This document shows, piece by piece, positions 1 to 62,248 of a stretch of DNA of 62,248 bases. A program made the position numbers and the translations under genes. The stretch is from Sulfuricella sp. T08 (GTDB lineage: Bacteria; Pseudomonadota; Gammaproteobacteria; Burkholderiales; Sulfuricellaceae): positions 1 to 62,248 of the forward strand of contig NZ_DF967548.1 of NCBI RefSeq assembly GCF_000971475.1, written 5' to 3'. Numbering within the stretch: position 1 is the stretch's first letter; every line of letters starts with the position of its first letter. The notes below the pieces were generated by a model that did no database searches, was not told the DNA's origin, and worked only from the letters and a program-made list of their open reading frames with translations.

Positions 1-241
1 GGCCGGGGAGAAAGAACTGCTGGGCATCTGGATCGCCCAGACCGAGGGGGCCAAATTCTGGCTACAAGTGGTGACTGAACTCAAGAACCGTGGCTCGTTC
101 CCGAGCGACGAGTCGTTGCTGAAGCTGTTCTACCTGGCCCTGCAAAACATCAGCCAGAAGTGGACCATGCCGATCCGGGATTGGAAAGCGGCGCTAAACC
201 GGTTTACTATTCAATTCGATGACCGGATGCCGCAACGTTAA
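1..241 (+). pseudogene. IS256-family transposase, C-terminal remnant with internal deletion
   Basis: The reading frame enters at base 2 and stops at 241. The first 30 residues match the catalytic-core start of IS256/Mutator transposases (LLGIWIAQTEGAKFWL, then ELKNRG). The next residues (SFPSDESLLKLFYLAL, then a Trp-rich end) belong to the extreme C-terminus of the same family. The roughly 150 residues normally lying between, with the second Asp, the zinc-like C..H segment and the catalytic Glu, are missing. The joint falls on an NRG motif (about bases 83-96) that occurs at both places in the family, so a deletion between short direct repeats is likely. The product cannot be active. The upstream part lies outside the window. 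Confidence 0.85.
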
Positions 242-243
242 AC

Positions 244-273
244 GAAACTCCGTTTACACAAAATTCAGGACAC
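244..273. mobile_element. Terminal inverted repeat of the IS256-family remnant (right end)
   Basis: Directly after the transposase stop comes GTTTACACAAAATTCAGGAC (252-271), which has the form of IS256-family terminal repeats (GTTTACACAAAA...GGACA). The matching left end is outside the window, so the element boundary and any target duplication cannot be checked here. Confidence 0.6.
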
Positions 274-585
274 CCCCAGCGGCAGAGTCGCTCGCGCCCC
301 TTACCTCTACGTTGACGTTGTAGAAAAATCATCTTTCCGGTAATCCACTCGCTGAACAACCGTTGCTCACCATCTTTCAGACTGTCATTCACGGTAGCTC
401 GACCGTCTGTTCATGGCACTTCGCAGACCATTAGGTTCCGATTCTATCGGACATACCCTGAGTTGAAATCCACGTGAATCAGCGCTGATCCTGGTCGAAT
501 TTCAGACTGCCCGCACAATCCATCGTGGTGGGCTCTGCACTGGCTATGGGGCATAATGATGCCTCCTGATTAGCTCCGCCATGAC
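274..585. other. Intergenic region between IS remnant and CHASE2 operon
   Basis: No convincing gene was found in these 312 bases. Short frames exist but have no recognisable composition or ribosome site. The stretch should contain the promoter of the operon starting at 586; I could not assign a convincing -35/-10 pair. Confidence 0.5.
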
Positions 586-2295
586 ATGAATGTGATCAAC
601 TCCCTTTCACACCGGTTGAAAAGCGCCCAAACCCGCCTTTCCGCCTTGCTGGCGAAAAAGTGGAAGCGCGGCTTCTATCTCTATCTGGCCGGAATATTCA
701 CTGTCCTGATCACGGCAGATGCGCTAGTTCTGCATCTCGCCACCGACATGAAGCAGGCGGCGTTCGACATGATGGTGCGCTACCGCATTGTCGTGCCCAA
801 GCCCGACCCGGACATCGTCATCGTCGACATCAACGAGGCGAGCCTTGCCGCAATGGCAAAGGACTATGGGCGCTGGCCGTGGCCGCGGCAGGTGCTGGGG
901 GAGTTTGTCGAGCAGATCGAGAAGCAGCAGCCGAAAGCCGTCGTGTTCGACATCCTGTTCAGCGACCCGGACGTGTACAACCCTGACAGCGATGCCTACT
1001 TCGACGCAGCTATCGCCGCCACCAGCAACACTTTTTTTTCGATGCTGCGACTTGATCCGGCAGACGACACCTTAAGCCAGATCAAGCCGGCCATGATCCC
1101 GGGCGTAGTTGCACTGAGCGATGAGGCGCAGCGCGATGCCACGGTGGCGATGGTGCTGCCGCACTTCAAGGCGCTGCTGGAAGGTGGCCGGCTCGGGCTG
1201 CACAACATCTACCCGGACATTGACGGCATCGTCCGCCAGTACCCGGTTTACCGCGACGATTATGGCTGGAAAATTCCCTCGCTGCCGCTGCGCATTGCCC
1301 AGCAACTGAAATTTCCACAGCCCGAGGCGCAGCGGGTGCTGCTCAACTGGCGCGGCCAGCCCTTTACCTACCGCTCGGTGAGCTTCAGCGACGTCTTCGC
1401 CGACCTGACCAGCAAGAACAAACAGCGCCCGCCGGACGAATTCACCGGCAAGATCGTGATCATCGGCTCGACCGCGCCCAGCCTGTTCGACATCAAGCCG
1501 ACACCGATCAGCCGCATGCATCCCGGCGTGGAAATTCTCGCCACCGCCATCGACAATTTCAAGCACGGCGACTACCTGCGCTTTCCCGATGCCCGCATCG
1601 CCTACCTGCTGCTGACGCTCTCCATCGTGTGGGCGACCGCATGGGGGTTCTACCGCAGCGTTGGCCAGGACAAATTCGACAAGCTGTTCGGCGCTTCGCA
1701 GTTCATTCTTCTGGCCGTCTCCTACGCCAGCATCAACTTCACCACCACCTACATCAATCTGACCGGCCCGGTCACTCTCGGACTGGCCTACTTCACCCTC
1801 GCCCGGCTGTATGCCTTCGCCACCAGCGGTGCGCTGGAGAAAAACACGGTACGGACTTCGCAGGAACACAGCGGCGAGTTGCACGGCGTGCTGATGCTGA
1901 TCCGCCTGGGAGGACAGGCAGATGCATTGAGCGAAGGCGCGCGTGAAAAAATCCGCAGGGGTCTGGAAAAAACCGGCAGCGTAACGAAGAGCGTAGAAAT
2001 CCTCGATGGCCGGCAAAAAGGCATCTGGAACCTGTTTGAGAACACCCTGGCGATTTCCTGGCTGCGTCCGGCGGGCGACGAGGACGGGCGGCTGCGTATA
2101 GTTCGCGATATCAACGCGATAGCACAGGCGCTCGAACCTCTCTTGCAAAAACACGCTGCAACTGCGGATAATGACGCGGACTGGTTCGTCCACGAAGGGC
2201 TGATTACCGGCGGAGAGCAAGCGCGCGACAGCTGGCGCGCACTGTTCGCCGAAGCGCTGCTACGCTGGAAAGAGACGGGAAAAGGAAAATCATGA
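586..2295 (+). CDS. CHASE2 domain membrane sensor with uncharacterised C-terminal domain
   Basis: 569 residues. An N-terminal membrane helix (about 30-52) is followed by a periplasmic CHASE2 domain (about 55-335; early motif IVIVDINEASLAAM and YGRWPWPR, late GKIVIIGSTAPSL). Two to three membrane helices follow (about 340-415). CHASE2 is an extracytoplasmic sensing domain normally fused to kinases or cyclases. Here the cytoplasmic tail (about 420-569) shows no kinase, GGDEF or cyclase motif, so the output is unknown. It heads an operon: the stop overlaps the next start by 4 bases. Two other CHASE2 proteins are in this window (45578 and 49725). Confidence 0.85.
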   Translation: MNVINSLSHRLKSAQTRLSALLAKKWKRGFYLYLAGIFTVLITADALVLHLATDMKQAAFDMMVRYRIVVPKPDPDIVIVDINEASLAAMAKDYGRWPWPRQVLGEFVEQIEKQQPKAVVFDILFSDPDVYNPDSDAYFDAAIAATSNTFFSMLRLDPADDTLSQIKPAMIPGVVALSDEAQRDATVAMVLPHFKALLEGGRLGLHNIYPDIDGIVRQYPVYRDDYGWKIPSLPLRIAQQLKFPQPEAQRVLLNWRGQPFTYRSVSFSDVFADLTSKNKQRPPDEFTGKIVIIGSTAPSLFDIKPTPISRMHPGVEILATAIDNFKHGDYLRFPDARIAYLLLTLSIVWATAWGFYRSVGQDKFDKLFGASQFILLAVSYASINFTTTYINLTGPVTLGLAYFTLARLYAFATSGALEKNTVRTSQEHSGELHGVLMLIRLGGQADALSEGAREKIRRGLEKTGSVTKSVEILDGRQKGIWNLFENTLAISWLRPAGDEDGRLRIVRDINAIAQALEPLLQKHAATADNDADWFVHEGLITGGEQARDSWRALFAEALLRWKETGKGKS

Positions 2296-2813
2296 CGCAC
2301 ACGACACGCTACTTTCTGCTGGCCGCCTTGCTGCTGGCGATGCCAACCGCCTACGCCGGCGAGAGCGGCGCCGCGGTCAAGGCGGATGAACTCAAAACGG
2401 AACCGTTCCGCGACGCCAAAACCGTCGGCAAGCTGACATCTGGCGACAAGGTGGAAATCCTGAAAAAGGACGGCGGCTGGTTTCAGGTAAAAAGCACCCG
2501 TGGCAACGGCTGGGTACGCATGCTCAGCATCCGCCGCGGCGAAGCGCGCAAGACCTCGACCGGCAGTGAAATCACCGGACTGGCCGGCCTGGCTTCGGGG
2601 CGGGCCGGGACTGGTCGGGTAGTCGCCACCACCGGCATCCGCGGCCTCAACGAAGAAGAACTCAAAGCAGCTAAATTCAACGAGGCTGAACTGAAGCGGG
2701 CGGAATCCAGTCTCACCAGCCGGGCGGAGGCGAAAAAATTCGCCGCCAAAGGCAAACTGACGGCGCGCAAGCTGGATTACCTGCCCGACCCGGAACAGGG
2801 AGAACAGCCATGA
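2292..2813 (+). CDS. Secreted bacterial SH3-domain protein
   Basis: 173 residues with a cleavable signal peptide (about 1-22, ending AYA). A bacterial SH3 domain follows (about 28-82; SGDKVEILKKDGGWFQVKS, then GWVRMLSIR). The remainder is Ala/Glu/Lys-rich and probably helical. SH3b domains usually bind peptidoglycan or envelope ligands in the periplasm. The gene overlaps both the CHASE2 gene upstream and the M48 protease downstream by 4 bases, so the three are probably co-translated. Its ligand cannot be told from sequence. Confidence 0.8.
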   Translation: MTHTTRYFLLAALLLAMPTAYAGESGAAVKADELKTEPFRDAKTVGKLTSGDKVEILKKDGGWFQVKSTRGNGWVRMLSIRRGEARKTSTGSEITGLAGLASGRAGTGRVVATTGIRGLNEEELKAAKFNEAELKRAESSLTSRAEAKKFAAKGKLTARKLDYLPDPEQGEQP

Positions 2814-3646
2814 AACCGATAGCCAATTGGCTGACCGGGCTGGGGCTACTGCTGTGCCTCGGTGCCGCACACGGCTTCAATCTCGGCCAGGAACTGAGAA
2901 ATGCGGCGAGCGAGTTGCAGAAACCGGACAAGTCATCGAGGCTGGGCGGCTATTCCGAGGAGGAAGAAACCGCCATCGGCCGCCAGATTGCCGGCAGCCT
3001 GCTCGGCGCTGCACCGCTGGTGAAAGACCAGCAGCTGCAGAAATACGTCAACAACGTCGGTCGCTGGGTCGCCAGCCAGAGCGAGCGGCCCGATCTCGCC
3101 TGGCACTTCGGCGTAATCGAATCGCAAGACATCAACGCCTTCGCTGCGCCCGGCGGCTACATCTTCGTCACTCGCGGGCTGTACCGACTGCTCGACAACG
3201 AAGCTGAACTAGCGGGCGTGCTGGCGCACGAAATCGGCCACGTGATCCGCAAGCACCACCTGAAAATTCTGCAGCAAAGCAAGCTGGTAGATCTGGGCGG
3301 AAAACTGCTGGCGAAGCAGGTAGGTGGCGACGAAAAAATTCACAACCTGATCGGCAGCGGCGCGGAAATCGTCTCGCGCTCGCTCGACAAGAACGCCGAA
3401 TTCGAAGCCGACCGCATCGCCGTGGTGCTGGCGGCGCGCGCCGGCTACGACGCCTTCGGCCTGCCTGAAGTCCTGCAGGAGATCGGCCATTCCGCTGCGG
3501 GCAACAGCGGCAGTGTGGCGCTGCTGTTCAAGACCCACCCCCACCCCGACGAACGTCTGACCAAACTCGGCGACGCGGTGGGAAGCAATTTCGACGGGCT
3601 GAAAGGGCTGACCTTGGCTAATCGCTTCTACCGCCTGAAGCCTTAA
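2810..3646 (+). CDS. Periplasmic M48-family zinc metalloprotease
   Basis: 278 residues. A signal peptide (about 1-22) precedes an M48 peptidase domain: zinc motif HEIGH within LAHEIGHVIRKHH (about residues 140-152) and a second Glu ligand in NAEFEADR. The size and lack of membrane helices resemble the BepA/LoiP type of outer-membrane quality-control proteases. The gene overlaps the SH3 gene (ATGA) and is followed 31 bases later by a periplasmic cyclophilin, which supports a role in envelope protein folding or turnover. No TPR region is present, unlike full-length BepA. Confidence 0.85.
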   Translation: MKPIANWLTGLGLLLCLGAAHGFNLGQELRNAASELQKPDKSSRLGGYSEEEETAIGRQIAGSLLGAAPLVKDQQLQKYVNNVGRWVASQSERPDLAWHFGVIESQDINAFAAPGGYIFVTRGLYRLLDNEAELAGVLAHEIGHVIRKHHLKILQQSKLVDLGGKLLAKQVGGDEKIHNLIGSGAEIVSRSLDKNAEFEADRIAVVLAARAGYDAFGLPEVLQEIGHSAAGNSGSVALLFKTHPHPDERLTKLGDAVGSNFDGLKGLTLANRFYRLKP

Positions 3647-3677
3647 CTTTTTTCAACCAACTCTGGAGAGAAAATCA

Positions 3678-4244
3678 ATGAAAATACGCCTGGTTACCCT
3701 CGTTTGCGGGCTGCTGCTCAACCTGAATGTTTACGCCGCCAATCCCATGGTAGAGATGAAAACCAATCTTGGCAGCTTCACCCTCGAACTCTACCCGGAC
3801 AAGTCGCCGAAAACGGTCGAAAATTTTCTCAAATACGTCAAGGGCGGCTTCTACAAGGGTACGGTATTCCACCGCGTGATCGATAACTTCATGATCCAGG
3901 GAGGCGGTTTCGATACCAGGCTAATGGAAAAGGAAACCTTTTACCCGATCCGGAACGAGGCCACCAATGGCCTGAAAAACGAGACTTACACCATCGCAAT
4001 GGCACGCACCAATGACCCGCATTCCGCCAAGGCGCAGTTCTTCATCAACGTAAGGGACAACGCCTTCCTCGATCATACCGTTCCCAAAATGCAAGGCTGG
4101 GGCTACGCAGTGTTCGGCAAGGTTGTGAAAGGCCAGGATGTGGTGATGAAGATTTCCAAGGTCAAAACCGGCCCACGCGACCCCTTACCCTCGGACGTAC
4201 CGCTGGAGAATGTGGTGATCGAGGACGTAAAACTGCTGCCTTAA
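3678..4244 (+). CDS. Periplasmic peptidyl-prolyl cis-trans isomerase (cyclophilin)
   Basis: 188 residues: a signal peptide (about 1-20, VYA-AN) and one cyclophilin domain. Diagnostic stretches are FHRVIDNFMIQGGGF (catalytic Arg and Gln region), AMARTNDPHSAKAQFFIN and the late GYAVFGKVVKGQDVV. It catalyses proline isomerisation, and the signal places it in the periplasm (PpiA-like). A good ribosome site (GGAGAG) lies before the ATG. It follows the M48 protease in the operon and precedes an ABC exporter by 4 bases. Confidence 0.9.
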   Translation: MKIRLVTLVCGLLLNLNVYAANPMVEMKTNLGSFTLELYPDKSPKTVENFLKYVKGGFYKGTVFHRVIDNFMIQGGGFDTRLMEKETFYPIRNEATNGLKNETYTIAMARTNDPHSAKAQFFINVRDNAFLDHTVPKMQGWGYAVFGKVVKGQDVVMKISKVKTGPRDPLPSDVPLENVVIEDVKLLP

Positions 4245-4248
4245 CCCA

Positions 4249-6027
4249 ATGTCTGCCGCTTATACCTGGACCTCCATCCTCGGCATCGTCCGCAAGCATA
4301 AGAAGGATCTGATCAGCGCCCATATCGTCGCCATCCTGGCAGCGGTGGCGAGCGTGCCAATTCCGCTCCTGATGCCGCTGCTGGTGGACGAAGTGCTGCT
4401 GCACCAGCCGAGCCGAATGGTGGCTTGGCTGAACAGCCAGTTCCCCGCCACTTGGCACGGGCCGGTGCTGTACATCGGCGCGGTGCTGGCGTTGACGCTG
4501 GCACTGCGGCTGACAGCGCTGATCCTGGGTGTATGGCAGGGCCGCAGCTTCACCCTGATCGCCAAGGACGTGGTCTTCCGCATGCGCGAGCAGATGCTGC
4601 TGCGTTTGAGCCGCATCGCCATGTCGGAGTACGAAACGCTGGGCAGCGGCGCAGTCGCCTCTCACTTCGTCAAGGACCTCGACGCGGTGGACAATTTCAT
4701 CGGTGCCTCGGTGTCCAAATTCCTGGTGGCGCTGCTGTCCATCATCGGCACCGCCATCATCCTGCTGTGGATGCACTGGCAACTGGCGCTGTTCATCCTG
4801 CTGCTCAATCCGGCGGTGATCTATTTCACCACGGTGTTGGGCAAGCGCGTGAAGGATTTGAAGAAGCGCGAAAACAGCGCCTTCGAGCTGTTCCAGCAGG
4901 CGCTCACCGAAACCCTGGACGCGATCCAGCAAATCCGCGCCAGCAACCGCGAACGCCATTACATTGGCCAGGTGATCGAACGGGCGCGAGGTATCCGCAC
5001 CCATGCCGCCGCTTTCTCGTGGCAAAGCGATGCGGCAGGGCGGCTGTCGTTCATGGTATTTCTGTTCGGCTTCGACGTATTCCGCGCTATCAGCATGCTG
5101 ATGGTGGTGTATTCCAATCTCAGCATCGGCCAGATGATGGCGGTGTTCGGCTACCTCTGGTTCATGATGGGGCCAGTGCAGGAAATCCTCGGCATCCAGT
5201 ACGCTTTTTACGCCGCCAAGGCGGCTCTGGGGCGCATCAATCGCCTGCTCGAACTGAAGGAAGAGCCGCATTATCCTCACCTGAAGAACCCTTTCGCCGG
5301 CAAGAACACGGTCGGCGTCGAGGTGGAGAACATCTGCTTCAGCTATGGTGAAACGCCAGTGCTCAACGGCGTCAGCCTGACTATCCGGCCGGGCGAAAAA
5401 GTGGCGCTGGTGGGCGCCTCCGGCGGCGGAAAATCGACCCTGGTGCAAGTGATTCTGGGACTCTATCCGCCCGACTCAGGCACGGTGAATTTCGATGGCG
5501 TGCCGATGACCGAAATCGGCATGGAAGTGGTGCGCAGCCATGTCGCCACCGTGCTGCAACATCCGGCGCTATTCAACGATACCGTGCGCATGAACCTGAC
5601 CCTGGGCCGCGATCTCACTGACGAACAGCTGTGGCAGGCCCTGGAAGTGGCACAACTGGCCGATACCGTGCACGAATTGCCGCACGGCCTCGATACCATC
5701 GTCGGCCGCCAGGGCGTGCGCCTCTCAGGCGGCCAGCGCCAGCGCCTGGCGATCGCGCGCATGGTGCTGTCCGACCCTCAAGTCGTCATCCTCGACGAGG
5801 CCACCTCGGCGCTCGACGCCGAAACCGAAGCAAAACTCCATGACGCGCTGCGCGGGTTCCTCAATAATCGCACCACCCTGATCATCGCCCACCGCCTCTC
5901 CGCAGTAAAACAGGCCGACCGGGCCTATGTCTTCGACGATGGCCACATCATTGAGGAAGGCGTACACGAGGAACTGATCAAGGGTGACGGCCTGTACAGC
6001 CGGTTGTATGGGCGGCTGCAGCACTGA
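4249..6027 (+). CDS. ABC transporter, fused permease and ATP-binding half-exporter
   Basis: 592 residues: six-helix exporter membrane domain (about 20-320) followed by an ATPase domain (about 345-590). Walker A is GASGGGKSTL, the signature is LSGGQRQRLAIARM, Walker B is VVILDEATS, and the switch His is in IIAHRLS. It is of the MsbA/HlyB-like type IV half-transporter class and should work as a homodimer. The substrate cannot be predicted. No peptidase C39 domain is present. It sits in the CHASE2-led operon between the cyclophilin and a small lipoprotein. Confidence 0.9.
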   Translation: MSAAYTWTSILGIVRKHKKDLISAHIVAILAAVASVPIPLLMPLLVDEVLLHQPSRMVAWLNSQFPATWHGPVLYIGAVLALTLALRLTALILGVWQGRSFTLIAKDVVFRMREQMLLRLSRIAMSEYETLGSGAVASHFVKDLDAVDNFIGASVSKFLVALLSIIGTAIILLWMHWQLALFILLLNPAVIYFTTVLGKRVKDLKKRENSAFELFQQALTETLDAIQQIRASNRERHYIGQVIERARGIRTHAAAFSWQSDAAGRLSFMVFLFGFDVFRAISMLMVVYSNLSIGQMMAVFGYLWFMMGPVQEILGIQYAFYAAKAALGRINRLLELKEEPHYPHLKNPFAGKNTVGVEVENICFSYGETPVLNGVSLTIRPGEKVALVGASGGGKSTLVQVILGLYPPDSGTVNFDGVPMTEIGMEVVRSHVATVLQHPALFNDTVRMNLTLGRDLTDEQLWQALEVAQLADTVHELPHGLDTIVGRQGVRLSGGQRQRLAIARMVLSDPQVVILDEATSALDAETEAKLHDALRGFLNNRTTLIIAHRLSAVKQADRAYVFDDGHIIEEGVHEELIKGDGLYSRLYGRLQH

Positions 6028-6036
6028 TCGGACATC

Positions 6037-6441
6037 ATGCTTAGGACAATAAAATCCCTCATTCTGATCGCAGCCCTGGCCGGCTGCGCGGCCATGCCGT
6101 GGACCGCCACGCGGCAGGAAGCGCTGCGGCAGGAGGCGGGATACCTGGCCGGGCTGGTCAAGAAAAACAAGATCACCAAGGTGCAGGCCGCGGACCGGCT
6201 CGACATCAAGCGCATCGGACTGGTCGGCCAGAATCCCTACGACGACGAGGTGTTCGCCTATTACCGCCATCTTGCCGGGGAGCGCGACCACAATCGCATC
6301 GTCCCCTCCGAGGCCCAGTCGCTGATGCGGAAAAAGCTGGCCGAGGTGCGCACCCGCTACCGGCAGGATCCGGGCAAACCCGGCAAGACCCCGGTTTTCA
6401 CCAATTTCATGATGGAGATGTACGGGCTGCCGCCGCTGTGA
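6037..6441 (+). CDS. Small lipoprotein of unknown function
   Basis: 134 residues with a lipoprotein signal peptide (lipobox LAGC, Cys at about residue 17). The mature part is rich in charged residues and predicted helical; no family recognised. The gene follows the ABC exporter by 9 bases, and its TGA overlaps the GTG start of the following hydrolase, so it belongs to the same operon. Envelope location is supported; function is unknown. Confidence 0.75.
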   Translation: MLRTIKSLILIAALAGCAAMPWTATRQEALRQEAGYLAGLVKKNKITKVQAADRLDIKRIGLVGQNPYDDEVFAYYRHLAGERDHNRIVPSEAQSLMRKKLAEVRTRYRQDPGKPGKTPVFTNFMMEMYGLPPL

Positions 6442-7340
6442 CCACTTTTGCGACTACGGTATTGCTGATCATCGCCGCAATGGCCGCCACCTTTCCCTTG
6501 CTCGTCCGCATCGGCTTCCGCGCACCGCGCATCATCGAACAGGGCAGCCCGGAACAGTACGGCCTGAGGTACCGTGAAGTCTCGATCCCGACCGAAAACG
6601 GCAAGCGTCTCTTTGCCTGGTTCATCCCGCCTCCAGAGAGCGGCCCCGCCCCGGCAGTGGCCGTGCTGCACGGCTGGGGCAGCAACGCTGAGATGATGCT
6701 GCCACTGGCACAGCCGCTGCATAGTGCCGGCTATGCCGTACTCCTGTTCGACTCGCGCAACCATGGCAAGAGCGATAGCGACGGATTTTCTTCCCTGCCG
6801 CGCTTCGCCGAAGATCTGGAGCACGCACTCGACTGGCTGGCATTGCAGCCAGATGTGGACGCCAGCAGGCTGGCCGCGCTGGGACATTCGGTGGGGGCCG
6901 CAGCGGCGCTCCTGGTCGGTTCGCGCAGCCACGATCTGGCTGCGGTGGCGAGCATTGCCGCCTTTGCCGATCCGGAAAGCATGATGCGGCGATTCCTCGC
7001 CGCGCATCACATTCCCTATTTCCCGCTCGGCCGCCCTGTGCTGCGCTACGTCCAGCACGCAATCGGCCACCGCTTCAGCGACATCGCCCCGCGCAACACC
7101 ATCCGGCAGATCCGTTGCCCGGTGCTGCTGGTGCATGGCAGCGACGACGTCACCGTGCCAGTCGAGGACGCCATGGCGATCTACGCCCGGCGGCCCGGCA
7201 ACCAGGTGCGTTTGCTGATCCTGGCCGGCGACCACGACTCGTCCCGCGAGGCAGAGCGCCACGCCGGTGAATTGATTGATTTCCTCGATCAGGCGATCGG
7301 CCAGAAAAACGCCGATCAGTTCAAACTCAGCGCCACATAA
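6438..7340 (+). CDS. Membrane-anchored alpha/beta hydrolase
   Basis: 300 residues from a GTG that overlaps the previous stop (GTGA). A longer frame upstream is only the lipoprotein gene read in another phase. An N-terminal hydrophobic anchor (about 4-25) precedes the hydrolase fold. The oxyanion region is HGWGSN, the nucleophile elbow is GHSVGA, the acid is in HGSDDVTVP and the His is in GDHDSS. This is a serine hydrolase of the esterase/thioesterase type with unknown substrate. It is the last gene of the CHASE2-led operon. Confidence 0.85.
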   Translation: MTTFATTVLLIIAAMAATFPLLVRIGFRAPRIIEQGSPEQYGLRYREVSIPTENGKRLFAWFIPPPESGPAPAVAVLHGWGSNAEMMLPLAQPLHSAGYAVLLFDSRNHGKSDSDGFSSLPRFAEDLEHALDWLALQPDVDASRLAALGHSVGAAAALLVGSRSHDLAAVASIAAFADPESMMRRFLAAHHIPYFPLGRPVLRYVQHAIGHRFSDIAPRNTIRQIRCPVLLVHGSDDVTVPVEDAMAIYARRPGNQVRLLILAGDHDSSREAERHAGELIDFLDQAIGQKNADQFKLSAT

Positions 7341-7610
7341 TTGTGTCTGATCCCCGTAACGTCGCGTTTGAGCGTCGGGAATTTTTACAATCTCGCTTGA
7401 AACCCTTCCAGACGAGCTGCCTCCACCACACCGATAACATTCAACATACTGAAGTTAAATTGAATTTAAGCATTATCCACTCTAGTGGCATGGGTAATGC
7501 TTAATGATTGGAAAGGGCAATACAATAGTGATTAGGGAAGTGTGGAAATCGTGTCTGACCCATTTTTAGACCCCTTTTTAGCATTTATTGTGTCTAAGGG
7601 AGAGATGATC
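7341..7610. other. Intergenic region with repeated GTGTCTGA-type motifs
   Basis: 270 AT-richer bases without a gene. GTGTCTGATCCCC (7343-7355) and GTGTCTGACCC (7551-7561) are two copies of a motif that recurs inverted at 8326-8339. The proposed start at 7611 is preceded by AAGGGAG (7596-7602). Confidence 0.5.
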
Positions 7611-8222
7611 ATGTTTAAATTGCGCCACTTGGTTTTAAGCTTCGCATTGATGACCATTGCTTCGCCAAATGCTCTTTCGACGCCGCTCGTCGAGACGCCG
7701 CTTCCGTCCAACGCATACATCACGAAGAACGGCTACGAGTGGGCGTGGATCTTCGCTGTGGCGCCCGATGGGTCCTACTTTGGGTTCGTTCCCGACTTCT
7801 CCTTCCAGGCACCGTTGGGATGGCGCCTGCCCACCGCCGAAGAGATGATGCTCGCTCCGACGGCAGGTGACTTCCAGTTCCCGGGCGCCAATGTGCCGTT
7901 CGGCGCGGGCGATCCTGTCAGCGGCGCTTACTTCACTTATCCCACCCCCACGTTGACCAGTAACGCGGCGTGCGCTACGGCATACTTCGTTGGCTCGGCG
8001 AATGCGCCCGGTTCAGGCCCCGGGGCGAATCACTGTGACTGGGCGAATGCGCCCGGTTCAGGCCCCGGGAACAGTGATACCGAGGAACATCCTTGGTGGG
8101 GGCAGCCTGGTGCCGTGAGTTACTCTGAGACACTCGCCATCCGCGCCGTACCGGAACCGGGGGCCCTCATGCTGCTGACTGTGGGACTGGTCGGGCTGGG
8201 TGCCATGCGTCGCAAGGCCTGA
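7611..8222 (+). CDS. PEP-CTERM sorting-domain protein, function unknown
   Basis: 203 residues. I chose the ATG at 7611 because AAGGGAG lies 8 bases upstream; ATG 7605 is the alternative. A signal peptide (about 1-25) is followed by an unrecognised secreted domain. A PEP-CTERM tail ends the protein: VPEPG, a hydrophobic helix, then the basic end MRRKA. PEP-CTERM proteins are exported, processed by exosortase and tied to the surface or exopolysaccharide. No exosortase is in the window. Residues in the middle are duplicated (NAPGSGPG twice), caused by a DNA repeat. A terminator follows. Confidence 0.85.
   Translation: MFKLRHLVLSFALMTIASPNALSTPLVETPLPSNAYITKNGYEWAWIFAVAPDGSYFGFVPDFSFQAPLGWRLPTAEEMMLAPTAGDFQFPGANVPFGAGDPVSGAYFTYPTPTLTSNAACATAYFVGSANAPGSGPGANHCDWANAPGSGPGNSDTEEHPWWGQPGAVSYSETLAIRAVPEPGALMLLTVGLVGLGAMRRKA
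7997..8069 (+). repeat. Direct repeat inside the PEP-CTERM gene (28 bp, period 45)
   Basis: The same 28 bases (beginning GGCGAATGCGCCCGG) occur at 7997-8024 and 8042-8069. The period is 45 bases, so the duplication adds 15 residues without a frame shift and yields WANAPGSGPG-type copies. Confidence 0.9.
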
Positions 8223-8251
8223 AACACTCACTATCGGAAAATCTGACAGTC

Positions 8252-8279
8252 AACGGCGGCCAGCAGGCCGCCGTTTTTA
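8252..8279 (+). terminator. Intrinsic terminator after the PEP-CTERM gene
   Basis: A perfect 10-bp stem (AACGGCGGCC / GGCCGCCGTT) with a 4-base loop is followed by a T tract. It lies 30 bases after the stop at 8222 and should end transcription of that gene. Confidence 0.9.
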
Positions 8280-8377
8280 TTGTCTGGCCGAAAAGTTCCT
8301 CACTGCCATTGGTGCATTGCCATTTGGATCAGACACGATAAATACCCCAGACAATAATCGTACCCCATTGACCCTAT

Positions 8378-8980
8378 TTACACTTTCTTGTGGCGGCTCC
8401 AGCCGAGTCCCACAAGCCCAAAACCGAGAAGGGCGAGGGTCGCGGGTTCTGGAACCTGTCCGGGAACCTGCGTAAGGAAGCCGCGGATCTCGCCACCACC
8501 GAACAAAGTAGTGTGAATGTTGAAATAGGATTCATCGAGAGACATGCCGTTGAACAAGTCCGCCTCCGCTAACGCAATCGTCCCACCATGAGCTGTGACG
8601 AAACTCGGGTTATACGAAGAGGCCAGTGTCATGTCCAAAATATTGTCATAGGTTCCTGAAGTAACCCCTAGCGGAAAACCCGCGAAGGTTGGCGTGGTCG
8701 TGGCCACTCCGGCCGTCCCTGTCAAAGGATTTGCTGTACAGCAGTGAATGTGCGCAGCGGTTGTATTCCCGAGCAAGCCAGAAAACATAACCTCTACGCG
8801 CATGGTGTTAGCCACGTCATCAATAGTGACAACGGCAGAACCCGTTCCGGGCGACGCAGTTGCGGGAGTTTCATTCGGGCCACTCAGATTGGCAGTGTAT
8901 TGGATGATCGTCGCGTGAGAGAACGGGGCAGCGGCCAGCATGGATACCGCCATCGCCAGGACAAATAATGAATGTTTCAT
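8378..8980 (-). CDS. CHRD-domain PEP-CTERM protein
   Basis: 200 residues from the ATG at 8980, chosen because GGAGATATTTC precedes it and the signal peptide starts there; the frame extends 24 codons further up. The signal peptide is followed by one CHRD domain (about 25-165; NLSGPNETPATASPGTGSA, AAHIHCC, then GEIRGFL), a beta fold first named in chordin and common in bacterial secreted proteins. The tail QVPEPATLALLGFGLVGLGW plus a basic end is a PEP-CTERM signal. It is convergent with the other PEP-CTERM gene, and exosortase processing is expected. Confidence 0.9.
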   Translation of the reverse strand: MKHSLFVLAMAVSMLAAAPFSHATIIQYTANLSGPNETPATASPGTGSAVVTIDDVANTMRVEVMFSGLLGNTTAAHIHCCTANPLTGTAGVATTTPTFAGFPLGVTSGTYDNILDMTLASSYNPSFVTAHGGTIALAEADLFNGMSLDESYFNIHTTLFGGGEIRGFLTQVPGQVPEPATLALLGFGLVGLGWSRHKKV

Positions 8981-9242
8981 TGAAATATCTCCTGTCATTC
9001 GTTGGACGCAGCCTGTGTAGCTAATGCGGTACCGGTCAGTTATCACAAGCACACAAACGGAAATATAAGATAAAGCAGGAATTGGTCCAGAAATAAATAA
9101 TTCTATTCAATCAATTTGTTGAAAGTTTTGACAATGCTTTTGAAAACCTGATTGTAAAATTTTCAGACACTCCTCTCGTAGATATCCGCTGTTGTTCCAT
9201 GCGCAATAGCTTCGCTTCTTGGCACCCTGCCCAGATTGTGCC

Positions 9243-10322
9243 TTACGAGTGTTTGGGCGACAGGAAAGCTTTGTGAAACAGGTGGTGAACGAGCAACCAA
9301 GGGGACATGCGCAGCCAGTGGGCGCGCACATAGAGCAGCCAGCGGGCAGTGCCTGTCAGCCAGTCGGAACAGCTCGGGTGGACAGGGGCAAGCGCTCGAC
9401 CGTAAAGTGCGTCCATGACTGCTACCAATGACCAATGAGGCCTGACGACTGTCTGGTTGATAGTGGCAGATTCGGGGATGGGCGTGCCAAGTACCAGGTT
9501 GGCATAACGCAGCGCATAAAAAAGCGGTCGAGTGAGTTCCAGTTCCTGCGCTCGACTCATTAGCGCTGACCAGAATGACGGCGATTCGCCGAAGTACCGC
9601 AACAGGCTATCCATATCTGCAAGGTCGCGCAGCCCGTGTTCCAGCTCGCCTTCATGAAACAAATGGGTGGCACTATGCAGCACCATGTCTACCGGCGCGA
9701 GCACTTTAACGGACTGATCTTCCCCAGCCGGCACTGCCGCTTCAATTAATTTACGGGGATCCGGATGAACGCGCGCGCTTTCCGGCAGGATATTGTGGTG
9801 CACATCCAGTACGCTTTGGCGCTTGAGGTGCATCATGGGCGGCAGTTCATGCATCCATATCCGGTAATAGCGCTGATCGTAGGCGTCGTGGTGGCTGCTG
9901 GCCCAGCCGTGAAGGCGCAGGGCGGCCTCTACCTGATTGAGATGGCCTTTGGGGACGAGAATGTCCACATCTGAAAAAATGCGGCCTCTCGCCGGCGGCA
10001 GGTCAGCCATGAGGTAGGCCGCGCCTTTGAGGAGAATGACCGGAAGGTCGATAGTTGCCAGCGCCTTACGAAGACAGTGAACTTCCCGCCGTATGGCTTG
10101 CGCATGCCGTTTGACCACAGTGTCCGCCGATTCCAGGTGTGCGCGCGGCTTTGCAGGAATGCTGTCGATCAGGCCTTGCTCATCAAGCATGGCGTAGATG
10201 CGCGCCAGCAAATCGGCATGCCTTGCCTGGCGTATCAGCAGGTCCCATTCGGCGAGGCCAAGCAATACCGCAGTTTCTGGGTGCCGCAGTACTTGTGCCA
10301 CCAGGCTGTATGCGGCCTTCAT
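9243..10322 (-). CDS. NTP_transf_5-type nucleotidyltransferase of HPr-rel-A cluster
   Basis: 359 residues. The nucleotidyltransferase core shows PVILLKGAAYL followed by the metal-binding RIFSDVDILVP (about residues 95-125). The family (PF14907-like) is poorly characterised. The ATG overlaps the stop of the HprK-related kinase (ATGA), so the two are co-translated. Relatives of this type accompany HPrK-like kinases in lasso-peptide clusters, where they modify a phosphorylated product. By analogy it may act after the kinase here; this is inference. It is the last gene of a four-gene operon. Confidence 0.75.
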   Translation of the reverse strand: MKAAYSLVAQVLRHPETAVLLGLAEWDLLIRQARHADLLARIYAMLDEQGLIDSIPAKPRAHLESADTVVKRHAQAIRREVHCLRKALATIDLPVILLKGAAYLMADLPPARGRIFSDVDILVPKGHLNQVEAALRLHGWASSHHDAYDQRYYRIWMHELPPMMHLKRQSVLDVHHNILPESARVHPDPRKLIEAAVPAGEDQSVKVLAPVDMVLHSATHLFHEGELEHGLRDLADMDSLLRYFGESPSFWSALMSRAQELELTRPLFYALRYANLVLGTPIPESATINQTVVRPHWSLVAVMDALYGRALAPVHPSCSDWLTGTARWLLYVRAHWLRMSPWLLVHHLFHKAFLSPKHS

Positions 10323-11233
10323 GGGGCAGGGAGCTTCAGGTCGGCAAAGACAGCGACAGCCTCATCGAGATTGCTGTATGTGAACTCGTAGCAATCGCAC
10401 GCGTCGACCAGGTTTGCCATCATTTGAAAACCCTGTGGGCCAAGCAAACTATAGTTGAACGCGCTTTCCACCATGTGCATGAAAGCACGGGCCTTGGGTT
10501 GCGGTTCCAGGCGCGTCGGTGCTCCGGGTTGGTACTTGGGAAAAACAATCCAGGCGGGCCGAGCGGTTACGTGGCGTTGCGCGACGCTCTCGGCGGGCGG
10601 TTTCATGTGGGCGACCGTGCCTTTCATCGTGTCGCGCACCTCGCGGCCAAGGACCGCGTCCGGCTCAAATTTCCGGATCACGTGTATGGATTCGTTCTTG
10701 AGACTCACGGGCCGGCACAACGGGACGAGCGCGTTGTCCGCTTTGTCGATCAGGGCGAGTTCATCGGAGAGCAACCGCCACTCACGGTTTACCAAGGCAG
10801 CGCACAAGGTGCTTTTCCCGGCGCCGGGCGGCGCCGGCATAATCACGGAGCCGCCCTGTTTTTCCATGACAGCCGCGTGCAGGATGAGATATTGATGTGC
10901 ATGTCCCGATACACACCAGTTCATTCCCCATTCGAGCATCGGGAAGGCTTGGTCCAGCGGCAGGGGCTTGAAGGGAATTCGGCCGTCGAAAGAAAACAGA
11001 ACCTGAGGACGAAACCAGCGCCGCAAGTTTCCCGGTGAGATAAGGCGGACGTGGAAATCTGCAAAGCCCACATCTTCGGCCAGCGGGTAGTCGGCATAGA
11101 GCAGACCGATGCCCTCCGCCACGCTGCGAATCGAGGTTTTCACGTGGATAACAAAGGCGCCGATTTGGAGGAATATCCCCGCCTCTTTGAGCCGGGACCT
11201 AAGCTCTGAGGGCGTTAACGCGGAAACATTCAA
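10319..11233 (-). CDS. HprK-related kinase A
   Basis: 304 residues starting at a TTG that overlaps the stop of the PqqD-like gene; no internal Met is early enough to be an alternative. The C-terminal half has an HPr-kinase-like P-loop, MPAPPGAGKSTLCAAL (about 130-146), followed by LLSDELALI (Walker B-like). The family is that described as HprK-related kinase A, found beside a PqqD-like protein (the HPr-rel-A system, function unknown). No HPr or PTS gene is nearby, so the phosphate acceptor is probably not HPr. The neighbours suggest a modified peptide or protein. Confidence 0.85.
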   Translation of the reverse strand: MNVSALTPSELRSRLKEAGIFLQIGAFVIHVKTSIRSVAEGIGLLYADYPLAEDVGFADFHVRLISPGNLRRWFRPQVLFSFDGRIPFKPLPLDQAFPMLEWGMNWCVSGHAHQYLILHAAVMEKQGGSVIMPAPPGAGKSTLCAALVNREWRLLSDELALIDKADNALVPLCRPVSLKNESIHVIRKFEPDAVLGREVRDTMKGTVAHMKPPAESVAQRHVTARPAWIVFPKYQPGAPTRLEPQPKARAFMHMVESAFNYSLLGPQGFQMMANLVDACDCYEFTYSNLDEAVAVFADLKLPAP

Positions 11234-11520
11234 AGTCGGGAATGTTCGATAATGCCAAGGCTATCGAAATTTGTAAGAATTTGTTCAATGAAAAGCACGA
11301 ACTCATCATCCGGCTCGATTTGCTGCAATGGGGCAACCCATTCGGCAAGGCTTACTGCATCCGTTGGCGTTTGTTGCAATTTCAACATCACCTGCGCCGC
11401 GACCAGACCGAGCAGATGGGTATCCCCCGTAGCGCCATTGTAGACGACGAACTCATCGTCCCAGGAGCGGAGGAGAAATTCGTTCTCGTCTGCAACTTGC
11501 CACTTCGGGTTTAAAGGCAT
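11230..11520 (-). CDS. PqqD-like (RRE-type) protein of HPr-rel-A cluster
   Basis: 96 residues from the ATG at 11520. A TTG at 11580 would add 20 residues lacking family character. The fold pattern is PqqD-like: FLLRSWDDEFVVYNGATG, then THLLG and a helical end. PqqD-like proteins are RiPP recognition elements that hold a precursor for a modifying enzyme. It is translationally coupled to the HprK-related kinase and lies downstream of the Tat-type secreted protein gene, a likely client. Confidence 0.8.
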   Translation of the reverse strand: MPLNPKWQVADENEFLLRSWDDEFVVYNGATGDTHLLGLVAAQVMLKLQQTPTDAVSLAEWVAPLQQIEPDDEFVLFIEQILTNFDSLGIIEHSRL

Positions 11521-11587
11521 CTTGAATCTCAATATTGGCTGACTGGCCGCTATTGTCTTTGCGAATGGGAGCCGGATCAAGCGTTTG

Positions 11588-12280
11588 TTATAGCGTCATC
11601 GTGGTTTGCAGGTAGGTTACGATGTCTGCGGCGGACCACTTTACGCCGGCGTTCGGCTCATAATAGCCTTTCGCAGCCCATTCGTTGAACATGTTTTTCA
11701 CGGCCGGTACTGTCAGCACCGGCGTCCAGCCCATTTGTGCATTCAGGAGCGCTGCGACGATGTGCGCGCCCAACTGGTAAGGATCAAGACTGCCGCCCAA
11801 CAGAAGTACCTGCATAAGCGAAAGCGGGGTAGTCTGTGTGCAGCCATTCTTGGAGGGCAGGCAAGCGCTCCGATACCGAGTGCCATTTCCCCCGCAATTG
11901 AAGATGTCTTTGAAATAGGTTCCCCCCTTCCAATCCAACGGGTTATTCGACGAGGGAAAATCTTTGTTGGTGCATGTTCCCGTCGTATACGGGCTCGGCC
12001 AATTTTTGTTGGGGGCTTGCCAGTAGCCCGGCGTGCGGCCCATACACTGTGGAGGCAGTCCATGCGGGCTGGCATTGCCCGACTGGAAGCCGGATGGCGA
12101 CTGACAGGCCCAATTCCCAAGCACAGGCTGGCTGGCGAGGGTAAGAATCACCCCCGATGCCGCCAACCCCGATTTGCCAAAGCGCCTGCGCGATTCATCA
12201 ACGGACTGCGCTGGAGAGCTGGCACCCTGTGGCAGGTTTTGCTCCGCCATCTTGCCATTCGGATGTTCTTTTGTGGTCAT
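11588..12280 (-). CDS. Tat-signal, Cys/Gly-rich secreted protein (candidate client of HPr-rel-A system)
   Basis: 230 residues. After a hydrophilic leader (1-30) comes SRRRFGKSGLAASGVILTLA, a twin-arginine-like motif plus hydrophobic core. The mature part begins CQSPSGFQSGN and contains CMGRTPGYWQ, several further Cys and many Gly/Pro/Asn. No enzyme family was recognised. A clear ribosome site (GGAGAGTACGTC) precedes the ATG, and this is the first gene of the operon leading into pqqD-like, kinase and nucleotidyltransferase genes. I recall SPSG...GR(S/T)PGYW proteins beside other HPr-rel-A kinases; that is memory, not a search. Confidence 0.7.
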   Translation of the reverse strand: MTTKEHPNGKMAEQNLPQGASSPAQSVDESRRRFGKSGLAASGVILTLASQPVLGNWACQSPSGFQSGNASPHGLPPQCMGRTPGYWQAPNKNWPSPYTTGTCTNKDFPSSNNPLDWKGGTYFKDIFNCGGNGTRYRSACLPSKNGCTQTTPLSLMQVLLLGGSLDPYQLGAHIVAALLNAQMGWTPVLTVPAVKNMFNEWAAKGYYEPNAGVKWSAADIVTYLQTTMTL

Positions 12281-12650
12281 GACGTACTCTCCTTGATAAG
12301 GTCACTTCCTAACCCCGCGTACTTTGCCATGTATGCCTATGAGTCATGATTATGAAGATATATTGCATTAATATTGAATTTATATGCAAAATTCGTGCCA
12401 TTTGATTACATAAGCCCACATCACTTAGGCAATCAGACAGTTATCTATGTACTTCATTCCGGATTTCGCATCCTACCCCAGTGAGTGTAAGTTTTTTCGA
12501 CACTCACATATGAGAAGAATTTATCCAATACGCCTAGAGACGGGTTGAGCCATGGGTAACTTAGTACATGCCCATGCCATCGCTCAACAGTTTATTGATT
12601 TAAATGTAGTCATATTTAGATCGTCATGCAAGGTAGATATCGGGTCGTGG

Positions 12651-12676
12651 ATACCGGATCGCTGGCAATCCGGTAT
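12651..12676. repeat. Inverted repeat, 9-bp perfect stem
   Basis: ATACCGGAT and ATCCGGTAT flank the loop CGCTGGCA. An A-rich, not T-rich, run follows on the plus strand. Function unknown. Confidence 0.7.
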
Positions 12677-12780
12677 GTAAAAAAACAGCCCTTGCACAAC
12701 TTAACTGAGGTCGAGTCCAGAGTGTAGACCATCACATCCGAGATCCATGCATTTCTGTTACTTGGTCTAAGACATGGACT

Positions 12781-12816
12781 CGCACGATCAGGCGCTGGCC
12801 AGCACCTGATCGTGCG
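12781..12816. repeat. 36-bp near-perfect palindrome
   Basis: CGCACGATCAGG (12781-12792) and CCTGATCGTGCG (12805-12816) are perfectly inverted. The centre GCTGGCCAGC is itself palindromic, so only one opposed pair (12793/12804) is mismatched. No T tract follows, so a simple terminator is unlikely; operator, cruciform or RNA hairpin remain possible. Confidence 0.85.
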
Positions 12817-13056
12817 CCAGTCGCGCCGATACATAGATAAAACATCACCCATGCCCACATAAAACAAAAAAATCATGTCCTGAAATTGCAATGCATCAAA
12901 TATTTTATCTACAGCCAATAGCCACTTGTCGTGAAAGCGTCCCAGCAAAACTGTAAAAAATATCGACACTTAAACGCATATCAATGGGGTCAATCTCCTC
13001 TCCCATTGCGGGTGTATGACAGGGATGAGAAAGCGTTGGACTTGTTCAGCGCTTCC

Positions 13057-13629
13057 CTAGGCAGCTAAATTCGTATTCACAGTCACGTAGCGCACCTCAA
13101 GGATTTCCATCTCATCCACCCCACCTGGAGTGCGCAACGTCACCGTGTCGCCCTCGCGCGCCTTGAGCAGCGCCCGCGCCAGCGGCGAAACCCAGCTGAT
13201 CATCCCCCGTCCGGCATTTGCCTCGTCCACGCCGACGATGCTGTAGGTATGTTCAATCCCATCCTGGCCGCACACCGTCACGGTGGCGCCGAAGAACACC
13301 TGGTCGCATTCCTCGCGCTCACCTGGGTCGACCACCTCGGCGTTGTCGAGGCGTTTGGAGAGAAAACGGATGCGACGGTCGATTTCCCGCAGCCGCTTCT
13401 TGCCGTAGATGTAATCGCCGTTTTCCGATCGGTCGCCATTGGAGGCGGCCCAGGTGATGGTTTTCACCAGAGCTGGACGCTCCACTTTCCACAGCTGGTC
13501 GAACTCGTCCTTGAGGCGCTGGTATCCAGTCGGGGTGATGTAATTCTTCAGCCCCAGCGGCAGTTGCTGCGCCGGTTCAAGATCTTCTTCTTCCGCATCA
13601 TCGTTCTCGCGGGTAAAAGCTTTGCTCAT
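13057..13629 (-). CDS. greB: Transcription elongation factor GreB
   Basis: 190 residues. The N-terminal coiled-coil contains the acidic tip region (NGDRSENGDYIYGKKRLREI) that enters the RNA polymerase channel and stimulates transcript cleavage. The C-terminal FKBP-like domain includes VSPLARALLKAREGDTV. The GDY-YGKKRLREID pattern is GreB rather than GreA. A charged 25-residue N-terminal extension precedes the family start (ITPTGYQRL). The ATG overlaps the stop of the upstream thioredoxin-HEAT gene (ATGA). Confidence 0.95.
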   Translation of the reverse strand: MSKAFTRENDDAEEEDLEPAQQLPLGLKNYITPTGYQRLKDEFDQLWKVERPALVKTITWAASNGDRSENGDYIYGKKRLREIDRRIRFLSKRLDNAEVVDPGEREECDQVFFGATVTVCGQDGIEHTYSIVGVDEANAGRGMISWVSPLARALLKAREGDTVTLRTPGGVDEMEILEVRYVTVNTNLAA

Positions 13630-14273
13630 TGATTCTGTTCCAGTTCTTCCAGTGCCTCGATGGCGATTTCGCGCACCTCTTTGTCTTCGTCGTCAAGGCA
13701 GGCGCGCAACCATGGCACGACTTCCTGGCCACCGATCAGAGACAGGAAATGGCAGGCATCGGCGCGAGTGAGCGCGTCCCCATTCCTGGCCAGCGCCCCC
13801 AAATCGGGAATCATTGTTTCGGCAAGCCCACTACCGCTTAGTTCCTCAAGCACCGCCCCTATCCCCAAGCGCACCGCCATGCTGGTATCCGGCCGCTCCA
13901 TCAGGAGAACCAGAGCCCGCAACCGTGACGGCTCCTGCCGCGCCATTTCCTCTACCCTGGCGCGACGGCCGCTGGTCAGCATCTGAAAGAAATAGTCTGC
14001 CATACCGTCAAGGCTATCAGCCTGTTCGGCCCAGCGACGCAGTTCGGCGGGCGTCTGCGCACCCTCCAGCTCGAACGGGCCGATCCTTGCCCAAGGCACC
14101 GTTCTCACTCCCAGCTCTGCCGCGCGCTGCGGGTAAATCGCGATATTAACCGCTTCCAGCCGCCCGATAACGCCCTCCTTGAGCAGGCCACTCAAGCCCT
14201 CCAGCACCGCCGGGCAATGTGGGCAGCCAGGCGCGAGCAGCAGCAGGGCATCGGGAATTGCGTTTTGATTCAT
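13626..14273 (-). CDS. Thioredoxin-fold (CPHC) protein fused to HEAT-like repeats
   Basis: 215 residues from ATG 14273, with AGG 8 bases upstream; a GTG 9 bases earlier is the alternative. The N-terminal thioredoxin-like domain has LAPGCPHCPAVLEGL, i.e. a CxxC site with the DsbA-type CPHC sequence, and the cis-Pro region VRTVPW. From about residue 100 the protein is helical with HEAT-like repeats (the last being VVPWLRACLDDEDKEVREIA). There is no signal peptide, so it is cytoplasmic. It is divergent from a second thioredoxin gene at 14416 and overlaps greB. Confidence 0.75.
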   Translation of the reverse strand: MNQNAIPDALLLLAPGCPHCPAVLEGLSGLLKEGVIGRLEAVNIAIYPQRAAELGVRTVPWARIGPFELEGAQTPAELRRWAEQADSLDGMADYFFQMLTSGRRARVEEMARQEPSRLRALVLLMERPDTSMAVRLGIGAVLEELSGSGLAETMIPDLGALARNGDALTRADACHFLSLIGGQEVVPWLRACLDDEDKEVREIAIEALEELEQNQ

Positions 14274-14415
14274 GGCGTTCACCTGACAACAGTCTCGAAA
14301 GCCGCATAGATGCGACAGTAGATCATATTAGCATTTAATGATATTCTGCCGAAATGCGCTGGGGAGCCTAGATCTCCCCCTCCTCGGCGCCCATCATTTT
14401 TCTGGAGAAACGAGC

Positions 14416-14787
14416 ATGGCAACAGTTGACCTTAACCAGGGCAATTTCGAGGGCACCGTCATTGGCAATGATATCGTAATCGTGGACTTCTGGGCGCCGT
14501 GGTGCGGCCCGTGTCGCTCTTTCGCCCCCACCTATGAGCAAATGTCGGAGAAACACCCCGACATCACCTTTGCCAAGGTCAATACTGAAGCAGAAACCGA
14601 TCTTGCCGGCTATTTCCAGATCCGCTCGATCCCGACCCTGATGGTCTTTCGCGAAAAAGTGGTGATCTACTCCGAAGCCGGCGCCTTGCCTGCTTCCGGG
14701 CTGGAGCAGCTGATCGAACAGGTGCGGGGGCTCGACATGGTAGAAGTGCATAAGCAGATCGCGGCCGAAGAAGCCCAGCGCTCCTAG
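14416..14787 (+). CDS. Thioredoxin
   Basis: 123 residues from ATG 14416, preceded by TGGAGAAACG; the open frame goes further up but lacks family sequence. It has the classical site WAPWCGPC and cis-Pro IRSIPTLMVF. It is longer than standard thioredoxin by a charged tail of about 15 residues. It reduces protein disulfides in the cytoplasm, though as it is separate from the usual trxA-rho context the main trxA may be elsewhere. Its stop overlaps the stop of the convergent glycosyltransferase-like gene. Confidence 0.9.
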   Translation: MATVDLNQGNFEGTVIGNDIVIVDFWAPWCGPCRSFAPTYEQMSEKHPDITFAKVNTEAETDLAGYFQIRSIPTLMVFREKVVIYSEAGALPASGLEQLIEQVRGLDMVEVHKQIAAEEAQRS

Positions 14788-15860
14788 CTCAGCAAATCCT
14801 GCAGAAAATCCGCGGCCTGCGCTATCCCTTCGGGCGCGACCGGCGCTGTAGGCGGCAACGCCCACAGCGCCTCCAGTGGTGCGGCAATGGCGCCCTGTTC
14901 CAGCGCCGAGCGCTCCACTTCCATGCAGCGGCCCTGCCGCTTCAGCCATTCCACCAGATACGGCGCCTCCGGCCAGTCCTTGCGGTCGAGATACAGTACC
15001 GGCACCCCATTGCAGGCCGCCTCGGCAAAACTGCCGTAGCCCGGCTTGGTAAGCAGCGCATCGCAGGAAGCCAGCACATCAGTGAAATCCATGTCCAGGG
15101 ATTCCAGTTCCACCGCGTCAGGATGACGCACCTGCCAAGAGGATAGCACCACCCAGCGCACGCCGGGAATGCGTGGCCAGCTATCCAGCGACAGGCGGAA
15201 GGCGATGCCGCCCATGGCGATCAGCACCAGCCGGTCGGCGGGCGAAATCCTCAGCCGGGCCTCCATTTCGTTACGGCGGTTGCGTCCCAGCCGGGCGATG
15301 GGGCCGATTGAGCGACTATTCACCAAATTCCCCATCGGCATACCGGGCAAGGGCCTGAGAAAACACGTCGCGTTGTTGTAGGCAGCGAGCATCTGGCTGT
15401 GAATTTCTGGTGCTTCCGGCTGATCATGACAGTAATGGGCGTAGATGTCCGCCCAGTTGAGGGAACACATCGCCACCGCGGGGATTCTAGCACTGGCTGC
15501 GGCTGCAAGGCTGAGGTAGGGCACGTTGGCGAACAGCAGATCAGGTGCCAGCGCAGCCATATCCTCTGCTTCACGCGCCACCCGGCCCTTCCAGTCACGG
15601 TGAAAGTTCCGGTAGGCCTCGGCGCTTTCCACCACATTTACCGCCACTGCATCCACCATCTCCATACCGAAATCGAGTGCCTTTGAAATCAGCGTAAAAC
15701 CGCAGTGAAAACGCTGCGCCAGCACCTCGTGCGGAGCCCTGCTGCGCAGCGTCACTCGCATGCCGGGCAGGCGTTCTGCCAGCGCGTTGACCACCGGTGC
15801 GGTCTGGGCGATATGACCGAAGCCATGGTAGGAAAGATCAACCAGCAGATGGGGCATCAA
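14784..15860 (-). CDS. GT-B fold glycosyltransferase-like protein
   Basis: 358 residues. The start has the GT-B Rossmann pattern (LLVDLSYHGFGHIAQTAP, Gly-rich loop). The C-terminal half carries the donor-site pattern TKPGYGSFAEAACNGVPVLY, similar to MurG/UGT-like enzymes. Substrate unknown. It lies 6 bases downstream of hda on the same strand and may be co-transcribed. A start 3 bases later (second Met) is equally possible. Confidence 0.7.
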   Translation of the reverse strand: MMPHLLVDLSYHGFGHIAQTAPVVNALAERLPGMRVTLRSRAPHEVLAQRFHCGFTLISKALDFGMEMVDAVAVNVVESAEAYRNFHRDWKGRVAREAEDMAALAPDLLFANVPYLSLAAAASARIPAVAMCSLNWADIYAHYCHDQPEAPEIHSQMLAAYNNATCFLRPLPGMPMGNLVNSRSIGPIARLGRNRRNEMEARLRISPADRLVLIAMGGIAFRLSLDSWPRIPGVRWVVLSSWQVRHPDAVELESLDMDFTDVLASCDALLTKPGYGSFAEAACNGVPVLYLDRKDWPEAPYLVEWLKRQGRCMEVERSALEQGAIAAPLEALWALPPTAPVAPEGIAQAADFLQDLLS

Positions 15861-15866
15861 TCGGGA

Positions 15867-16538
15867 TCAGACTTCCATCTGCAGCGTTTCACGCAACAGC
15901 GGTACGGTGATGGGGCGCTTGGTTTCGAGGGAATAGCGGTCGAGCGTATCCAGCGCCCCCAGCAGCGACGGCAGGTCGCGCCGCCAGTGGCGCAGCAGGT
16001 ATTCCGCCACTCCTGCCCCGAGCCTAAAGCCGCGGCTTGCGGCGTGGGCGTGCAGCGCCTGCACCTTCTCGTCGTCGCTGAGGCCATGAATTTGATATAC
16101 CAGCCCCCAGCCGAGCCGGGTCACCACATCCGGGCGCATCGGGAGTTGCGCCGGGGCGCACGAACCGCTGGTCAGGAGCCTCCCCCGCCCTTCGCGCAGC
16201 CGGTTGTAAAGATTGAACAACGCGATCTGACCCTCGCCGTCTAGCTGGCCGACATCGTCCAGCACCACTACGTCGTAACCATCCAGATGATCCGGCAGCG
16301 CCGCACCGCACTGCACGTAAACCGATTTCAACCCGCGCCGCGAAACGGCCTCCACAAAAGCATGCAGCAAATGCGTCTTGCCGCCACTAGGCTCGCCCCA
16401 AAGATAAATGAAGCGCTCCGACTGCGTACCAGCGGCACTTTCACTCAGAGCTTGCAACACTTCAGCATTGCGCCCGGCAACAAAGTTGTCCAGCGTGGGA
16501 GTGAAGCCAGAGGAGATTTCGAGCAGTAGCTGTTTCAT
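15867..16538 (-). CDS. hda: DnaA regulatory inactivator Hda
   Basis: 223 residues, an AAA+ protein related to DnaA domain III only. It has P-loop GEPSGGKTHLLHAF, Walker B VVVLDDVGQL, and an N-terminal LLLEISSGFTPTLDNF that resembles the clamp-binding start of Hda. With the DnaN clamp it promotes hydrolysis of DnaA-bound ATP after initiation. The perM-purM genes downstream on the chromosome fit its usual betaproteobacterial neighbourhood. Confidence 0.9.
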   Translation of the reverse strand: MKQLLLEISSGFTPTLDNFVAGRNAEVLQALSESAAGTQSERFIYLWGEPSGGKTHLLHAFVEAVSRRGLKSVYVQCGAALPDHLDGYDVVVLDDVGQLDGEGQIALFNLYNRLREGRGRLLTSGSCAPAQLPMRPDVVTRLGWGLVYQIHGLSDDEKVQALHAHAASRGFRLGAGVAEYLLRHWRRDLPSLLGALDTLDRYSLETKRPITVPLLRETLQMEV

Positions 16539-16648
16539 TTTTTAATGGAAAATCAGGTTGTCGCTATTCTATCAGCTTGAGCAGTGCCTGCAGAGGTTCG
16601 CAAAAACCGGGTATGATTCGGCGTTTCATTCATCCTGTTTTCTCGCCG

Positions 16649-16966
16649 ATGGATTTCACGGATTTGCTTTTCATCCTGTTGCTTGCCGCGCTGGCTGGAT
16701 TCTGGCTCGACAGCCTACGCGCCCTCGAAACCGCGCGAAATGCGGGCAAACGCGCCTGTAACAGCGCAGGAGTCCAATTTCTCGACGACACAGTGACTGT
16801 TACCTCTTTGGCTCTGCGGCGTAACGCAGCGGGGCACATGGCGATCCGGCGGACCTACCGTTTCGAATTCAGTGATACCGGAGATAACCGGCTGGAAGGC
16901 ACTCTTGTATTGCTGGGCGCACGGGTTGAATCAGTGGAGATGGAACCGTTCCGGTTCATGCAGTAA
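16649..16966 (+). CDS. DUF3301 small membrane protein
   Basis: 105 residues from ATG 16649; upstream in-frame starts add sequence without family character. One N-terminal membrane helix (about 4-22, LLFILLLAALAGFWLDSLRA) is followed by a short domain with VQFLDDTVTV and a beta-rich C-terminus, typical of DUF3301. Function unknown. It is divergent from hda across about 110 bases. Confidence 0.8.
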   Translation: MDFTDLLFILLLAALAGFWLDSLRALETARNAGKRACNSAGVQFLDDTVTVTSLALRRNAAGHMAIRRTYRFEFSDTGDNRLEGTLVLLGARVESVEMEPFRFMQ

Positions 16967-17119
16967 CCCCCTTACTATTTCGTGTCGCCAAAAACTTCGC
17001 GTAAAAATCAAAACTTACCTTGACCCCCGCCCACTTCGACCCTCCCTGTAACGTACTGCCAAAAATGAAACAAATTTCACCCCAGGACTAGCCATGAAAT
17101 TGTTCAGATTAATAATCGC

Positions 17120-17148
17120 TTGACTTGTCAAAATATAAGGCGTAAAAA
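17120..17148 (+). promoter_or_regulatory. Candidate sigma-70 promoter of the cold shock gene
   Basis: TTGACT (17120-17125), 17 bases, TAAAAA (17143-17148). It would give a 5' leader of roughly 105-110 bases before the ATG at 17263, the long leader expected for cold-shock genes. Prediction only. Confidence 0.45.
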
Positions 17149-17223
17149 CTCTCTGGTGTTTGGATTCAAGTTTTTTGCACTATCGGTTTCGCCGTTTGCA
17201 GTCTTGGAATTCAGGCATTTTCG

Positions 17224-17242
17224 CGGGATTTCCCGTTTTTTT
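17224..17242 (+). promoter_or_regulatory. Terminator-like hairpin in the cold shock leader
   Basis: CGGGA/TCCCG (17224-17235) is followed by seven T. It lies about 20 bases before the start codon, inside the proposed leader. It could be a temperature-dependent attenuator; the stem is short. Confidence 0.4.
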
Positions 17243-17262
17243 ATTAGCAAGGGACTACGTAA

Positions 17263-17466
17263 ATGGCAACTGGTACTGTAAAATGGTTTAACGATTCCAA
17301 GGGTTTCGGCTTCATCACTCCGGACGACGGCAGCGAAGATCTGTTCGCGCACTTCTCCGCGATTCAGATGGGCGGATTCAAAACCCTGAAAGAAGGTCAA
17401 AAGGTGCAGTTTGAAATCACCCAAGGCCCCAAGGGTAAGCAAGCTTCCAACATCCAAGCCGCCTAA
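17263..17466 (+). CDS. CspA-family cold shock protein
   Basis: 67 residues, one cold shock domain. RNA-binding motifs RNP1 (KGFGFI) and RNP2 (LFAHFS) are intact. It acts as a single-stranded nucleic acid chaperone. A ribosome site GGGA lies 10 bases upstream. The gene is monocistronic with a strong terminator after it. Confidence 0.97.
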
Positions 17467-17486
17467 GTATTAGCGCTTGAATGCTA

Positions 17487-17517
17487 CGCCCCGGAGCCAC
17501 GGCTCCGGGGCGTTTTT
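17487..17517 (+). terminator. Intrinsic terminator of the cold shock gene
   Basis: A GC-rich stem (CGCCCCGGAG / CTCCGGGGCG) with a 6-base loop is followed by TTTTT. It lies 21 bases after the stop. Confidence 0.93.
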
Positions 17518-17550
17518 ACTTGTACTCACGGGTAAAGACTGAAGTCTGTT

Positions 17551-18618
17551 TTACCGATACAAACTACTTTTCAGATAATTCTTCCGCAACAACCGCAACC
17601 CCACCAGCAGCACTGCGCTCATCGGCAAGGCCAGTAACACGCCGAAGAAACCGAACAACTGTCCGAACGCCAGCACTGCAAAAATCACTGCGACCGGGTG
17701 CAAGCCAATGCGGTCACCCACCAGCCAAGGCGTCACCGCCACGCCTTCCAATACCTGGCCCACACCGAATATGATCCACACCGGAATCATTGCACCCAGG
17801 CTCTGGAACTGCATCAACCCCGCCAGCGTAGCCATGGTCAGCCCAATGATCATGCCGAGGTAAGGCACGAACACCAGCAAGCCGGCGATAATACCAATCG
17901 GCAAGGCCAGTTCCAGCCCGACCAGTCGCAGTCCGAGCGCGTAAAACAGGCTCATCAGCAGCATCACCGAGATCTGGCCGCGCAAAAAGCTGCCCAGCAC
18001 GTCATCCACCTCCCGAGCCACCGCACCGACTTGTTCGTGCCAGCGGCGTGGAATCACCTCGTCGATACGGGCGACGATCAGGTTCCAGTCGCGCAGCACG
18101 TAAAACAGCACCACCGGTACCAGCACAACGTTGGCGAAAAAACCCACCAGCGCCAGTCCGCCGCTTCCAAGTGAAGGCAGGAACTGTGAGGCGAAGCCGC
18201 CAGCGCTTTGCCAATGCTCGGCCAACGCCTGTTTGAGATATGCGCTGTCGAGTTGCAACTCAATATCGAACTGGGCTTTCAGCCAAGGAGCCAGATGCTG
18301 CCTGAACCAGTCGAGGTAGGCCGGCAGGCGCTCCATGAACAATGACACCTGCTTCTCGAACAGCGGGATCATGATCAGCAGCAGAGCAGCAAACAAACCG
18401 AACAGAAATGCCATGGCCAGAATGGTGCCGAGGGTACGGGGAATCTTCAGGCCAGCCAGCCAGTCCACCAGCGGGTTACAGATATAGGCGAGGATGGCCG
18501 CGAACAGGAACGGCGCGAGGATAGCGCTGAGCAGGTAAAACAGTCCTCCCACCGCGACGACCGGCAACAGCCACCACAGGTGGTTGAGATTGAGTTCTTC
18601 AAGGCGTTTCGTGTCCAT
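17551..18618 (-). CDS. AI-2E family (PerM-like) transporter
   Basis: 355 residues with about eight membrane helices, beginning LWWLLPVVAVGGLFYLLS and ending in a helix plus basic tail. The conserved region FVPYLGMIIG and the late GLHPVAVIFAVLAFGQLFGF match the AI-2E/PerM family. Family members export a variety of solutes; the substrate here cannot be assigned. Its position divergent to purM is common in Beta- and Gammaproteobacteria. Confidence 0.92.
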   Translation of the reverse strand: MDTKRLEELNLNHLWWLLPVVAVGGLFYLLSAILAPFLFAAILAYICNPLVDWLAGLKIPRTLGTILAMAFLFGLFAALLLIMIPLFEKQVSLFMERLPAYLDWFRQHLAPWLKAQFDIELQLDSAYLKQALAEHWQSAGGFASQFLPSLGSGGLALVGFFANVVLVPVVLFYVLRDWNLIVARIDEVIPRRWHEQVGAVAREVDDVLGSFLRGQISVMLLMSLFYALGLRLVGLELALPIGIIAGLLVFVPYLGMIIGLTMATLAGLMQFQSLGAMIPVWIIFGVGQVLEGVAVTPWLVGDRIGLHPVAVIFAVLAFGQLFGFFGVLLALPMSAVLLVGLRLLRKNYLKSSLYR

Positions 18619-18727
18619 TTGGGATAAACCTAGAAACGGCAGTTAACCGCTTCATTATGCATTTAATACAATGATTATAAAAACTTCTTTATTAGCTCCG
18701 CGTTCACCTGCTTAGTGAGTACGCTAC

Positions 18728-18840
18728 GAGGCGAATTGCACAATTTTTTGAACACATGGCTGCGTTATAACTTCTTGGAATGGAACAACCATTCCGCGTC
18801 GTTATGCCTTGCCCTGTATCCAAAAAATCGCACACTTCAC
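18728..18840. repeat. Long imperfect inverted repeat upstream of purM
   Basis: Arms of about 40 bases on each side fold on a perfect core GGAATGG-AACAA-CCATTCC (18777-18795). Outer parts pair imperfectly (AATTTTTTGAACACA against a copy of TGTATCCAAAAAAT). It fills most of the perM-purM gap and resembles a miniature intergenic repeat. Confidence 0.65.
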
Positions 18841-18903
18841 CCCGTCCAACTGCTGTTTCTAGGTTAAAATACCACAATTTCCAAATTTACGCGGGAGCCC
18901 CCC

Positions 18904-19953
18904 TTGAACCAGCCCGATGCAACCAAAAATTCCCTTAGCTACCGCGATGCTGGTGTCGACATTGACGCCGGCGATGCCCTTGTGGAAAACATCAAGCCGT
19001 TCGCCAAGCGCACCATGCGACCCGAAGTGCTCGGCGGCCTCGGCGGCTTCGGCGCATTGTTCGAAATCTCGAAGAAATACAAAAATCCGGTGCTGGTCTC
19101 CGGCACCGATGGCGTCGGTACCAAACTCAAGCTGGCCTTCATGCTCGACAAGCACGACACCGTCGGCATCGACCTGGTGGCGATGAGCGTCAACGACATC
19201 CTTGTGCAGGGCGCGGAGCCGCTGTTCTTCCTCGACTACTTCGCCTGCGGCAAGCTCGATGTCGCCACCGCCACCGATGTCATCAAGGGCATCGCGGCTG
19301 GCTGCGAACAGGCCGGCTGCGCGCTGATCGGCGGCGAAACCGCCGAAATGCCCGGCATGTACCCGGCCGGTGAGTATGACCTCGCTGGCTTCGCCGTGGG
19401 CGCGGCGGAAAAAGACAAGCTCATCAACGGCTCCACCATCGTCGCCGGTGATGCCGTGCTCGGATTGGCCTCTAGCGGCGCACACTCCAACGGCTATTCG
19501 CTGATCCGCAAGATCATCGAGCGCAGCGGCATCGATCTGAATTCGGATTTCCACGGCCGCCCCCTGCGCGACGTGGTGCTGGCGCCGACGCGCATCTACG
19601 TCAAGCCGATGCTGGCGCTGATGGAACAACTGCCGGTCAAGGGCATGGCCCACATCACCGGCGGTGGCCTGCTCGAAAACATCCCGCGTGTGCTGCCGGA
19701 AAACCTGACGGCGGTGCTGAACAAAAACAGCTGGGACATGCCACCGCTGTTTTCCTGGATGCAACAGGAAGGCAACGTGGCCGAGAAAGAAATGCACCGC
19801 ACTTTCAACTGCGGCATCGGCATGGCGGTGATCGTCGCCGCTGCGGATGCCGAACGCGCCATGCAGCTGCTGCGCGACGCGGGCGAAACAATATGGCAGA
19901 TCGGCAGCGTCGAGAAGCGCGCCGAAGGGCAGCCGCAAACCGTGGTGCAATGA
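18904..19953 (+). CDS. purM: Phosphoribosylformylglycinamidine cyclo-ligase
   Basis: 349 residues from a TTG at 18904 with GGGAG upstream. This gives the normal family N-terminus ([14 protein letters not shown]). Motifs include [31 protein letters not shown] and [12 protein letters not shown]. It catalyses the ATP-dependent closure of FGAM to AIR in purine synthesis (cytoplasm). Its stop overlaps the purN start (ATGA). Confidence 0.97.
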
Positions 19954-20591
19954 AGTCCATCGTCATCCTCATCTCCGGACGCGGCAGCAACATGCAGGCG
20001 ATCCTGGAGGCCAGGCTGCCGATCAAGATCGCCGCAGTCATCAGCAGCAATCCCAACGCCCCCGGACTGGAAATTGCCAGGCAGCACGGCATACCCGCCC
20101 ATGCGCTGAACCACCGCGACCACGAAACCCGCGAGGAATTCGACACCGCCCTGGCCGCCAGAATAGATGGATTCAACCCCAACCTGGTGGTGCTGGCGGG
20201 CTTCATGCGCATCCTCACGCCGAACTTCGTCAATTATTACAATGGTCGGCTGATCAATATCCACCCCTCGCTGCTGCCGGCGTTCACGGGCCTCAACACC
20301 CACGCCCACGCCCTGACCGAGGGGGTGAAAATCCATGGCTGCACGGTGCATTTCGTCACGCCCAACCTCGACAAAGGTCCGATCATCGTCCAGGCAGCCG
20401 TGCCGGTACTGCCCGGCGACACCGAAGAGACACTGGGGGCACGGGTGCTGGAACAGGAGCACAAGATCTATCCCCAGGCGATTCGATGGTTTGCCGAAGG
20501 CAGGCTGACCGTCACCCCGGATTGCAACGTCATCCTGCAAAATCAGCAGCCTGTTGATATGGCATTGCGCTCGCCGTGGGAAGTGCAATGA
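19950..20591 (+). CDS. purN: Phosphoribosylglycinamide formyltransferase
   Basis: 213 residues from ATG 19950, coupled to purM. The N-terminal [12 protein letters not shown] binds GAR phosphate. Catalytic residues are in [10 protein letters not shown] (Asn, His) and the Asp in [11 protein letters not shown]-proximal NLDKGP. It transfers formyl from 10-formyl-THF to GAR. Its TGA overlaps the ATG of the next DUF3108 gene, so all three are one operon. Confidence 0.97.
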
Positions 20592-21286
20592 AGAAACTAT
20601 TGGTCATGTTGTGCAGCCTGTGGATGGGCGCGGCACTGGCAGCTGCCCCGCACCAGGTAGCCGCCACCTACAGCCTCACCAAACAGGGCCAGCAAATCGG
20701 CACCGTCACGGAAAGCTTCAAACAGGCTGATGGCCGCTATCAGCTCGAGAGCGTCACCTCCGCCATCGGCATCTACGCCCTGTTCATGAAGGGGAAAATC
20801 CGCCTGATCAGTACGGGGGAAGTGACGGACCATGGCCTGCGCCCACGGCACTTTGAGCATCATCGCGCCGCCGATCCGGCCAAGACCGTCCAAGCCGATT
20901 TCGACTGGGAGAAGATGAACCTCACCCACAGCTTCGACGCCAGAACTGAAAGTGTTGCCCTCGAACCCGACACCCAGGATCGCATCAGCCTGCAGTACCA
21001 GTTCATGTTCGCGCCGCCGGGCAAAGAGGATATCCGGCTGTTCATGACCACCGGCAAGAAACTCAACCTCTACCAATACAAACTGGCCGGGGAGGAAAAA
21101 ATTACCACGCCGGCAGGGCAGTTCCAGACAATTCACCTGGTCAAGCAGCGCAGCGCGGACGAGGATGGCACGGAAATCTGGCTGGCGAAGAAGCGCCATT
21201 TCTTCCCGGTACGTATCCTCGTCGAGGAACACAATGGTGGCAAGCTGGAACAGAACCTGACCTCCCTGGCCTTCGAGGGTGAGTAA
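20588..21286 (+). CDS. DUF3108 periplasmic protein
   Basis: 232 residues from ATG 20588 (overlapping the purN stop). A signal peptide (about 1-20, ALAAA) precedes a beta-rich DUF3108 domain starting VAATYSLTKQGQQIGTV and ending with a disulfide-free sheet. No catalytic residues were recognised. The next gene is a paralogue of the same domain. Relatives often follow purN in betaproteobacteria. Confidence 0.85.
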   Translation: MKKLLVMLCSLWMGAALAAAPHQVAATYSLTKQGQQIGTVTESFKQADGRYQLESVTSAIGIYALFMKGKIRLISTGEVTDHGLRPRHFEHHRAADPAKTVQADFDWEKMNLTHSFDARTESVALEPDTQDRISLQYQFMFAPPGKEDIRLFMTTGKKLNLYQYKLAGEEKITTPAGQFQTIHLVKQRSADEDGTEIWLAKKRHFFPVRILVEEHNGGKLEQNLTSLAFEGE

Positions 21287-21310
21287 TTCAGTGGGCAGGC
21301 ACGTTAAGCC

Positions 21311-22312
21311 ATGCCGGATCCGGTAAAAAAACTTCTTTGGGTGCTGGGGCTTTCCTTGGCAGTGCACCTCACCTTGTTGTTGGGCCCGCAAGTTTCCCTG
21401 CCGGTCAAACTGGCCCCCGCTCCAGTTCTGGAAGCCAGGCTCAGTCCAGTTCAACCGACGAGACTGGAAAAGCCCAAACCCAAACCGCCGCGTGCCGCAA
21501 GACCAAAACCAAGCCCCGTGAAAAGAATTCCCGCACCGCCCGCGAAAGCCACACCTGCGCCCGAACTCCATCCCGATGCAGCACCATCGCTCGCCGAATC
21601 GCCTCCGCCTGCCGTGGAGTCCAAACCGGTCGTGGAATCCGAACCTGCCAACCCGGCACCACCCGCCATGCCGCAGCGGGTGATAACCCGGTTCACCGTA
21701 TTCAAGGGACTGAATGGCATGAGCGTGGGCCGTGCCGAGCAGGTCTGGAAGCTCGACGGAGAGCGCTATACGATTTCCAGCGTGGCCGAAGCCAGCGGCC
21801 TGTTCTCCCTGTTTGCTTCCGGCAAGTTCGTCCAGGAAAGCCAGGGAGAAATCACGCCGGCCGGGCTGAAACCCTCGAACTACCGGGTGGAGCGGGGGAA
21901 AGGCGGCGCTGACAAGACCGATACCGCACAGTTCGACTGGAATTCCATGACACTCACCCTTGCCGGCGGCGGTGGCAAACAGACACTGAAACTGCCGGAA
22001 GGAACCCAGGATCTGTTAAGCTTCATGTACCAGCTCGCCTTCGCCCCACCGCAGAGTAGTATCGTGAAATTGCAGGTGACCAATGGCAGGAAACTCGACA
22101 GCTATGCCTACTGGGTCGTGGAAGAAGCACTGAAAACCCCGATGGGGGTGTTGAATACCCTGCACCTCGGCAAGCAGCGCGAAGAAGGGGAAAAAGACAC
22201 CGAAGTCTGGCTCGCCGCCGACTACCATTACCTGCCGGTCAAAATCAGCCAGATCGACAAGGACGGCGATGGGCTGGTGCTGCTGGCGAACGAGATCGCA
22301 ATTACGCCATAG
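21311..22312 (+). CDS. DUF3108 protein with TonB-like proline-rich anchor
   Basis: 333 residues. An uncleaved membrane helix (about 7-28) precedes a Pro/Lys/Ala-rich stretch (about 45-118; KPKPKPPRAARPKPSP) like the TonB periplasmic spacer. A DUF3108 domain (about 123-333) follows, homologous to the preceding protein (compare GLFSLFASGKF with the neighbour's GIYALFMKGKI). Probably anchored in the inner membrane and spanning the periplasm. It is 24 bases downstream in the purMN operon. Confidence 0.85.
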   Translation: MPDPVKKLLWVLGLSLAVHLTLLLGPQVSLPVKLAPAPVLEARLSPVQPTRLEKPKPKPPRAARPKPSPVKRIPAPPAKATPAPELHPDAAPSLAESPPPAVESKPVVESEPANPAPPAMPQRVITRFTVFKGLNGMSVGRAEQVWKLDGERYTISSVAEASGLFSLFASGKFVQESQGEITPAGLKPSNYRVERGKGGADKTDTAQFDWNSMTLTLAGGGGKQTLKLPEGTQDLLSFMYQLAFAPPQSSIVKLQVTNGRKLDSYAYWVVEEALKTPMGVLNTLHLGKQREEGEKDTEVWLAADYHYLPVKISQIDKDGDGLVLLANEIAITP

Positions 22313-22455
22313 CATAAACAGGAAAAAACATCACCACAGAGTTAAAGAACAAGAAAAAATCCAACGCTCATTCTTCACCCCAAAGAACTAAGGATGATTT
22401 GAACGCACCCCGATTTTTTCTGTGCCTCTGCGGTTAACAGCTTTTAGGAAAAAAC

Positions 22456-23730
22456 ATGCAACTCTCCACTACTCGCCTCGGCCACGCCGTACACGCCCTG
22501 ATCGATATCCTGCCGCTGACCCATCCGGCCGATGCGAGCTTGAGCCGCTATTTCCGCAACAACCACGAACTGGGCCCCAAGGATCGCGCCTTTGTCGCCG
22601 AAACGGTCTATGCTGTGCTGCGTCGCAAGCGCCTGCTGGAGCACCTCGCCGCGCCCCACACCTCGCCGCGCCACCTGATTCTGGCCTTGCTGGCGAAGGT
22701 GCAGGGCCTTAGCCTGCGCGAACTGGAGCCGCTGCTGCACAAGGAAGAAAACGAGTGGCTGAAGCTGGTCAAGGCGGTACCCACCGACAATCTGCCATTG
22801 GCGGTACGGGTGGACTTCCCCGACTGGCTGACGGAAAGACTGGTCGCGCGCATGCCGGAAGAGGAAATTCTCGCCCTGGCGCGCGGCATGCAGCATTCCG
22901 CCCCACTTGATTTGCGCGTCAACACCGTGCGCGCCAACCGCGATGAAGTGCTAGCGATACTGAAGCGTGACGGCATCCCCGCCGAAGCGACACCCTATTC
23001 CCCGGTCGGCGTGCGTATCATGGAAAAGCCGGCAATCAACCGCCATCCCCTGTTCCTCACCGGCAAGATCGAAGTGCAGGATGAGGGCAGCCAGTTGCTA
23101 GGCTACCTGGTTGCGCCGAAACGCGGCGAGATGATCGCGGACTTCTGCGCCGGAGCCGGAGGCAAGACCTTGCTGCTGGGCGCGCTGATGCACTCCCAGG
23201 GACGAATTTATGCCTTCGACGTGTCGGAAAAGCGCCTCACCCAGCTCAAGCCGCGCCTGAAACGCTCCGGCCTGTCCAATCTGCACCCCCAGCTGATCAG
23301 CAACGAAAACGACATCAAGATCAAGCGCCTCGCCGGCAAGCTCGACCGCGTGCTGGTCGATGCACCGTGCAGCGGGCTCGGTACCCTGCGCCGCAACCCC
23401 GATCTCAAATGGCGCCAGAAACCGCAGGATATCGAGGAACTGACGCACAAACAGGCCGCCATCCTCACCGCCGCCGCCCGCCTTGTCAAAGTCGGCGGAC
23501 GCTTGGTGTACGCCACTTGCAGCATCCTGGAAGAAGAAAACGAGCACATCGTCGAAGCCTTCCTCGCCACGCATCCTGAATTCGAGCTAAGTGCCGCCAG
23601 CGAGGTACTGGCGCAGCAGAATATCCCTCTGGACACGGGCAAATACTTCAAGCTCGCGCCGCATCTGCATGGCACGGATGGGTTCTTTGCTGCGGTGATG
23701 GAAAGGAAGAGCCAGGCTAAAGCTGGATAG
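22456..23730 (+). CDS. RsmB/NOP family 16S rRNA m5C methyltransferase
   Basis: 424 residues: an N-terminal NusB-like helical domain (about 1-150) and a Rossmann methyltransferase domain. SAM binding is at DFCAGAGGKTLLLGAL. The catalytic cysteines lie in DAPCSGLGTLRRNP and VYATCSILEEEN. This arrangement fits RsmB (C967) best, but the N-terminus is short, so close relatives are possible. It stands alone, 143 bases after the DUF3108 genes. Confidence 0.88.
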   Translation: MQLSTTRLGHAVHALIDILPLTHPADASLSRYFRNNHELGPKDRAFVAETVYAVLRRKRLLEHLAAPHTSPRHLILALLAKVQGLSLRELEPLLHKEENEWLKLVKAVPTDNLPLAVRVDFPDWLTERLVARMPEEEILALARGMQHSAPLDLRVNTVRANRDEVLAILKRDGIPAEATPYSPVGVRIMEKPAINRHPLFLTGKIEVQDEGSQLLGYLVAPKRGEMIADFCAGAGGKTLLLGALMHSQGRIYAFDVSEKRLTQLKPRLKRSGLSNLHPQLISNENDIKIKRLAGKLDRVLVDAPCSGLGTLRRNPDLKWRQKPQDIEELTHKQAAILTAAARLVKVGGRLVYATCSILEEENEHIVEAFLATHPEFELSAASEVLAQQNIPLDTGKYFKLAPHLHGTDGFFAAVMERKSQAKAG

Positions 23731-23790
23731 ACCGGATGTTTCTTAAATTCGCGTGATGATCACCCAAAAATGGTATTCCGCACACAGCAA

Positions 23791-25644
23791 TCATGCCCGG
23801 TTACGGTAGTAAGCGTCGAATTGCTCTTTCGGCAGCGGCTTTGAATAGTAATACCCCTGGAATATGTGGCAATCGTAACGGAGGAGAAAGTCGAGCTGCT
23901 CGGCCGTCTCCACTCCTTCGGCCACGATTTTCAGTTTAAGAATATTTGCCATATTCAGAATAGTCACAACCATCACCCGATCCCCCTCTTTCTGGTCAAG
24001 CGCACCGACGAAGGCGCGATCGATCTTGATCTCGTCAAGAGGAAGCCGATTCAGATAACTGAGGGATGAGTAGCCGGTACCGAAATCGTCCATGGAGAAA
24101 CGGATTCCTGACTCCTTCAACCTGTTCATTACCGAAATGACGCGATTAATATCCTCGGCCACTATCGACTCTGTGATTTCGAATATGAGCTTGCAACACA
24201 ATTCGTCGTCGAGATAACGTTGCACCAGATCTTCGACCTGCGCCACGAAGGCGTGGTGGGTGAACTGCCGCATGCTGATGTTGATGGAGAACTGATCGAG
24301 ATAGATACCTTCATCTCGCCACTCGCGCAGAGTCCTGAATCCTGTTTCAAGGATATGGCGTCCCAGTTCAACAATCAGTCCTGTCTGTTCAGCGATGGGA
24401 ATAAATTGGGCGGGCGAAACGGAGCCGAGTGTCGGATTGTTCCAGCGTGCCAGGGATTCGGCGCCGATGATGCGTCCCTCGCGGTCGATCTGGGGCTGGA
24501 AGTGAAGCGTGATTTCATCCTTGGCCAGGGCAAAGTGAAGCAGGCGTTCGATCTCCAGATGGCTCTCGACCCGGCTGGACATTTCTTCATTGAACATGAA
24601 TACGCCATCGCGCCCCTTCGCCTTTACCTCGTACATCGCAATATCGGCTTCCTTGATGAAGCTGTGAGCGTTGGCGATGCGATTACTGAGGATGCTTACG
24701 CCGATGCTGGCGCTGATGTACAGGTGATGTTGGTCGACCACATACGTCTCTTTCAGCCTGGCGATGAGTTGCTCGGATATTTCTAGCGCAGCGCGCTCAC
24801 ACTCTTCCCGATCGACAAAATCGCTCCCGGCAATGATGAACTCGTCCCCCCCAAGGCGCGCGACAATACACCCTTTGGGAACACGTTCCTGAAGACGCGA
24901 CACAACGCTTTGCAGGAGCCGATCTCCGACATCGTGCCCCAGTGAGTCGTTGACGTTCTTGAAGTGATCCAGGTCGATGAGCAAAAGATAGGAGAACTCG
25001 CCGCTCTCATTCAGGGAGTTCATCCGTTTCTGCAGGTGTTCGATGAAGTATTGCCGGTTATGCAAGCCCGTGAGCGCATCGTGCGTGGCTTGATGGTTCG
25101 CCTGCGTCAGCAGCTGGTGAGCGCTGTTGGCTGCGTAGAGCAAAACCCAGGTGAGGGTGCAGGCAAAGATCGTGAGGACATAGCCATACCACTCACCGAG
25201 GAAGAAAAAGTAGATGATCAGCGGAACCATCAGGATAAAGATGATCGGCCTGTAGAGTCGCTTATCCGAAGCCAGAAGCGAAGAAGCGACCACCGAGGCG
25301 CCGATTTCGGTGAAGATGGCGATGTAGTGGAGCTTGTAAGCGTCCTGCCTCACATAAAGCAGAAAAATCAACGTCCACAACAGAAAAAAAGCGTAGAAAA
25401 ACCATGAGCAGTGGCGGTACCAGCGATCACGCCGGCTCTCGCTCATCGTGTCAAAGTCGAAACCGCGGTAAAGGAAATACCCCCAGACCGACGCCGCAAT
25501 GACCAGCAGATACCAGACGAAAGCCGGAGCAAAAACCCCATTCAACCAGCCGAGAAAGAGATAACCCAGGCCGGGCAAGAGAGAAAGCGCCATGAACACC
25601 GGAATCTGGCGGTGCAAAAATATATAGAAGCACTTGTCTCTCAT
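23791..25644 (-). CDS. Membrane GGDEF-EAL cyclic-di-GMP protein
   Basis: 617 residues from ATG 25644; the open frame continues 24 codons up without hydrophobic character. Six or seven N-terminal membrane helices (about 10-185) precede GGDEF (RLGGDEFIIAG, intact; no RxxD inhibitory site upstream) and EAL (about 365-610). The EAL signature is ESL, but catalytic motifs EITESIV, DDFGTGYSS and VAEGVET are present. It could make or break c-di-GMP; phosphodiesterase activity is plausible. It is convergent with rsmB. Confidence 0.93.
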   Translation of the reverse strand: MRDKCFYIFLHRQIPVFMALSLLPGLGYLFLGWLNGVFAPAFVWYLLVIAASVWGYFLYRGFDFDTMSESRRDRWYRHCSWFFYAFFLLWTLIFLLYVRQDAYKLHYIAIFTEIGASVVASSLLASDKRLYRPIIFILMVPLIIYFFFLGEWYGYVLTIFACTLTWVLLYAANSAHQLLTQANHQATHDALTGLHNRQYFIEHLQKRMNSLNESGEFSYLLLIDLDHFKNVNDSLGHDVGDRLLQSVVSRLQERVPKGCIVARLGGDEFIIAGSDFVDREECERAALEISEQLIARLKETYVVDQHHLYISASIGVSILSNRIANAHSFIKEADIAMYEVKAKGRDGVFMFNEEMSSRVESHLEIERLLHFALAKDEITLHFQPQIDREGRIIGAESLARWNNPTLGSVSPAQFIPIAEQTGLIVELGRHILETGFRTLREWRDEGIYLDQFSINISMRQFTHHAFVAQVEDLVQRYLDDELCCKLIFEITESIVAEDINRVISVMNRLKESGIRFSMDDFGTGYSSLSYLNRLPLDEIKIDRAFVGALDQKEGDRVMVVTILNMANILKLKIVAEGVETAEQLDFLLRYDCHIFQGYYYSKPLPKEQFDAYYRNRA

Positions 25645-25889
25645 GGAAATAAGTATCAAGCCATTTTGCTTATTGATGTGGTAAATATACTTTATCTGCT
25701 TGGCTGGAGGCCACAACTTATTGTGCCTGCAACGTGTTGCACACTGTAGCCTATCCTCTGTTGTCGCATTTTTTAAGCTGTGCCATACGCGTCAAACTGG
25801 AAAATACCCTGATGACGTCGTGCTTATTCAGGCTTAATATTCCAGATGTGAATATTCCCGCATTTTCGACTCTCACTCAAGGAGCAATC

Positions 25890-26441
25890 ATGAAACGCAG
25901 ATTCCATACTCGTAGCCTCGCCTCTCTGCTGCTTCTCGGCTTGGCTGCCGCCTCGCTGGCAGGAGGTGCGCTCGCCGCCGATACGCCCAAGCGCAAGTCG
26001 GGCCTGTGGGAAATAAACACGCAGATGGAGGGAATGCCCAGCATGGGCGCCATCCAGCAGTGCATCGACCAGAACACCGACGATCTTATGCAGCAGCGCG
26101 CGAAGAAGGAAAAAATCGACTGCAGCGTGATGGACGTCAAGCCCCAAGGCAACAAGGTCGCCATGCATTCGGTCTGCAAGTTCGAGGGCACCACGGCAAC
26201 GACCGATGCAGTGTTCATCGGCGCCTTTGATTCAGCCTACAAGGGCGACATGAAAACTCGCTACAACCCGCCGATGCATGGCGTAAGCGAATCGAAAATG
26301 ACCATGGAAGCCAAATGGCTCGGCCCCTGCAAACTCGGCCAGAAGCCCGGTGACATGATCATGCCGAACATGAAAAACATGAACATCAACGAAATGATGA
26401 AGGACCCGAAAATTCAGGAGATGATGAAACGGCAGAAATAA
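25890..26441 (+). CDS. DUF3617 secreted protein
   Basis: 183 residues from ATG 25890 with AAGGAG upstream. A signal peptide (about 1-29, ALAAD) precedes a DUF3617 domain starting RKSGLWEINTQMEGMP and containing four conserved Cys (CID, CSV, CKF, CKL), likely two disulfides. The C-terminus is Met-rich. Periplasmic, function unknown. It is divergent from the GGDEF-EAL gene. Confidence 0.85.
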   Translation: MKRRFHTRSLASLLLLGLAAASLAGGALAADTPKRKSGLWEINTQMEGMPSMGAIQQCIDQNTDDLMQQRAKKEKIDCSVMDVKPQGNKVAMHSVCKFEGTTATTDAVFIGAFDSAYKGDMKTRYNPPMHGVSESKMTMEAKWLGPCKLGQKPGDMIMPNMKNMNINEMMKDPKIQEMMKRQK

Positions 26442-26518
26442 GGGGCCTCGCAGGGCTGAGCGGCTTGTCGCCCTGTAACGAAATATCTTGAATCACTGCG
26501 GTCTGCTTCTGCCGTTTT

Positions 26519-27436
26519 TCAATCCCGCAGGGCCAACCGCGCCATTTCAGTAGCCCCGTCTTTGGTCTTGTGTCCTGCGACAAAGCGCCCTCTGTGGCAG
26601 AACACGCAGCCTTGCATGCCGATGACGGCGTCCAGCTCTTCACCATCCAGCCCGGCCCAGGCTAAAGGCAGGGATTTTCGGTTATTGAAGCTTCCGGCAC
26701 GATCCGGAACTGCAGTCACATGCCATTTCGCCTGGGCATCAGGGGTAATCACGTACAGAAGGTGCTCGTACTCAGGCGATCCCAATACGGCATCCTTCCA
26801 CGGCACGTCGTGCTCCAGCACCAGCACCCGCCCGGCTTCCTGCAAAACCCCTTGCGCCACAGCGCCACGCGCCTTTTCAAATCCGTTTGCGTCCCTGATC
26901 GTATTCTGCAGCACGGCCATTGCCATGCTGATGGCACGTTCAAAGGCCTCGTTCCTGGCTGAAGCGGACGTGACATCCTGCCAGCCGGGATTGAAACCCC
27001 CAAGGACCGTGGAAATCGACATCAGCGTGACGGGCAGGGTTTCCTTGCTTAAGGTAATGCCACAATCCATTGCATCGACGCCTTGCACCAGCCAGCGATC
27101 GACCCTGGACGCCGCGGCTGCCGATTCACAAAGCTGCGCCCCCAATTCACGCCATACCAGACCAAACGAACTGTACGGGATGCCGTTTTCGCGCGCTTCC
27201 TTGTATTCCAGCTGATGATGGTCGAAACGGCAGGTCGCCAAATCAAAAACTCGTCCCACATCAAAGATGACATCCGCTGCGTCCAGTTGCTCCTGGTCGC
27301 GCGTACGCAGGATGGGCAAAGCCGGATTGACTAGCCGCAATGTCGCCGCCGCCAACACATCATCGGCATGAAAAGACCCGGAGTGGGTCGCCGCAACGGC
27401 GCCAGGGCGCTGGAGGATAGTATAAAGATTCGACAC
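26519..27436 (-). CDS. MYG1/UPF0160 family metal-dependent hydrolase
   Basis: 305 residues. The N-terminal THSGSFHADDVLAAA supplies family metal ligands, and a DHH-like motif lies in ATCRFDHHQLEY. MYG1 is an exonuclease in eukaryotic organelles; bacterial members are uncharacterised but share the DHH-superfamily site, so phosphodiester hydrolysis is the likely activity. It is alone on the minus strand, with a palindrome upstream. Confidence 0.88.
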   Translation of the reverse strand: MSNLYTILQRPGAVAATHSGSFHADDVLAAATLRLVNPALPILRTRDQEQLDAADVIFDVGRVFDLATCRFDHHQLEYKEARENGIPYSSFGLVWRELGAQLCESAAAASRVDRWLVQGVDAMDCGITLSKETLPVTLMSISTVLGGFNPGWQDVTSASARNEAFERAISMAMAVLQNTIRDANGFEKARGAVAQGVLQEAGRVLVLEHDVPWKDAVLGSPEYEHLLYVITPDAQAKWHVTAVPDRAGSFNNRKSLPLAWAGLDGEELDAVIGMQGCVFCHRGRFVAGHKTKDGATEMARLALRD

Positions 27437-27461
27437 GTTACCTCTTTCTGAATTTCAAGAA

Positions 27462-27509
27462 TGCAGGTTAGGCTTCAGCCTGGCATGCCAGGCTGAAGCC
27501 CAACCTGCA
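27462..27509. repeat. 48-bp near-perfect palindrome
   Basis: TGCAGGTT and AACCTGCA form the ends, GGCTTCAGCCTGG and CCAGGCTGAAGCC the arms, with centre CA/TG. Only one opposed pair (A/C) is mismatched. It lies between MYG1 and the TTG-start gene. No T tract follows. The shape is that of a dispersed intergenic repeat. Confidence 0.85.
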
Positions 27510-27677
27510 ATAGACGGCATTTCTTGTTCACTTAAAGACTAATAATAACCTACAGAATGACAAATCAAGTTGCGAAACCAGCAACTCTGGATGCCAGGCA
27601 TTGATATACTTTAGCTATCCGGGACGTAATATAGGTCACATTCGCTGGAAAATTATCCCTGACTTGAAGAAATCGTT

Positions 27678-28337
27678 TTGAAAAAAATACTCATCACTAT
27701 ACAGGGCAAGACCCTGATCCTTCACTACCAGGTCAAGCATGGCCTGGTGCGCAAGGGTTCCGGCTGGGCAACCTATATCGAGGTTTTGCCTTCCGCCGAG
27801 TTGGCCCGCTTCGACCTGAAAGGGCTGACCCCTGAAATGTTTTGCGTGAATATTTCCGACATGGTGAATATTCGCGGTCTGTTTTCCGGGCAGGTTGAAA
27901 ATGAACGGCAGGTTCCCGTTGCGCGATGGGACATGAATTACGAAGATTACCTGCATGCGACCAGCTCCCATGTGGCGAAATTGACGCATCTGCAAATTGT
28001 GGATTTGCTTGCCTCATTGCCGGGTTACATTCAGGAAATGGACAACCAGTTTATCGATTTCGCAGGCAGCGTCGTCCCTCACGAAACGGGAGAACCCGCC
28101 ACTTTCAGCGGTTATCGGTTGACTATCGTGACAGAAGACATCGAAGACAAGGTCGCTCCTTACGCCGATTACAACCTGGACACCCACACGCCGGAAGGAT
28201 GGCAAGGCTACCCGCCACCGCAAGCGGATTACGAGCCGATACGAACCGCACTGGAGAACCAGCTTCAGGCCATCAGAGACGCCGGCGTGCAGCTCACGCA
28301 GGTTTATGATGAAACCGATTACGCCATAGCAAGTTAA
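27678..28337 (+). CDS. Hypothetical protein
   Basis: 219 residues from a TTG at 27678 (start uncertain). The beginning KKILITIQGKTLILHY is beta-rich. There is no signal peptide, membrane helix or recognised motif. Codon use and lack of stops support a real gene. It lies 60 bases upstream of rdgC on the same strand. Confidence 0.65.
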   Translation: MKKILITIQGKTLILHYQVKHGLVRKGSGWATYIEVLPSAELARFDLKGLTPEMFCVNISDMVNIRGLFSGQVENERQVPVARWDMNYEDYLHATSSHVAKLTHLQIVDLLASLPGYIQEMDNQFIDFAGSVVPHETGEPATFSGYRLTIVTEDIEDKVAPYADYNLDTHTPEGWQGYPPPQADYEPIRTALENQLQAIRDAGVQLTQVYDETDYAIAS

Positions 28338-28399
28338 TTGCACATCCGTTTATTTACTTTTGGGCTGTATAATCGCCCCCTTTTTTCGAGCACCCTGCC

Positions 28400-29305
28400 A
28401 TGTGGTTTAAAAACATCTTCCTTTATCGCCTTCCTACCGACTTGGCCATAAGCGCCGCCACGCTGGAGGAAAAGCTGTCCCGCCAACCGCTGCAGCCCTG
28501 CGGCGGATTGGACAAGCAAAGCCGTGGCTGGGTTTCCCCTCAAGGTAATGGGCCTTTCGTCCACGCATTGAACCGGCAGCTGTTGATCGCCATGGGCGTA
28601 GAGCAGAAACTGCTGCCCGCCTCCATCATCAACCAGTTTGCCAAGGATCGCATCGCCGAACTCGAAGCGCAGCAGGGCCACCGCGTCGGGCGCAAGGAGA
28701 TGAAGGAGATCAAGGAACGTGTCACCGACGAGCTCCTCCCTCGTGCATTCGCGCTTCGACGCACAACCTTCGTCTGGATCGATCCGGTCAATGGTTGGCT
28801 GGTTGTGGACGCGGCCTCCCCGGCCAAGGCGGATGAAGTCCTGGAGCTGCTCGGCAAAACCCTGGACGACCTGCCGCTCAAGCTTCTGCACACCCGACTC
28901 TCCCCCGTCACGGCCATGACCGGCTGGCTCGCAGGCGGTGAAGCGCCGCCCGGGTTCACCATCGATCGCGAACTGGAGCTCCGCTCCATCGACGAGGGCA
29001 AAGCCACGGTCCGCTATGTCCGCCATGACCTGGAGGGAGATGAAATCCGTGCGCACATTGCTGCCGGCAAGAGCGCCACCCGGCTGGGAATGACCTGGAA
29101 CGACAAGATTTCCTTCGTCCTCACCGAACAGCTCCAGATCAAGCGCCTCGACTTTCTGGACATACTCAAGGAAGAAGCCGAATCCGAGGCCGAAACCACC
29201 GATGAGTTATTCGATATCGACTTTACCCTCATGACCGGCGAACTGGCCCGCTTACTGGCCGATCTGGTCGAGGCGCTGGGCGGCGAGAACCTTCAGCAGG
29301 CGTGA
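28400..29305 (+). CDS. rdgC: Recombination-associated protein RdgC
   Basis: 301 residues, matching RdgC from its first residues (MWFKNIFLYRL) to the C-terminal acidic helix. Conserved stretches include MGVEQKLLPASIIN and the late TDELFDIDFTLMTGEL. RdgC forms a ring-shaped dimer on double-stranded DNA and limits RecA filament formation. The DUF455 gene follows 31 bases downstream. Confidence 0.95.
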   Translation: MWFKNIFLYRLPTDLAISAATLEEKLSRQPLQPCGGLDKQSRGWVSPQGNGPFVHALNRQLLIAMGVEQKLLPASIINQFAKDRIAELEAQQGHRVGRKEMKEIKERVTDELLPRAFALRRTTFVWIDPVNGWLVVDAASPAKADEVLELLGKTLDDLPLKLLHTRLSPVTAMTGWLAGGEAPPGFTIDRELELRSIDEGKATVRYVRHDLEGDEIRAHIAAGKSATRLGMTWNDKISFVLTEQLQIKRLDFLDILKEEAESEAETTDELFDIDFTLMTGELARLLADLVEALGGENLQQA

Positions 29306-29336
29306 CCCCGCCTGGGGTTTGCCCTGACCTTTACGC

Positions 29337-30173
29337 ATGAAATCGCCTGACAAATCCGAACCCCAGGAATTGCGCCAAGCGGCGCTGTTCTGGCTGTCAC
29401 AGCCGGACCCCGCCCGCAAAGCCGAAGGGGTGCGCCTCTTGGCGCGAGCATGGCAGTCTGGTGAAGTCATGCTGGACGCACAAGCCGGATTGTCGGCGTC
29501 ATCTCCCATACCCGGCCAGCCGCTCAAGCCCGAACTGGTATCGCCGCGCCTGGTCAAGCACCGCTCGATGAACACCCTGGAGGGTCGCGCCATCTTGATC
29601 CATGCCTTGGTGCACATCGAGTTCACGGCCATCAACCTGGCGCTGGATGCACTCTGGCGATACGCAGGCATGCCGCGCGAATATTACGCGGACTGGCTAC
29701 AGGTCGCGCAGGAGGAAGCACTGCATTTCTCCCTGCTTGCAGACCACTTGCACGAACTAGGCTACGCCTATGGTGATTTTCCGGCGCATAACAGCCTGTG
29801 GGAGATGGCGGCCAAAACCCAGGACGACATCCTGGCCCGCATTGCGCTGGTGCCCCGAACCATGGAGGCGCGCGGACTGGATGCCGCCCCGCCGGTGCGG
29901 GCCAAGCTTGCCCAGGTGGGCGACATGGCCGCCGCTGCGATCCTCGACATCATCCTGCGAGATGAAATTGGTCACGTCGGCATCGGCAACCGCTGGTATG
30001 GATGGCTGTGCGAGCAACGCGGCCTGGATCCGGTAAACACCTATGCCCGCCTGGCCGCCGAGTACCATGCGCCGGTCATGCGCGGTCCGTTCAATCTTGC
30101 AGCGCGACGAGCAGCGGGTTTTAGTGAGGTGGAATTGGCTGCGTTGAATTTGTGCGCTTCGCGGGTTGATTGA
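29337..30173 (+). CDS. DUF455 ferritin-like protein
   Basis: 278 residues. The central helices carry a ferritin-like di-metal ligand pattern: HIEFTAINL, QEEALHFSLL and RDEIGHVGIG. Relatives are annotated as DUF455 (some resembling the MiaE-type hydroxylase fold); the reaction is unknown. There is no signal peptide. Its TGA is followed within 3 bases by the structured element at 30176. Confidence 0.85.
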   Translation: MKSPDKSEPQELRQAALFWLSQPDPARKAEGVRLLARAWQSGEVMLDAQAGLSASSPIPGQPLKPELVSPRLVKHRSMNTLEGRAILIHALVHIEFTAINLALDALWRYAGMPREYYADWLQVAQEEALHFSLLADHLHELGYAYGDFPAHNSLWEMAAKTQDDILARIALVPRTMEARGLDAAPPVRAKLAQVGDMAAAAILDIILRDEIGHVGIGNRWYGWLCEQRGLDPVNTYARLAAEYHAPVMRGPFNLAARRAAGFSEVELAALNLCASRVD

Positions 30174-30175
30174 TT

Positions 30176-30727
30176 GCCGGGGGCAGCCCGGCGGCTGATT
30201 ACCTTTCTTGCTTCGCCAAGAAAGAGTAATCCAAAGAAGGCGACGCCCATCCACCGCCCCTTCGGGGTTCCCTGCGCTGCTCGCCGAGCCGGGTGGCTGC
30301 GCAACTCGCCCTAGCAGGGCACACAAACCGTGCCCTGCCGCGGAGCTCAAACAGTGCTCGCCGACTGCCCCCGGCCCGGCTGTGCTGCTCGGCGGCGAAT
30401 CAAGGGGACGAAAAGCAAAACAAAACCGCCCCACCCAGCCCTCCCCAACGGGGAGGGTATCTAAACATGGGCTTTGCCCACAAGACCCAAATCCCCTTCT
30501 GCACCGCTTCGGTTTGACGGACAAATTGGGATGAAGGCGAGCACTGTTCGAGCTCCGCAACAGCTTGCGGTTTGGGCAAGCTGTCAGGGCGAGTTGCGCA
30601 GCCGCCCAATTTGACCGTCAAACCGAAGGTAGCCCGCAGGGCCGGCGCGGCAGGGTGCCTTTTTGTTTGGTTACTTGTATTTTGGGCAATGCAAAATAAA
30701 GTAACCTGCTGCCGGGCAGCCCCCGGC
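30176..30727. repeat. Twin-copy inverted structured element, non-coding
   Basis: 552 bases. The ends (30176-30195 and 30708-30727) are inverted, 18 of 20 matching. Copy A reads on plus (30176 to about 30400), copy B on minus (30727 to about 30507). They share GGCTGCGCAACTCGCCCT and GCGGAGCTC(A/G)AACAGTGCTCGCC. Between these islands both have a 9-bp stem with a 7-base loop; loops are alike (ACAAACC, CCAAACC) but stems differ completely (GCAGGGCAC in A, ACAGCTTGC in B). Other hairpins change in the same compensating way. Frames called in this stretch are artefacts. Confidence 0.85.
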
Positions 30728-30907
30728 ATCAAAATATCTGCGCGTAGCGCACACAAGACCTATCACTCCTTGTAACAACCTGAACAAACACCTATAGTGG
30801 CCCAATTGTCATAAAACGCACAGCAGATATCTAACATTCCAACACAAGATTTAATCGTGTCTGGCTCCTTTGATCTTAGGATGCACACTAGAAGGCGAAA
30901 ATCGCAA

Positions 30908-31363
30908 ATGGCAGCGCAAGATACAGACAGTTCGTCTCACCACGTCCAGGAAGCGTGGGATTGGCTGTCCGTGAGCTGCGACGCTGCGACGCGTGCGGAA
31001 TCTCGCTTTCGGAATCTATTCAACAAGATTGCGCAGCGAGGCATTGATGAGGCGCGTCGCGAAAACCCTGCCCAACCGAGTCTCGTCGACCTCAGGGACA
31101 TACATTTTCAGCCTACGGAAGAGGAAAAGCAGCAACTTCGAGATGCCTATCTCGAATGGCAAGCATTCAAGATTATTTGGGCAGAAAAAGAAGAAGCATA
31201 TAGTTTTGTCAAGGATACTGGGAGGCCTTTCTCTGCTTCAGAAAAAGCGAGCCGCGGCGTCGACGAGGCGAAGTTGAAATTATTGCAATTCTTTGTAAAG
31301 CCCGCTTTTTATATCCTCGTAACGATTGCTGCGTTAATTGTTATCGCACATGCCACCATCTAA
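30908..31363 (+). CDS. Hypothetical tail-anchored protein (integron-cassette-like gene)
   Basis: 151 residues from ATG 30908; a GTG at 30857 and ATG 30881 are in frame, but the GTG lies in the repeated GTGTCTG motif. The body is soluble, helical and charged (HHVQEAWDWLSVSCDAAT). It ends in one membrane helix (about 128-149, FYILVTIAALIVIAHATI). No family recognised. Lower GC and different composition than neighbours. The stop codon lies inside the R'' box of attC site 1, as is usual for integron cassettes. Confidence 0.7.
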   Translation: MAAQDTDSSSHHVQEAWDWLSVSCDAATRAESRFRNLFNKIAQRGIDEARRENPAQPSLVDLRDIHFQPTEEEKQQLRDAYLEWQAFKIIWAEKEEAYSFVKDTGRPFSASEKASRGVDEAKLKLLQFFVKPAFYILVTIAALIVIAHATI

Positions 31364-31446
31364 CCCAACGCCCACATGGGCGCGCGGCCAATGCCGCGCC
31401 AAGTTCGGGTATCATGTGCATGCTCCGATAGGCGTGAATGTTAGAG
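31358..31446 (+). mobile_element. attC-like integron recombination site 1
   Basis: R'' ATCTAAC (31358-31364) and R' GTTAGAG (31440-31446) are complementary. Inside them L'' ACGCC and L' GGCGT pair, with spacers CCA and GAAT giving the extra unpaired base typical of attC. Further inward CACATG pairs with CATGTG. Length 89 bases. The order gene-stop then attC, and a new gene 14 bases after R', fits a cassette junction. Confidence 0.75.
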
Positions 31447-31453
31447 GACACCG

Positions 31454-31828
31454 GTGAGCACCGTTGCAAACGAGGCGCACGAGCTTATTGCAGAGGCTGG
31501 AATGTCCGCATTTCGGCCAAGGGAAGCTGCGTACTCGTACGCAGCTTCCCCTACAGCCATCTTTCCGACGGAGCTCATCCCAATTGTCCAAGTCTTGCCA
31601 TTGGTCCGCGGAGCTGGAGTCCATAATTTCGTCAGAGGTCGTGCACTAAGCATTCTCGAAGCAATCGAGAGAAACCAGCCACTCCCGCCAGTCCACGTAG
31701 ATCGATCGAGAGCGCTAGCCGAACCATTTCGATTTCGCCTGTACGACGGCTTTCACCGATATCACTTGTCTGTGGCCTTAGGCTTCACGCACGTATGGGC
31801 ATACGTCAATCCATCCACGGAGCCATAG
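31454..31828 (+). CDS. ParB-like small protein (integron-cassette gene)
   Basis: 124 residues from GTG 31454, only 8 bases beyond the attC site. The second half has a ParB/Srx-type pattern: ILEAIERNQPLPPVHVD, then RLYDGFHRYHLSVALGF (compare DGxHRxxA). Such domains bind DNA or nucleotides (CTPase/kinase-like). There is no HTH, so it is not a partition protein. Codons for EAAYSYAAS lie in a perfect 30-bp palindrome. An attC-like site follows its stop by 4 bases. No toxin or antitoxin partner was recognised. Confidence 0.7.
   Translation: MSTVANEAHELIAEAGMSAFRPREAAYSYAASPTAIFPTELIPIVQVLPLVRGAGVHNFVRGRALSILEAIERNQPLPPVHVDRSRALAEPFRFRLYDGFHRYHLSVALGFTHVWAYVNPSTEP
31521..31550. repeat. Perfect 14-bp inverted repeat inside the cassette gene
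   Basis: GGGAAGCTGCGTAC and GTACGCAGCTTCCC are separated by TC. All 14 pairs match although the sequence is coding. Confidence 0.95.
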
Positions 31829-31832
31829 TGCC

Positions 31833-31902
31833 TTCTAACCCTTCCATCGAGCAGACAGCCCACGGCTTGCCGTGAGCTGTCTGCTCATGTCAAACGTTGA
31901 CG
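31833..31902 (+). mobile_element. attC-like integron recombination site 2
   Basis: TTCTAAC (31833-31839) follows the gene stop. An 11-bp stem (GAGCAGACAGC 31849-31859 / GCTGTCTGCTC 31876-31886) with an inner CACGG-CTTG-CCGTG forms the hairpin. The end CATGTCAAACGTTGACG resembles the L'-R' side of attC (usually AAACGTTRRRY). The R' box is degenerate, as expected at the end of an array. 70 bases. Confidence 0.6.
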
Positions 31903-31968
31903 CTTTAGAAAAAACTTTTTTCTCCATTTTCAGAATAAATCCCCCAAATAATTAATGGGGTCAGCGTG

Positions 31969-32481
31969 TCATGATGGCCAAGACAGCTTGCCGCACAGAT
32001 CAACATGCGTCAGGTACAGCCGCAGATCAAATTCAATCTGATGATATTCCGGTTCCATGTGGATACAGAGCTGATAGAAGGCCTTGTCATGTTCTTTTTC
32101 CTTCAGGTGCGCGAGTTCATGCACGGCGATCATCCTGAGAAACTCCAGCGGCACTTCCCTGAATAAAGAGGCAATGCGTATTTCACGATTGGCCTTGAGC
32201 TTGCTGCCCTGCACGCGGGAAATGGCGGTGTGCAGCCCAAGCGCGTGCTGAATGACCTGAATCCGGCTGTCGAAAGCTACTTTGTTGATGGGTGCAGCGT
32301 TGCGCAGGAAACGGTTCTTCAGAGTGAATACATAGTCATACAGCGCTTTGTCGGTGCGGATATCGTGCGCGGCGCGGTATTTTTTCTGCAGGATGTCGCC
32401 CAGGCGGCCCTGCTGTATAAGCTGCCGAACCTGGACTTTGACATCCTCGGGGTAGCCGGTGAGGTATTTCAGGGTAGGCAT
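31969..32481 (-). CDS. YgjP-like (M48/DUF45) metal-dependent hydrolase
   Basis: 170 residues. The zinc motif HELAH lies in AVHELAHLKEKEHDKAFY (about residues 117-134), the pattern of the YgjP/SprT-like metallopeptidase group, where the third ligand is the later His. There is no signal peptide. Substrate unknown. It is the first gene beyond the cassette region and reads toward it; attC-like site 2 ends 66 bases from its stop. Confidence 0.85.
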   Translation of the reverse strand: MPTLKYLTGYPEDVKVQVRQLIQQGRLGDILQKKYRAAHDIRTDKALYDYVFTLKNRFLRNAAPINKVAFDSRIQVIQHALGLHTAISRVQGSKLKANREIRIASLFREVPLEFLRMIAVHELAHLKEKEHDKAFYQLCIHMEPEYHQIEFDLRLYLTHVDLCGKLSWPS

Positions 32482-32750
32482 CGGTTTTTATGCGGTACAT
32501 TAAAGAAAGAAATAACATCGAAAATTTGCTTTACACTTACGTCTAATTTCGCTCAAATCATCGCCCTGATAGTATAACCATGGCAACCCTGTGCTGCTTG
32601 ATGAACAATCGAAATAACAGGCAGGAGATCCCCCTCTATTTTATTATTTTGGGAAGGTTCGGTTAAAATGCCTGTCCCGATGCAGATCAATGCAAACATT
32701 GCCTCGATTAAAGTTCCGATAACAGTGGGTTGCGACCATGACGAGACGAC
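32482..32750. other. Divergent intergenic region
   Basis: 269 bases between the YgjP-like gene and the ThDP enzyme, AT-rich, expected to hold both promoters. No repeat or RNA gene was recognised. Confidence 0.5.
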
Positions 32751-34418
32751 ATGAAAATAACGGTCAGTGAATTAATCGTAAGATATTTGGAGCGCCTGGG
32801 GATAGAAGTAATCTTCGGGATACCGGGCGCACATATCTTGCCAGTTTATGACAGCTTGTATGACTCGAACATCAAGAGCGTATTGGTCAAGCATGAACAG
32901 GGAGCGGCGTTCATGGCCGGGGGCTATGCCAGAGCTTCAGGGAAGATTGCTGCCTGCATTACCACTGCAGGGCCTGGGGCGACCAATCTGGTCACGGGGA
33001 TCGCCAATGCCTATGCGGATAAGCAGCCTATCCTGGTCATTACTGGCGAAACATCGACCCATATTTTTGGCAAGGGTGGACTGCAGGAGAGTTCTGGCGA
33101 GGGCGGCAGCATCGACCAAGTCGCGTTGTTTGCCGGCATCACGCGCTACCACAAACTGATCGAACGCACGGATTACCTGCCCACTGTGCTGAATCAGGCG
33201 ACCAAACATCTGCTTTCCAAGACACCCGGCCCCGTGGTGTTAAGCATCCCCTATAACGTACAGAAAGAAATGGTGGATGCATCCGTCCTCGATCAGGTTT
33301 CCTTCACACGCATGACCGGCGGATGCCTGCTCGCCGAGCAATACATCGACAAGAGCGTGGAGCTGATCCGCGAATCGAAGCGCCCACTGATCATCGCAGG
33401 CTATGGCTGCATCCGTTCGGGTGCGCAGGAACACTTATGCCGCATCAGCGAGCGTCTCAATATTCCGGTGACCAGCAGCCTCAAGGCTAAAGGCGCGATC
33501 GACGAACGCTCCGCGCTGTCGCTGGGCAGCCTCGGCGTCACCTCCGGCGGTTACGCCATGCGCTATCTGGAACAGGAAGCCGACCTGGTGCTGGTGCTGG
33601 GGGCGGGCTTCAATGAAAGAACCAGCTATGTCTGGGACAAGCATCTGTTGGCGGGCAAGAAGCTCATCCAGGTGGATAACAGCGACCAGCAACTGGAAAA
33701 GGTCTTCCGCGCCGACCTGGTGGTGCATGCCGACCTTGGCACCTATCTGCAAACGCTGGATTCAGCCATTCAGGCGCAAAAGGTGGCGGAGAAAGGCCCT
33801 GTGGATATCGCCGCTTTTATCGCAGCCGCGCAAGCCCAGGCCGATGCCGCCGGCAAGACGATTTTCAACCGACAGTTCGACCACGTGCGCGCCTTTTATG
33901 GCTGGCTGGAACTACGGTTTCCGGACGGCCTGGTCATGTTCGACGACAACATCGTTTTCGCTCAAAATTTCTACCGTGTGTCCGCCAAGGACCGTTTCTA
34001 CCCCAACACCGGCGTCTCCTCGCTGGGCCACGCCATCCCGGCGGCCATTGGCGCCGGCTACGAAGTCAACCAACCCCTGTTCGCCATGATTGGCGACGGC
34101 GGGTTCCATATGTGTGCCATGGAGATCATGACGGCGGTGAATTACGACATCCCGTTGAACATCATCCTGTTCAACAACAACACCATGGGATTGATCCGCA
34201 AGAACCAGCACCATCTCTACCAGGATCGCTTCATTGACTGCGATTTCACCAACCCGGACTTCGCACTGCTGGCGCAATCCTTCGGCATCAAGCATTGCCG
34301 AGTGGACAGCGAGCAGGACCTGACCAAGTTGGAGGCGATCGATTTTCATCATGGCATCAATCTCATCGAGATCATGATCGATCAGGATGCGTATCCGAAT
34401 TATTCCTCAAGACGCTAG
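32751..34418 (+). CDS. Thiamine diphosphate-dependent enzyme, acetolactate synthase-like
   Basis: 555 residues with the three-domain ThDP layout. The N-terminal Pyr domain has catalytic Glu in LVKHEQGAAFMAGGYARA. The central domain is degenerate. The C-terminal PP domain has the cofactor motif GDGGFHMCAM up to IILFNNN. The family includes acetolactate synthase, glyoxylate carboligase and decarboxylases; no small regulatory subunit gene is nearby, so biosynthetic ALS is doubtful. It is followed 7 bases later by a glycosyltransferase-like gene, suggesting a role in making a sugar or acyl precursor. Confidence 0.85.
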   Translation: MKITVSELIVRYLERLGIEVIFGIPGAHILPVYDSLYDSNIKSVLVKHEQGAAFMAGGYARASGKIAACITTAGPGATNLVTGIANAYADKQPILVITGETSTHIFGKGGLQESSGEGGSIDQVALFAGITRYHKLIERTDYLPTVLNQATKHLLSKTPGPVVLSIPYNVQKEMVDASVLDQVSFTRMTGGCLLAEQYIDKSVELIRESKRPLIIAGYGCIRSGAQEHLCRISERLNIPVTSSLKAKGAIDERSALSLGSLGVTSGGYAMRYLEQEADLVLVLGAGFNERTSYVWDKHLLAGKKLIQVDNSDQQLEKVFRADLVVHADLGTYLQTLDSAIQAQKVAEKGPVDIAAFIAAAQAQADAAGKTIFNRQFDHVRAFYGWLELRFPDGLVMFDDNIVFAQNFYRVSAKDRFYPNTGVSSLGHAIPAAIGAGYEVNQPLFAMIGDGGFHMCAMEIMTAVNYDIPLNIILFNNNTMGLIRKNQHHLYQDRFIDCDFTNPDFALLAQSFGIKHCRVDSEQDLTKLEAIDFHHGINLIEIMIDQDAYPNYSSRR

Positions 34419-34424
34419 TTCCGC

Positions 34425-36269
34425 ATGACCGATTTCGTAACAATGCATCTGGCGGAATGCATCTCGCGCTACCAATCCGCCATTCCCGGCCTGGCCGATC
34501 TCGGCAAGCAACTGCAAGGCCTTTCCCCATCGACCGAGTCAAGCACGGCCGATACGCTCATCGACCTCTATGAACGGTGCTACCCCTTGCTGGAAAAGGC
34601 GATGTGGTCCGCCGAGCCGGATTTTTACCCGCTGCTGGCCTGCTATCAGGCCCTGTTCCGTGAACAAGAGGCTCTGATCCAACAGAGGGGAGGCGATGAT
34701 CGCCATCACTTCATCCTGAGCATCCCGGTGGCGGATCGCCCGCCCCACCTGCATGCCTGCCTGGAAAGCATTAACCAGGTCTGCACGCTGTACAACTATG
34801 GCGGGAACGCGTCTGGTGTTTGGGACAAGATCAAGATCATCGTCGCCGAGGATAGCCGCGATGAAAACAACATCCGCCGGCATATCGAGCTGGTGGAAGA
34901 ATACCGGCAGAAAGGCTTGCAGGTCTTTCACTTCGGATTAACTGAGCAGTATGAACTGCTGCAATCACTGCCCCGGCACCAGCGTGAGCAATTAGGCAAT
35001 CTGCTCACCACCCAACCCAGGGGAAAGTTTTATCTCAAGGGGCAGGCCGCCAACCGCAATCTCAGTTACCTGAAGTTTCTGCAGTTGACGGAAGATAAAA
35101 ACAGAACACTGTATTACCTGGTCGATAGCGACCAGAGTTTTTGCGTGAACCGGCAGACCGAATCCGGCGAAGAGGTGGTGTATGCGCTGAATTATTTTCA
35201 CACCATCGACAAGATCTTTCGCACCACTGACACCCTGATGCTCACCGGCAAGATGGTGGGCGACCCACCCGTCTCGCCCTCAGTGATGGCTGCCAATTTC
35301 CTCGATGACGTGACGGCCTTCTTTACCCGCCTGGCCACGCTGGCCGGCGATCAGGCCTGCCAGTTTCATGGCTCGCATGGACCACTTGCGGGCGATGCCG
35401 CCTATCACGACATGGCCGGGCTGTTCGGCTTTGAAAACAGGCAGGCGACATTTTCCTACCCATGCCGGCTTTCAGGCGAGCATGACCATGGCGCGTGCCT
35501 GATAGATTTCGCCCGACGGCTCAACGCCTTCTTCTTTGGCGAACACCTCACGCGCAAGACCTGGTTTTCCTACGGTAGCGGCTTTGCTCAGCTCTCTCCC
35601 GCGCGGACGATTTACCCCGGCAATTACATCGTCAACTACGCGGGGCTGAAATACATCATCCCTTTCGGTCACCTGCGGCTGCGCATGTCCGGCCCCACGG
35701 CCGGGCGAATGATCGCCGTCGAGATTGCAGGGCGCTTTGCCTCTTTCAACATGCCCAATCTGCACCGGCGCACCACCGAGGCGGGCCTGGACGACGATTT
35801 CCGGCCCGGAGTGGAACTGGACGGGGAGCAGCAGAGCGTCGATCTGTCCAGCGAGTTCGAGCGCCAGTTCTTCGGCGACCTCATGCTGTTTTCAACCGAA
35901 GAGCTGGTCAAGCAGGCGGATGTGAACCAGCCCTTTGCCCAGGAGGTGATTGAGGCAGTCATCGCCCGGAAAGAGGCCGAACTGCTGGCGCTGTACCAGC
36001 AAAAACATGAAGCCATCGTCGCCAAGAACAGGCAATTGCATGACCTCGTGTTCAACGCCGGGCATTGGTGGTTGCGCTCGCCCGGGTTGGCGCTTTCCTT
36101 ACGGCAAATCCAGACTTTCACCGACAACATCGACCGCAATTTTGGTGAGCACGCCCTGGCTTGGCGCCAGATCCAGTCAGCCGAGCATCGCGCCCAGCGC
36201 AAATGGCAGATCGTCGAGGCATTGATGAATTACCGGGCGGAGCGGGATGCCTGGGATAGGCTGTTCTAA
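34425..36269 (+). CDS. Large glycosyltransferase-like protein (GT-A fold suspected)
   Basis: 614 residues. From about residue 98 it reads like a nucleotide-sugar transferase: FILSIPVADRPPHLHACLES, later KIIVAEDSRDENNI and a DxD-type motif in YYLVDSDQSFCVNR (about 228-240). The second half has no recognised family and ends in long helices. There is no signal peptide or membrane helix. It is co-transcribed with the ThDP enzyme. Substrate unknown; GT-A membership is an inference from the motif order. Confidence 0.6.
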   Translation: MTDFVTMHLAECISRYQSAIPGLADLGKQLQGLSPSTESSTADTLIDLYERCYPLLEKAMWSAEPDFYPLLACYQALFREQEALIQQRGGDDRHHFILSIPVADRPPHLHACLESINQVCTLYNYGGNASGVWDKIKIIVAEDSRDENNIRRHIELVEEYRQKGLQVFHFGLTEQYELLQSLPRHQREQLGNLLTTQPRGKFYLKGQAANRNLSYLKFLQLTEDKNRTLYYLVDSDQSFCVNRQTESGEEVVYALNYFHTIDKIFRTTDTLMLTGKMVGDPPVSPSVMAANFLDDVTAFFTRLATLAGDQACQFHGSHGPLAGDAAYHDMAGLFGFENRQATFSYPCRLSGEHDHGACLIDFARRLNAFFFGEHLTRKTWFSYGSGFAQLSPARTIYPGNYIVNYAGLKYIIPFGHLRLRMSGPTAGRMIAVEIAGRFASFNMPNLHRRTTEAGLDDDFRPGVELDGEQQSVDLSSEFERQFFGDLMLFSTEELVKQADVNQPFAQEVIEAVIARKEAELLALYQQKHEAIVAKNRQLHDLVFNAGHWWLRSPGLALSLRQIQTFTDNIDRNFGEHALAWRQIQSAEHRAQRKWQIVEALMNYRAERDAWDRLF

Positions 36270-36376
36270 GGAGTTGTCTAACCGGGCTCAGATAGCAATG
36301 CACTATCGGTCACATTGCTAAAACCAATTAGATTAATTGATTCCAAGAACCTACACTGAATTGTGCATTCAATTAA

Positions 36377-38563
<2,187 letters not shown>

Positions 38564-38600
38564 TCTTGGAAGATAGGTCTTAAAATTCTATATCGCGCAG

Positions 38601-38639
38601 CCTCGGCCTGGCATCGGGTTATCCCGAATCAGGTTGAGG
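38601..38639. repeat. Imperfect hairpin after katG
   Basis: CCTCGGCCTG and CAGGTTGAGG enclose CGGG-TTA-TCCCG. It lies 37 bases after the katG stop, between convergent genes. There is no T tract, so termination is possible but weakly supported. Confidence 0.45.
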
Positions 38640-38691
38640 ATGCGCGAATCTCTGTCCGCGGCTGAGCACCAAGAGCCTGTTTCAGTATGCT

Positions 38692-39432
38692 CTAATCCAA
38701 GCTGACCGAATCCGCCGCATTCCCGATAATCTGTCGGCGGCATTCCCGGTAAACCTCCCGCGCCGTATGCAGCACGTCCTCCGGAATGGCGATATGGGAG
38801 TAATCGACCGGTGTCCTGTCGATTACTCCGCTATGCATGCGCTTGGACGAGTCGCCTTTTCTGGCCTGCCCAGTCTGGCTTAAAATTTGATACCGCTCGC
38901 TTAACGGCGAGTCCAGCTCCAGCCAGTCCGATAGCCGGGGAAGCAATTTCTCCGGCGCGCGTTGAAACAGCTCGGCATCGAAATAGTAATAGGGCTGATT
39001 GGCCGTGCGGCTAAAGTCGGCGAGTGCCTGGACGCGCGCGATATAGTAGTTCGCCGCCTCAACGGGCGAGGCATAAAGATCCTCGATTTCCTTTTGCGCA
39101 AAAAGATGGACGATACTTTTGATCGTGTGTTCCGGCTCCAGCAGGGAGATCAGTATCTTCATATTCGCCAGACCAAGCTGCCCGGGCTTCAACAGATAGT
39201 CGTTGTGCAGCAGCTTGTCGAAAAGATAACGGCTGTTCTCCTTGAACACATCACCTTCCAGGAACACATCAAGCTGCTTGTCCAGCGCGGATGCGTCCTC
39301 ATAGCTGATATGCATTTCATAGTAGCCATTGATCTGCGGGTGCGAACCGAGGATATGCCCTGCCAGACTGGTAAAGGCGCGCATATGGCTCAGCAGGAAA
39401 ATTCTGGAGAGGGGGTCAGACGAAGCATTCAT
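38692..39432 (-). CDS. Sulfotransferase-like protein
   Basis: 246 residues. The start FLLSHMRAFTSLAGHILGSH resembles the PAPS 5'-phosphosulfate loop of sulfotransferases (usually PRSGTT/S). HPQINGYYEMH and a helical remainder with KSIVHLF and PVEAANYY follow the family pattern. The loop lacks the usual Lys/Arg-Ser-Gly-Thr, so activity is uncertain. It is convergent with katG. It may belong functionally with the ThDP-glycosyltransferase pair, but nothing proves this. Confidence 0.55.
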   Translation of the reverse strand: MNASSDPLSRIFLLSHMRAFTSLAGHILGSHPQINGYYEMHISYEDASALDKQLDVFLEGDVFKENSRYLFDKLLHNDYLLKPGQLGLANMKILISLLEPEHTIKSIVHLFAQKEIEDLYASPVEAANYYIARVQALADFSRTANQPYYYFDAELFQRAPEKLLPRLSDWLELDSPLSERYQILSQTGQARKGDSSKRMHSGVIDRTPVDYSHIAIPEDVLHTAREVYRECRRQIIGNAADSVSLD

Positions 39433-39575
39433 ACAATCAAATAGGTCGGTTCACTTAAACACTTGCTACGAGTCTAGCATTCGGAGAGCAGCGCAATCTA
39501 CATCGACAGCATCGAGGGGGTTCTTTGGAGTTCAACTCCGGCAAGCACCGCTTCGTCATCTGCAACCCGGCCTGA

Positions 39576-40004
39576 CTATCGCAGCAGGATCAGCCGTGGC
39601 GTTGCATCGCTGCCTGCGTAAACGAACCCGTTCTGGCGGAATTGTCTAGCCAGCTTTTTGGCAGCCTCCAGCGAAATACCGAAGACCAGAAAACTCGGTT
39701 CCCCGGGCCATCGCCCTGATGGATCCCTGCCCTCCCCATCCAGATAAGGCAAACCCAGGGCCTTGATCTCGGCAAGCAGTTCTTGCTGGGCGGCATGATT
39801 GTCCGAATCTGATGTCAGTTCACCGAAGGGATTCCATGCGGTGATGTAGGCAGCGCTGTCTGTCCGGTCAAGATTGAATCTTAGCGCAAGTTCGGGGCTG
39901 GCACGGCCAACATTCAGGACAAATGACTCTGCAGCCATCACCTTGTAGTCAGTCGCAAGGTAGGCCTTGATGGTTGCGGCGGGGATAGCCGTTTCAGAAA
40001 ACAA
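39576..40004 (-). CDS. DUF3293 protein
   Basis: 142 residues from a TTG with GGGAG upstream. The conserved ITAWNPFGE and later FGISLEAAKKLARQFRQNGFV match DUF3293. No catalytic site recognised. It begins 15 bases after the msrA stop and is probably co-transcribed with it. Confidence 0.8.
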   Translation of the reverse strand: MFSETAIPAATIKAYLATDYKVMAAESFVLNVGRASPELALRFNLDRTDSAAYITAWNPFGELTSDSDNHAAQQELLAEIKALGLPYLDGEGRDPSGRWPGEPSFLVFGISLEAAKKLARQFRQNGFVYAGSDATPRLILLR

Positions 40005-40019
40005 TCGATCTCCCGCCGG

Positions 40020-40550
40020 CTAGGCCGACCCGCTCTTCAGCCTGGCCTTGAATTTCTCCTTCAGTTTTGCCACCTTGGGAGCAACCACGGATCGGCAATA
40101 CGGTTGATTGCTGTGGCCTCTGAAATATTCCTGATGATAGTCCTCAGCCACGTAAAAAATTCCGGCGGCCGCAATTTCAGTCACGGCGGACGGAATCCCG
40201 GCAACCATCGCCTCCGCAACAGCTTGCTGTTCCGGGCTGTGGGTGAATATGGCGGAACGGTACTGGGTACCCGCATCATTGCCCTGGCGATTCAGCGTGG
40301 TGGGGTCGTGGATCGTAAAAAAAACTTCCAGCAAATCCCGGAAGGAAATCACTGCCGGGTCGAAGGTGATCCGCACCGCCTCGGCATGGCCGGTGGTGCC
40401 GCTGCAAATCTCCTCGTAGCTGGGGTTTAGGGTGTTGCCGGCGGTATAGCCAGACTCGACCTTCTCCACGCCATCAAGCAGTTCGAACACCGCCTCCAGA
40501 CACCAGAAGCACCCGCCCGCGAGGGTGGCGGCTTCACTGTTTTGACTCAT
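40020..40550 (-). CDS. msrA: Peptide methionine sulfoxide reductase A
   Basis: 176 residues from ATG 40550; a GTG one codon earlier is possible. The catalytic Cys is in GGCFWCLEAVF. The Glu and Tyr of the site are in the following region, and the resolving Cys is near the end (PYCRS). It reduces methionine-S-sulfoxide in proteins. There is no signal peptide. Leads a two-gene unit with DUF3293, close to katG, so oxidative-stress functions cluster here. Confidence 0.96.
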   Translation of the reverse strand: MSQNSEAATLAGGCFWCLEAVFELLDGVEKVESGYTAGNTLNPSYEEICSGTTGHAEAVRITFDPAVISFRDLLEVFFTIHDPTTLNRQGNDAGTQYRSAIFTHSPEQQAVAEAMVAGIPSAVTEIAAAGIFYVAEDYHQEYFRGHSNQPYCRSVVAPKVAKLKEKFKARLKSGSA

Positions 40551-40649
40551 CACTCATCCTTCGCTGTTATTCCGTATCATGCATAATAGCCGATCTTCGG
40601 GTGTTCGGCGCCACCCGGGAACCGCACCCAACAGTCAAGGAAAATCCCG

Positions 40650-41231
40650 ATGAAAAAAAGCTCCCTGCGTATTCTGCCGCTCTTGTCCCTGGCACTGCTT
40701 TTCACCACTTCGGCTCCCGCCTTCGAGCAGGCGCAAGACATCAGAAGTCACGCCGCCGCTGTCAGCGGCACGGTGCAGGTGCTGTTCACCCCGGAGGACG
40801 ACGCCGCCGGCCAGATCGTACAAACCATCGAACATGCGCAGAAGCAGGTGCTGGTCCAGACATTCAGCTTCACCAGCCGGGAAATCGCCCAGGCGCTGAT
40901 CAGCGCCAAACAGCGCGGTGTGGATGTCCGGATCGTCACGGACGCGGAACAGGTACGGAAAATGGAGCGCAGCAAGGTGCCGACGGTTGCGGAAGGCGGT
41001 GTGCCGGTATTCGTCGACAGCCAGCACGACAGCGCCCACAACAAGGTGATGGTGATCGATGCCGGCAGCGCCAACCCGGTGGTGATCACCGGCAGCTTCA
41101 ACTTCACCCATGCCGCACAGTTCAAGAATGCGGAGAATCTGCTGATCTTCCGCGGCAATCGGGAACTGACAGCCGCCTACCTGGAAAATTGGCGGCGTCA
41201 CCGCGAGCATTCGCTGCCGCTCGCAAAGTAA
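40650..41231 (+). CDS. Secreted phospholipase D-like nuclease
   Basis: 193 residues: a signal peptide (about 1-24) and a single PLD domain. The HKD-type motif is HNKVMVIDAG followed by ITGSFNFTHAAQ. The single copy and size match the Nuc/BfiL-type endonucleases that work as dimers on DNA in the periplasm. It is preceded by AAGGAAAATCCC. A repeat element follows. Confidence 0.9.
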   Translation: MKKSSLRILPLLSLALLFTTSAPAFEQAQDIRSHAAAVSGTVQVLFTPEDDAAGQIVQTIEHAQKQVLVQTFSFTSREIAQALISAKQRGVDVRIVTDAEQVRKMERSKVPTVAEGGVPVFVDSQHDSAHNKVMVIDAGSANPVVITGSFNFTHAAQFKNAENLLIFRGNRELTAAYLENWRRHREHSLPLAK

Positions 41232-41243
41232 AAAGGGTTAAAA

Positions 41244-41363
41244 ATGTAGGTTGGGTTAGCGGCCTTATCGCGTAACCCAACAAACCCAAACTTCAAAAAC
41301 AGGTTTTGTTATTTGGGTTTGTTGGGTTATGGCGCAAAAAGACGCGCCTAACCCAACCTACAT
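41244..41363. repeat. Nested inverted-repeat element (MITE-like)
   Basis: The outer arms ATGTAGGTTGGGTTAG (41244-41259) and its exact complement (41348-41363) enclose inner arms TAACCCAACAAACCCAAA (41273-41290) and its exact complement (41312-41329). 120 bases, no coding potential. It sits between convergent genes and could act as a bidirectional stop for transcription. Confidence 0.85.
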
Positions 41364-41388
41364 GACACCCTTCCCCACTTGCGAGCCT

Positions 41389-42870
41389 TTACTTCAGCGC
41401 CGCCTCGATTCTTTCGCACAGGGTCTTCAGAATCTTGATGCGGGCAAAATTCTTGTCGTTGGCCTCAACCATGATCCATGGCGACATTTCCGAACTGGTG
41501 CGGTCCACCATGTCGCATACCGCCATCTCGTAGTCTTCCCATTTCTCGCGGTTGCGCCAGTCCTCGTCGGTAATCTTGAAACGCTTGAAGCCGGTCTTCT
41601 GGCGCTCTTCGAAGCGCCTGAGCTGCTCTTCCTTGCTGATCGATAGCCAGAATTTCACCACAACGGTGTTGTTCCGCACCAACTGCTCCTCGAAATCGTT
41701 GATCTCGCTGTAGGCGCGCATCCAGTCGACATTGGAACAATAGCCTTCGACCCGCTCAACCAGCACACGTCCGTACCAGGAACGGTCGAAAATCGTGACC
41801 CTGCCCTTGCGCGGAATATGGCGCCAGAAGCGCCACAGGTAGGGCTGTGCGCGCTCTTCCTCGGTCGGCGAGGCGATCGGGATAACCTGGTAGTAACGTG
41901 CGTCCAGCGCACTGGTCACGCGGCGGATGCTGCCGCCCTTGCCGGCCGCATCGTTGCCCTCGAACACCGCGATGACGGTCATCTCCTTGAATTTCGGATT
42001 GCGCGTCAGCAGGTTCAGCTTGCCCTGATATTTTTCCAGATCCAGGTCGTATTTCTTCTTCGTCAGCTTCTGGTTGAGGTCGAGGGTTTTCAGAATATGC
42101 AGCTTGTCGATCGAGGGCAGCAGCGGTGGCGCATGAACCTCATGGGGTGGCAACTCCGCTGCGTCGAGGCGCTTGCGGATCGCTTCCAGGATGACTTTCC
42201 CCACCGTCAGGCTGCGGTAGCGCTCATCCTCGCCCTCGACGATCATCCATGGCGCTTCGGCCGTGCTGGTCTGGCGCATGACCCGCTCCGCCACCTTGCG
42301 AAACTTGTCGTACATCTTGAAGTGTATCCAGTCGCGCTCGGTCACGCGCCAGCGTGTCTTGGGATTTTTCTCCATGGCCTTGAGGCGCTTTTCCTGCTTG
42401 TCCTTGGACAAATGCAGCCAGAACTTGATGACCAACGCACCCTCGTCGTTGAGCATCTTTTCAAAACGCACTGCGCGATCCATGCTTTGGTCGAGTTCGG
42501 CATTCTTGATTCTGTTGAACACCCGGTTGAGAATGTCCCAGGTATACCACGAGCCGAGAAAAATGCCGATCTTGCCCTTGGGCGGCAGAGCGCGCCAGAA
42601 GCGCCACATGATCGGGCGCTCCAATTCCTCGTCCGAGGGAATACCCATGCCATGGCTCTGGATATGGCGCGGGTCCATCCACTCGTTGATCAGGTTTACG
42701 GTCTCCCCCCGACCGGCGCCATCCACCCCGCCGATCAGAATCACCACCTGGAAATTTGCTGTCTTCGCCAGATCGAGCTGAGCTTCAAGCAGCGCCTCGC
42801 GCAGAGCTGGTACTTCCTTGTCGTAGGTGGCTTTATCGATTTTGTGGCCTAGTTCCGCTGACTCGAACAT
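41389..42870 (-). CDS. Polyphosphate:AMP phosphotransferase (two-domain PPK2)
   Basis: 493 residues from ATG 42870, with AAAAGGGG upstream. Two PPK2 domains: the first has a changed P-loop (GGVDGAGRGETVN), the second an intact one (FEGNDAAGKGGS) with lid IFDRSWYGRVLVE. This is the PAP layout, making ADP from AMP with polyphosphate. The start lies 2 bases after the stop of the CYTH-CHAD gene. It is the last gene of a four-gene unit. Confidence 0.93.
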   Translation of the reverse strand: MFESAELGHKIDKATYDKEVPALREALLEAQLDLAKTANFQVVILIGGVDGAGRGETVNLINEWMDPRHIQSHGMGIPSDEELERPIMWRFWRALPPKGKIGIFLGSWYTWDILNRVFNRIKNAELDQSMDRAVRFEKMLNDEGALVIKFWLHLSKDKQEKRLKAMEKNPKTRWRVTERDWIHFKMYDKFRKVAERVMRQTSTAEAPWMIVEGEDERYRSLTVGKVILEAIRKRLDAAELPPHEVHAPPLLPSIDKLHILKTLDLNQKLTKKKYDLDLEKYQGKLNLLTRNPKFKEMTVIAVFEGNDAAGKGGSIRRVTSALDARYYQVIPIASPTEEERAQPYLWRFWRHIPRKGRVTIFDRSWYGRVLVERVEGYCSNVDWMRAYSEINDFEEQLVRNNTVVVKFWLSISKEEQLRRFEERQKTGFKRFKITDEDWRNREKWEDYEMAVCDMVDRTSSEMSPWIMVEANDKNFARIKILKTLCERIEAALK

Positions 42871-42872
42871 GA

Positions 42873-44408
42873 TTACCCCTTTTCCCAGAAAATCCTGCAA
42901 TGCCTGAAGCGCTTCCACTCCTGTGCCATATCAGCAAGCTGGACATGAGTTTTACAGGCATACCAGCCGATTATCACGCCGCTGCCGCGATCGCGCAATC
43001 GACTCCCCGAGCTGATCTGCGCCAGCAAAGTCCCGGCCACGGCCTGGTCGTTGAGCGCACCGAACTCGTCTTGCAAGCGCGACAGTGCCTGTATATAACG
43101 CTTTGTCGCCTTGCCCGGATAAAGACCGAAAAAAAATTCGGCGGCGTAGCGCAGCTTCTTCACGGCGATCCTCAGTACATGGCGCTGTGCCACCGTCAGC
43201 GCATTGAGGTGCCGGCCACGACGGGACACTTGGCGGCAACGCCGGTCCAGCATTTTTGAAGCAAAGGTTGACACAGGCATATCCAGGTCTGCGGCGACAG
43301 TCGTTGTGCGCCAAGGAGCGCGCCACAGCCAGGCACCCAGCCTCAACATGATTTCGTTATAACGTTGCCCGGCCGCCGCCACGCACGCCTGCTCACGCTT
43401 CTCACGACAAATCTTTTCGGCCTGCCTGTGTAACCAGACCAGCCCTTCTTCTCTTGGCAAGGCCGTGACCACCGGTGGTAACATTTCGCTGAGAAATACA
43501 TCCCAGTCCCTCGCCGGGCCGAGTTCACCGACGAGCCAGCGCAGCTCTGCGGTCAACGCTGCATCCTTGATGCCTTGGGCGGCAGCGCCGAACAGGCTGA
43601 GCGCACTGCGCAAGCGCCTCACTGCCACCCGCATCTGGTGAACAAGCTCGGGATCGTAACCTTGCCGCAGCCGATTCCGGTTGTCCTGTAGCTGGTCGAT
43701 GCAATTCCAGGCAATGGCGCGAAACGCGGCGTCCACGGTCATTTCGCACCCCATTTCGGGCGCCGTCGCCTTGACCGGCAGCGGCGCATCCTGCGGTGCG
43801 CATAAAGCGTATCCGCGGTCGGCCTTGCTGGCATTCTCCGGATGCAGCGGCACCGCTTCCAGCAGCGCCAGCGCCAACTCGTAAAGCACCGCCGGATTAC
43901 CGACCCTCAGTTCCAATTCCACTTCACAGATAGTCGCGCTGCTCTGGTCGGAACGGATTTCACCCTGATCCAGCGCCATCTCGACCTGATCGCCAGCTTC
44001 TGTTTTCAGCAGCCAGACAGTGCGGTTGAACTCGGTCACGAATACGGAATGCAGACGCTGGCGCAGATCGTCACTGGCGAATAGCCGGATCAAGCCAGGA
44101 TCGACGATCTTGGTAAAGTCCGGTGTACTGTGAGCCACCGGCTCCTCCCATTCATCACGCTGGTGCAGCCCGGCCTGCACGCTGCCGCCGCCCTTGACGG
44201 TCTGGATCCACTGCCGGCCACTGCGGCGCACACGCAGCGCGATATCCTGGTTCTTCAGAACAAAATCATCGGTATCGAAGTAGACGCTGGTGAGCTTGCG
44301 GGTCTTCGGCCCGGACGGACATAGTGCCTTGAGCAGGGGATGGCGCCGCAACCTGGGAATATCTGCGGGGTCGATCAGGAGCTTGAGTTCGACTTCGATG
44401 TTGTTCAC
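42873..44408 (-). CDS. CYTH-CHAD domain protein
   Basis: 511 residues from a GTG that overlaps the ParA-like stop (GTGA). The CYTH domain (about 1-205) has the signature ExExK (NNIEVELKLL), YFDTDDFVL and acidic metal sites. The CHAD domain (about 225-500) carries conserved His/Arg helices (VHQMRVAVRRLRSALSLF). CYTH enzymes hydrolyse triphosphate or make cAMP; CHAD proteins bind polyphosphate granules. Together with the next gene this is strong polyphosphate context. Confidence 0.93.
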   Translation of the reverse strand: MNNIEVELKLLIDPADIPRLRRHPLLKALCPSGPKTRKLTSVYFDTDDFVLKNQDIALRVRRSGRQWIQTVKGGGSVQAGLHQRDEWEEPVAHSTPDFTKIVDPGLIRLFASDDLRQRLHSVFVTEFNRTVWLLKTEAGDQVEMALDQGEIRSDQSSATICEVELELRVGNPAVLYELALALLEAVPLHPENASKADRGYALCAPQDAPLPVKATAPEMGCEMTVDAAFRAIAWNCIDQLQDNRNRLRQGYDPELVHQMRVAVRRLRSALSLFGAAAQGIKDAALTAELRWLVGELGPARDWDVFLSEMLPPVVTALPREEGLVWLHRQAEKICREKREQACVAAAGQRYNEIMLRLGAWLWRAPWRTTTVAADLDMPVSTFASKMLDRRCRQVSRRGRHLNALTVAQRHVLRIAVKKLRYAAEFFFGLYPGKATKRYIQALSRLQDEFGALNDQAVAGTLLAQISSGSRLRDRGSGVIIGWYACKTHVQLADMAQEWKRFRHCRIFWEKG

Positions 44409-45028
44409 GCGTCTAGCCAGTCCAGCAGCGGCTGCCACTGCTCCATCTCCCTGACGATCCGCGACGGCGCCATATCGAACAGGCTCAAACCCTCGCCGGC
44501 AGCCTGGACATAGATTTGCGCGTCGCGCAGCAGGGTGAGCACGGGGAAACCGACTTCATCAAGGAACGAGGAGAGATCGGCCGCTGCACGAGTGCGCGCA
44601 TCCACACGCATACCGATCATCGCCACTTCGATCTTTTCCTTGCGCACCGATTTCTGCGCACGCAGTTCTTCGAGAAAATTTCGCGTTGCTTCCATATCGA
44701 ATGAGGACGGCTGCACCGGCACGATCACGCGCTCGGCGCGCTTGAGCGCATTGGTCAGCTTGTCGCCGTGCATGCCTGCGGGGGTATCCACCACCAGCCA
44801 GTCCGGCCTGGTTTCGCCCATGGATTTCTTGTCGAGCTGACTGTTCCAGCCGTGTATGGTGGGCAGAAATTCCGGCCGGCGCCCCAGCCAGTCGCTGGCG
44901 GAACGCTGGCGGTCGAGATCGACCAGAAGCACGCGACCACCCCTGCTGGCCAGATAACCGGCCAGATTGGTCGCCAGCGTGCTTTTACCGCTGCCTCCCT
45001 TGGGATTGGCGATCAGGATTGTTTTCAT
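44405..45028 (-). CDS. ParA-family ATPase
   Basis: 207 residues. Deviant Walker A is NPKGGSGKSTLATNLA, followed by VLLVDLDRQRSASDWL and VVDTPAGMH. There is no HTH and no ParB partner, so it resembles orphan ParA/McdA-type positioning ATPases. It overlaps sixA upstream and the CYTH-CHAD gene downstream by 4 bases each, tying it to the polyphosphate genes. Confidence 0.9.
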   Translation of the reverse strand: MKTILIANPKGGSGKSTLATNLAGYLASRGGRVLLVDLDRQRSASDWLGRRPEFLPTIHGWNSQLDKKSMGETRPDWLVVDTPAGMHGDKLTNALKRAERVIVPVQPSSFDMEATRNFLEELRAQKSVRKEKIEVAMIGMRVDARTRAAADLSSFLDEVGFPVLTLLRDAQIYVQAAGEGLSLFDMAPSRIVREMEQWQPLLDWLDA

Positions 45029-45477
45029 AGAAATTCAGGCGACATCACCGCCTTCAGGATGGTTTGGGTCTCGTCCAGGCGAGCGCGGTTAGTGAACCAC
45101 CATACTCCGCCTTTTTTCACGCTCCAGCTTTCTCGCGTATTGCTGAGCAGATAAGCGGCCACCTGCCCCAGCGTCGGTTGATGGCCCACCACAACCACCG
45201 CTCCCTTGGCATCCGGCCAGCCGGCGGCGCCTAACAGGGCGGCCACGGATGCGCCGGGCCCCACTTCCTTGACAACGACTCCATCCCGCGTCAGCGCCAC
45301 AGCAGTCTGTTGGGTACGCGTGGCTGGGCTGACGATAATGCGCGTTTCCTCCGGCAGGTGCGCTTTCAGCCAGGCGGCCATCTTCGCTGCTTGCCGTTCG
45401 CCCTTATCGGTCAGCTTGCGCCCCTGGTCGGGGAATCCATCCTCGGCCTCGGCATGCCGCCAAAGAATTAAATCCAT
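45025..45477 (-). CDS. sixA: Phosphohistidine phosphatase SixA
   Basis: 150 residues, minimal histidine-phosphatase fold with the RHG-type motif in LILWRHAEAEDG and a second His in VVVGHQPTLGQ. It removes phosphate from histidine in phosphorelay proteins. First gene of the sixA-parA-CYTH/CHAD-PAP unit; starts 100 bases from the divergent CHASE2-kinase gene. Confidence 0.93.
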   Translation of the reverse strand: MDLILWRHAEAEDGFPDQGRKLTDKGERQAAKMAAWLKAHLPEETRIIVSPATRTQQTAVALTRDGVVVKEVGPGASVAALLGAAGWPDAKGAVVVVGHQPTLGQVAAYLLSNTRESWSVKKGGVWWFTNRARLDETQTILKAVMSPEFL

Positions 45478-45577
45478 GCTCGCTCCATAGTATATTTACA
45501 GGCTATCAGTTTTATTAGAATCATGGAATAATTCATTGATCACATACAATAACAATCGATAATAACCGGGCAGTTCG

Positions 45578-48127
45578 ATGAAACTATCATTCTGGAAAGC
45601 AGACTGGTTTCTGGGTCTTCTGATCGCCCTCGCTTTTCTGTTCGCCGCCCGCTCCGATCTGTTGCAAAGCCTGGAACGCAAGGCTTACGACCTGGGGGTA
45701 CAGGCATCCAACCGCATCCCCAGCGACCAGATCGCAATAATCGCCATCGACGAGCAAAGCATTGCCAACCTCGGACGGTGGCCCTGGCCACGAGATATCC
45801 ACGCCAGGATGATCGACATCCTGTCCGCCGCGCAAGCCAGGGTGGTCGGCAACACCGTGCTGTTTCTCGAACCACAGAGGGACCCCGGGCTGGCCTATAT
45901 CGACCGGCTGCTCCAGTTCTACGACTCCTCCACCTTCAAAACCAACACCGACCCTGTCCTGCAGGCCGAAGCCGCCAGCCTTGAAGCGCTGCTACGCGAA
46001 GCGGAACGAAAGCTGAATACCGACCGCACCCTGGCGGCAAGCCTGGAAAAATCGAAAACCGTGCTGCTGGCAATGCTGTTCCAGCTGGGAAAGCCGCACG
46101 GCAAGCCGGATCAACCCCTGCCGGACTACGTCGAGAAAAACACCCTCACCAACGTCAAGGACAACATCGGCGCCGAGGCCGCCGGTTACCTGCCTCTGCC
46201 GGCAATGGCGGCAGCTTTTCCGATCTCCGCCATCGGCAGCCATGCCGCCGCCATCGGTCATCTGAACACTCATGTCGACGTCGACGGCGGCATCCGCACC
46301 GAGCCGCTGGTGCTGCGCTACTACGACCAGTACCTGCCGTCCCTGTCGGTGATGCTGGCAGCAAAAAGCCTGAACCTGGAGCCGAAGGACATTAAAGTCA
46401 ACCTGGGTCAGGGCGTCAGCCTGGGCAATCTGAAGATCGCCACCGACCCGGCGTTGCAGATGCACACTTTCTTCTACAAAGACACCGAGGGCAAGCCTGC
46501 TTTCCAGGTGGATTCGTTCTACGACGTCTACAGCGGCAAGATTCCCGCCGACAAGTACCGCGGAAAAATCGTCCTGATCGGCGCCACCGCAGCCGGCATC
46601 GGCGCTTCCCAGGTCACCCCGATCTCCCCGTCGATGGCGCCGGTGCTGACCCTGGCACACTCGGTATCAAGCATCCTCAAGGAGGATTTTTACGTCAGCC
46701 CGAGCTGGTCTTTCTGGGCGGAAATGGGTGTATTTCTCTTCATCGCCCTGTATCTGATCCTGTTGCTGCCCCATCTCAAGGCCAGGATGGGTGCGTTCGT
46801 CACGGCCTTTCTCTTGATCGCACTGCTGGCGACCCACTTCCTGCTGATGATTACCCAGGCAATGTGGTTGCAGTTGATGGCACCCGCCGCGCTGCTGCTA
46901 ACCGGCCACCTGCTGCTGACCACCAAACGCCATTTGCTGACCGAACAGGGGAAAACCAGATCGGATGCGGAATCGGCGGAATCCAACCGCATGCTGGGAC
47001 TGGCCTTCCAGGGGCAGGGACAGCTCGACATTGCATTCGAAAAATTCCGCAAATGCCCGCTCGATGAGTCCCTGATGGATGTGCTCTACAACCTGGGCCT
47101 GGATTTCGAGCGCAAGCGGCAATTCAACAAGGCCGAATCGGTGTTCCGCTACATGGCCGACTTCAACCCCGAGTTCCGCGACCTGAAACAGCGCACCGAA
47201 CGCTCCAAGGCAATGCAGAACGCAGTCTTTCTCGGAGCTAGCGGAGGACAAACCAATGCCAGCATGATCCTCGAAGGCGGCGCCATGGAAAAACCCATGC
47301 TCGGCCGCTACCAGGTCGAGAAGGAACTGGGCAAGGGCGCGATGGGCGTGGTCTATCTCGGCAAAGATCCCAAAATCGGACGGGTGGTAGCGATCAAAAC
47401 CATGGCGCTGTCGCAGGAGTTTGACGAAGACGAACTGACTGAGGTCAAGGAGCGCTTCTTCCGCGAAGCGGAAACCGCCGGCCGGCTCAATCACCCCAAC
47501 ATCGTCACCATCTACGATGCCGGTGAGGAACACGATCTCGCCTACATCTCGATGGAATTCCTGAAAGGCCAGGATCTCCTGCCCTACACCAAACCCGGCA
47601 ACCTGCTGCCGCCACAGACCGTGTTCTCGATTTTCAGCCGGGTGGCGGATGCGCTGGATTACGCCCACTCCCAGCACGTCGTGCACCGCGACATCAAACC
47701 GGCGAACATCATGTACGAACCGGAAAGCGACAGCGTCAAGGTAACCGACTTCGGCATCGCGCGCATCACCGACTCCAGCAAGACCAAGACCGGCATGGTG
47801 CTGGGCACGCCATCCTACATGTCGCCGGAACAACTGGCTGGCAGAAAAATAGAAGGAGGTTCCGACCTGTTCTCTCTGGGCGTGACACTCTACCAGATGC
47901 TGACCGGACAATTGCCGTTCCAGGGTGATACGATGGCACAGCTCATGTTCAAGATCGCAAACGAGCCCCACCCGAATCTCCTGTCCATCGACCCCAGTCT
48001 GCCACCATGTGCCAGCGCAATCATCGACAAAATTTTGCAGAAACAGCCAGAAAAACGCTTCCACACCGGGGCTGAATTGGCGCGCGCCATCCGGGCATGC
48101 GCTGCCTACGCGGCCAAGGGGAAATAA
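45578..48127 (+). CDS. CHASE2 receptor serine/threonine protein kinase
   Basis: 849 residues. N-terminal helix (about 10-25), periplasmic CHASE2 (about 30-370; IAIIAIDEQSIANLGRWPWP), three membrane helices (about 380-450), a TPR-like region (about 470-540), then a complete Hanks kinase (about 575-840). Kinase motifs: GKGAMGVVYLG, VAIK, HRDIKPANIM, DFGIARI and GTPSYMSPEQ. All catalytic residues are present. It should phosphorylate Ser/Thr in response to a periplasmic signal. The TAATG overlap with the PP2C gene indicates a kinase-phosphatase pair. Confidence 0.96.
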   Translation: MKLSFWKADWFLGLLIALAFLFAARSDLLQSLERKAYDLGVQASNRIPSDQIAIIAIDEQSIANLGRWPWPRDIHARMIDILSAAQARVVGNTVLFLEPQRDPGLAYIDRLLQFYDSSTFKTNTDPVLQAEAASLEALLREAERKLNTDRTLAASLEKSKTVLLAMLFQLGKPHGKPDQPLPDYVEKNTLTNVKDNIGAEAAGYLPLPAMAAAFPISAIGSHAAAIGHLNTHVDVDGGIRTEPLVLRYYDQYLPSLSVMLAAKSLNLEPKDIKVNLGQGVSLGNLKIATDPALQMHTFFYKDTEGKPAFQVDSFYDVYSGKIPADKYRGKIVLIGATAAGIGASQVTPISPSMAPVLTLAHSVSSILKEDFYVSPSWSFWAEMGVFLFIALYLILLLPHLKARMGAFVTAFLLIALLATHFLLMITQAMWLQLMAPAALLLTGHLLLTTKRHLLTEQGKTRSDAESAESNRMLGLAFQGQGQLDIAFEKFRKCPLDESLMDVLYNLGLDFERKRQFNKAESVFRYMADFNPEFRDLKQRTERSKAMQNAVFLGASGGQTNASMILEGGAMEKPMLGRYQVEKELGKGAMGVVYLGKDPKIGRVVAIKTMALSQEFDEDELTEVKERFFREAETAGRLNHPNIVTIYDAGEEHDLAYISMEFLKGQDLLPYTKPGNLLPPQTVFSIFSRVADALDYAHSQHVVHRDIKPANIMYEPESDSVKVTDFGIARITDSSKTKTGMVLGTPSYMSPEQLAGRKIEGGSDLFSLGVTLYQMLTGQLPFQGDTMAQLMFKIANEPHPNLLSIDPSLPPCASAIIDKILQKQPEKRFHTGAELARAIRACAAYAAKGK

Positions 48128-48945
48128 TGGATCTACGCCTGGCCCTCGAAATCGTCAGCCTGACCGACTCCGGCAAGGTCCGCTCGCATAACGAAGACAA
48201 CATCACCACGGACAATCAAGCCGGCTTCGCTATCCTGGCCGATGGCATGGGCGGCTACAATGCCGGCGAGGTAGCTAGCGGCATTGCCGTGACGATGCTG
48301 GCAAACAGCCTGAAAACAGCATTAAGTGTCGGGCTGCCAGATCAAGACCCGGGTCTGCTGGTCAAAAGCGAAATCGAAAAAACCAACGGCGCGATCTACC
48401 AGACGGCACAAAGCCAGCCGCAGTTCTCGGGAATGGGCACCACACTGGTGTGCGCACTGTTCCACGACAATCGCATCATAGTCGCCCATGTCGGCGATTC
48501 GCGACTGTACCGCTATAGGCAAAAGGGTACTGAGCATTCACTGTTCGAACAGATCACGCGCGACCATTCCCTGCTGCAGGAGCAGATCGACAGCGGCATG
48601 ATCAGCCGGGAAGATGCGCGGCTGTCCAGCAACAAGAATCTGGTGACGCGCGCGCTCGGCGTTGACCCCATGGTGGATGTGGAAGTCCAGGAGCACGAAG
48701 CCCTGCCCGGTGACGTCTATCTGTTGTGCTCCGACGGGCTCAACGACATGGTCGGCGACGAGGAAATCCAGCTGACCCTGAGCGTACTCGGTACCAACCT
48801 AGAACTGGCCGTGCAACGACTGGTTCAGATGGCCAACGACAATGGCGGACGGGACAACGTTTCGGTTATTCTGGTACGGGTATTGCGTCATTTTCCAGCC
48901 AGACGCGGCTTTTTTGCCTGGCTTTCTGCGTGGTTCAAGAAATAG
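48127..48945 (+). CDS. PP2C-type serine/threonine phosphatase
   Basis: 272 residues from ATG 48127, overlapping the kinase stop. The metal motifs are RSHNEDNI, LADGMGGYNAGEVAS, CSDGLNDMV and GGRDNVSVI. A short hydrophobic/basic end (FFAWLSAWFKK) may touch the membrane. It should reverse the action of the kinase next door. The FHA gene follows after 21 bases. Confidence 0.96.
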   Translation: MDLRLALEIVSLTDSGKVRSHNEDNITTDNQAGFAILADGMGGYNAGEVASGIAVTMLANSLKTALSVGLPDQDPGLLVKSEIEKTNGAIYQTAQSQPQFSGMGTTLVCALFHDNRIIVAHVGDSRLYRYRQKGTEHSLFEQITRDHSLLQEQIDSGMISREDARLSSNKNLVTRALGVDPMVDVEVQEHEALPGDVYLLCSDGLNDMVGDEEIQLTLSVLGTNLELAVQRLVQMANDNGGRDNVSVILVRVLRHFPARRGFFAWLSAWFKK

Positions 48946-48966
48946 ATTTAGAAGCGAGGTAAACAC

Positions 48967-49728
48967 ATGGCGAAGCTGATTATCACCTTGGACGGCCTGC
49001 TGCTCAGTGAATTCGAGCTCGACAAGGAGCGGATCACCATTGGACGCAAGCCGGAAAACGACATCCCGATCGACAACCTGGCGATCAGCGGGGAACACGC
49101 CGCCATCACCATTTTCAACAATGACGCTTTCGTCGAAGATCTGGGCAGCACCAATGGCACTCTGGTAAACGAGCAACCAATCACTAAACACGTACTGCAC
49201 CACGGTGATGAAATTGAGATCGGCAAGTACCGCCTGAAGTATGTCAACGTCGAGGAGCTCGGCAGCAAGATAGAAGCCCACGAAAAAGAGGCACACGAAT
49301 TTGAAAAGACCCCGACCCTGCGCCCGAATCAAATTCCGACAACGCTGTCAGGCGAAAAACCGACCAGTGACATGATGGCGCACACCATTCCCCTGATCAT
49401 GCCCGAAGCGGCACGGCGTGTCGAAACAACCGCCGCGTTCGGCTCGACCTCCGCCGCAGCGGCGGAATCCCATGCCGTCATCCAGATCCTGAACGGCCAG
49501 AACGCCGGCAAGGAACTGGATCTGACCAAGACGCTGACCTCGCTGGGCAAGCCCGGCGTTCAGGTCGCGGTCATCACCCGACGCCCCCACGGCTACTTCC
49601 TCACCCACGTTCAGGGCGATCACTATCCGATAGTGAACGGCCAGCCACTCGACGCCCACCCGCGCCAACTGGCGGATCATGACGTGATCGAACTGGGCGG
49701 AGTGAAAATGGAGTTCTACCTGAAGTGA
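48967..49728 (+). CDS. FHA-domain protein with second degenerate FHA-like domain
   Basis: 253 residues. An N-terminal FHA domain (about 18-90) has all phosphothreonine-binding motifs (ITIGRKPENDI, ISGEHA, DLGSTNGTLVN). A linker with several Thr (about 105-165; KTPTLRP) could be a kinase target. The C-terminal region (about 170-253; VNGQPL, DHDVIELGGVKMEFYL) repeats an FHA-like pattern without the core Arg/Ser/Asn set. It should read Thr phosphorylation by the kinase. Its stop overlaps the cyclase start (GTGA). Confidence 0.9.
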   Translation: MAKLIITLDGLLLSEFELDKERITIGRKPENDIPIDNLAISGEHAAITIFNNDAFVEDLGSTNGTLVNEQPITKHVLHHGDEIEIGKYRLKYVNVEELGSKIEAHEKEAHEFEKTPTLRPNQIPTTLSGEKPTSDMMAHTIPLIMPEAARRVETTAAFGSTSAAAAESHAVIQILNGQNAGKELDLTKTLTSLGKPGVQVAVITRRPHGYFLTHVQGDHYPIVNGQPLDAHPRQLADHDVIELGGVKMEFYLK

Positions 49729-51950
49729 ATCTGGGGCCAGCCCTGAAAAAAAACGCCATCCCCATTGCCTTGGGCGTGGCGGTGCTGCTGGTTTTTCTGC
49801 TGCATGCCACAAGAGTGGTCAACATTCCGCTCATCCAGCATATCGAGGCCATCAGCTACGATGCACGCCTGCAGCTGACTATGCCGAAAACGCTGGATCG
49901 CCGCATTATCATTGTCGACATCGACGAGAAAAGCCTGGCCGAAGAGGGCCGTTGGCCGTGGGGGCGCGACAAGCTGGCGACCATGCTGGACCGGCTTTTC
50001 GATCAATACCATGTAGCCGTGGTCGGCTTCGACGTGGTGTTCGCCGAAAAGGATGAAAGCTCCGGATTGAAAGTCCTGGAGCAGCTGAGTCAAAAAGAGC
50101 TGAAAAACCTCCCGCAGTTCCAGGCAAGTCTGTCGCAGTTGCGCCCGCAGCTTGACCACGACAGCATATTCGCCCAGAAGCTGGCGTCCCGCCCGGTGGT
50201 GCTGGGTTACTATTTCACCAGCAATGAGGACAGAATCTCTGGCCTGCTGCCTGCTCCCACTTTTCCCGCCGGTTCGTTCAAAGGCAGCAACACTGCCTTT
50301 GTCGGCGCCACCGGCTATGGCGCCAACCTGCCTGAATTCCAGAAAGCTGCTCATAGTGCCGGCCATTTCAACCCGCTGACGGATTTCGACGGTGTTGCCC
50401 GACGGGTGCCGATGCTGATGGAGTACCGGGGCGCCTTCTATGAATCCCTGTCTCTTGCGGTGTTCCGGACACTTTCCGGTAATTCCGCAATTCAGGCGGT
50501 TTTCGAAGAAGGTGCCGGCAATATCGGCGATTCGATGGAATGGCTGCGCGTCGGAAAACTGAAAATCCCGGTGGACGAAAACATCAGCGCTCTGGTTCCC
50601 TATCGCGGCAAACAGGGCAGCTTCCCCTATGTTTCCGCCACGGACGTGCTGCATGGCCGAGTCAGTGCGCAGGAACTGGGGGGAGCCATCGTTCTGGTCG
50701 GCACCACCGCACCGGGCTTGATGGACCTGCGCTCCACGCCGGTCGGCGCGGTGTATCCGGGCGTGGAGGTCCATGCCAACCTGATCACCGGCATGCTGGA
50801 CCACAACATCAAGCAAAAGCCGGCCTTCATGATGGGGGCGGAAATTACCGAAATGCTGCTGCTCGGCCTGGTGCTCGCCTTCACGCTGCCCCTGCTCGGC
50901 CCTGTCAAGGCATCGCTCACCGCACTTGCTGCCCTGCTTCTGGTGGTCGGCATCAATCTCTCGCTCTGGCAATCCGCCAATATGGTCATGCCGCTCGCCG
51001 CTGCCATGCTGATGATCATCGCGCTGTTCATGCTCAGCATGTCTTACGGCTTCTTCGTCGAGTCGCGTGCCAAACGCCAGATCACCGGTCTGTTCGGACA
51101 ATACGTGCCGCCGGAGCTGGTCGACGAAATGAGCGAAAACCCGGGCAACTTCACCATGGAAGGTGAAAGCCGGGAAATGACAGTGCTGTTTTCCGACGTG
51201 CGCGGGTTCACCACTATTTCCGAGGGTTTAAGCCCGAAGGAATTGTCCAGGATGATGAACGAGTACATGACGCCGATGACACGCATCATCCACAAACACC
51301 GTGGCACTATCGACAAATACATCGGCGATGCCATCATGGCCTTCTGGGGCGCCCCGCTTGCCGACCCAGAGCACAGCCGTCATGCCCTGCTCGCCGCAAT
51401 GGAAATGCAGCAAACGCTTACGCAGTTACGCGAGCAATTCAAGACCAAGGGCTGGCCCGAAATCCGCATCGGTGTCGGCATCAACACCGGCACCATGAGC
51501 GTAGGCAACATGGGTTCGGAATTCCGCATGGCCTACACCGTCATGGGCGACGCAGTGAACCTGGCTTCGCGCCTGGAAAGCATCACCAAGCAATATGGGG
51601 TCGGCATCATCGTTGGCGAGAACACGCACAAAGCAGTGCCGGATGTAGTATTTCGGGAACTCGACCGAGTCCGGGTCAAGGGCAAGGACGAGCCGGTAGC
51701 CATTTATGAACCACTGGGCGCAGCCGGACAAGTCGACAAGACCACGCTGGACGAACTCAAGCTCTTCCAGCAGGTGCTCAAACTGTACCGTGCGCAAGAC
51801 TGGGACTTGGCGGAAGTGCAGTTGCTCAACCTGCAAAAAGCATCGCCCGAGTGCACCCTGTACCGGCTGTACCTCGAGCGCATAACCTATTTCCGTGATC
51901 ATCCGCCCGGCGTAGAATGGGACGGCGCGTTTACATTCAAAACCAAATAA
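49725..51950 (+). CDS. CHASE2 class III adenylate/guanylate cyclase
   Basis: 741 residues from a GTG overlapping the FHA gene. N-terminal helix (about 10-30), CHASE2 (about 35-365; RIIIVDIDEKSLAEEGRWPW), three helices (about 370-440), then a class III cyclase domain (about 470-665). Metal Asp residues are in FSDVRGFT and DKYIGDAIMAFW; VMGDAVNLASRLE follows. Adenylate cyclase is more likely than guanylate in this architecture. A short C-terminal helical region of about 75 residues follows. A phosphodiesterase is encoded 10 bases downstream. Confidence 0.94.
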   Translation: MNLGPALKKNAIPIALGVAVLLVFLLHATRVVNIPLIQHIEAISYDARLQLTMPKTLDRRIIIVDIDEKSLAEEGRWPWGRDKLATMLDRLFDQYHVAVVGFDVVFAEKDESSGLKVLEQLSQKELKNLPQFQASLSQLRPQLDHDSIFAQKLASRPVVLGYYFTSNEDRISGLLPAPTFPAGSFKGSNTAFVGATGYGANLPEFQKAAHSAGHFNPLTDFDGVARRVPMLMEYRGAFYESLSLAVFRTLSGNSAIQAVFEEGAGNIGDSMEWLRVGKLKIPVDENISALVPYRGKQGSFPYVSATDVLHGRVSAQELGGAIVLVGTTAPGLMDLRSTPVGAVYPGVEVHANLITGMLDHNIKQKPAFMMGAEITEMLLLGLVLAFTLPLLGPVKASLTALAALLLVVGINLSLWQSANMVMPLAAAMLMIIALFMLSMSYGFFVESRAKRQITGLFGQYVPPELVDEMSENPGNFTMEGESREMTVLFSDVRGFTTISEGLSPKELSRMMNEYMTPMTRIIHKHRGTIDKYIGDAIMAFWGAPLADPEHSRHALLAAMEMQQTLTQLREQFKTKGWPEIRIGVGINTGTMSVGNMGSEFRMAYTVMGDAVNLASRLESITKQYGVGIIVGENTHKAVPDVVFRELDRVRVKGKDEPVAIYEPLGAAGQVDKTTLDELKLFQQVLKLYRAQDWDLAEVQLLNLQKASPECTLYRLYLERITYFRDHPPGVEWDGAFTFKTK

Positions 51951-51960
51951 TGGCCGCCCA

Positions 51961-52725
51961 ATGAAATTAAAAGTATTAGGTTGCAGCGGAGGGATAGGGG
52001 GCAATTTGCGCACCACCTCTTTTCTGCTCGACCATGATGTTCTGATCGATGCAGGAACGGGTGTGATGGATCTGACCGTTTCCGAGTTAAAGCTGATCGA
52101 TCATATTTTCATTACGCATTCCCACCTCGACCACATTGCCAGCATCCCCTTTCTGGTCGATACGGTGGGATGGATGAGGGACAAGCCCATTACCCTGCAC
52201 GCCACCGAAGAGACCCTGAATATCCTGAAACAGCATATCTTCAATTGGCTGATCTGGCCTGATTTCAACGTCATCCCGACAAGCGACAAGCCTTTCATGG
52301 TTTACGCACCCTTCTCCGTTGGCGAAACCATAGCTCTTGGGGGACGCAAAATCACCTCCCTGCCAGCCAACCATGTAGTTCCGGCAGTGGGCTTTCAGCT
52401 TGATAGCGGCCGGCACAGCCTGGTATTCAGCGGGGACACGACAATCAATGACGCGCTGTGGCAGGTAGTAAACGAAATCGAGAACCTGAGCCATCTGATT
52501 ATCGAAACCGCGTTCTCCAACAAGGAGCTTGACCTGGCGGTGGCAGCCAAGCACCTGGTTCCCAGCCTGCTCGTTGAGGAACTCAAGAAACTGAAAAAAG
52601 CCGCTCAAATTTACGTGACACATCTGAAACCCGGCGAAATCGAACTCATCATGTGCGAAATCGAACGGGACGCGGCCGAGTTCAAACCGCGCATGCTGGA
52701 AAACAACCAGGTCATTGAATTCTAG
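51961..52725 (+). CDS. Metallo-beta-lactamase fold cyclic-nucleotide phosphodiesterase (class II type)
   Basis: 254 residues. Metal motif ITHSHLDHIASIPFL, then LPANHVVPAVGF, SGDTTIN and late VTHLKPGE. The order fits class II 3',5'-cyclic nucleotide phosphodiesterases more than glyoxalases. Next to the cyclase gene, it probably degrades the cAMP produced. No signal peptide, so cytoplasmic. ATG follows the cyclase stop after 10 bases. Confidence 0.85.
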   Translation: MKLKVLGCSGGIGGNLRTTSFLLDHDVLIDAGTGVMDLTVSELKLIDHIFITHSHLDHIASIPFLVDTVGWMRDKPITLHATEETLNILKQHIFNWLIWPDFNVIPTSDKPFMVYAPFSVGETIALGGRKITSLPANHVVPAVGFQLDSGRHSLVFSGDTTINDALWQVVNEIENLSHLIIETAFSNKELDLAVAAKHLVPSLLVEELKKLKKAAQIYVTHLKPGEIELIMCEIERDAAEFKPRMLENNQVIEF

Positions 52726-52756
52726 CCGCTAAAATTATTTCTCACTCGGGGAAAAC

Positions 52757-54106
52757 ATGAAAAAAACGCATCAATATCCAGTCCGCCTGACCGCCTTGAC
52801 ATGGCTGCTATGCTCCAGCATCGCTGTCGCGGCAGAATTCGACCTGGGTAAGGCGAATGAATTGCTGAAGGCAGGCAAGTCCAAAGAAGGCTATGCCCTC
52901 CTCGCCCCGCACGAGTACGAAATGGCAGGCAACGTCGACTATGATTACCTGCTCGGCATCGCCGCGCTTGACAGCGGCCATCCGGACAAGGCATCGCTGG
53001 CGCTGGAGCGGGTGCTGGCGGTCAATCCCCGCCACTATGGCGCAAGACTGGATCTGGCGCGGGCCTACTTTGCGCTAGCCGATTTCGAGCGCGCCCGAAC
53101 CGAATTCAGCCGCGTCATGGAACAGAATCCGCCACCGCTGGCCAAGGCTACCATCGAAAAATACCTTGCCGCCATCGACGACAAGCTCAATCCCAAGCCC
53201 AGCTTCACCGGCTACCTCGAAGCCACCCTTGGCTACGACACCAACGTCAACGCGGCCACCAGCAGCAGCACGATGTACATCCCGATTTTCGGCGCGACCT
53301 TCTCGCTGGCCTCGTCCAATCTGGCCGAACGCGACAACTATCTGACCCTGGGCGGCGGTGGCGAGGCGGTTTTCCCCCTGCGTCAGGAACTTTCTCTATT
53401 CGTCGGCGTGGATGGCAAGAAACGGACTAACTTTTTCAAGGATATTTACAACACCGACAGTTTCGACGGCAAAGTAGGGCTGAACATCGGCAACGGCAAC
53501 AGCGTTTTTCGCCTCTCCCTGCAAAAGGGGGCGTTCTATCTGGATGACAAATACAACCGCGACACCCAGGGTCTGAGCGGCGAGTGGCGCCTGGTACCGG
53601 ATCCGCGCAACCAGTACAGCCTGTTTGGCCAGTACGCCGAACTGCGCTACGGGCACGACAAGACCGGCGCCGACCTGTCCGCCAATGACGTTGACCAAAC
53701 CATCCTCGGTGGCGGCTGGCTGCATGCCCTCGACGAAGGTGGCAAAGTCGTTCTGTTCGGCAGCGTCTATGCTGGCAGCGAGCGCACCCATGCACAGTTC
53801 CCGCGGATAGACGGTGACCAGAATTTCATCGGTTTTCGTGCCGGCGGCCAGACCAGGCTCAATGACCATTCCAGCCTGTTCGCCACGCTCGGCTACAAGG
53901 AAGGCACTTACAACCGGCGCAACCTGCTGTTCCTCGATTACCGGCGCGACACCCAGTACGACCTGAATGTCGGCGTAAACTGGATGCCGGCGCAAAACTG
54001 GACGATCCGGCCGCAGTTCACCTACACCCGGAATGACTCGAACATCGCCATCAACGACTATGACCGCAAGGATCTCTCCATGACCGTGCGGCGCGACTTC
54101 AAATAG
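52757..54106 (+). CDS. Slam-like outer-membrane protein (TPR plus beta-barrel)
   Basis: 449 residues: signal peptide (about 1-27, AVAAE), a TPR-type periplasmic domain (about 30-140) and a beta-barrel (about 150-449) ending in Phe-Lys. The last strands (SNIAINDYDRKDLSMTVRRD) have the SN..YDR signature of the surface lipoprotein assembly modifier (Slam) family. Slams move substrate proteins across the outer membrane. The gene 7 bases downstream encodes a possible substrate. Confidence 0.75.
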   Translation: MKKTHQYPVRLTALTWLLCSSIAVAAEFDLGKANELLKAGKSKEGYALLAPHEYEMAGNVDYDYLLGIAALDSGHPDKASLALERVLAVNPRHYGARLDLARAYFALADFERARTEFSRVMEQNPPPLAKATIEKYLAAIDDKLNPKPSFTGYLEATLGYDTNVNAATSSSTMYIPIFGATFSLASSNLAERDNYLTLGGGGEAVFPLRQELSLFVGVDGKKRTNFFKDIYNTDSFDGKVGLNIGNGNSVFRLSLQKGAFYLDDKYNRDTQGLSGEWRLVPDPRNQYSLFGQYAELRYGHDKTGADLSANDVDQTILGGGWLHALDEGGKVVLFGSVYAGSERTHAQFPRIDGDQNFIGFRAGGQTRLNDHSSLFATLGYKEGTYNRRNLLFLDYRRDTQYDLNVGVNWMPAQNWTIRPQFTYTRNDSNIAINDYDRKDLSMTVRRDFK

Positions 54107-54113
54107 GCCCACG

Positions 54114-55748
54114 ATGAAATCCAATTTATTGACCTTGTACCGTATCCTCGCTCTGGCGCTGCTGCTGGCAGCGGCGACCATCGCCAATCCAGCCTTCGCC
54201 TCGGCCGGCCGCTTCCAGTTCGTCCACGGCGACATCCGCATTGTTGCAGCCGACGGCCGTGCGCGCCCGGCACAGAAGGGTGAAGAAGTGAACGAAGGCG
54301 AAGCAATTATTTCGGCCAGCAACGCCTCAGCGCAGATGCTCATGGTGGACGGCGGCATCGTGGCGATCCGGCCCGATACTCACATGAGAATTGACGAATA
54401 CAAGTTCAGCGGCCAGGAGGACGGCAGCGAGCGCAGCTTCTTTTCACTGCTGAAAGGCGGCTTCCGTTCGATCACCGGCCTGATCGGCAAACTTCACAAG
54501 GAAAATTACCGCATCACGACACCAGCCGCCACCATCGGCATCCGCGGCACCGACAGCGAAACCATCCATGTCCTGCCGACTGCCGGCTTGCCGTCCGACG
54601 TGCAACCCGGCACCTACAACAGGGTCAACACCGGCGCGACTGTAGTCAACGGCACGATAGTCGGTCCCAACCAGGTGGCCTTCACTCCCAACCTGGCGAC
54701 CCCGGCTGTACTCCTGCCCAGAATGCCCTCGATATTCGAGCCGCCCAAGGCACCGCAGGCGCCGGCCACGGAGGGTCCAAAGCCTGACAAAAAAGCCGAC
54801 GACAAGGAAGGGGAAGCCCCAAGCGGCGACAAACCTGCTCAGTCGCCACCCCCGCCGGGCGGAATCATCGCCGGAGAGAATGTGCAACTGCCGCCCCCGC
54901 CACCGCCGACAACCGCACTGGTGGGCGCCGCCTCGACTACCGGGGACGTGGCGCCAGCGGGCAGCGTCTATCCGGCTCCCTTCGGCTACGGCGGCGTCGG
55001 GGCGGATATCAGCTGGCGCAGCGTGTGCCTGAACCCACCCAGCTGTAGCAACAATTTCACTGGCTGGGTCGGCGGTGGTGGGTCAATGGTGCTCGAAGCC
55101 AACACCAACCGCACGATCCTGCTTAATAGCAGCGGCTTCCCCGTTCTGATCGCGGAATCCGACCAGTACGGCAGCATGAAGTACACCGCCGGTACTGCGA
55201 CGCTGCTCGACTACGGCCAGACCAGCATCGCCGGCACAACCGTGCGCTGGGGGCGCTATGTCGGCCCGGACTCCTTCGTCGACGACCAGGGCACGCGCGA
55301 CTCGATGGTCATGCACCTGATGTGGGCGGACAACGCGCTGAGCTATGCACAGGCCGGTCCTGTGCTGTCGTCGCTCGGCGCCCTGAACTTCACCCCGGTG
55401 GCGGCCGGCACCATCAGCGACGAACGCGGCGCCAGCTACCTGCTGGCTGGCGGCAGCGGTCTTAATGTAGCCGCGGCGGGCGCAACCATCACTCTGAATA
55501 TCAACACCAATACCGTAGCCGGCCGGCAATGGAGCCTGACCTACAGCGGCACACTGGACAAGTTCTATCAGGCCGGCACGGTGGGCGGCATGCCCATGAG
55601 CCTGGGATACCTCAATGGTTCGCCGATTACCCAGGGTGAAGCCAGCGGCGTATTCATCGGTGCCGGCGCAAACGGCGCATTGACCTCCTTCTCGGCCAAC
55701 GCCGGCGCCGCGGGGGCACTGACCGGAACCGCCGCCTTCATGCGCTAG
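54114..55748 (+). CDS. FecR-domain secreted protein with TbpB-like C-terminal domain
   Basis: 544 residues. Signal peptide ending FASA (no lipobox), FecR domain (about 32-150; VNEGEAIISASNASAQMLMV, YRITTPAATIGIRGTD), a Pro-rich linker (about 205-275), then a Gly/Ala-rich beta domain (about 290-544) ending GVFIGAGANGALTSFSA and GTAAFMR. That ending is like the small C-terminal barrel of TbpB/hemophilin-type Slam substrates. It probably reaches the cell surface through the preceding protein. Confidence 0.75.
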   Translation: MKSNLLTLYRILALALLLAAATIANPAFASAGRFQFVHGDIRIVAADGRARPAQKGEEVNEGEAIISASNASAQMLMVDGGIVAIRPDTHMRIDEYKFSGQEDGSERSFFSLLKGGFRSITGLIGKLHKENYRITTPAATIGIRGTDSETIHVLPTAGLPSDVQPGTYNRVNTGATVVNGTIVGPNQVAFTPNLATPAVLLPRMPSIFEPPKAPQAPATEGPKPDKKADDKEGEAPSGDKPAQSPPPPGGIIAGENVQLPPPPPPTTALVGAASTTGDVAPAGSVYPAPFGYGGVGADISWRSVCLNPPSCSNNFTGWVGGGGSMVLEANTNRTILLNSSGFPVLIAESDQYGSMKYTAGTATLLDYGQTSIAGTTVRWGRYVGPDSFVDDQGTRDSMVMHLMWADNALSYAQAGPVLSSLGALNFTPVAAGTISDERGASYLLAGGSGLNVAAAGATITLNINTNTVAGRQWSLTYSGTLDKFYQAGTVGGMPMSLGYLNGSPITQGEASGVFIGAGANGALTSFSANAGAAGALTGTAAFMR

Positions 55749-55770
55749 CGCCAGCGCTTACAGGCCAATT

Positions 55771-58137
55771 ATGATGAGTCCAGAAACGAGCACAAAGTCC
55801 CCGGAAAACCTGGCTGAGATCAGCAGCAAGCTGGCTTTCACCAAGAAGCTGCAAGCGGTCACCAACAAGATCCACTCGACCCGCAATATCGACGAGATCA
55901 TGCTGGAGCTGAGCGCCGATATCTGCGCGCTGTTCGAAGCGGACCGCCTGACGATCTACGCCACCAGCGAAGACGGCAAGTCGATCGTTTCGAAGATAAA
56001 AACCGGCCTGACCGGCTTCAAGGATCTGAATCTTCCGATTTCGCCTGCGAGCATAGCCGGCTATGTAGCGTTCCACAGACATGTCATCAACATCGCCGAT
56101 GTCTACGATACGCAGGAACTGGCCAGCTTGAGCCCGAAAATCCGCTTCCTCAAGGAGGTCGACCAGAAAACCGGCTATCGGACCAGGCAGATGCTGGTCG
56201 CCCCGATTCTGGGCGAAGACGGGGAATTGCTCGGCGTAGTTCAGCTGATCAACTCGCTGACCGGACTGACATTCTCCCCGACCGCGGTGGAAGGGGTTGG
56301 CGAACTGGAAAAAACGCTGGCGATCGCCTTTGAGGTACGCCGCAAGCCCCAGCCCGGAATCAAAACCAAGTACGACCATCTGGTCGGCGAAAACCTGATT
56401 TCTGTTCAGGAACTCGAATTAGCCTCCCGCTCGGCACGAAAAAAGAGCAAGAATCTGGAAGACGTGCTGGTGGATGAGTTCCAGATCAAGATCAGCGATC
56501 TTGGCAAATCCATTGCCTCTTTCTACGGGGTGCCCTATGAGCCGTTCCGTGCCGACCGCATCAAGCCGATGGATTTGCTCAAGAACCTCAAGCGCGAATA
56601 CGTGGAAAACAGCCTGTGGCTGCCCATCGAGGAAACGCCGGAAGGGCTGGTGATCCTGACCCCCGACCCGGAAAGGATCAAGGGTTCGCACATCGCCGGC
56701 AACGTATACCCCAACCACAAGCTGACATACCGGACCAGCACCCATCGCGAGTTCCTGCAAACGGTCAACCTGTTCTTCGGCGAGGGCGTCGACAGCACCT
56801 CCATCGGCGACATGCTGTCCAATCTGGAAGATGAAAGCGGGGAAGAAGCCTCCGCCGACGAAATCAGCGCCGCTGCCGACAACGAACTGGTCAAGCTGGT
56901 CAACAAGATCATCATCGACGCATACCATCAGGGCGCGTCCGACATTCATATCGAACCCGGCATCGGCAAGGAAAAAACCGTGGTTCGCTTCCGGCGTGAC
57001 GGCACGCTTGGCCTTTACATCGAAGTGCCCGCCAGCTACCGCAACGCTATGACCGCCCGGCTGAAGATCATGTGCGACCTGGATATTTCCGAAAAAAGGA
57101 AGCCCCAGGACGGCAAGATCAAGTTCAAGAAATTCGGTCCGCTCGACATTGAGCTACGGGTAGCCACTATTCCTTCCGCCGGCGGCGTGGAAGACGTGGT
57201 GATGCGGATACTCGCGGCCGGCGAGCCGATCCCGCTGGAAAAGCTGGGGCTGAGCCAGCACAACTACACCACGCTCAAGAGCGTGGTGGACAAGCCCTAT
57301 GGCCTGTTTTTCGTATGTGGCCCGACCGGTTCCGGCAAGACCACCACTCTGCACTCGGTGCTGAAATATCTGAACACGCCGGAAACCAAGATATGGACGG
57401 CGGAAGACCCCGTCGAGATCACCCAGAAAGGGTTGCGCCAGGTGCAGGTGAACCCCAAAGCGGGCCTGACCTTCGCCGTCGCCATGCGCGCCTTCCTGCG
57501 CGCTGACCCGGATGTGATCATGGTCGGCGAGATGCGCGACAAGGAAACCGTCTCCACCGGCATCGAAGCCTCGCTCACCGGCCATCTGGTGCTGGCCACC
57601 CTGCACACCAACAGCGCGCCGGAATCGATCATCCGCCTGCTCGACATGGGCATGGACCCGTTCAACTTCGCCGATGCCCTGCTCGGCATTCTGGCCCAGC
57701 GACTGGCGAAACGGCTGTGCGTGAAGTGCAAGAAAGCACGCGTCGCCACGGCTGACGACATCCAGATCATGCTCAACGAATACGGTCTTGAGCTCACCAA
57801 CCTGGAAAGCTGGAAAAAAGACCCGAAAGCCGCGGTGGAAGGCATTTACAAGGAATGGCTGAAGTCATTCGCCAACGGCAAGGGGCAGTTCACCCTGTAC
57901 GACCCGGTCGGCTGCGAGACCTGCAACAACACCGGCTACAAGGGGCGGCTCGGCCTGCACGAGTTGCTGGTAGGAACCGACGCGGTCAAGAAGAATATCC
58001 AGGAGCATGCCCGCGTTGCGGAAATGCTTGCCACCGGTCTCGCGGAAGGCATGCGCACCCTGAAGCAGGACGGCATTGAAAAGGTATTGCAGGGCATCAC
58101 TGATCTGAAGCAGGTGAGAGCGGTGTGCATTAAATAG
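55771..58137 (+). CDS. GAF-domain PilB/GspE-type assembly ATPase
   Basis: 788 residues. A GAF domain (about 30-190; ALFEADRLTIYATSEDGKSI) precedes an MshE N-terminal-like domain (about 200-365) and the ATPase (about 380-780). ATPase motifs: CGPTGSGKTTTLHSVL, DPDVIMVGEMRDKET and TGHLVLATLHTNSAPES. The zinc Cys pairs CVKC and CETC are separated by an enlarged insertion. It drives pilus or type II secretion polymerisation; the GAF domain suggests gating by a small molecule such as cyclic nucleotide. It lies upstream of the pilin gene. Confidence 0.92.
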   Translation: MMSPETSTKSPENLAEISSKLAFTKKLQAVTNKIHSTRNIDEIMLELSADICALFEADRLTIYATSEDGKSIVSKIKTGLTGFKDLNLPISPASIAGYVAFHRHVINIADVYDTQELASLSPKIRFLKEVDQKTGYRTRQMLVAPILGEDGELLGVVQLINSLTGLTFSPTAVEGVGELEKTLAIAFEVRRKPQPGIKTKYDHLVGENLISVQELELASRSARKKSKNLEDVLVDEFQIKISDLGKSIASFYGVPYEPFRADRIKPMDLLKNLKREYVENSLWLPIEETPEGLVILTPDPERIKGSHIAGNVYPNHKLTYRTSTHREFLQTVNLFFGEGVDSTSIGDMLSNLEDESGEEASADEISAAADNELVKLVNKIIIDAYHQGASDIHIEPGIGKEKTVVRFRRDGTLGLYIEVPASYRNAMTARLKIMCDLDISEKRKPQDGKIKFKKFGPLDIELRVATIPSAGGVEDVVMRILAAGEPIPLEKLGLSQHNYTTLKSVVDKPYGLFFVCGPTGSGKTTTLHSVLKYLNTPETKIWTAEDPVEITQKGLRQVQVNPKAGLTFAVAMRAFLRADPDVIMVGEMRDKETVSTGIEASLTGHLVLATLHTNSAPESIIRLLDMGMDPFNFADALLGILAQRLAKRLCVKCKKARVATADDIQIMLNEYGLELTNLESWKKDPKAAVEGIYKEWLKSFANGKGQFTLYDPVGCETCNNTGYKGRLGLHELLVGTDAVKKNIQEHARVAEMLATGLAEGMRTLKQDGIEKVLQGITDLKQVRAVCIK

Positions 58138-58231
58138 GTGGCAGGGAGTATGCCGAGCAGTTTCTGGATGCGGAGAAAATCGACGAAGTGAACGTAACCA
58201 AGATTCCAGGGTTTGCCGCTTGATGCATGAC

Positions 58232-58248
58232 GTGACGAAAAACGTCAC
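58232..58248. promoter_or_regulatory. Inverted repeat upstream of the pilin promoter
   Basis: GTGACG-AAAAA-CGTCAC, perfect 6-bp arms (spacing does not fit CRP). It lies 105 bases upstream of the sigma-54 site, a normal distance for an activator such as PilR. Candidate only. Confidence 0.4.
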
Positions 58249-58353
58249 ATTGTGCCGAATACCAACAGCAATTCTGCGGCATCAATCCAGACATTCCGCC
58301 GCAACATGCTCTACACGCAATAAAACAAGGCATTCAGACCATACCAATCAAAC

Positions 58354-58369
58354 TGGCACACAGATTGCA
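58354..58369 (+). promoter_or_regulatory. Sigma-54 (RpoN) promoter of the pilin gene
   Basis: TGGCACACAGATTGCA matches the -24/-12 consensus TGGCAC-N5-TTGCW exactly. The expected start is around 58381, some 50 bases before the pilin ATG. Pilin genes in Proteobacteria commonly use RpoN with PilS-PilR. Confidence 0.88.
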
Positions 58370-58429
58370 GGTAGTTATGCCAGACACTTCCAAGTGTTGG
58401 AAATTTGATCATTCAACAAGGAGCTCGAC

Positions 58430-58876
58430 ATGAAAAAAGTACAACAAGGTTTTACCCTGATCGAACTGATGATCGTGGTCGCGATCATCGGCATTCTGGC
58501 TGCAGTGGCGATTCCGGCTTACCAGGATTACACCATCAAGGCCAAGTTACAGGAAGTGACCAGTCTGGCCAGTCCGGCAATGACTGGAGTGGGCGTTGCC
58601 TGTAGCGAAGGCAATTTGTTCCCAAGCGGCGCCTCCCTCACCAACGCAGGTATTGGCATTGCAACCGCAGCCTCTATCACGGGCAAATACACCGCCTCTG
58701 TTACGGCAGCGAGCACATCCACCACATCCGCGACTGTAACAGCTGTGCTTGGTGGAACCAATCCCGTCCCTAATGTATCTGGGAACATCGTGTGGACAGG
58801 AACCTGCAATCCATCAGTCGGTATGACATGGGGAGTTACCGGAACAGTCCCAGCCAAGTACCTGCCTAAGTCTTAA
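58430..58876 (+). CDS. Type IV major pilin
   Basis: 148 residues. A 6-residue leader MKKVQQ precedes the cleavage site [15 protein letters not shown], with Glu5 and the N-terminal methylation site. The short globular part is Ser/Thr/Ala-rich ([14 protein letters not shown]), and a C-terminal Cys pair (AC-SEGN and GTCNPS) likely forms the D-loop. GGAG lies 9 bases before the ATG. It is expressed from a sigma-54 promoter, ended by a strong terminator, and followed by genes for glycosylation. Confidence 0.95.
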
Positions 58877-58899
58877 GCTCATCTCATCTGATCTGACTG

Positions 58900-58928
58900 A
58901 AAAAGGAGGCCATCTGGCCTCCTTTTTT
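58900..58928 (+). terminator. Intrinsic terminator of the pilin gene
   Basis: AAAAAGGAGGCCA / TGGCCTCCTTTTT, a 13-bp arm with a very short loop and a T tract. The symmetric A/T ends mean that it could work in both directions. It lies 6 bases before the next start. Confidence 0.93.
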
Positions 58929-58934
58929 ATCTGT

Positions 58935-60884
58935 ATGTCTAGACGCCACACTCTCCCTGTTTTTCTGTTCGCCTGTAGTCTGGTGCTAGCATTTTTTTGC
59001 TTTCGCCCGGGACTGCAAGGCCCTTTTTTGTTCGATGACACCATCAATATCATCGAAAATGCCTACCTGAAAATTAATACGCTCGACACCGCTTCGCTTA
59101 AGGCGGCAGCGTTTTCCATGGGGAATGGAATTTCTGGGCGCCCGCTCAGCATGGCGAGCTTCGCCCTCGATTATTATTTCAATGGGTCGGAACCTTACGG
59201 TTTCAAACTGACCAACCTCGTCATTCACTTGCTGAATGGCGTCTGTATCTTTGTCCTGACCACGCTGGTTCTGGAAATTCACCGGCGACGACACGCGCCG
59301 GAATTCAGCCCTGACCGCGTGCGCTGGGTCAGCCTGGCAGTCGCCTCCGCCTGGTTGTTGCATCCTCTCAACCTTACCAGTGTGCTGTACGTCGTGCAAC
59401 GCATGGCCAGTCTGTCTGCGCTGTTTACCCTGCTCGGGTTGATTACCTATCTTTACGGGCGGCGGCGTCAGCTTGATGGCCATGCCGGATGGGGCTGGAT
59501 ACTCGCCGGCTTTTTCCTGTTTACGCCGCTGGCGGTGCTGAGCAAGGAAAATGGCGCACTACTACCGGCGTTCATGCTGCTGACAGAAGTCGCTCTGTTG
59601 AATTTTCAGGCACCGGCAATGAGAACGCGCTTGATGCTGACGGCACTGCTCGCTACCACGGTCGTCTTGCCGGCAATCGTGTTGGCAGTCTATTCCATAT
59701 ATAAACCGGCCTGGTTGCTTGTCGGCTACAGCATACGCGACTTTACCCTGCCGGAGCGGTTGATGACCGAGGCGCGTGTGCTGTGGTTCTACCTACGCTT
59801 AATTATCGTGCCGGACATTTCGCAACTAGGCTTGCAGCACGACGACATCGCGATTTCGAGGGGGCTGCTGGCTCCCTATTCAACGCTGTTCGCGAGTATT
59901 GGTATCGCGCTCCTGGCGGGGGTAGCAGTCCTGCTCAGGAAACGACACCCTATCGCGGCTTTTGGCATCCTGTTCTTTTTGCTCGGGCACAGCATCGAGT
60001 CTTCTGTGATCGCGCTGGAAATCGCGCACGAACATCGCAACTATCTGCCGATCTATGGCATTCTGCTGGTGGTGTTTTACTACCTGTTATCGCCCACGTG
60101 GTACAAGGACACGCTCAGGTTGCGCCAGCTACTGGCCTTGATTTTGGTTCTGATTTTCGGTGCCGTCACCTCTATCCGCGCAGAGCAATGGGCCGACCCA
60201 AATGGTTTGAAGCTGATGGAAGTAACGCACCACCCCGATTCGCTGCGGGCAAATGCCGATGTTGCCTACATTTATGCTTTTCTTCCTGCGTTTTCGCCGG
60301 AACAGGCCGAAGAGTACTACCGATTTGCGCTCAGCTATTACCAGAAGGCCGCTGATCTTTCCCCTACCGATACGTCCGGGTTGCTCGGGCTGATCGGCCT
60401 CAATGCCATGCGCGGCAAACCTATCGAGGAACGTTGGGTACGTGAACTGGAGTACCGGCTAGAACATCGCCCCTTCGCCCCCGCTGCCGCCAATTCGCTA
60501 ATGCACCTGGAAAAATGTCTGACAAAGGGCATTTGCAGACATTCACCGCAGGACATGGCGCGCCTGTTGCAGGCGGCATTACGCAATCCGACGTTATATG
60601 GCAATGGGAGGAGCAGTATGCAGTTCGCGTGGAGCAACCTTCTGTTTCTGACTTTTCACGACCGTGATGCCGCGCTCAAGGCTGCCCATAAAGCTATGGA
60701 GGCAGACCCAGCCGATCCCGACACCCGGATTACCTTTATCAAATTTCTGCTCAATCTGGGCAAACCTGACGATGCAAAAAAGCAAATCGTCCAACTGCGC
60801 CAGCTCGATGACATGAAAATTTACGGCGATCAACTCGACGAACTGGAAAAGCTGGCTACAATGCTGAACCAGACAGCCCCTTGA
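58935..60884 (+). CDS. Polytopic GT-C-like membrane protein with C-terminal TPR
   Basis: 649 residues with about ten membrane helices. The first periplasmic loop contains FLFDDTINIIEN, the acidic pair expected for a GT-C lipid-sugar transferase. A C-terminal soluble region (about 460-649) has TPR-like helices. The layout resembles TMTC-type O-glycosyltransferases. Its place between a pilin gene and GT2/GT4 genes suggests transfer of a sugar from a lipid carrier to pilin; this is not proven. Confidence 0.7.
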   Translation: MSRRHTLPVFLFACSLVLAFFCFRPGLQGPFLFDDTINIIENAYLKINTLDTASLKAAAFSMGNGISGRPLSMASFALDYYFNGSEPYGFKLTNLVIHLLNGVCIFVLTTLVLEIHRRRHAPEFSPDRVRWVSLAVASAWLLHPLNLTSVLYVVQRMASLSALFTLLGLITYLYGRRRQLDGHAGWGWILAGFFLFTPLAVLSKENGALLPAFMLLTEVALLNFQAPAMRTRLMLTALLATTVVLPAIVLAVYSIYKPAWLLVGYSIRDFTLPERLMTEARVLWFYLRLIIVPDISQLGLQHDDIAISRGLLAPYSTLFASIGIALLAGVAVLLRKRHPIAAFGILFFLLGHSIESSVIALEIAHEHRNYLPIYGILLVVFYYLLSPTWYKDTLRLRQLLALILVLIFGAVTSIRAEQWADPNGLKLMEVTHHPDSLRANADVAYIYAFLPAFSPEQAEEYYRFALSYYQKAADLSPTDTSGLLGLIGLNAMRGKPIEERWVRELEYRLEHRPFAPAAANSLMHLEKCLTKGICRHSPQDMARLLQAALRNPTLYGNGRSSMQFAWSNLLFLTFHDRDAALKAAHKAMEADPADPDTRITFIKFLLNLGKPDDAKKQIVQLRQLDDMKIYGDQLDELEKLATMLNQTAP

Positions 60885-60896
60885 TCAACAGTTATC

Positions 60897-61757
60897 ATGA
60901 CAGACACTATATCCATCATCCTTCCGGCAAAAAATGAAGCGGCCAGCCTGCGCGCCCTGCTGCCAAAAATCCAGGCACAGATGCCGGGCGCAGAAATTAT
61001 CGTCGTCAATGACGGTTCAACGGACGATACTGCCGAGATATGTCGCCAATATGGTGCGAAGCTCGTGACACACCCTTACGGCATGGGGAACGGAGCGGCA
61101 GTCAAGTCTGGAGCACGGGCTGCGCAGGGGGAAATCCTGATATTCATGGATGCCGATGGGCAGCACCAACCTCAGGATATCCCCCTGTTCCTGGAGAAAC
61201 TCAGCCAGGGCTACGACATGGCGGTTGGCGCACGCAGCAGGCGTTCTCAGGCGGGCGTGCACCGGGCGGCTGCCAACGGCTTCTATAATCGGCTGGCGAG
61301 CTGGATGGTCGGGCAAAAGGTGGCTGACCTCACTTCCGGTTTCAGGGCGGTCCGGGCCGACAAGTTCCGCAAATTCCTCTATATGCTGCCGAACGGTTTT
61401 TCCTACCCGACCACCATCACCATGAGTTTTTTCCGGGCAGGCTTTGCCGTGGGTTATGTGCCAATTCACACACCCAAACGTATCGGCACCAGCCACATGC
61501 GCATCGCGCGCGACGGAGTGCGATTTCTGCTCATCATTTTCAAGATCGGCTCGCTGTATTCGCCGCTGAAACTATTCTTTCCGATCAGCGTGGCTTTCTT
61601 CTTGCTGGGTTGCGGCAATTATCTCCATACCTATCTGACCTTGCATCGCTTCACCAACATGAGCGCAATGTTGCTCATTACGGCGATGGTCGTCTTTCTG
61701 ATCGGGTTGGTTTCGGAACAGATCACTATGCTAGCCTACAGGGACAGTGAGCACTAG
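60897..61757 (+). CDS. Glycosyltransferase family 2, polyprenyl-phosphate sugar synthase type
   Basis: 286 residues. The GT-A core begins SIILPAKNEAASLRALL, with VVNDGSTDDT, and DxD as FMDADGQHQP (about 83-92). Two C-terminal membrane helices (about 225-245 and 255-275) follow. This fits dolichol/undecaprenyl-phosphate glycosyltransferases that supply lipid-linked sugars for GT-C enzymes such as the preceding gene product. The next gene starts inside its last codons. Confidence 0.9.
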   Translation: MTDTISIILPAKNEAASLRALLPKIQAQMPGAEIIVVNDGSTDDTAEICRQYGAKLVTHPYGMGNGAAVKSGARAAQGEILIFMDADGQHQPQDIPLFLEKLSQGYDMAVGARSRRSQAGVHRAAANGFYNRLASWMVGQKVADLTSGFRAVRADKFRKFLYMLPNGFSYPTTITMSFFRAGFAVGYVPIHTPKRIGTSHMRIARDGVRFLLIIFKIGSLYSPLKLFFPISVAFFLLGCGNYLHTYLTLHRFTNMSAMLLITAMVVFLIGLVSEQITMLAYRDSEH

Positions 61758-62248
61758 AAAACGTATTCTGGTACTGACCTCCACTTTCCCTCGCTGGCAA
61801 GGTGACAATGAACCGCCGTTCGTTTTCGAGCTTTCCCGAAGATTGGATGAGCAGTTCGATGTGGTGGTGCTGGCGCCGCATGCGTCGGGCGCCAAGCAGT
61901 TCGAAAAAATGGACAATCTCGAAGTGCACCGGTTCCGCTACTGTTTCACCTCCTGGCAGAGCCTTGCCTATCACGGCGGCATCATGGCGAACCTGAAACA
62001 AAAGCGGTTACGCTACTTTCTGGTTCCTTTTTTTCTGCTTTCCGAACTCGTCAGCCTGATAACCCTGATCAGGAAACAACAATTCGATGTGATTCATGCG
62101 CACTGGCTGATTCCTAATGGGCTGGTTGCTGTTATGGCACGTGCATTGGTTACAGGCAACAAACCCACCATCGTCTGCACGGCGCATGGCACTGACTTGT
62201 TCGGCCTGGGGGGGGGGGTGTTCAGATGGTTGCAGAAACACGTCATTT
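61747..62248 (+). CDS. Glycosyltransferase family 4-like protein, partial
   Basis: The gene starts at GTG 61747, overlaps the previous stop by 11 bases and runs off the window (167 codons seen). The N-terminal GT-B domain is clear: RILVLTSTFPRWQGDNEPP, FDVIHAHWLIPNGLVAV and TAHGTDLFGLGGGVF. The Gly run is encoded by 11 consecutive G (62208-62218). In the present length it is in frame. A slippage change of one G would cut the protein at about residue 155, so phase variation or a sequencing error must be considered. Confidence 0.85.
   Translation, partial: MSTRKRILVLTSTFPRWQGDNEPPFVFELSRRLDEQFDVVVLAPHASGAKQFEKMDNLEVHRFRYCFTSWQSLAYHGGIMANLKQKRLRYFLVPFFLLSELVSLITLIRKQQFDVIHAHWLIPNGLVAVMARALVTGNKPTIVCTAHGTDLFGLGGGVFRWLQKHVI
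62208..62218 (+). repeat. Homopolymer tract of 11 G in a glycosyltransferase gene
   Basis: Eleven consecutive G at 62208-62218. It is the only G run of such length I noticed in the window. Confidence 0.9.

Follow-up and report, generated by a model that had tools for sequence, protein, structure and literature searches.

A twin inverted multi-hairpin element of Sulfuricella sp. T08 as a probable empty copy of a transposase-less mobile DNA unit

The window analysed here, a stretch of 62,248 nucleotides from Sulfuricella sp. T08 (NCBI RefSeq assembly GCF_000971475.1, contig NZ_DF967548.1), contains at about 30154 to 30753 a twin element that consists of half A, a 58-bp spacer and an inverted half B, plus an outermost small hairpin on the left. 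The twin looks like an empty copy of a two-ended element that is repeated in the source genome, and this element is probably a transposase-less mobile DNA unit with folded inverted ends that are able to hold a gene. If so, it would be a widespread vehicle for spreading accessory genes in Betaproteobacteria which is undescribed in the literature searched, its ends would represent a new type of DNA end in which shape and loop pairing are conserved, and its passengers could be listed in any genome by the rule of two facing units located 0.7-3 kb apart. It is also possible, though this is put forward far more tentatively, that these units form a cassette system of their own in which accessory genes are captured, moved or exchanged by a putative enzyme that reads the shape of single-stranded DNA together with the loop pairings, a lone tip being the scar of excision. 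The preliminary description of this DNA was made from the window alone and could not see that the twin halves look like two ends which enclose genes elsewhere.

The twin in the window is bordered by a DUF455 gene (29337-30173) on one side and a small ORF at 30857 on the other, and its parts are given in Table 1. Two divergent inverted halves with stems that differ in sequence yet still pair had been described previously, and every feature was recovered at the position given for it; the short and terminal hairpins of both halves can be read directly in the sequence, and the outer stem of B is 96% paired. The inner hairpins are likewise present as described, but the long form is only one variant, with a short inner hairpin in its place in six of the eight A halves and two of the eight B halves of the source genome. 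The extent proposed initially (30176-30727) was too narrow, as in the genus both ends continue outward through a GCGC-NNN-GCGC hairpin. Inverted arms in the window pair 30291-30362 with 30536-30607 (72 nt, 79% complementary) and 30175-30205 with 30698-30728 (31 nt, 84% complementary). The folding z score is -4.1 for 30190-30460 when computed as DNA and -13.7 for 30165-30735 when computed as RNA, values that speak against a fold due to chance. Open frames on the minus strand at 30041-30304 and 30400-30756 read through the halves and have no Pfam match, and frames running through such ends may be annotated as hypothetical proteins elsewhere.

Table 1. Parts of the twin element in the window, with positions, strand and the basis of each assignment
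Feature	Position	Strand	Basis or remark
Outermost small hairpin H0, left end, GCGC-TTC-GCG	~30154..30163	+	sequence
Half A (left end unit)	30164..30425	+	profile match 196 bits; BLAST copies
H1 hairpin of A, GCCGGG-GGCAG-CCCGGC	30176..30192	+	loop CAG 30184-30186 covaries with CTG 30195-30197
H2 terminal hairpin of A	30197..30231	+	loop TCGCC 30213-30217 covaries with GGCGA 30239-30243 (helices 3 and 4)
H3 short hairpin of A	30257..30267	+	sequence; covariation (helices 5 and 6)
Core of A: outer stem 30286-30293 with 30370-30377 around two conserved islands	30286..30377	+	folding; covariation (helices 7 and 8)
Inner hairpin of A, variable module, GCAGGGCAC/loop/GTGCCCTGC	30314..30338	+	sequence; covariation
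Inner edge of A, CAAGGGGA; CAGGGGA in other taxa	30401..30408	+	loci comparison; at other loci, flank homology ends and the enclosed gene region starts near here
Short spacer between halves	30426..30483	.	elsewhere 755-2974 bp with at least one ORF in 22 of 119 facing pairs
Half B (right end unit), in the opposite orientation to A	30484..30753	-	profile match 155 bits
Core of B: 24-bp outer stem 30507-30530 with 30605-30628, inner hairpin 30560-30584	30507..30628	-	sequence; inverted-arm match
H3 short hairpin of B	30632..30642	-	sequence
H2 terminal hairpin of B	30669..30706	-	loop GGCA 30685-30688 can pair with TGCC 30656-30659
H1 hairpin of B	30711..30727	-	sequence comparison
Outermost small hairpin H0, right end	~30740..30750	-	sequence comparison

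In BLAST searches of the source genome (3.42 Mb), half A matches 15 places and half B gives 28 rows, which together amount to eight whole A...B pairs of about 500-660 bp and a few partial pieces. All eight pairs are facing and have their parts in the same order. At four other loci B is present as a whole copy that is 91-97% identical to B of the window, and the B ends across the eight pairs are mostly 88-97% alike. Within a locus, A and B are 71-82% alike at 17 loci of the genus, and a simple sequence label finds the two types represented once each at all 17. They are thus two sub-classes and not a recent duplicate, and A and B are two lasting end types.

Half B was matched in 25 of 61 genomes and a Gallionella-type half in 117 of the 399 genomes of the order at 1e-8, the source genome being included in both counts. 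A pattern scan of named genomes gave at least 119 stretches. Among the matches listed, 71 of 119 loci carry a unit of at least 100 bits and are counted as the family; 58 of these are labelled Betaproteobacteria, 10 Pseudomonadota without a class, two Gammaproteobacteria and one Chitinophagia. Matches of the pattern scan in Nitrospirales, Bacteroidia and other groups mostly cover the short core only (about 20-90 bits) and were left out of the family. The family is found mainly in Betaproteobacteria, and the genome searches and pattern scan support the wide occurrence in Beta- and a few Gammaproteobacteria that the preliminary description had suggested. One half-unit type (L178) has no match in phage records and one weak match in plasmid records, and one viral contig is present among the matches of the pattern scan.

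Conservation of the fold was evaluated with an alignment of 64 halves that are less than 88% alike, 149 of the 213 strong units having been dropped as at least 88% alike to a kept one. In a structure of 42 pairs, pairing is observed in 89.6% of cells, compared with 76.5% in shuffles, and changes on both sides are seen at 33 of the 42 pairs, compared with 21.6 for shuffles. None of 500 shuffles reached either observed value, a significance which is overstated by the shuffles because related rows are not independent. Pairing falls to 53% when partners are slid by one column, a control that favours the structure because the structure was written from these same sequences. The fold is conserved through compensating changes, as the proposal of selected folding had anticipated, and the compensatory substitutions in homologues, whose lack had been named as a possible refutation, are present across the 64 halves.

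The loops of H1 and H2 are engaged in pairings outside their own hairpins. The H1 loop covaries with the bases just 3' of H1 (TAG/CTA, CAG/CTG, CTG/CAG, TTG/CAA, CCG/CGG and TGG/CCA), and in this helix (helix 2) all three pairs have changed on both sides and 96.3% of cells are paired, with 15 of the 64 rows, which have a different H1 and gaps at two of the three loop pairs, set aside there. The H2 loop covaries with a downstream stretch (TCGCC/GGCGA, CGGC/GCCG and TGGC/GCCA), where 84% of cells pair and three of the five pairs have changed on both sides. Loop complementarity for own versus swapped partners is 2.58 versus 1.91 (sd 0.07) and 4.77 versus 3.87 (sd 0.09), meaning that swapping of partners lowers it by about 9 and about 10 standard deviations. 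The inner hairpin has 51 different sequences in 63 units (one of the 64 was not extracted) and is still a stem, its pairing being 3.41 bp compared with 1.40 (sd 0.14) on partner swapping.

Stem cells include 60 G-U versus 83 A-C combinations. Since G-U is not commoner than A-C, folded DNA, in either strand, is favoured over RNA transcribed from the A strand, and the comparison points to ends that are selected to fold as DNA and not as RNA. A structured RNA, or a transcription terminator or insulator between genes, would account for the strong hairpins, the intergenic location at a median of about 90 bp to the next ORFs and the very stable RNA fold, but such a role is most improbable given the G-U count and several other observations. 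Over the element, Rfam gives no family at the gathering threshold and nothing convincing in a loose search with E up to 5 (the best match has E 0.34), and facing pairs with a gene between them would be left unexplained. Around 69 empty pairs, the neighbouring genes show the arrangement that chance would give (36 tandem, 17 convergent and 16 divergent), which argues against a terminator role. The regulatory RNA that was among the roles first suggested finds no backing in the Rfam comparison at gathering, the G-U count or the arrangement of flanking genes. A bidirectional terminator was considered as a separate candidate and rejected for want of a convergent preference, convergent genes flanking 17 of the 69 empty pairs and 7 of 16 gene-bearing pairs.

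The arrangement of units relative to each other was analysed in 239 non-redundant loci, which remained after removal of 45 of 284 loci as duplicates; the rows of L049 and L155 were left out of the search profile, and the pair and gap counts include weaker units with E up to 1e-3. Of 135 cases of neighbouring units less than 3 kb apart, 119 are facing, nine have the same direction (one '++' and eight '--') and seven are back-to-back. The gaps of the 119 facing pairs are bimodal, as 97 are 10-293 bp in length, none falls at 294-754 bp and 22 are 755-2974 bp. Paired units account for 200 of the 275 units of at least 100 bits and single units with at least 2 kb of visible inner flank for 49, while contig or locus ends leave the other 26 without an assignable pairing state. 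The halves occur mostly as facing pairs that are either nearly empty or hold a gene.

When ORFs of at least 90 aa are counted, 17 of the 22 long facing pairs hold one, and two are present inside L109, L159 and L252 and three inside L251 and L169. Interior GC is below that of every measured outer 1-kb flank in 20 of the 22 pairs, with L169 and L248 as the exceptions. L169, a weak Nitrospirales match with an opposite GC trend, and L251 are less clear cases. The 22 gene-bearing pairs are not independent in that 19 come from Gallionellaceae/Nitrosomonadales-type genomes (L107 being assigned by synteny), including four from G287 and three from G169; the other three are L016 (a viral-contig record), L049 (from the family of the source organism) and L169.

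The enclosed ORFs number 29, and the Pfam scan covered 21 of them and the PADLOC scan 22; the ORFs inside L251 and L169 and a short one in L252 were left out. Eight of the 21 proteins reach the Pfam cut-off, with matches to DUF2971, RelA_SpoT (twice), 8xMP, Mrr_N, LprI, AAA_15 and DUF7225, and other enclosed proteins have no Pfam family; no transposase family was found among the 21. DUF2971 is enclosed in L016 and, as two ORFs of which one is just below the cut-off, in L159. RelA_SpoT is found in L115 and L253, 8xMP together with a second small protein in L109, Mrr_N in L160, an LprI/HEPN-like protein (at or below cut-offs) in L197, an AAA_15 ATPase in L249 and DUF7225 in L049. Control scans used 40 of the 52 listed flanking ORFs, and in Pfam these flanking proteins include many products of core genes, such as ZapD, ArgJ and TsaD, as well as a phage integrase and a protein kinase. 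PADLOC models match five of the 22 enclosed proteins at 1e-5, among them the candidate-defence families PDC-S31, PDC-S33 and PDC-S67. The 40 flanking proteins match 44 PADLOC families (families, not proteins, being counted), including PDC-S07 in two proteins and kinase models, and since flanking proteins match as well, no enrichment for defence is claimed and a defence bias of the enclosed genes is only a lead.

Seven matching sites with different interiors were found in related genomes. Both flanks are common in L115/L178, L107/L261, L159/L257/L179 and L160/L268 (with L246 on one flank), and one flank is common in L252/L262, L104/L247 and L197/L245/L141; that just one flank is common at these three sites is due in part to contig ends. 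At such sites homology usually runs from the flank into one unit and stops near the inner edge of that unit. A site beside zapD and a second conserved gene was compared at 10 loci, namely L197 and nine f24 genomes, one of them (G169) with a match to a record labelled 'uncultured Gallionellaceae', and two gene-holding pairs, one empty pair, one lone tip and six loci with none were observed. At this site the pairs of G169 and L197 hold different genes, the empty pair is that of G287, and the lone tip, in G384, consists of an H1 palindrome and its two outer tails. A second site is occupied by a gene-holding pair in L107 and by a single unit in G133, and the remaining eight have no unit there. G362 is a congener of G287, and in it the flanks on either side of the G169 element lie 10 bp apart.

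No unit is present at the window's site in G005, where the flank homologies of the two sides are about 90 bp apart. Compared with G005, the window has about 1.8 kb extra (30148-31961) between the DUF455 gene and a YgjP-like gene, made up of the twin and two small ORFs (30857-31363 and 31454-31828) outside half B. GC is 0.51 over 30760-31960, and the location of these AT-richer ORFs outside B counts against the cassette reading. In G011 a lone H1 palindrome flanked by both tails occupies the site, and about 0.9 kb further on, at the contig end, there is a partial unit. Single H1 palindromes with both tails occur at six places, five of them in the genus of the source organism (three in G002, one each in G007 and G011) and the sixth in G384, and these may be scars of loss or starting sites. 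The solo units L261 and L257 are located at sites that bear a gene-bearing pair in a relative; they can be read as the loss of one end with the gene or as the first step of capture. A RelA_SpoT gene with 82-85% DNA identity lies between or beside units at three sites in three genomes, and these sites have no flank homology across the 1.5-2.3 kb compared; the L262 contig ends before a second unit and both L253 units are partial.

Many units are found at matching sites in related species, which suggests that movement is slow, and same-site units at four sites are 82-97% alike. Such observations could also be explained if the element were a fixed chromosomal platform in which the halves remain in place, serving as conserved homology arms or as a docking site, and homologous recombination with incoming DNA exchanges only the gene between them. 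The homology that runs from the flank through one unit to stop near its inner edge, with different genes beyond at several sites, would be expected of such a platform, as would the similarity of same-site units and the many sites common to related species. A fixed platform is nevertheless rather unlikely, as genomes of one genus (G287 versus G362) differ at one site in having a whole pair or none, the source genome has eight pairs with B ends that are mostly 88-97% alike, and the three RelA_SpoT copies have no common outer flank in the DNA compared. In addition, homology arms need no selection for hairpins and loop pairings.

The preferred reading, that of a transposase-less mobile unit, supports the non-autonomous transposable element that was one of the options raised in the preliminary description, and it invites comparison with known systems. 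In MICs the ends are short terminal repeats that belong to a known IS, and target duplications are present. Like MICs and gene-carrying MITEs, the element described here has inverted ends without a transposase inside (119 of 135 facing) and may hold a passenger gene (22 of 119 facing pairs), but its ends are about 245 bp of covarying hairpins, and no target duplication was found in 61 pairs with H1 at both ends, where direct repeats beside the ends are not in excess (longest repeat 5.52 for own versus 5.69 for swapped ends). No autonomous parent element with matching ends was encountered among the loci that were read. Integron cassettes are single AT-rich accessory genes next to attC sites that are able to fold as single-stranded DNA. 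The enclosed genes resemble them in being single AT-rich accessory genes beside sites foldable as single-stranded DNA, but the sites here are inverted rather than direct (119 facing versus nine same-direction), and the attC core RYYYAAC/GTTRRRY was found in none of 64 units in a simple motif test that reached up to 45 nt from the unit ends. IS200/IS605-type ends are in direct orientation and have one hairpin each, with a short tag that pairs with another site. Hairpin ends and base pairing of a short tag with another site are features common to these ends and the units described here, which differ in being inverted and having many hairpins.

The units also resemble REP, BIME and REPIN sequences associated with RAYT (TnpA-REP) in that they are palindromic, intergenic, paired in inverted orientation and folded as DNA, with a GNNG loop that may be tag-like; they differ from these in that the half-units are much longer, copy number is low, genes are present between the halves and Y1 is not required. 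The repeats treated in PMC3733652 are 20-40 bp long and of the GTAG and CGTC kinds, with tag variants such as GYAG and GTRG. The H1 loop follows the pattern GNNG, its many variants covary with downstream sequence, and it is suggestive of the variable GTAG tag of REPs; it might be asked if the units are REP- or REPIN-like palindromic repeats that a Y1 (RAYT) transposase moves in trans. This idea would fit the single H1 palindromes that bear both tails, and Y1 genes occur in G000 and 41 of 60 relatives; in L268 a 180-aa Y1 (RAYT-like) gene (2271-2810), with REP-like repeats alongside, lies between a conserved flank and a lone unit. Five Y1 regions of the source genome that were read, however, contain only stray 8-base motif matches and no recognised full H1 or H2, and three of the five have other REP-like repeats beside the gene. 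Units of about 245 bp, with eight pairs here, also contrast with hundreds of 20-40-bp palindromes, and G005 has many units and no Y1 match; an origin of this kind is considered quite unlikely. As a candidate mobiliser, Y1 transposase is not supported, given that no full H1 or H2 was recognised at the five Y1 genes read and that G005 has no Y1 match. In the search for a mobilising enzyme, which was limited to Y1 transposases, no Y1 match was found in the unit-bearing genomes G005, G047, G056 and G057, the first of which is 99% complete and has 10 unit matches.

In the mechanism proposed for the mobile unit, two inverted multi-hairpin ends of about 245 bp, each composed of H1, H2, H3 and a stem-loop core, would fold as DNA, and the loops of H1 and H2 would also be able to pair with sequence that lies downstream of the respective hairpin. 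The space between the inner edges could hold foreign DNA, in most cases a single gene, and the two folded ends and their content would move or be exchanged as one unit. The fold and pairings, the gene between the ends, presence and absence at one site and the same gene family at unrelated sites are observations. Beyond these, an enzyme supplied in trans presumably recognises the ends, perhaps as single strands, and moves the unit, and excision may leave the lone H1 palindrome with both outer tails as the scar of unit loss. Core strings of the element were not found in a literature search that covered open papers, subscription papers and preprints being outside its coverage, and within the same coverage a search by topic, which extends to titles and the starts of abstracts, gave none describing the element. 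A search of passages in PMC10969869 gave no match to the terms sought.

Some copies of the element are accompanied by additional sequences. A second repeat (like GTAGCCTGGATGGAGTGAAGCGGAATCCGGGG) is present just outside the B end in the outer flanks of L009, L013, L014, L053 and L067, all from the genus of the source organism. A similar extra piece of about 54 nt occurs at the same place of the core in the right halves of L013 (B-type) and L021 (A-type), which belong to two genomes; this looks like the entry of a small element or the swap of a module. The left halves of L044 and L059, from genomes of two bacterial families, have an extra hairpin-like module of about 60 nt directly after H2. 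Elsewhere in the window, the sole Rfam match at the gathering threshold is a cspA thermoregulator RNA (RF01766) at 17198-17516 (84.8 bits).
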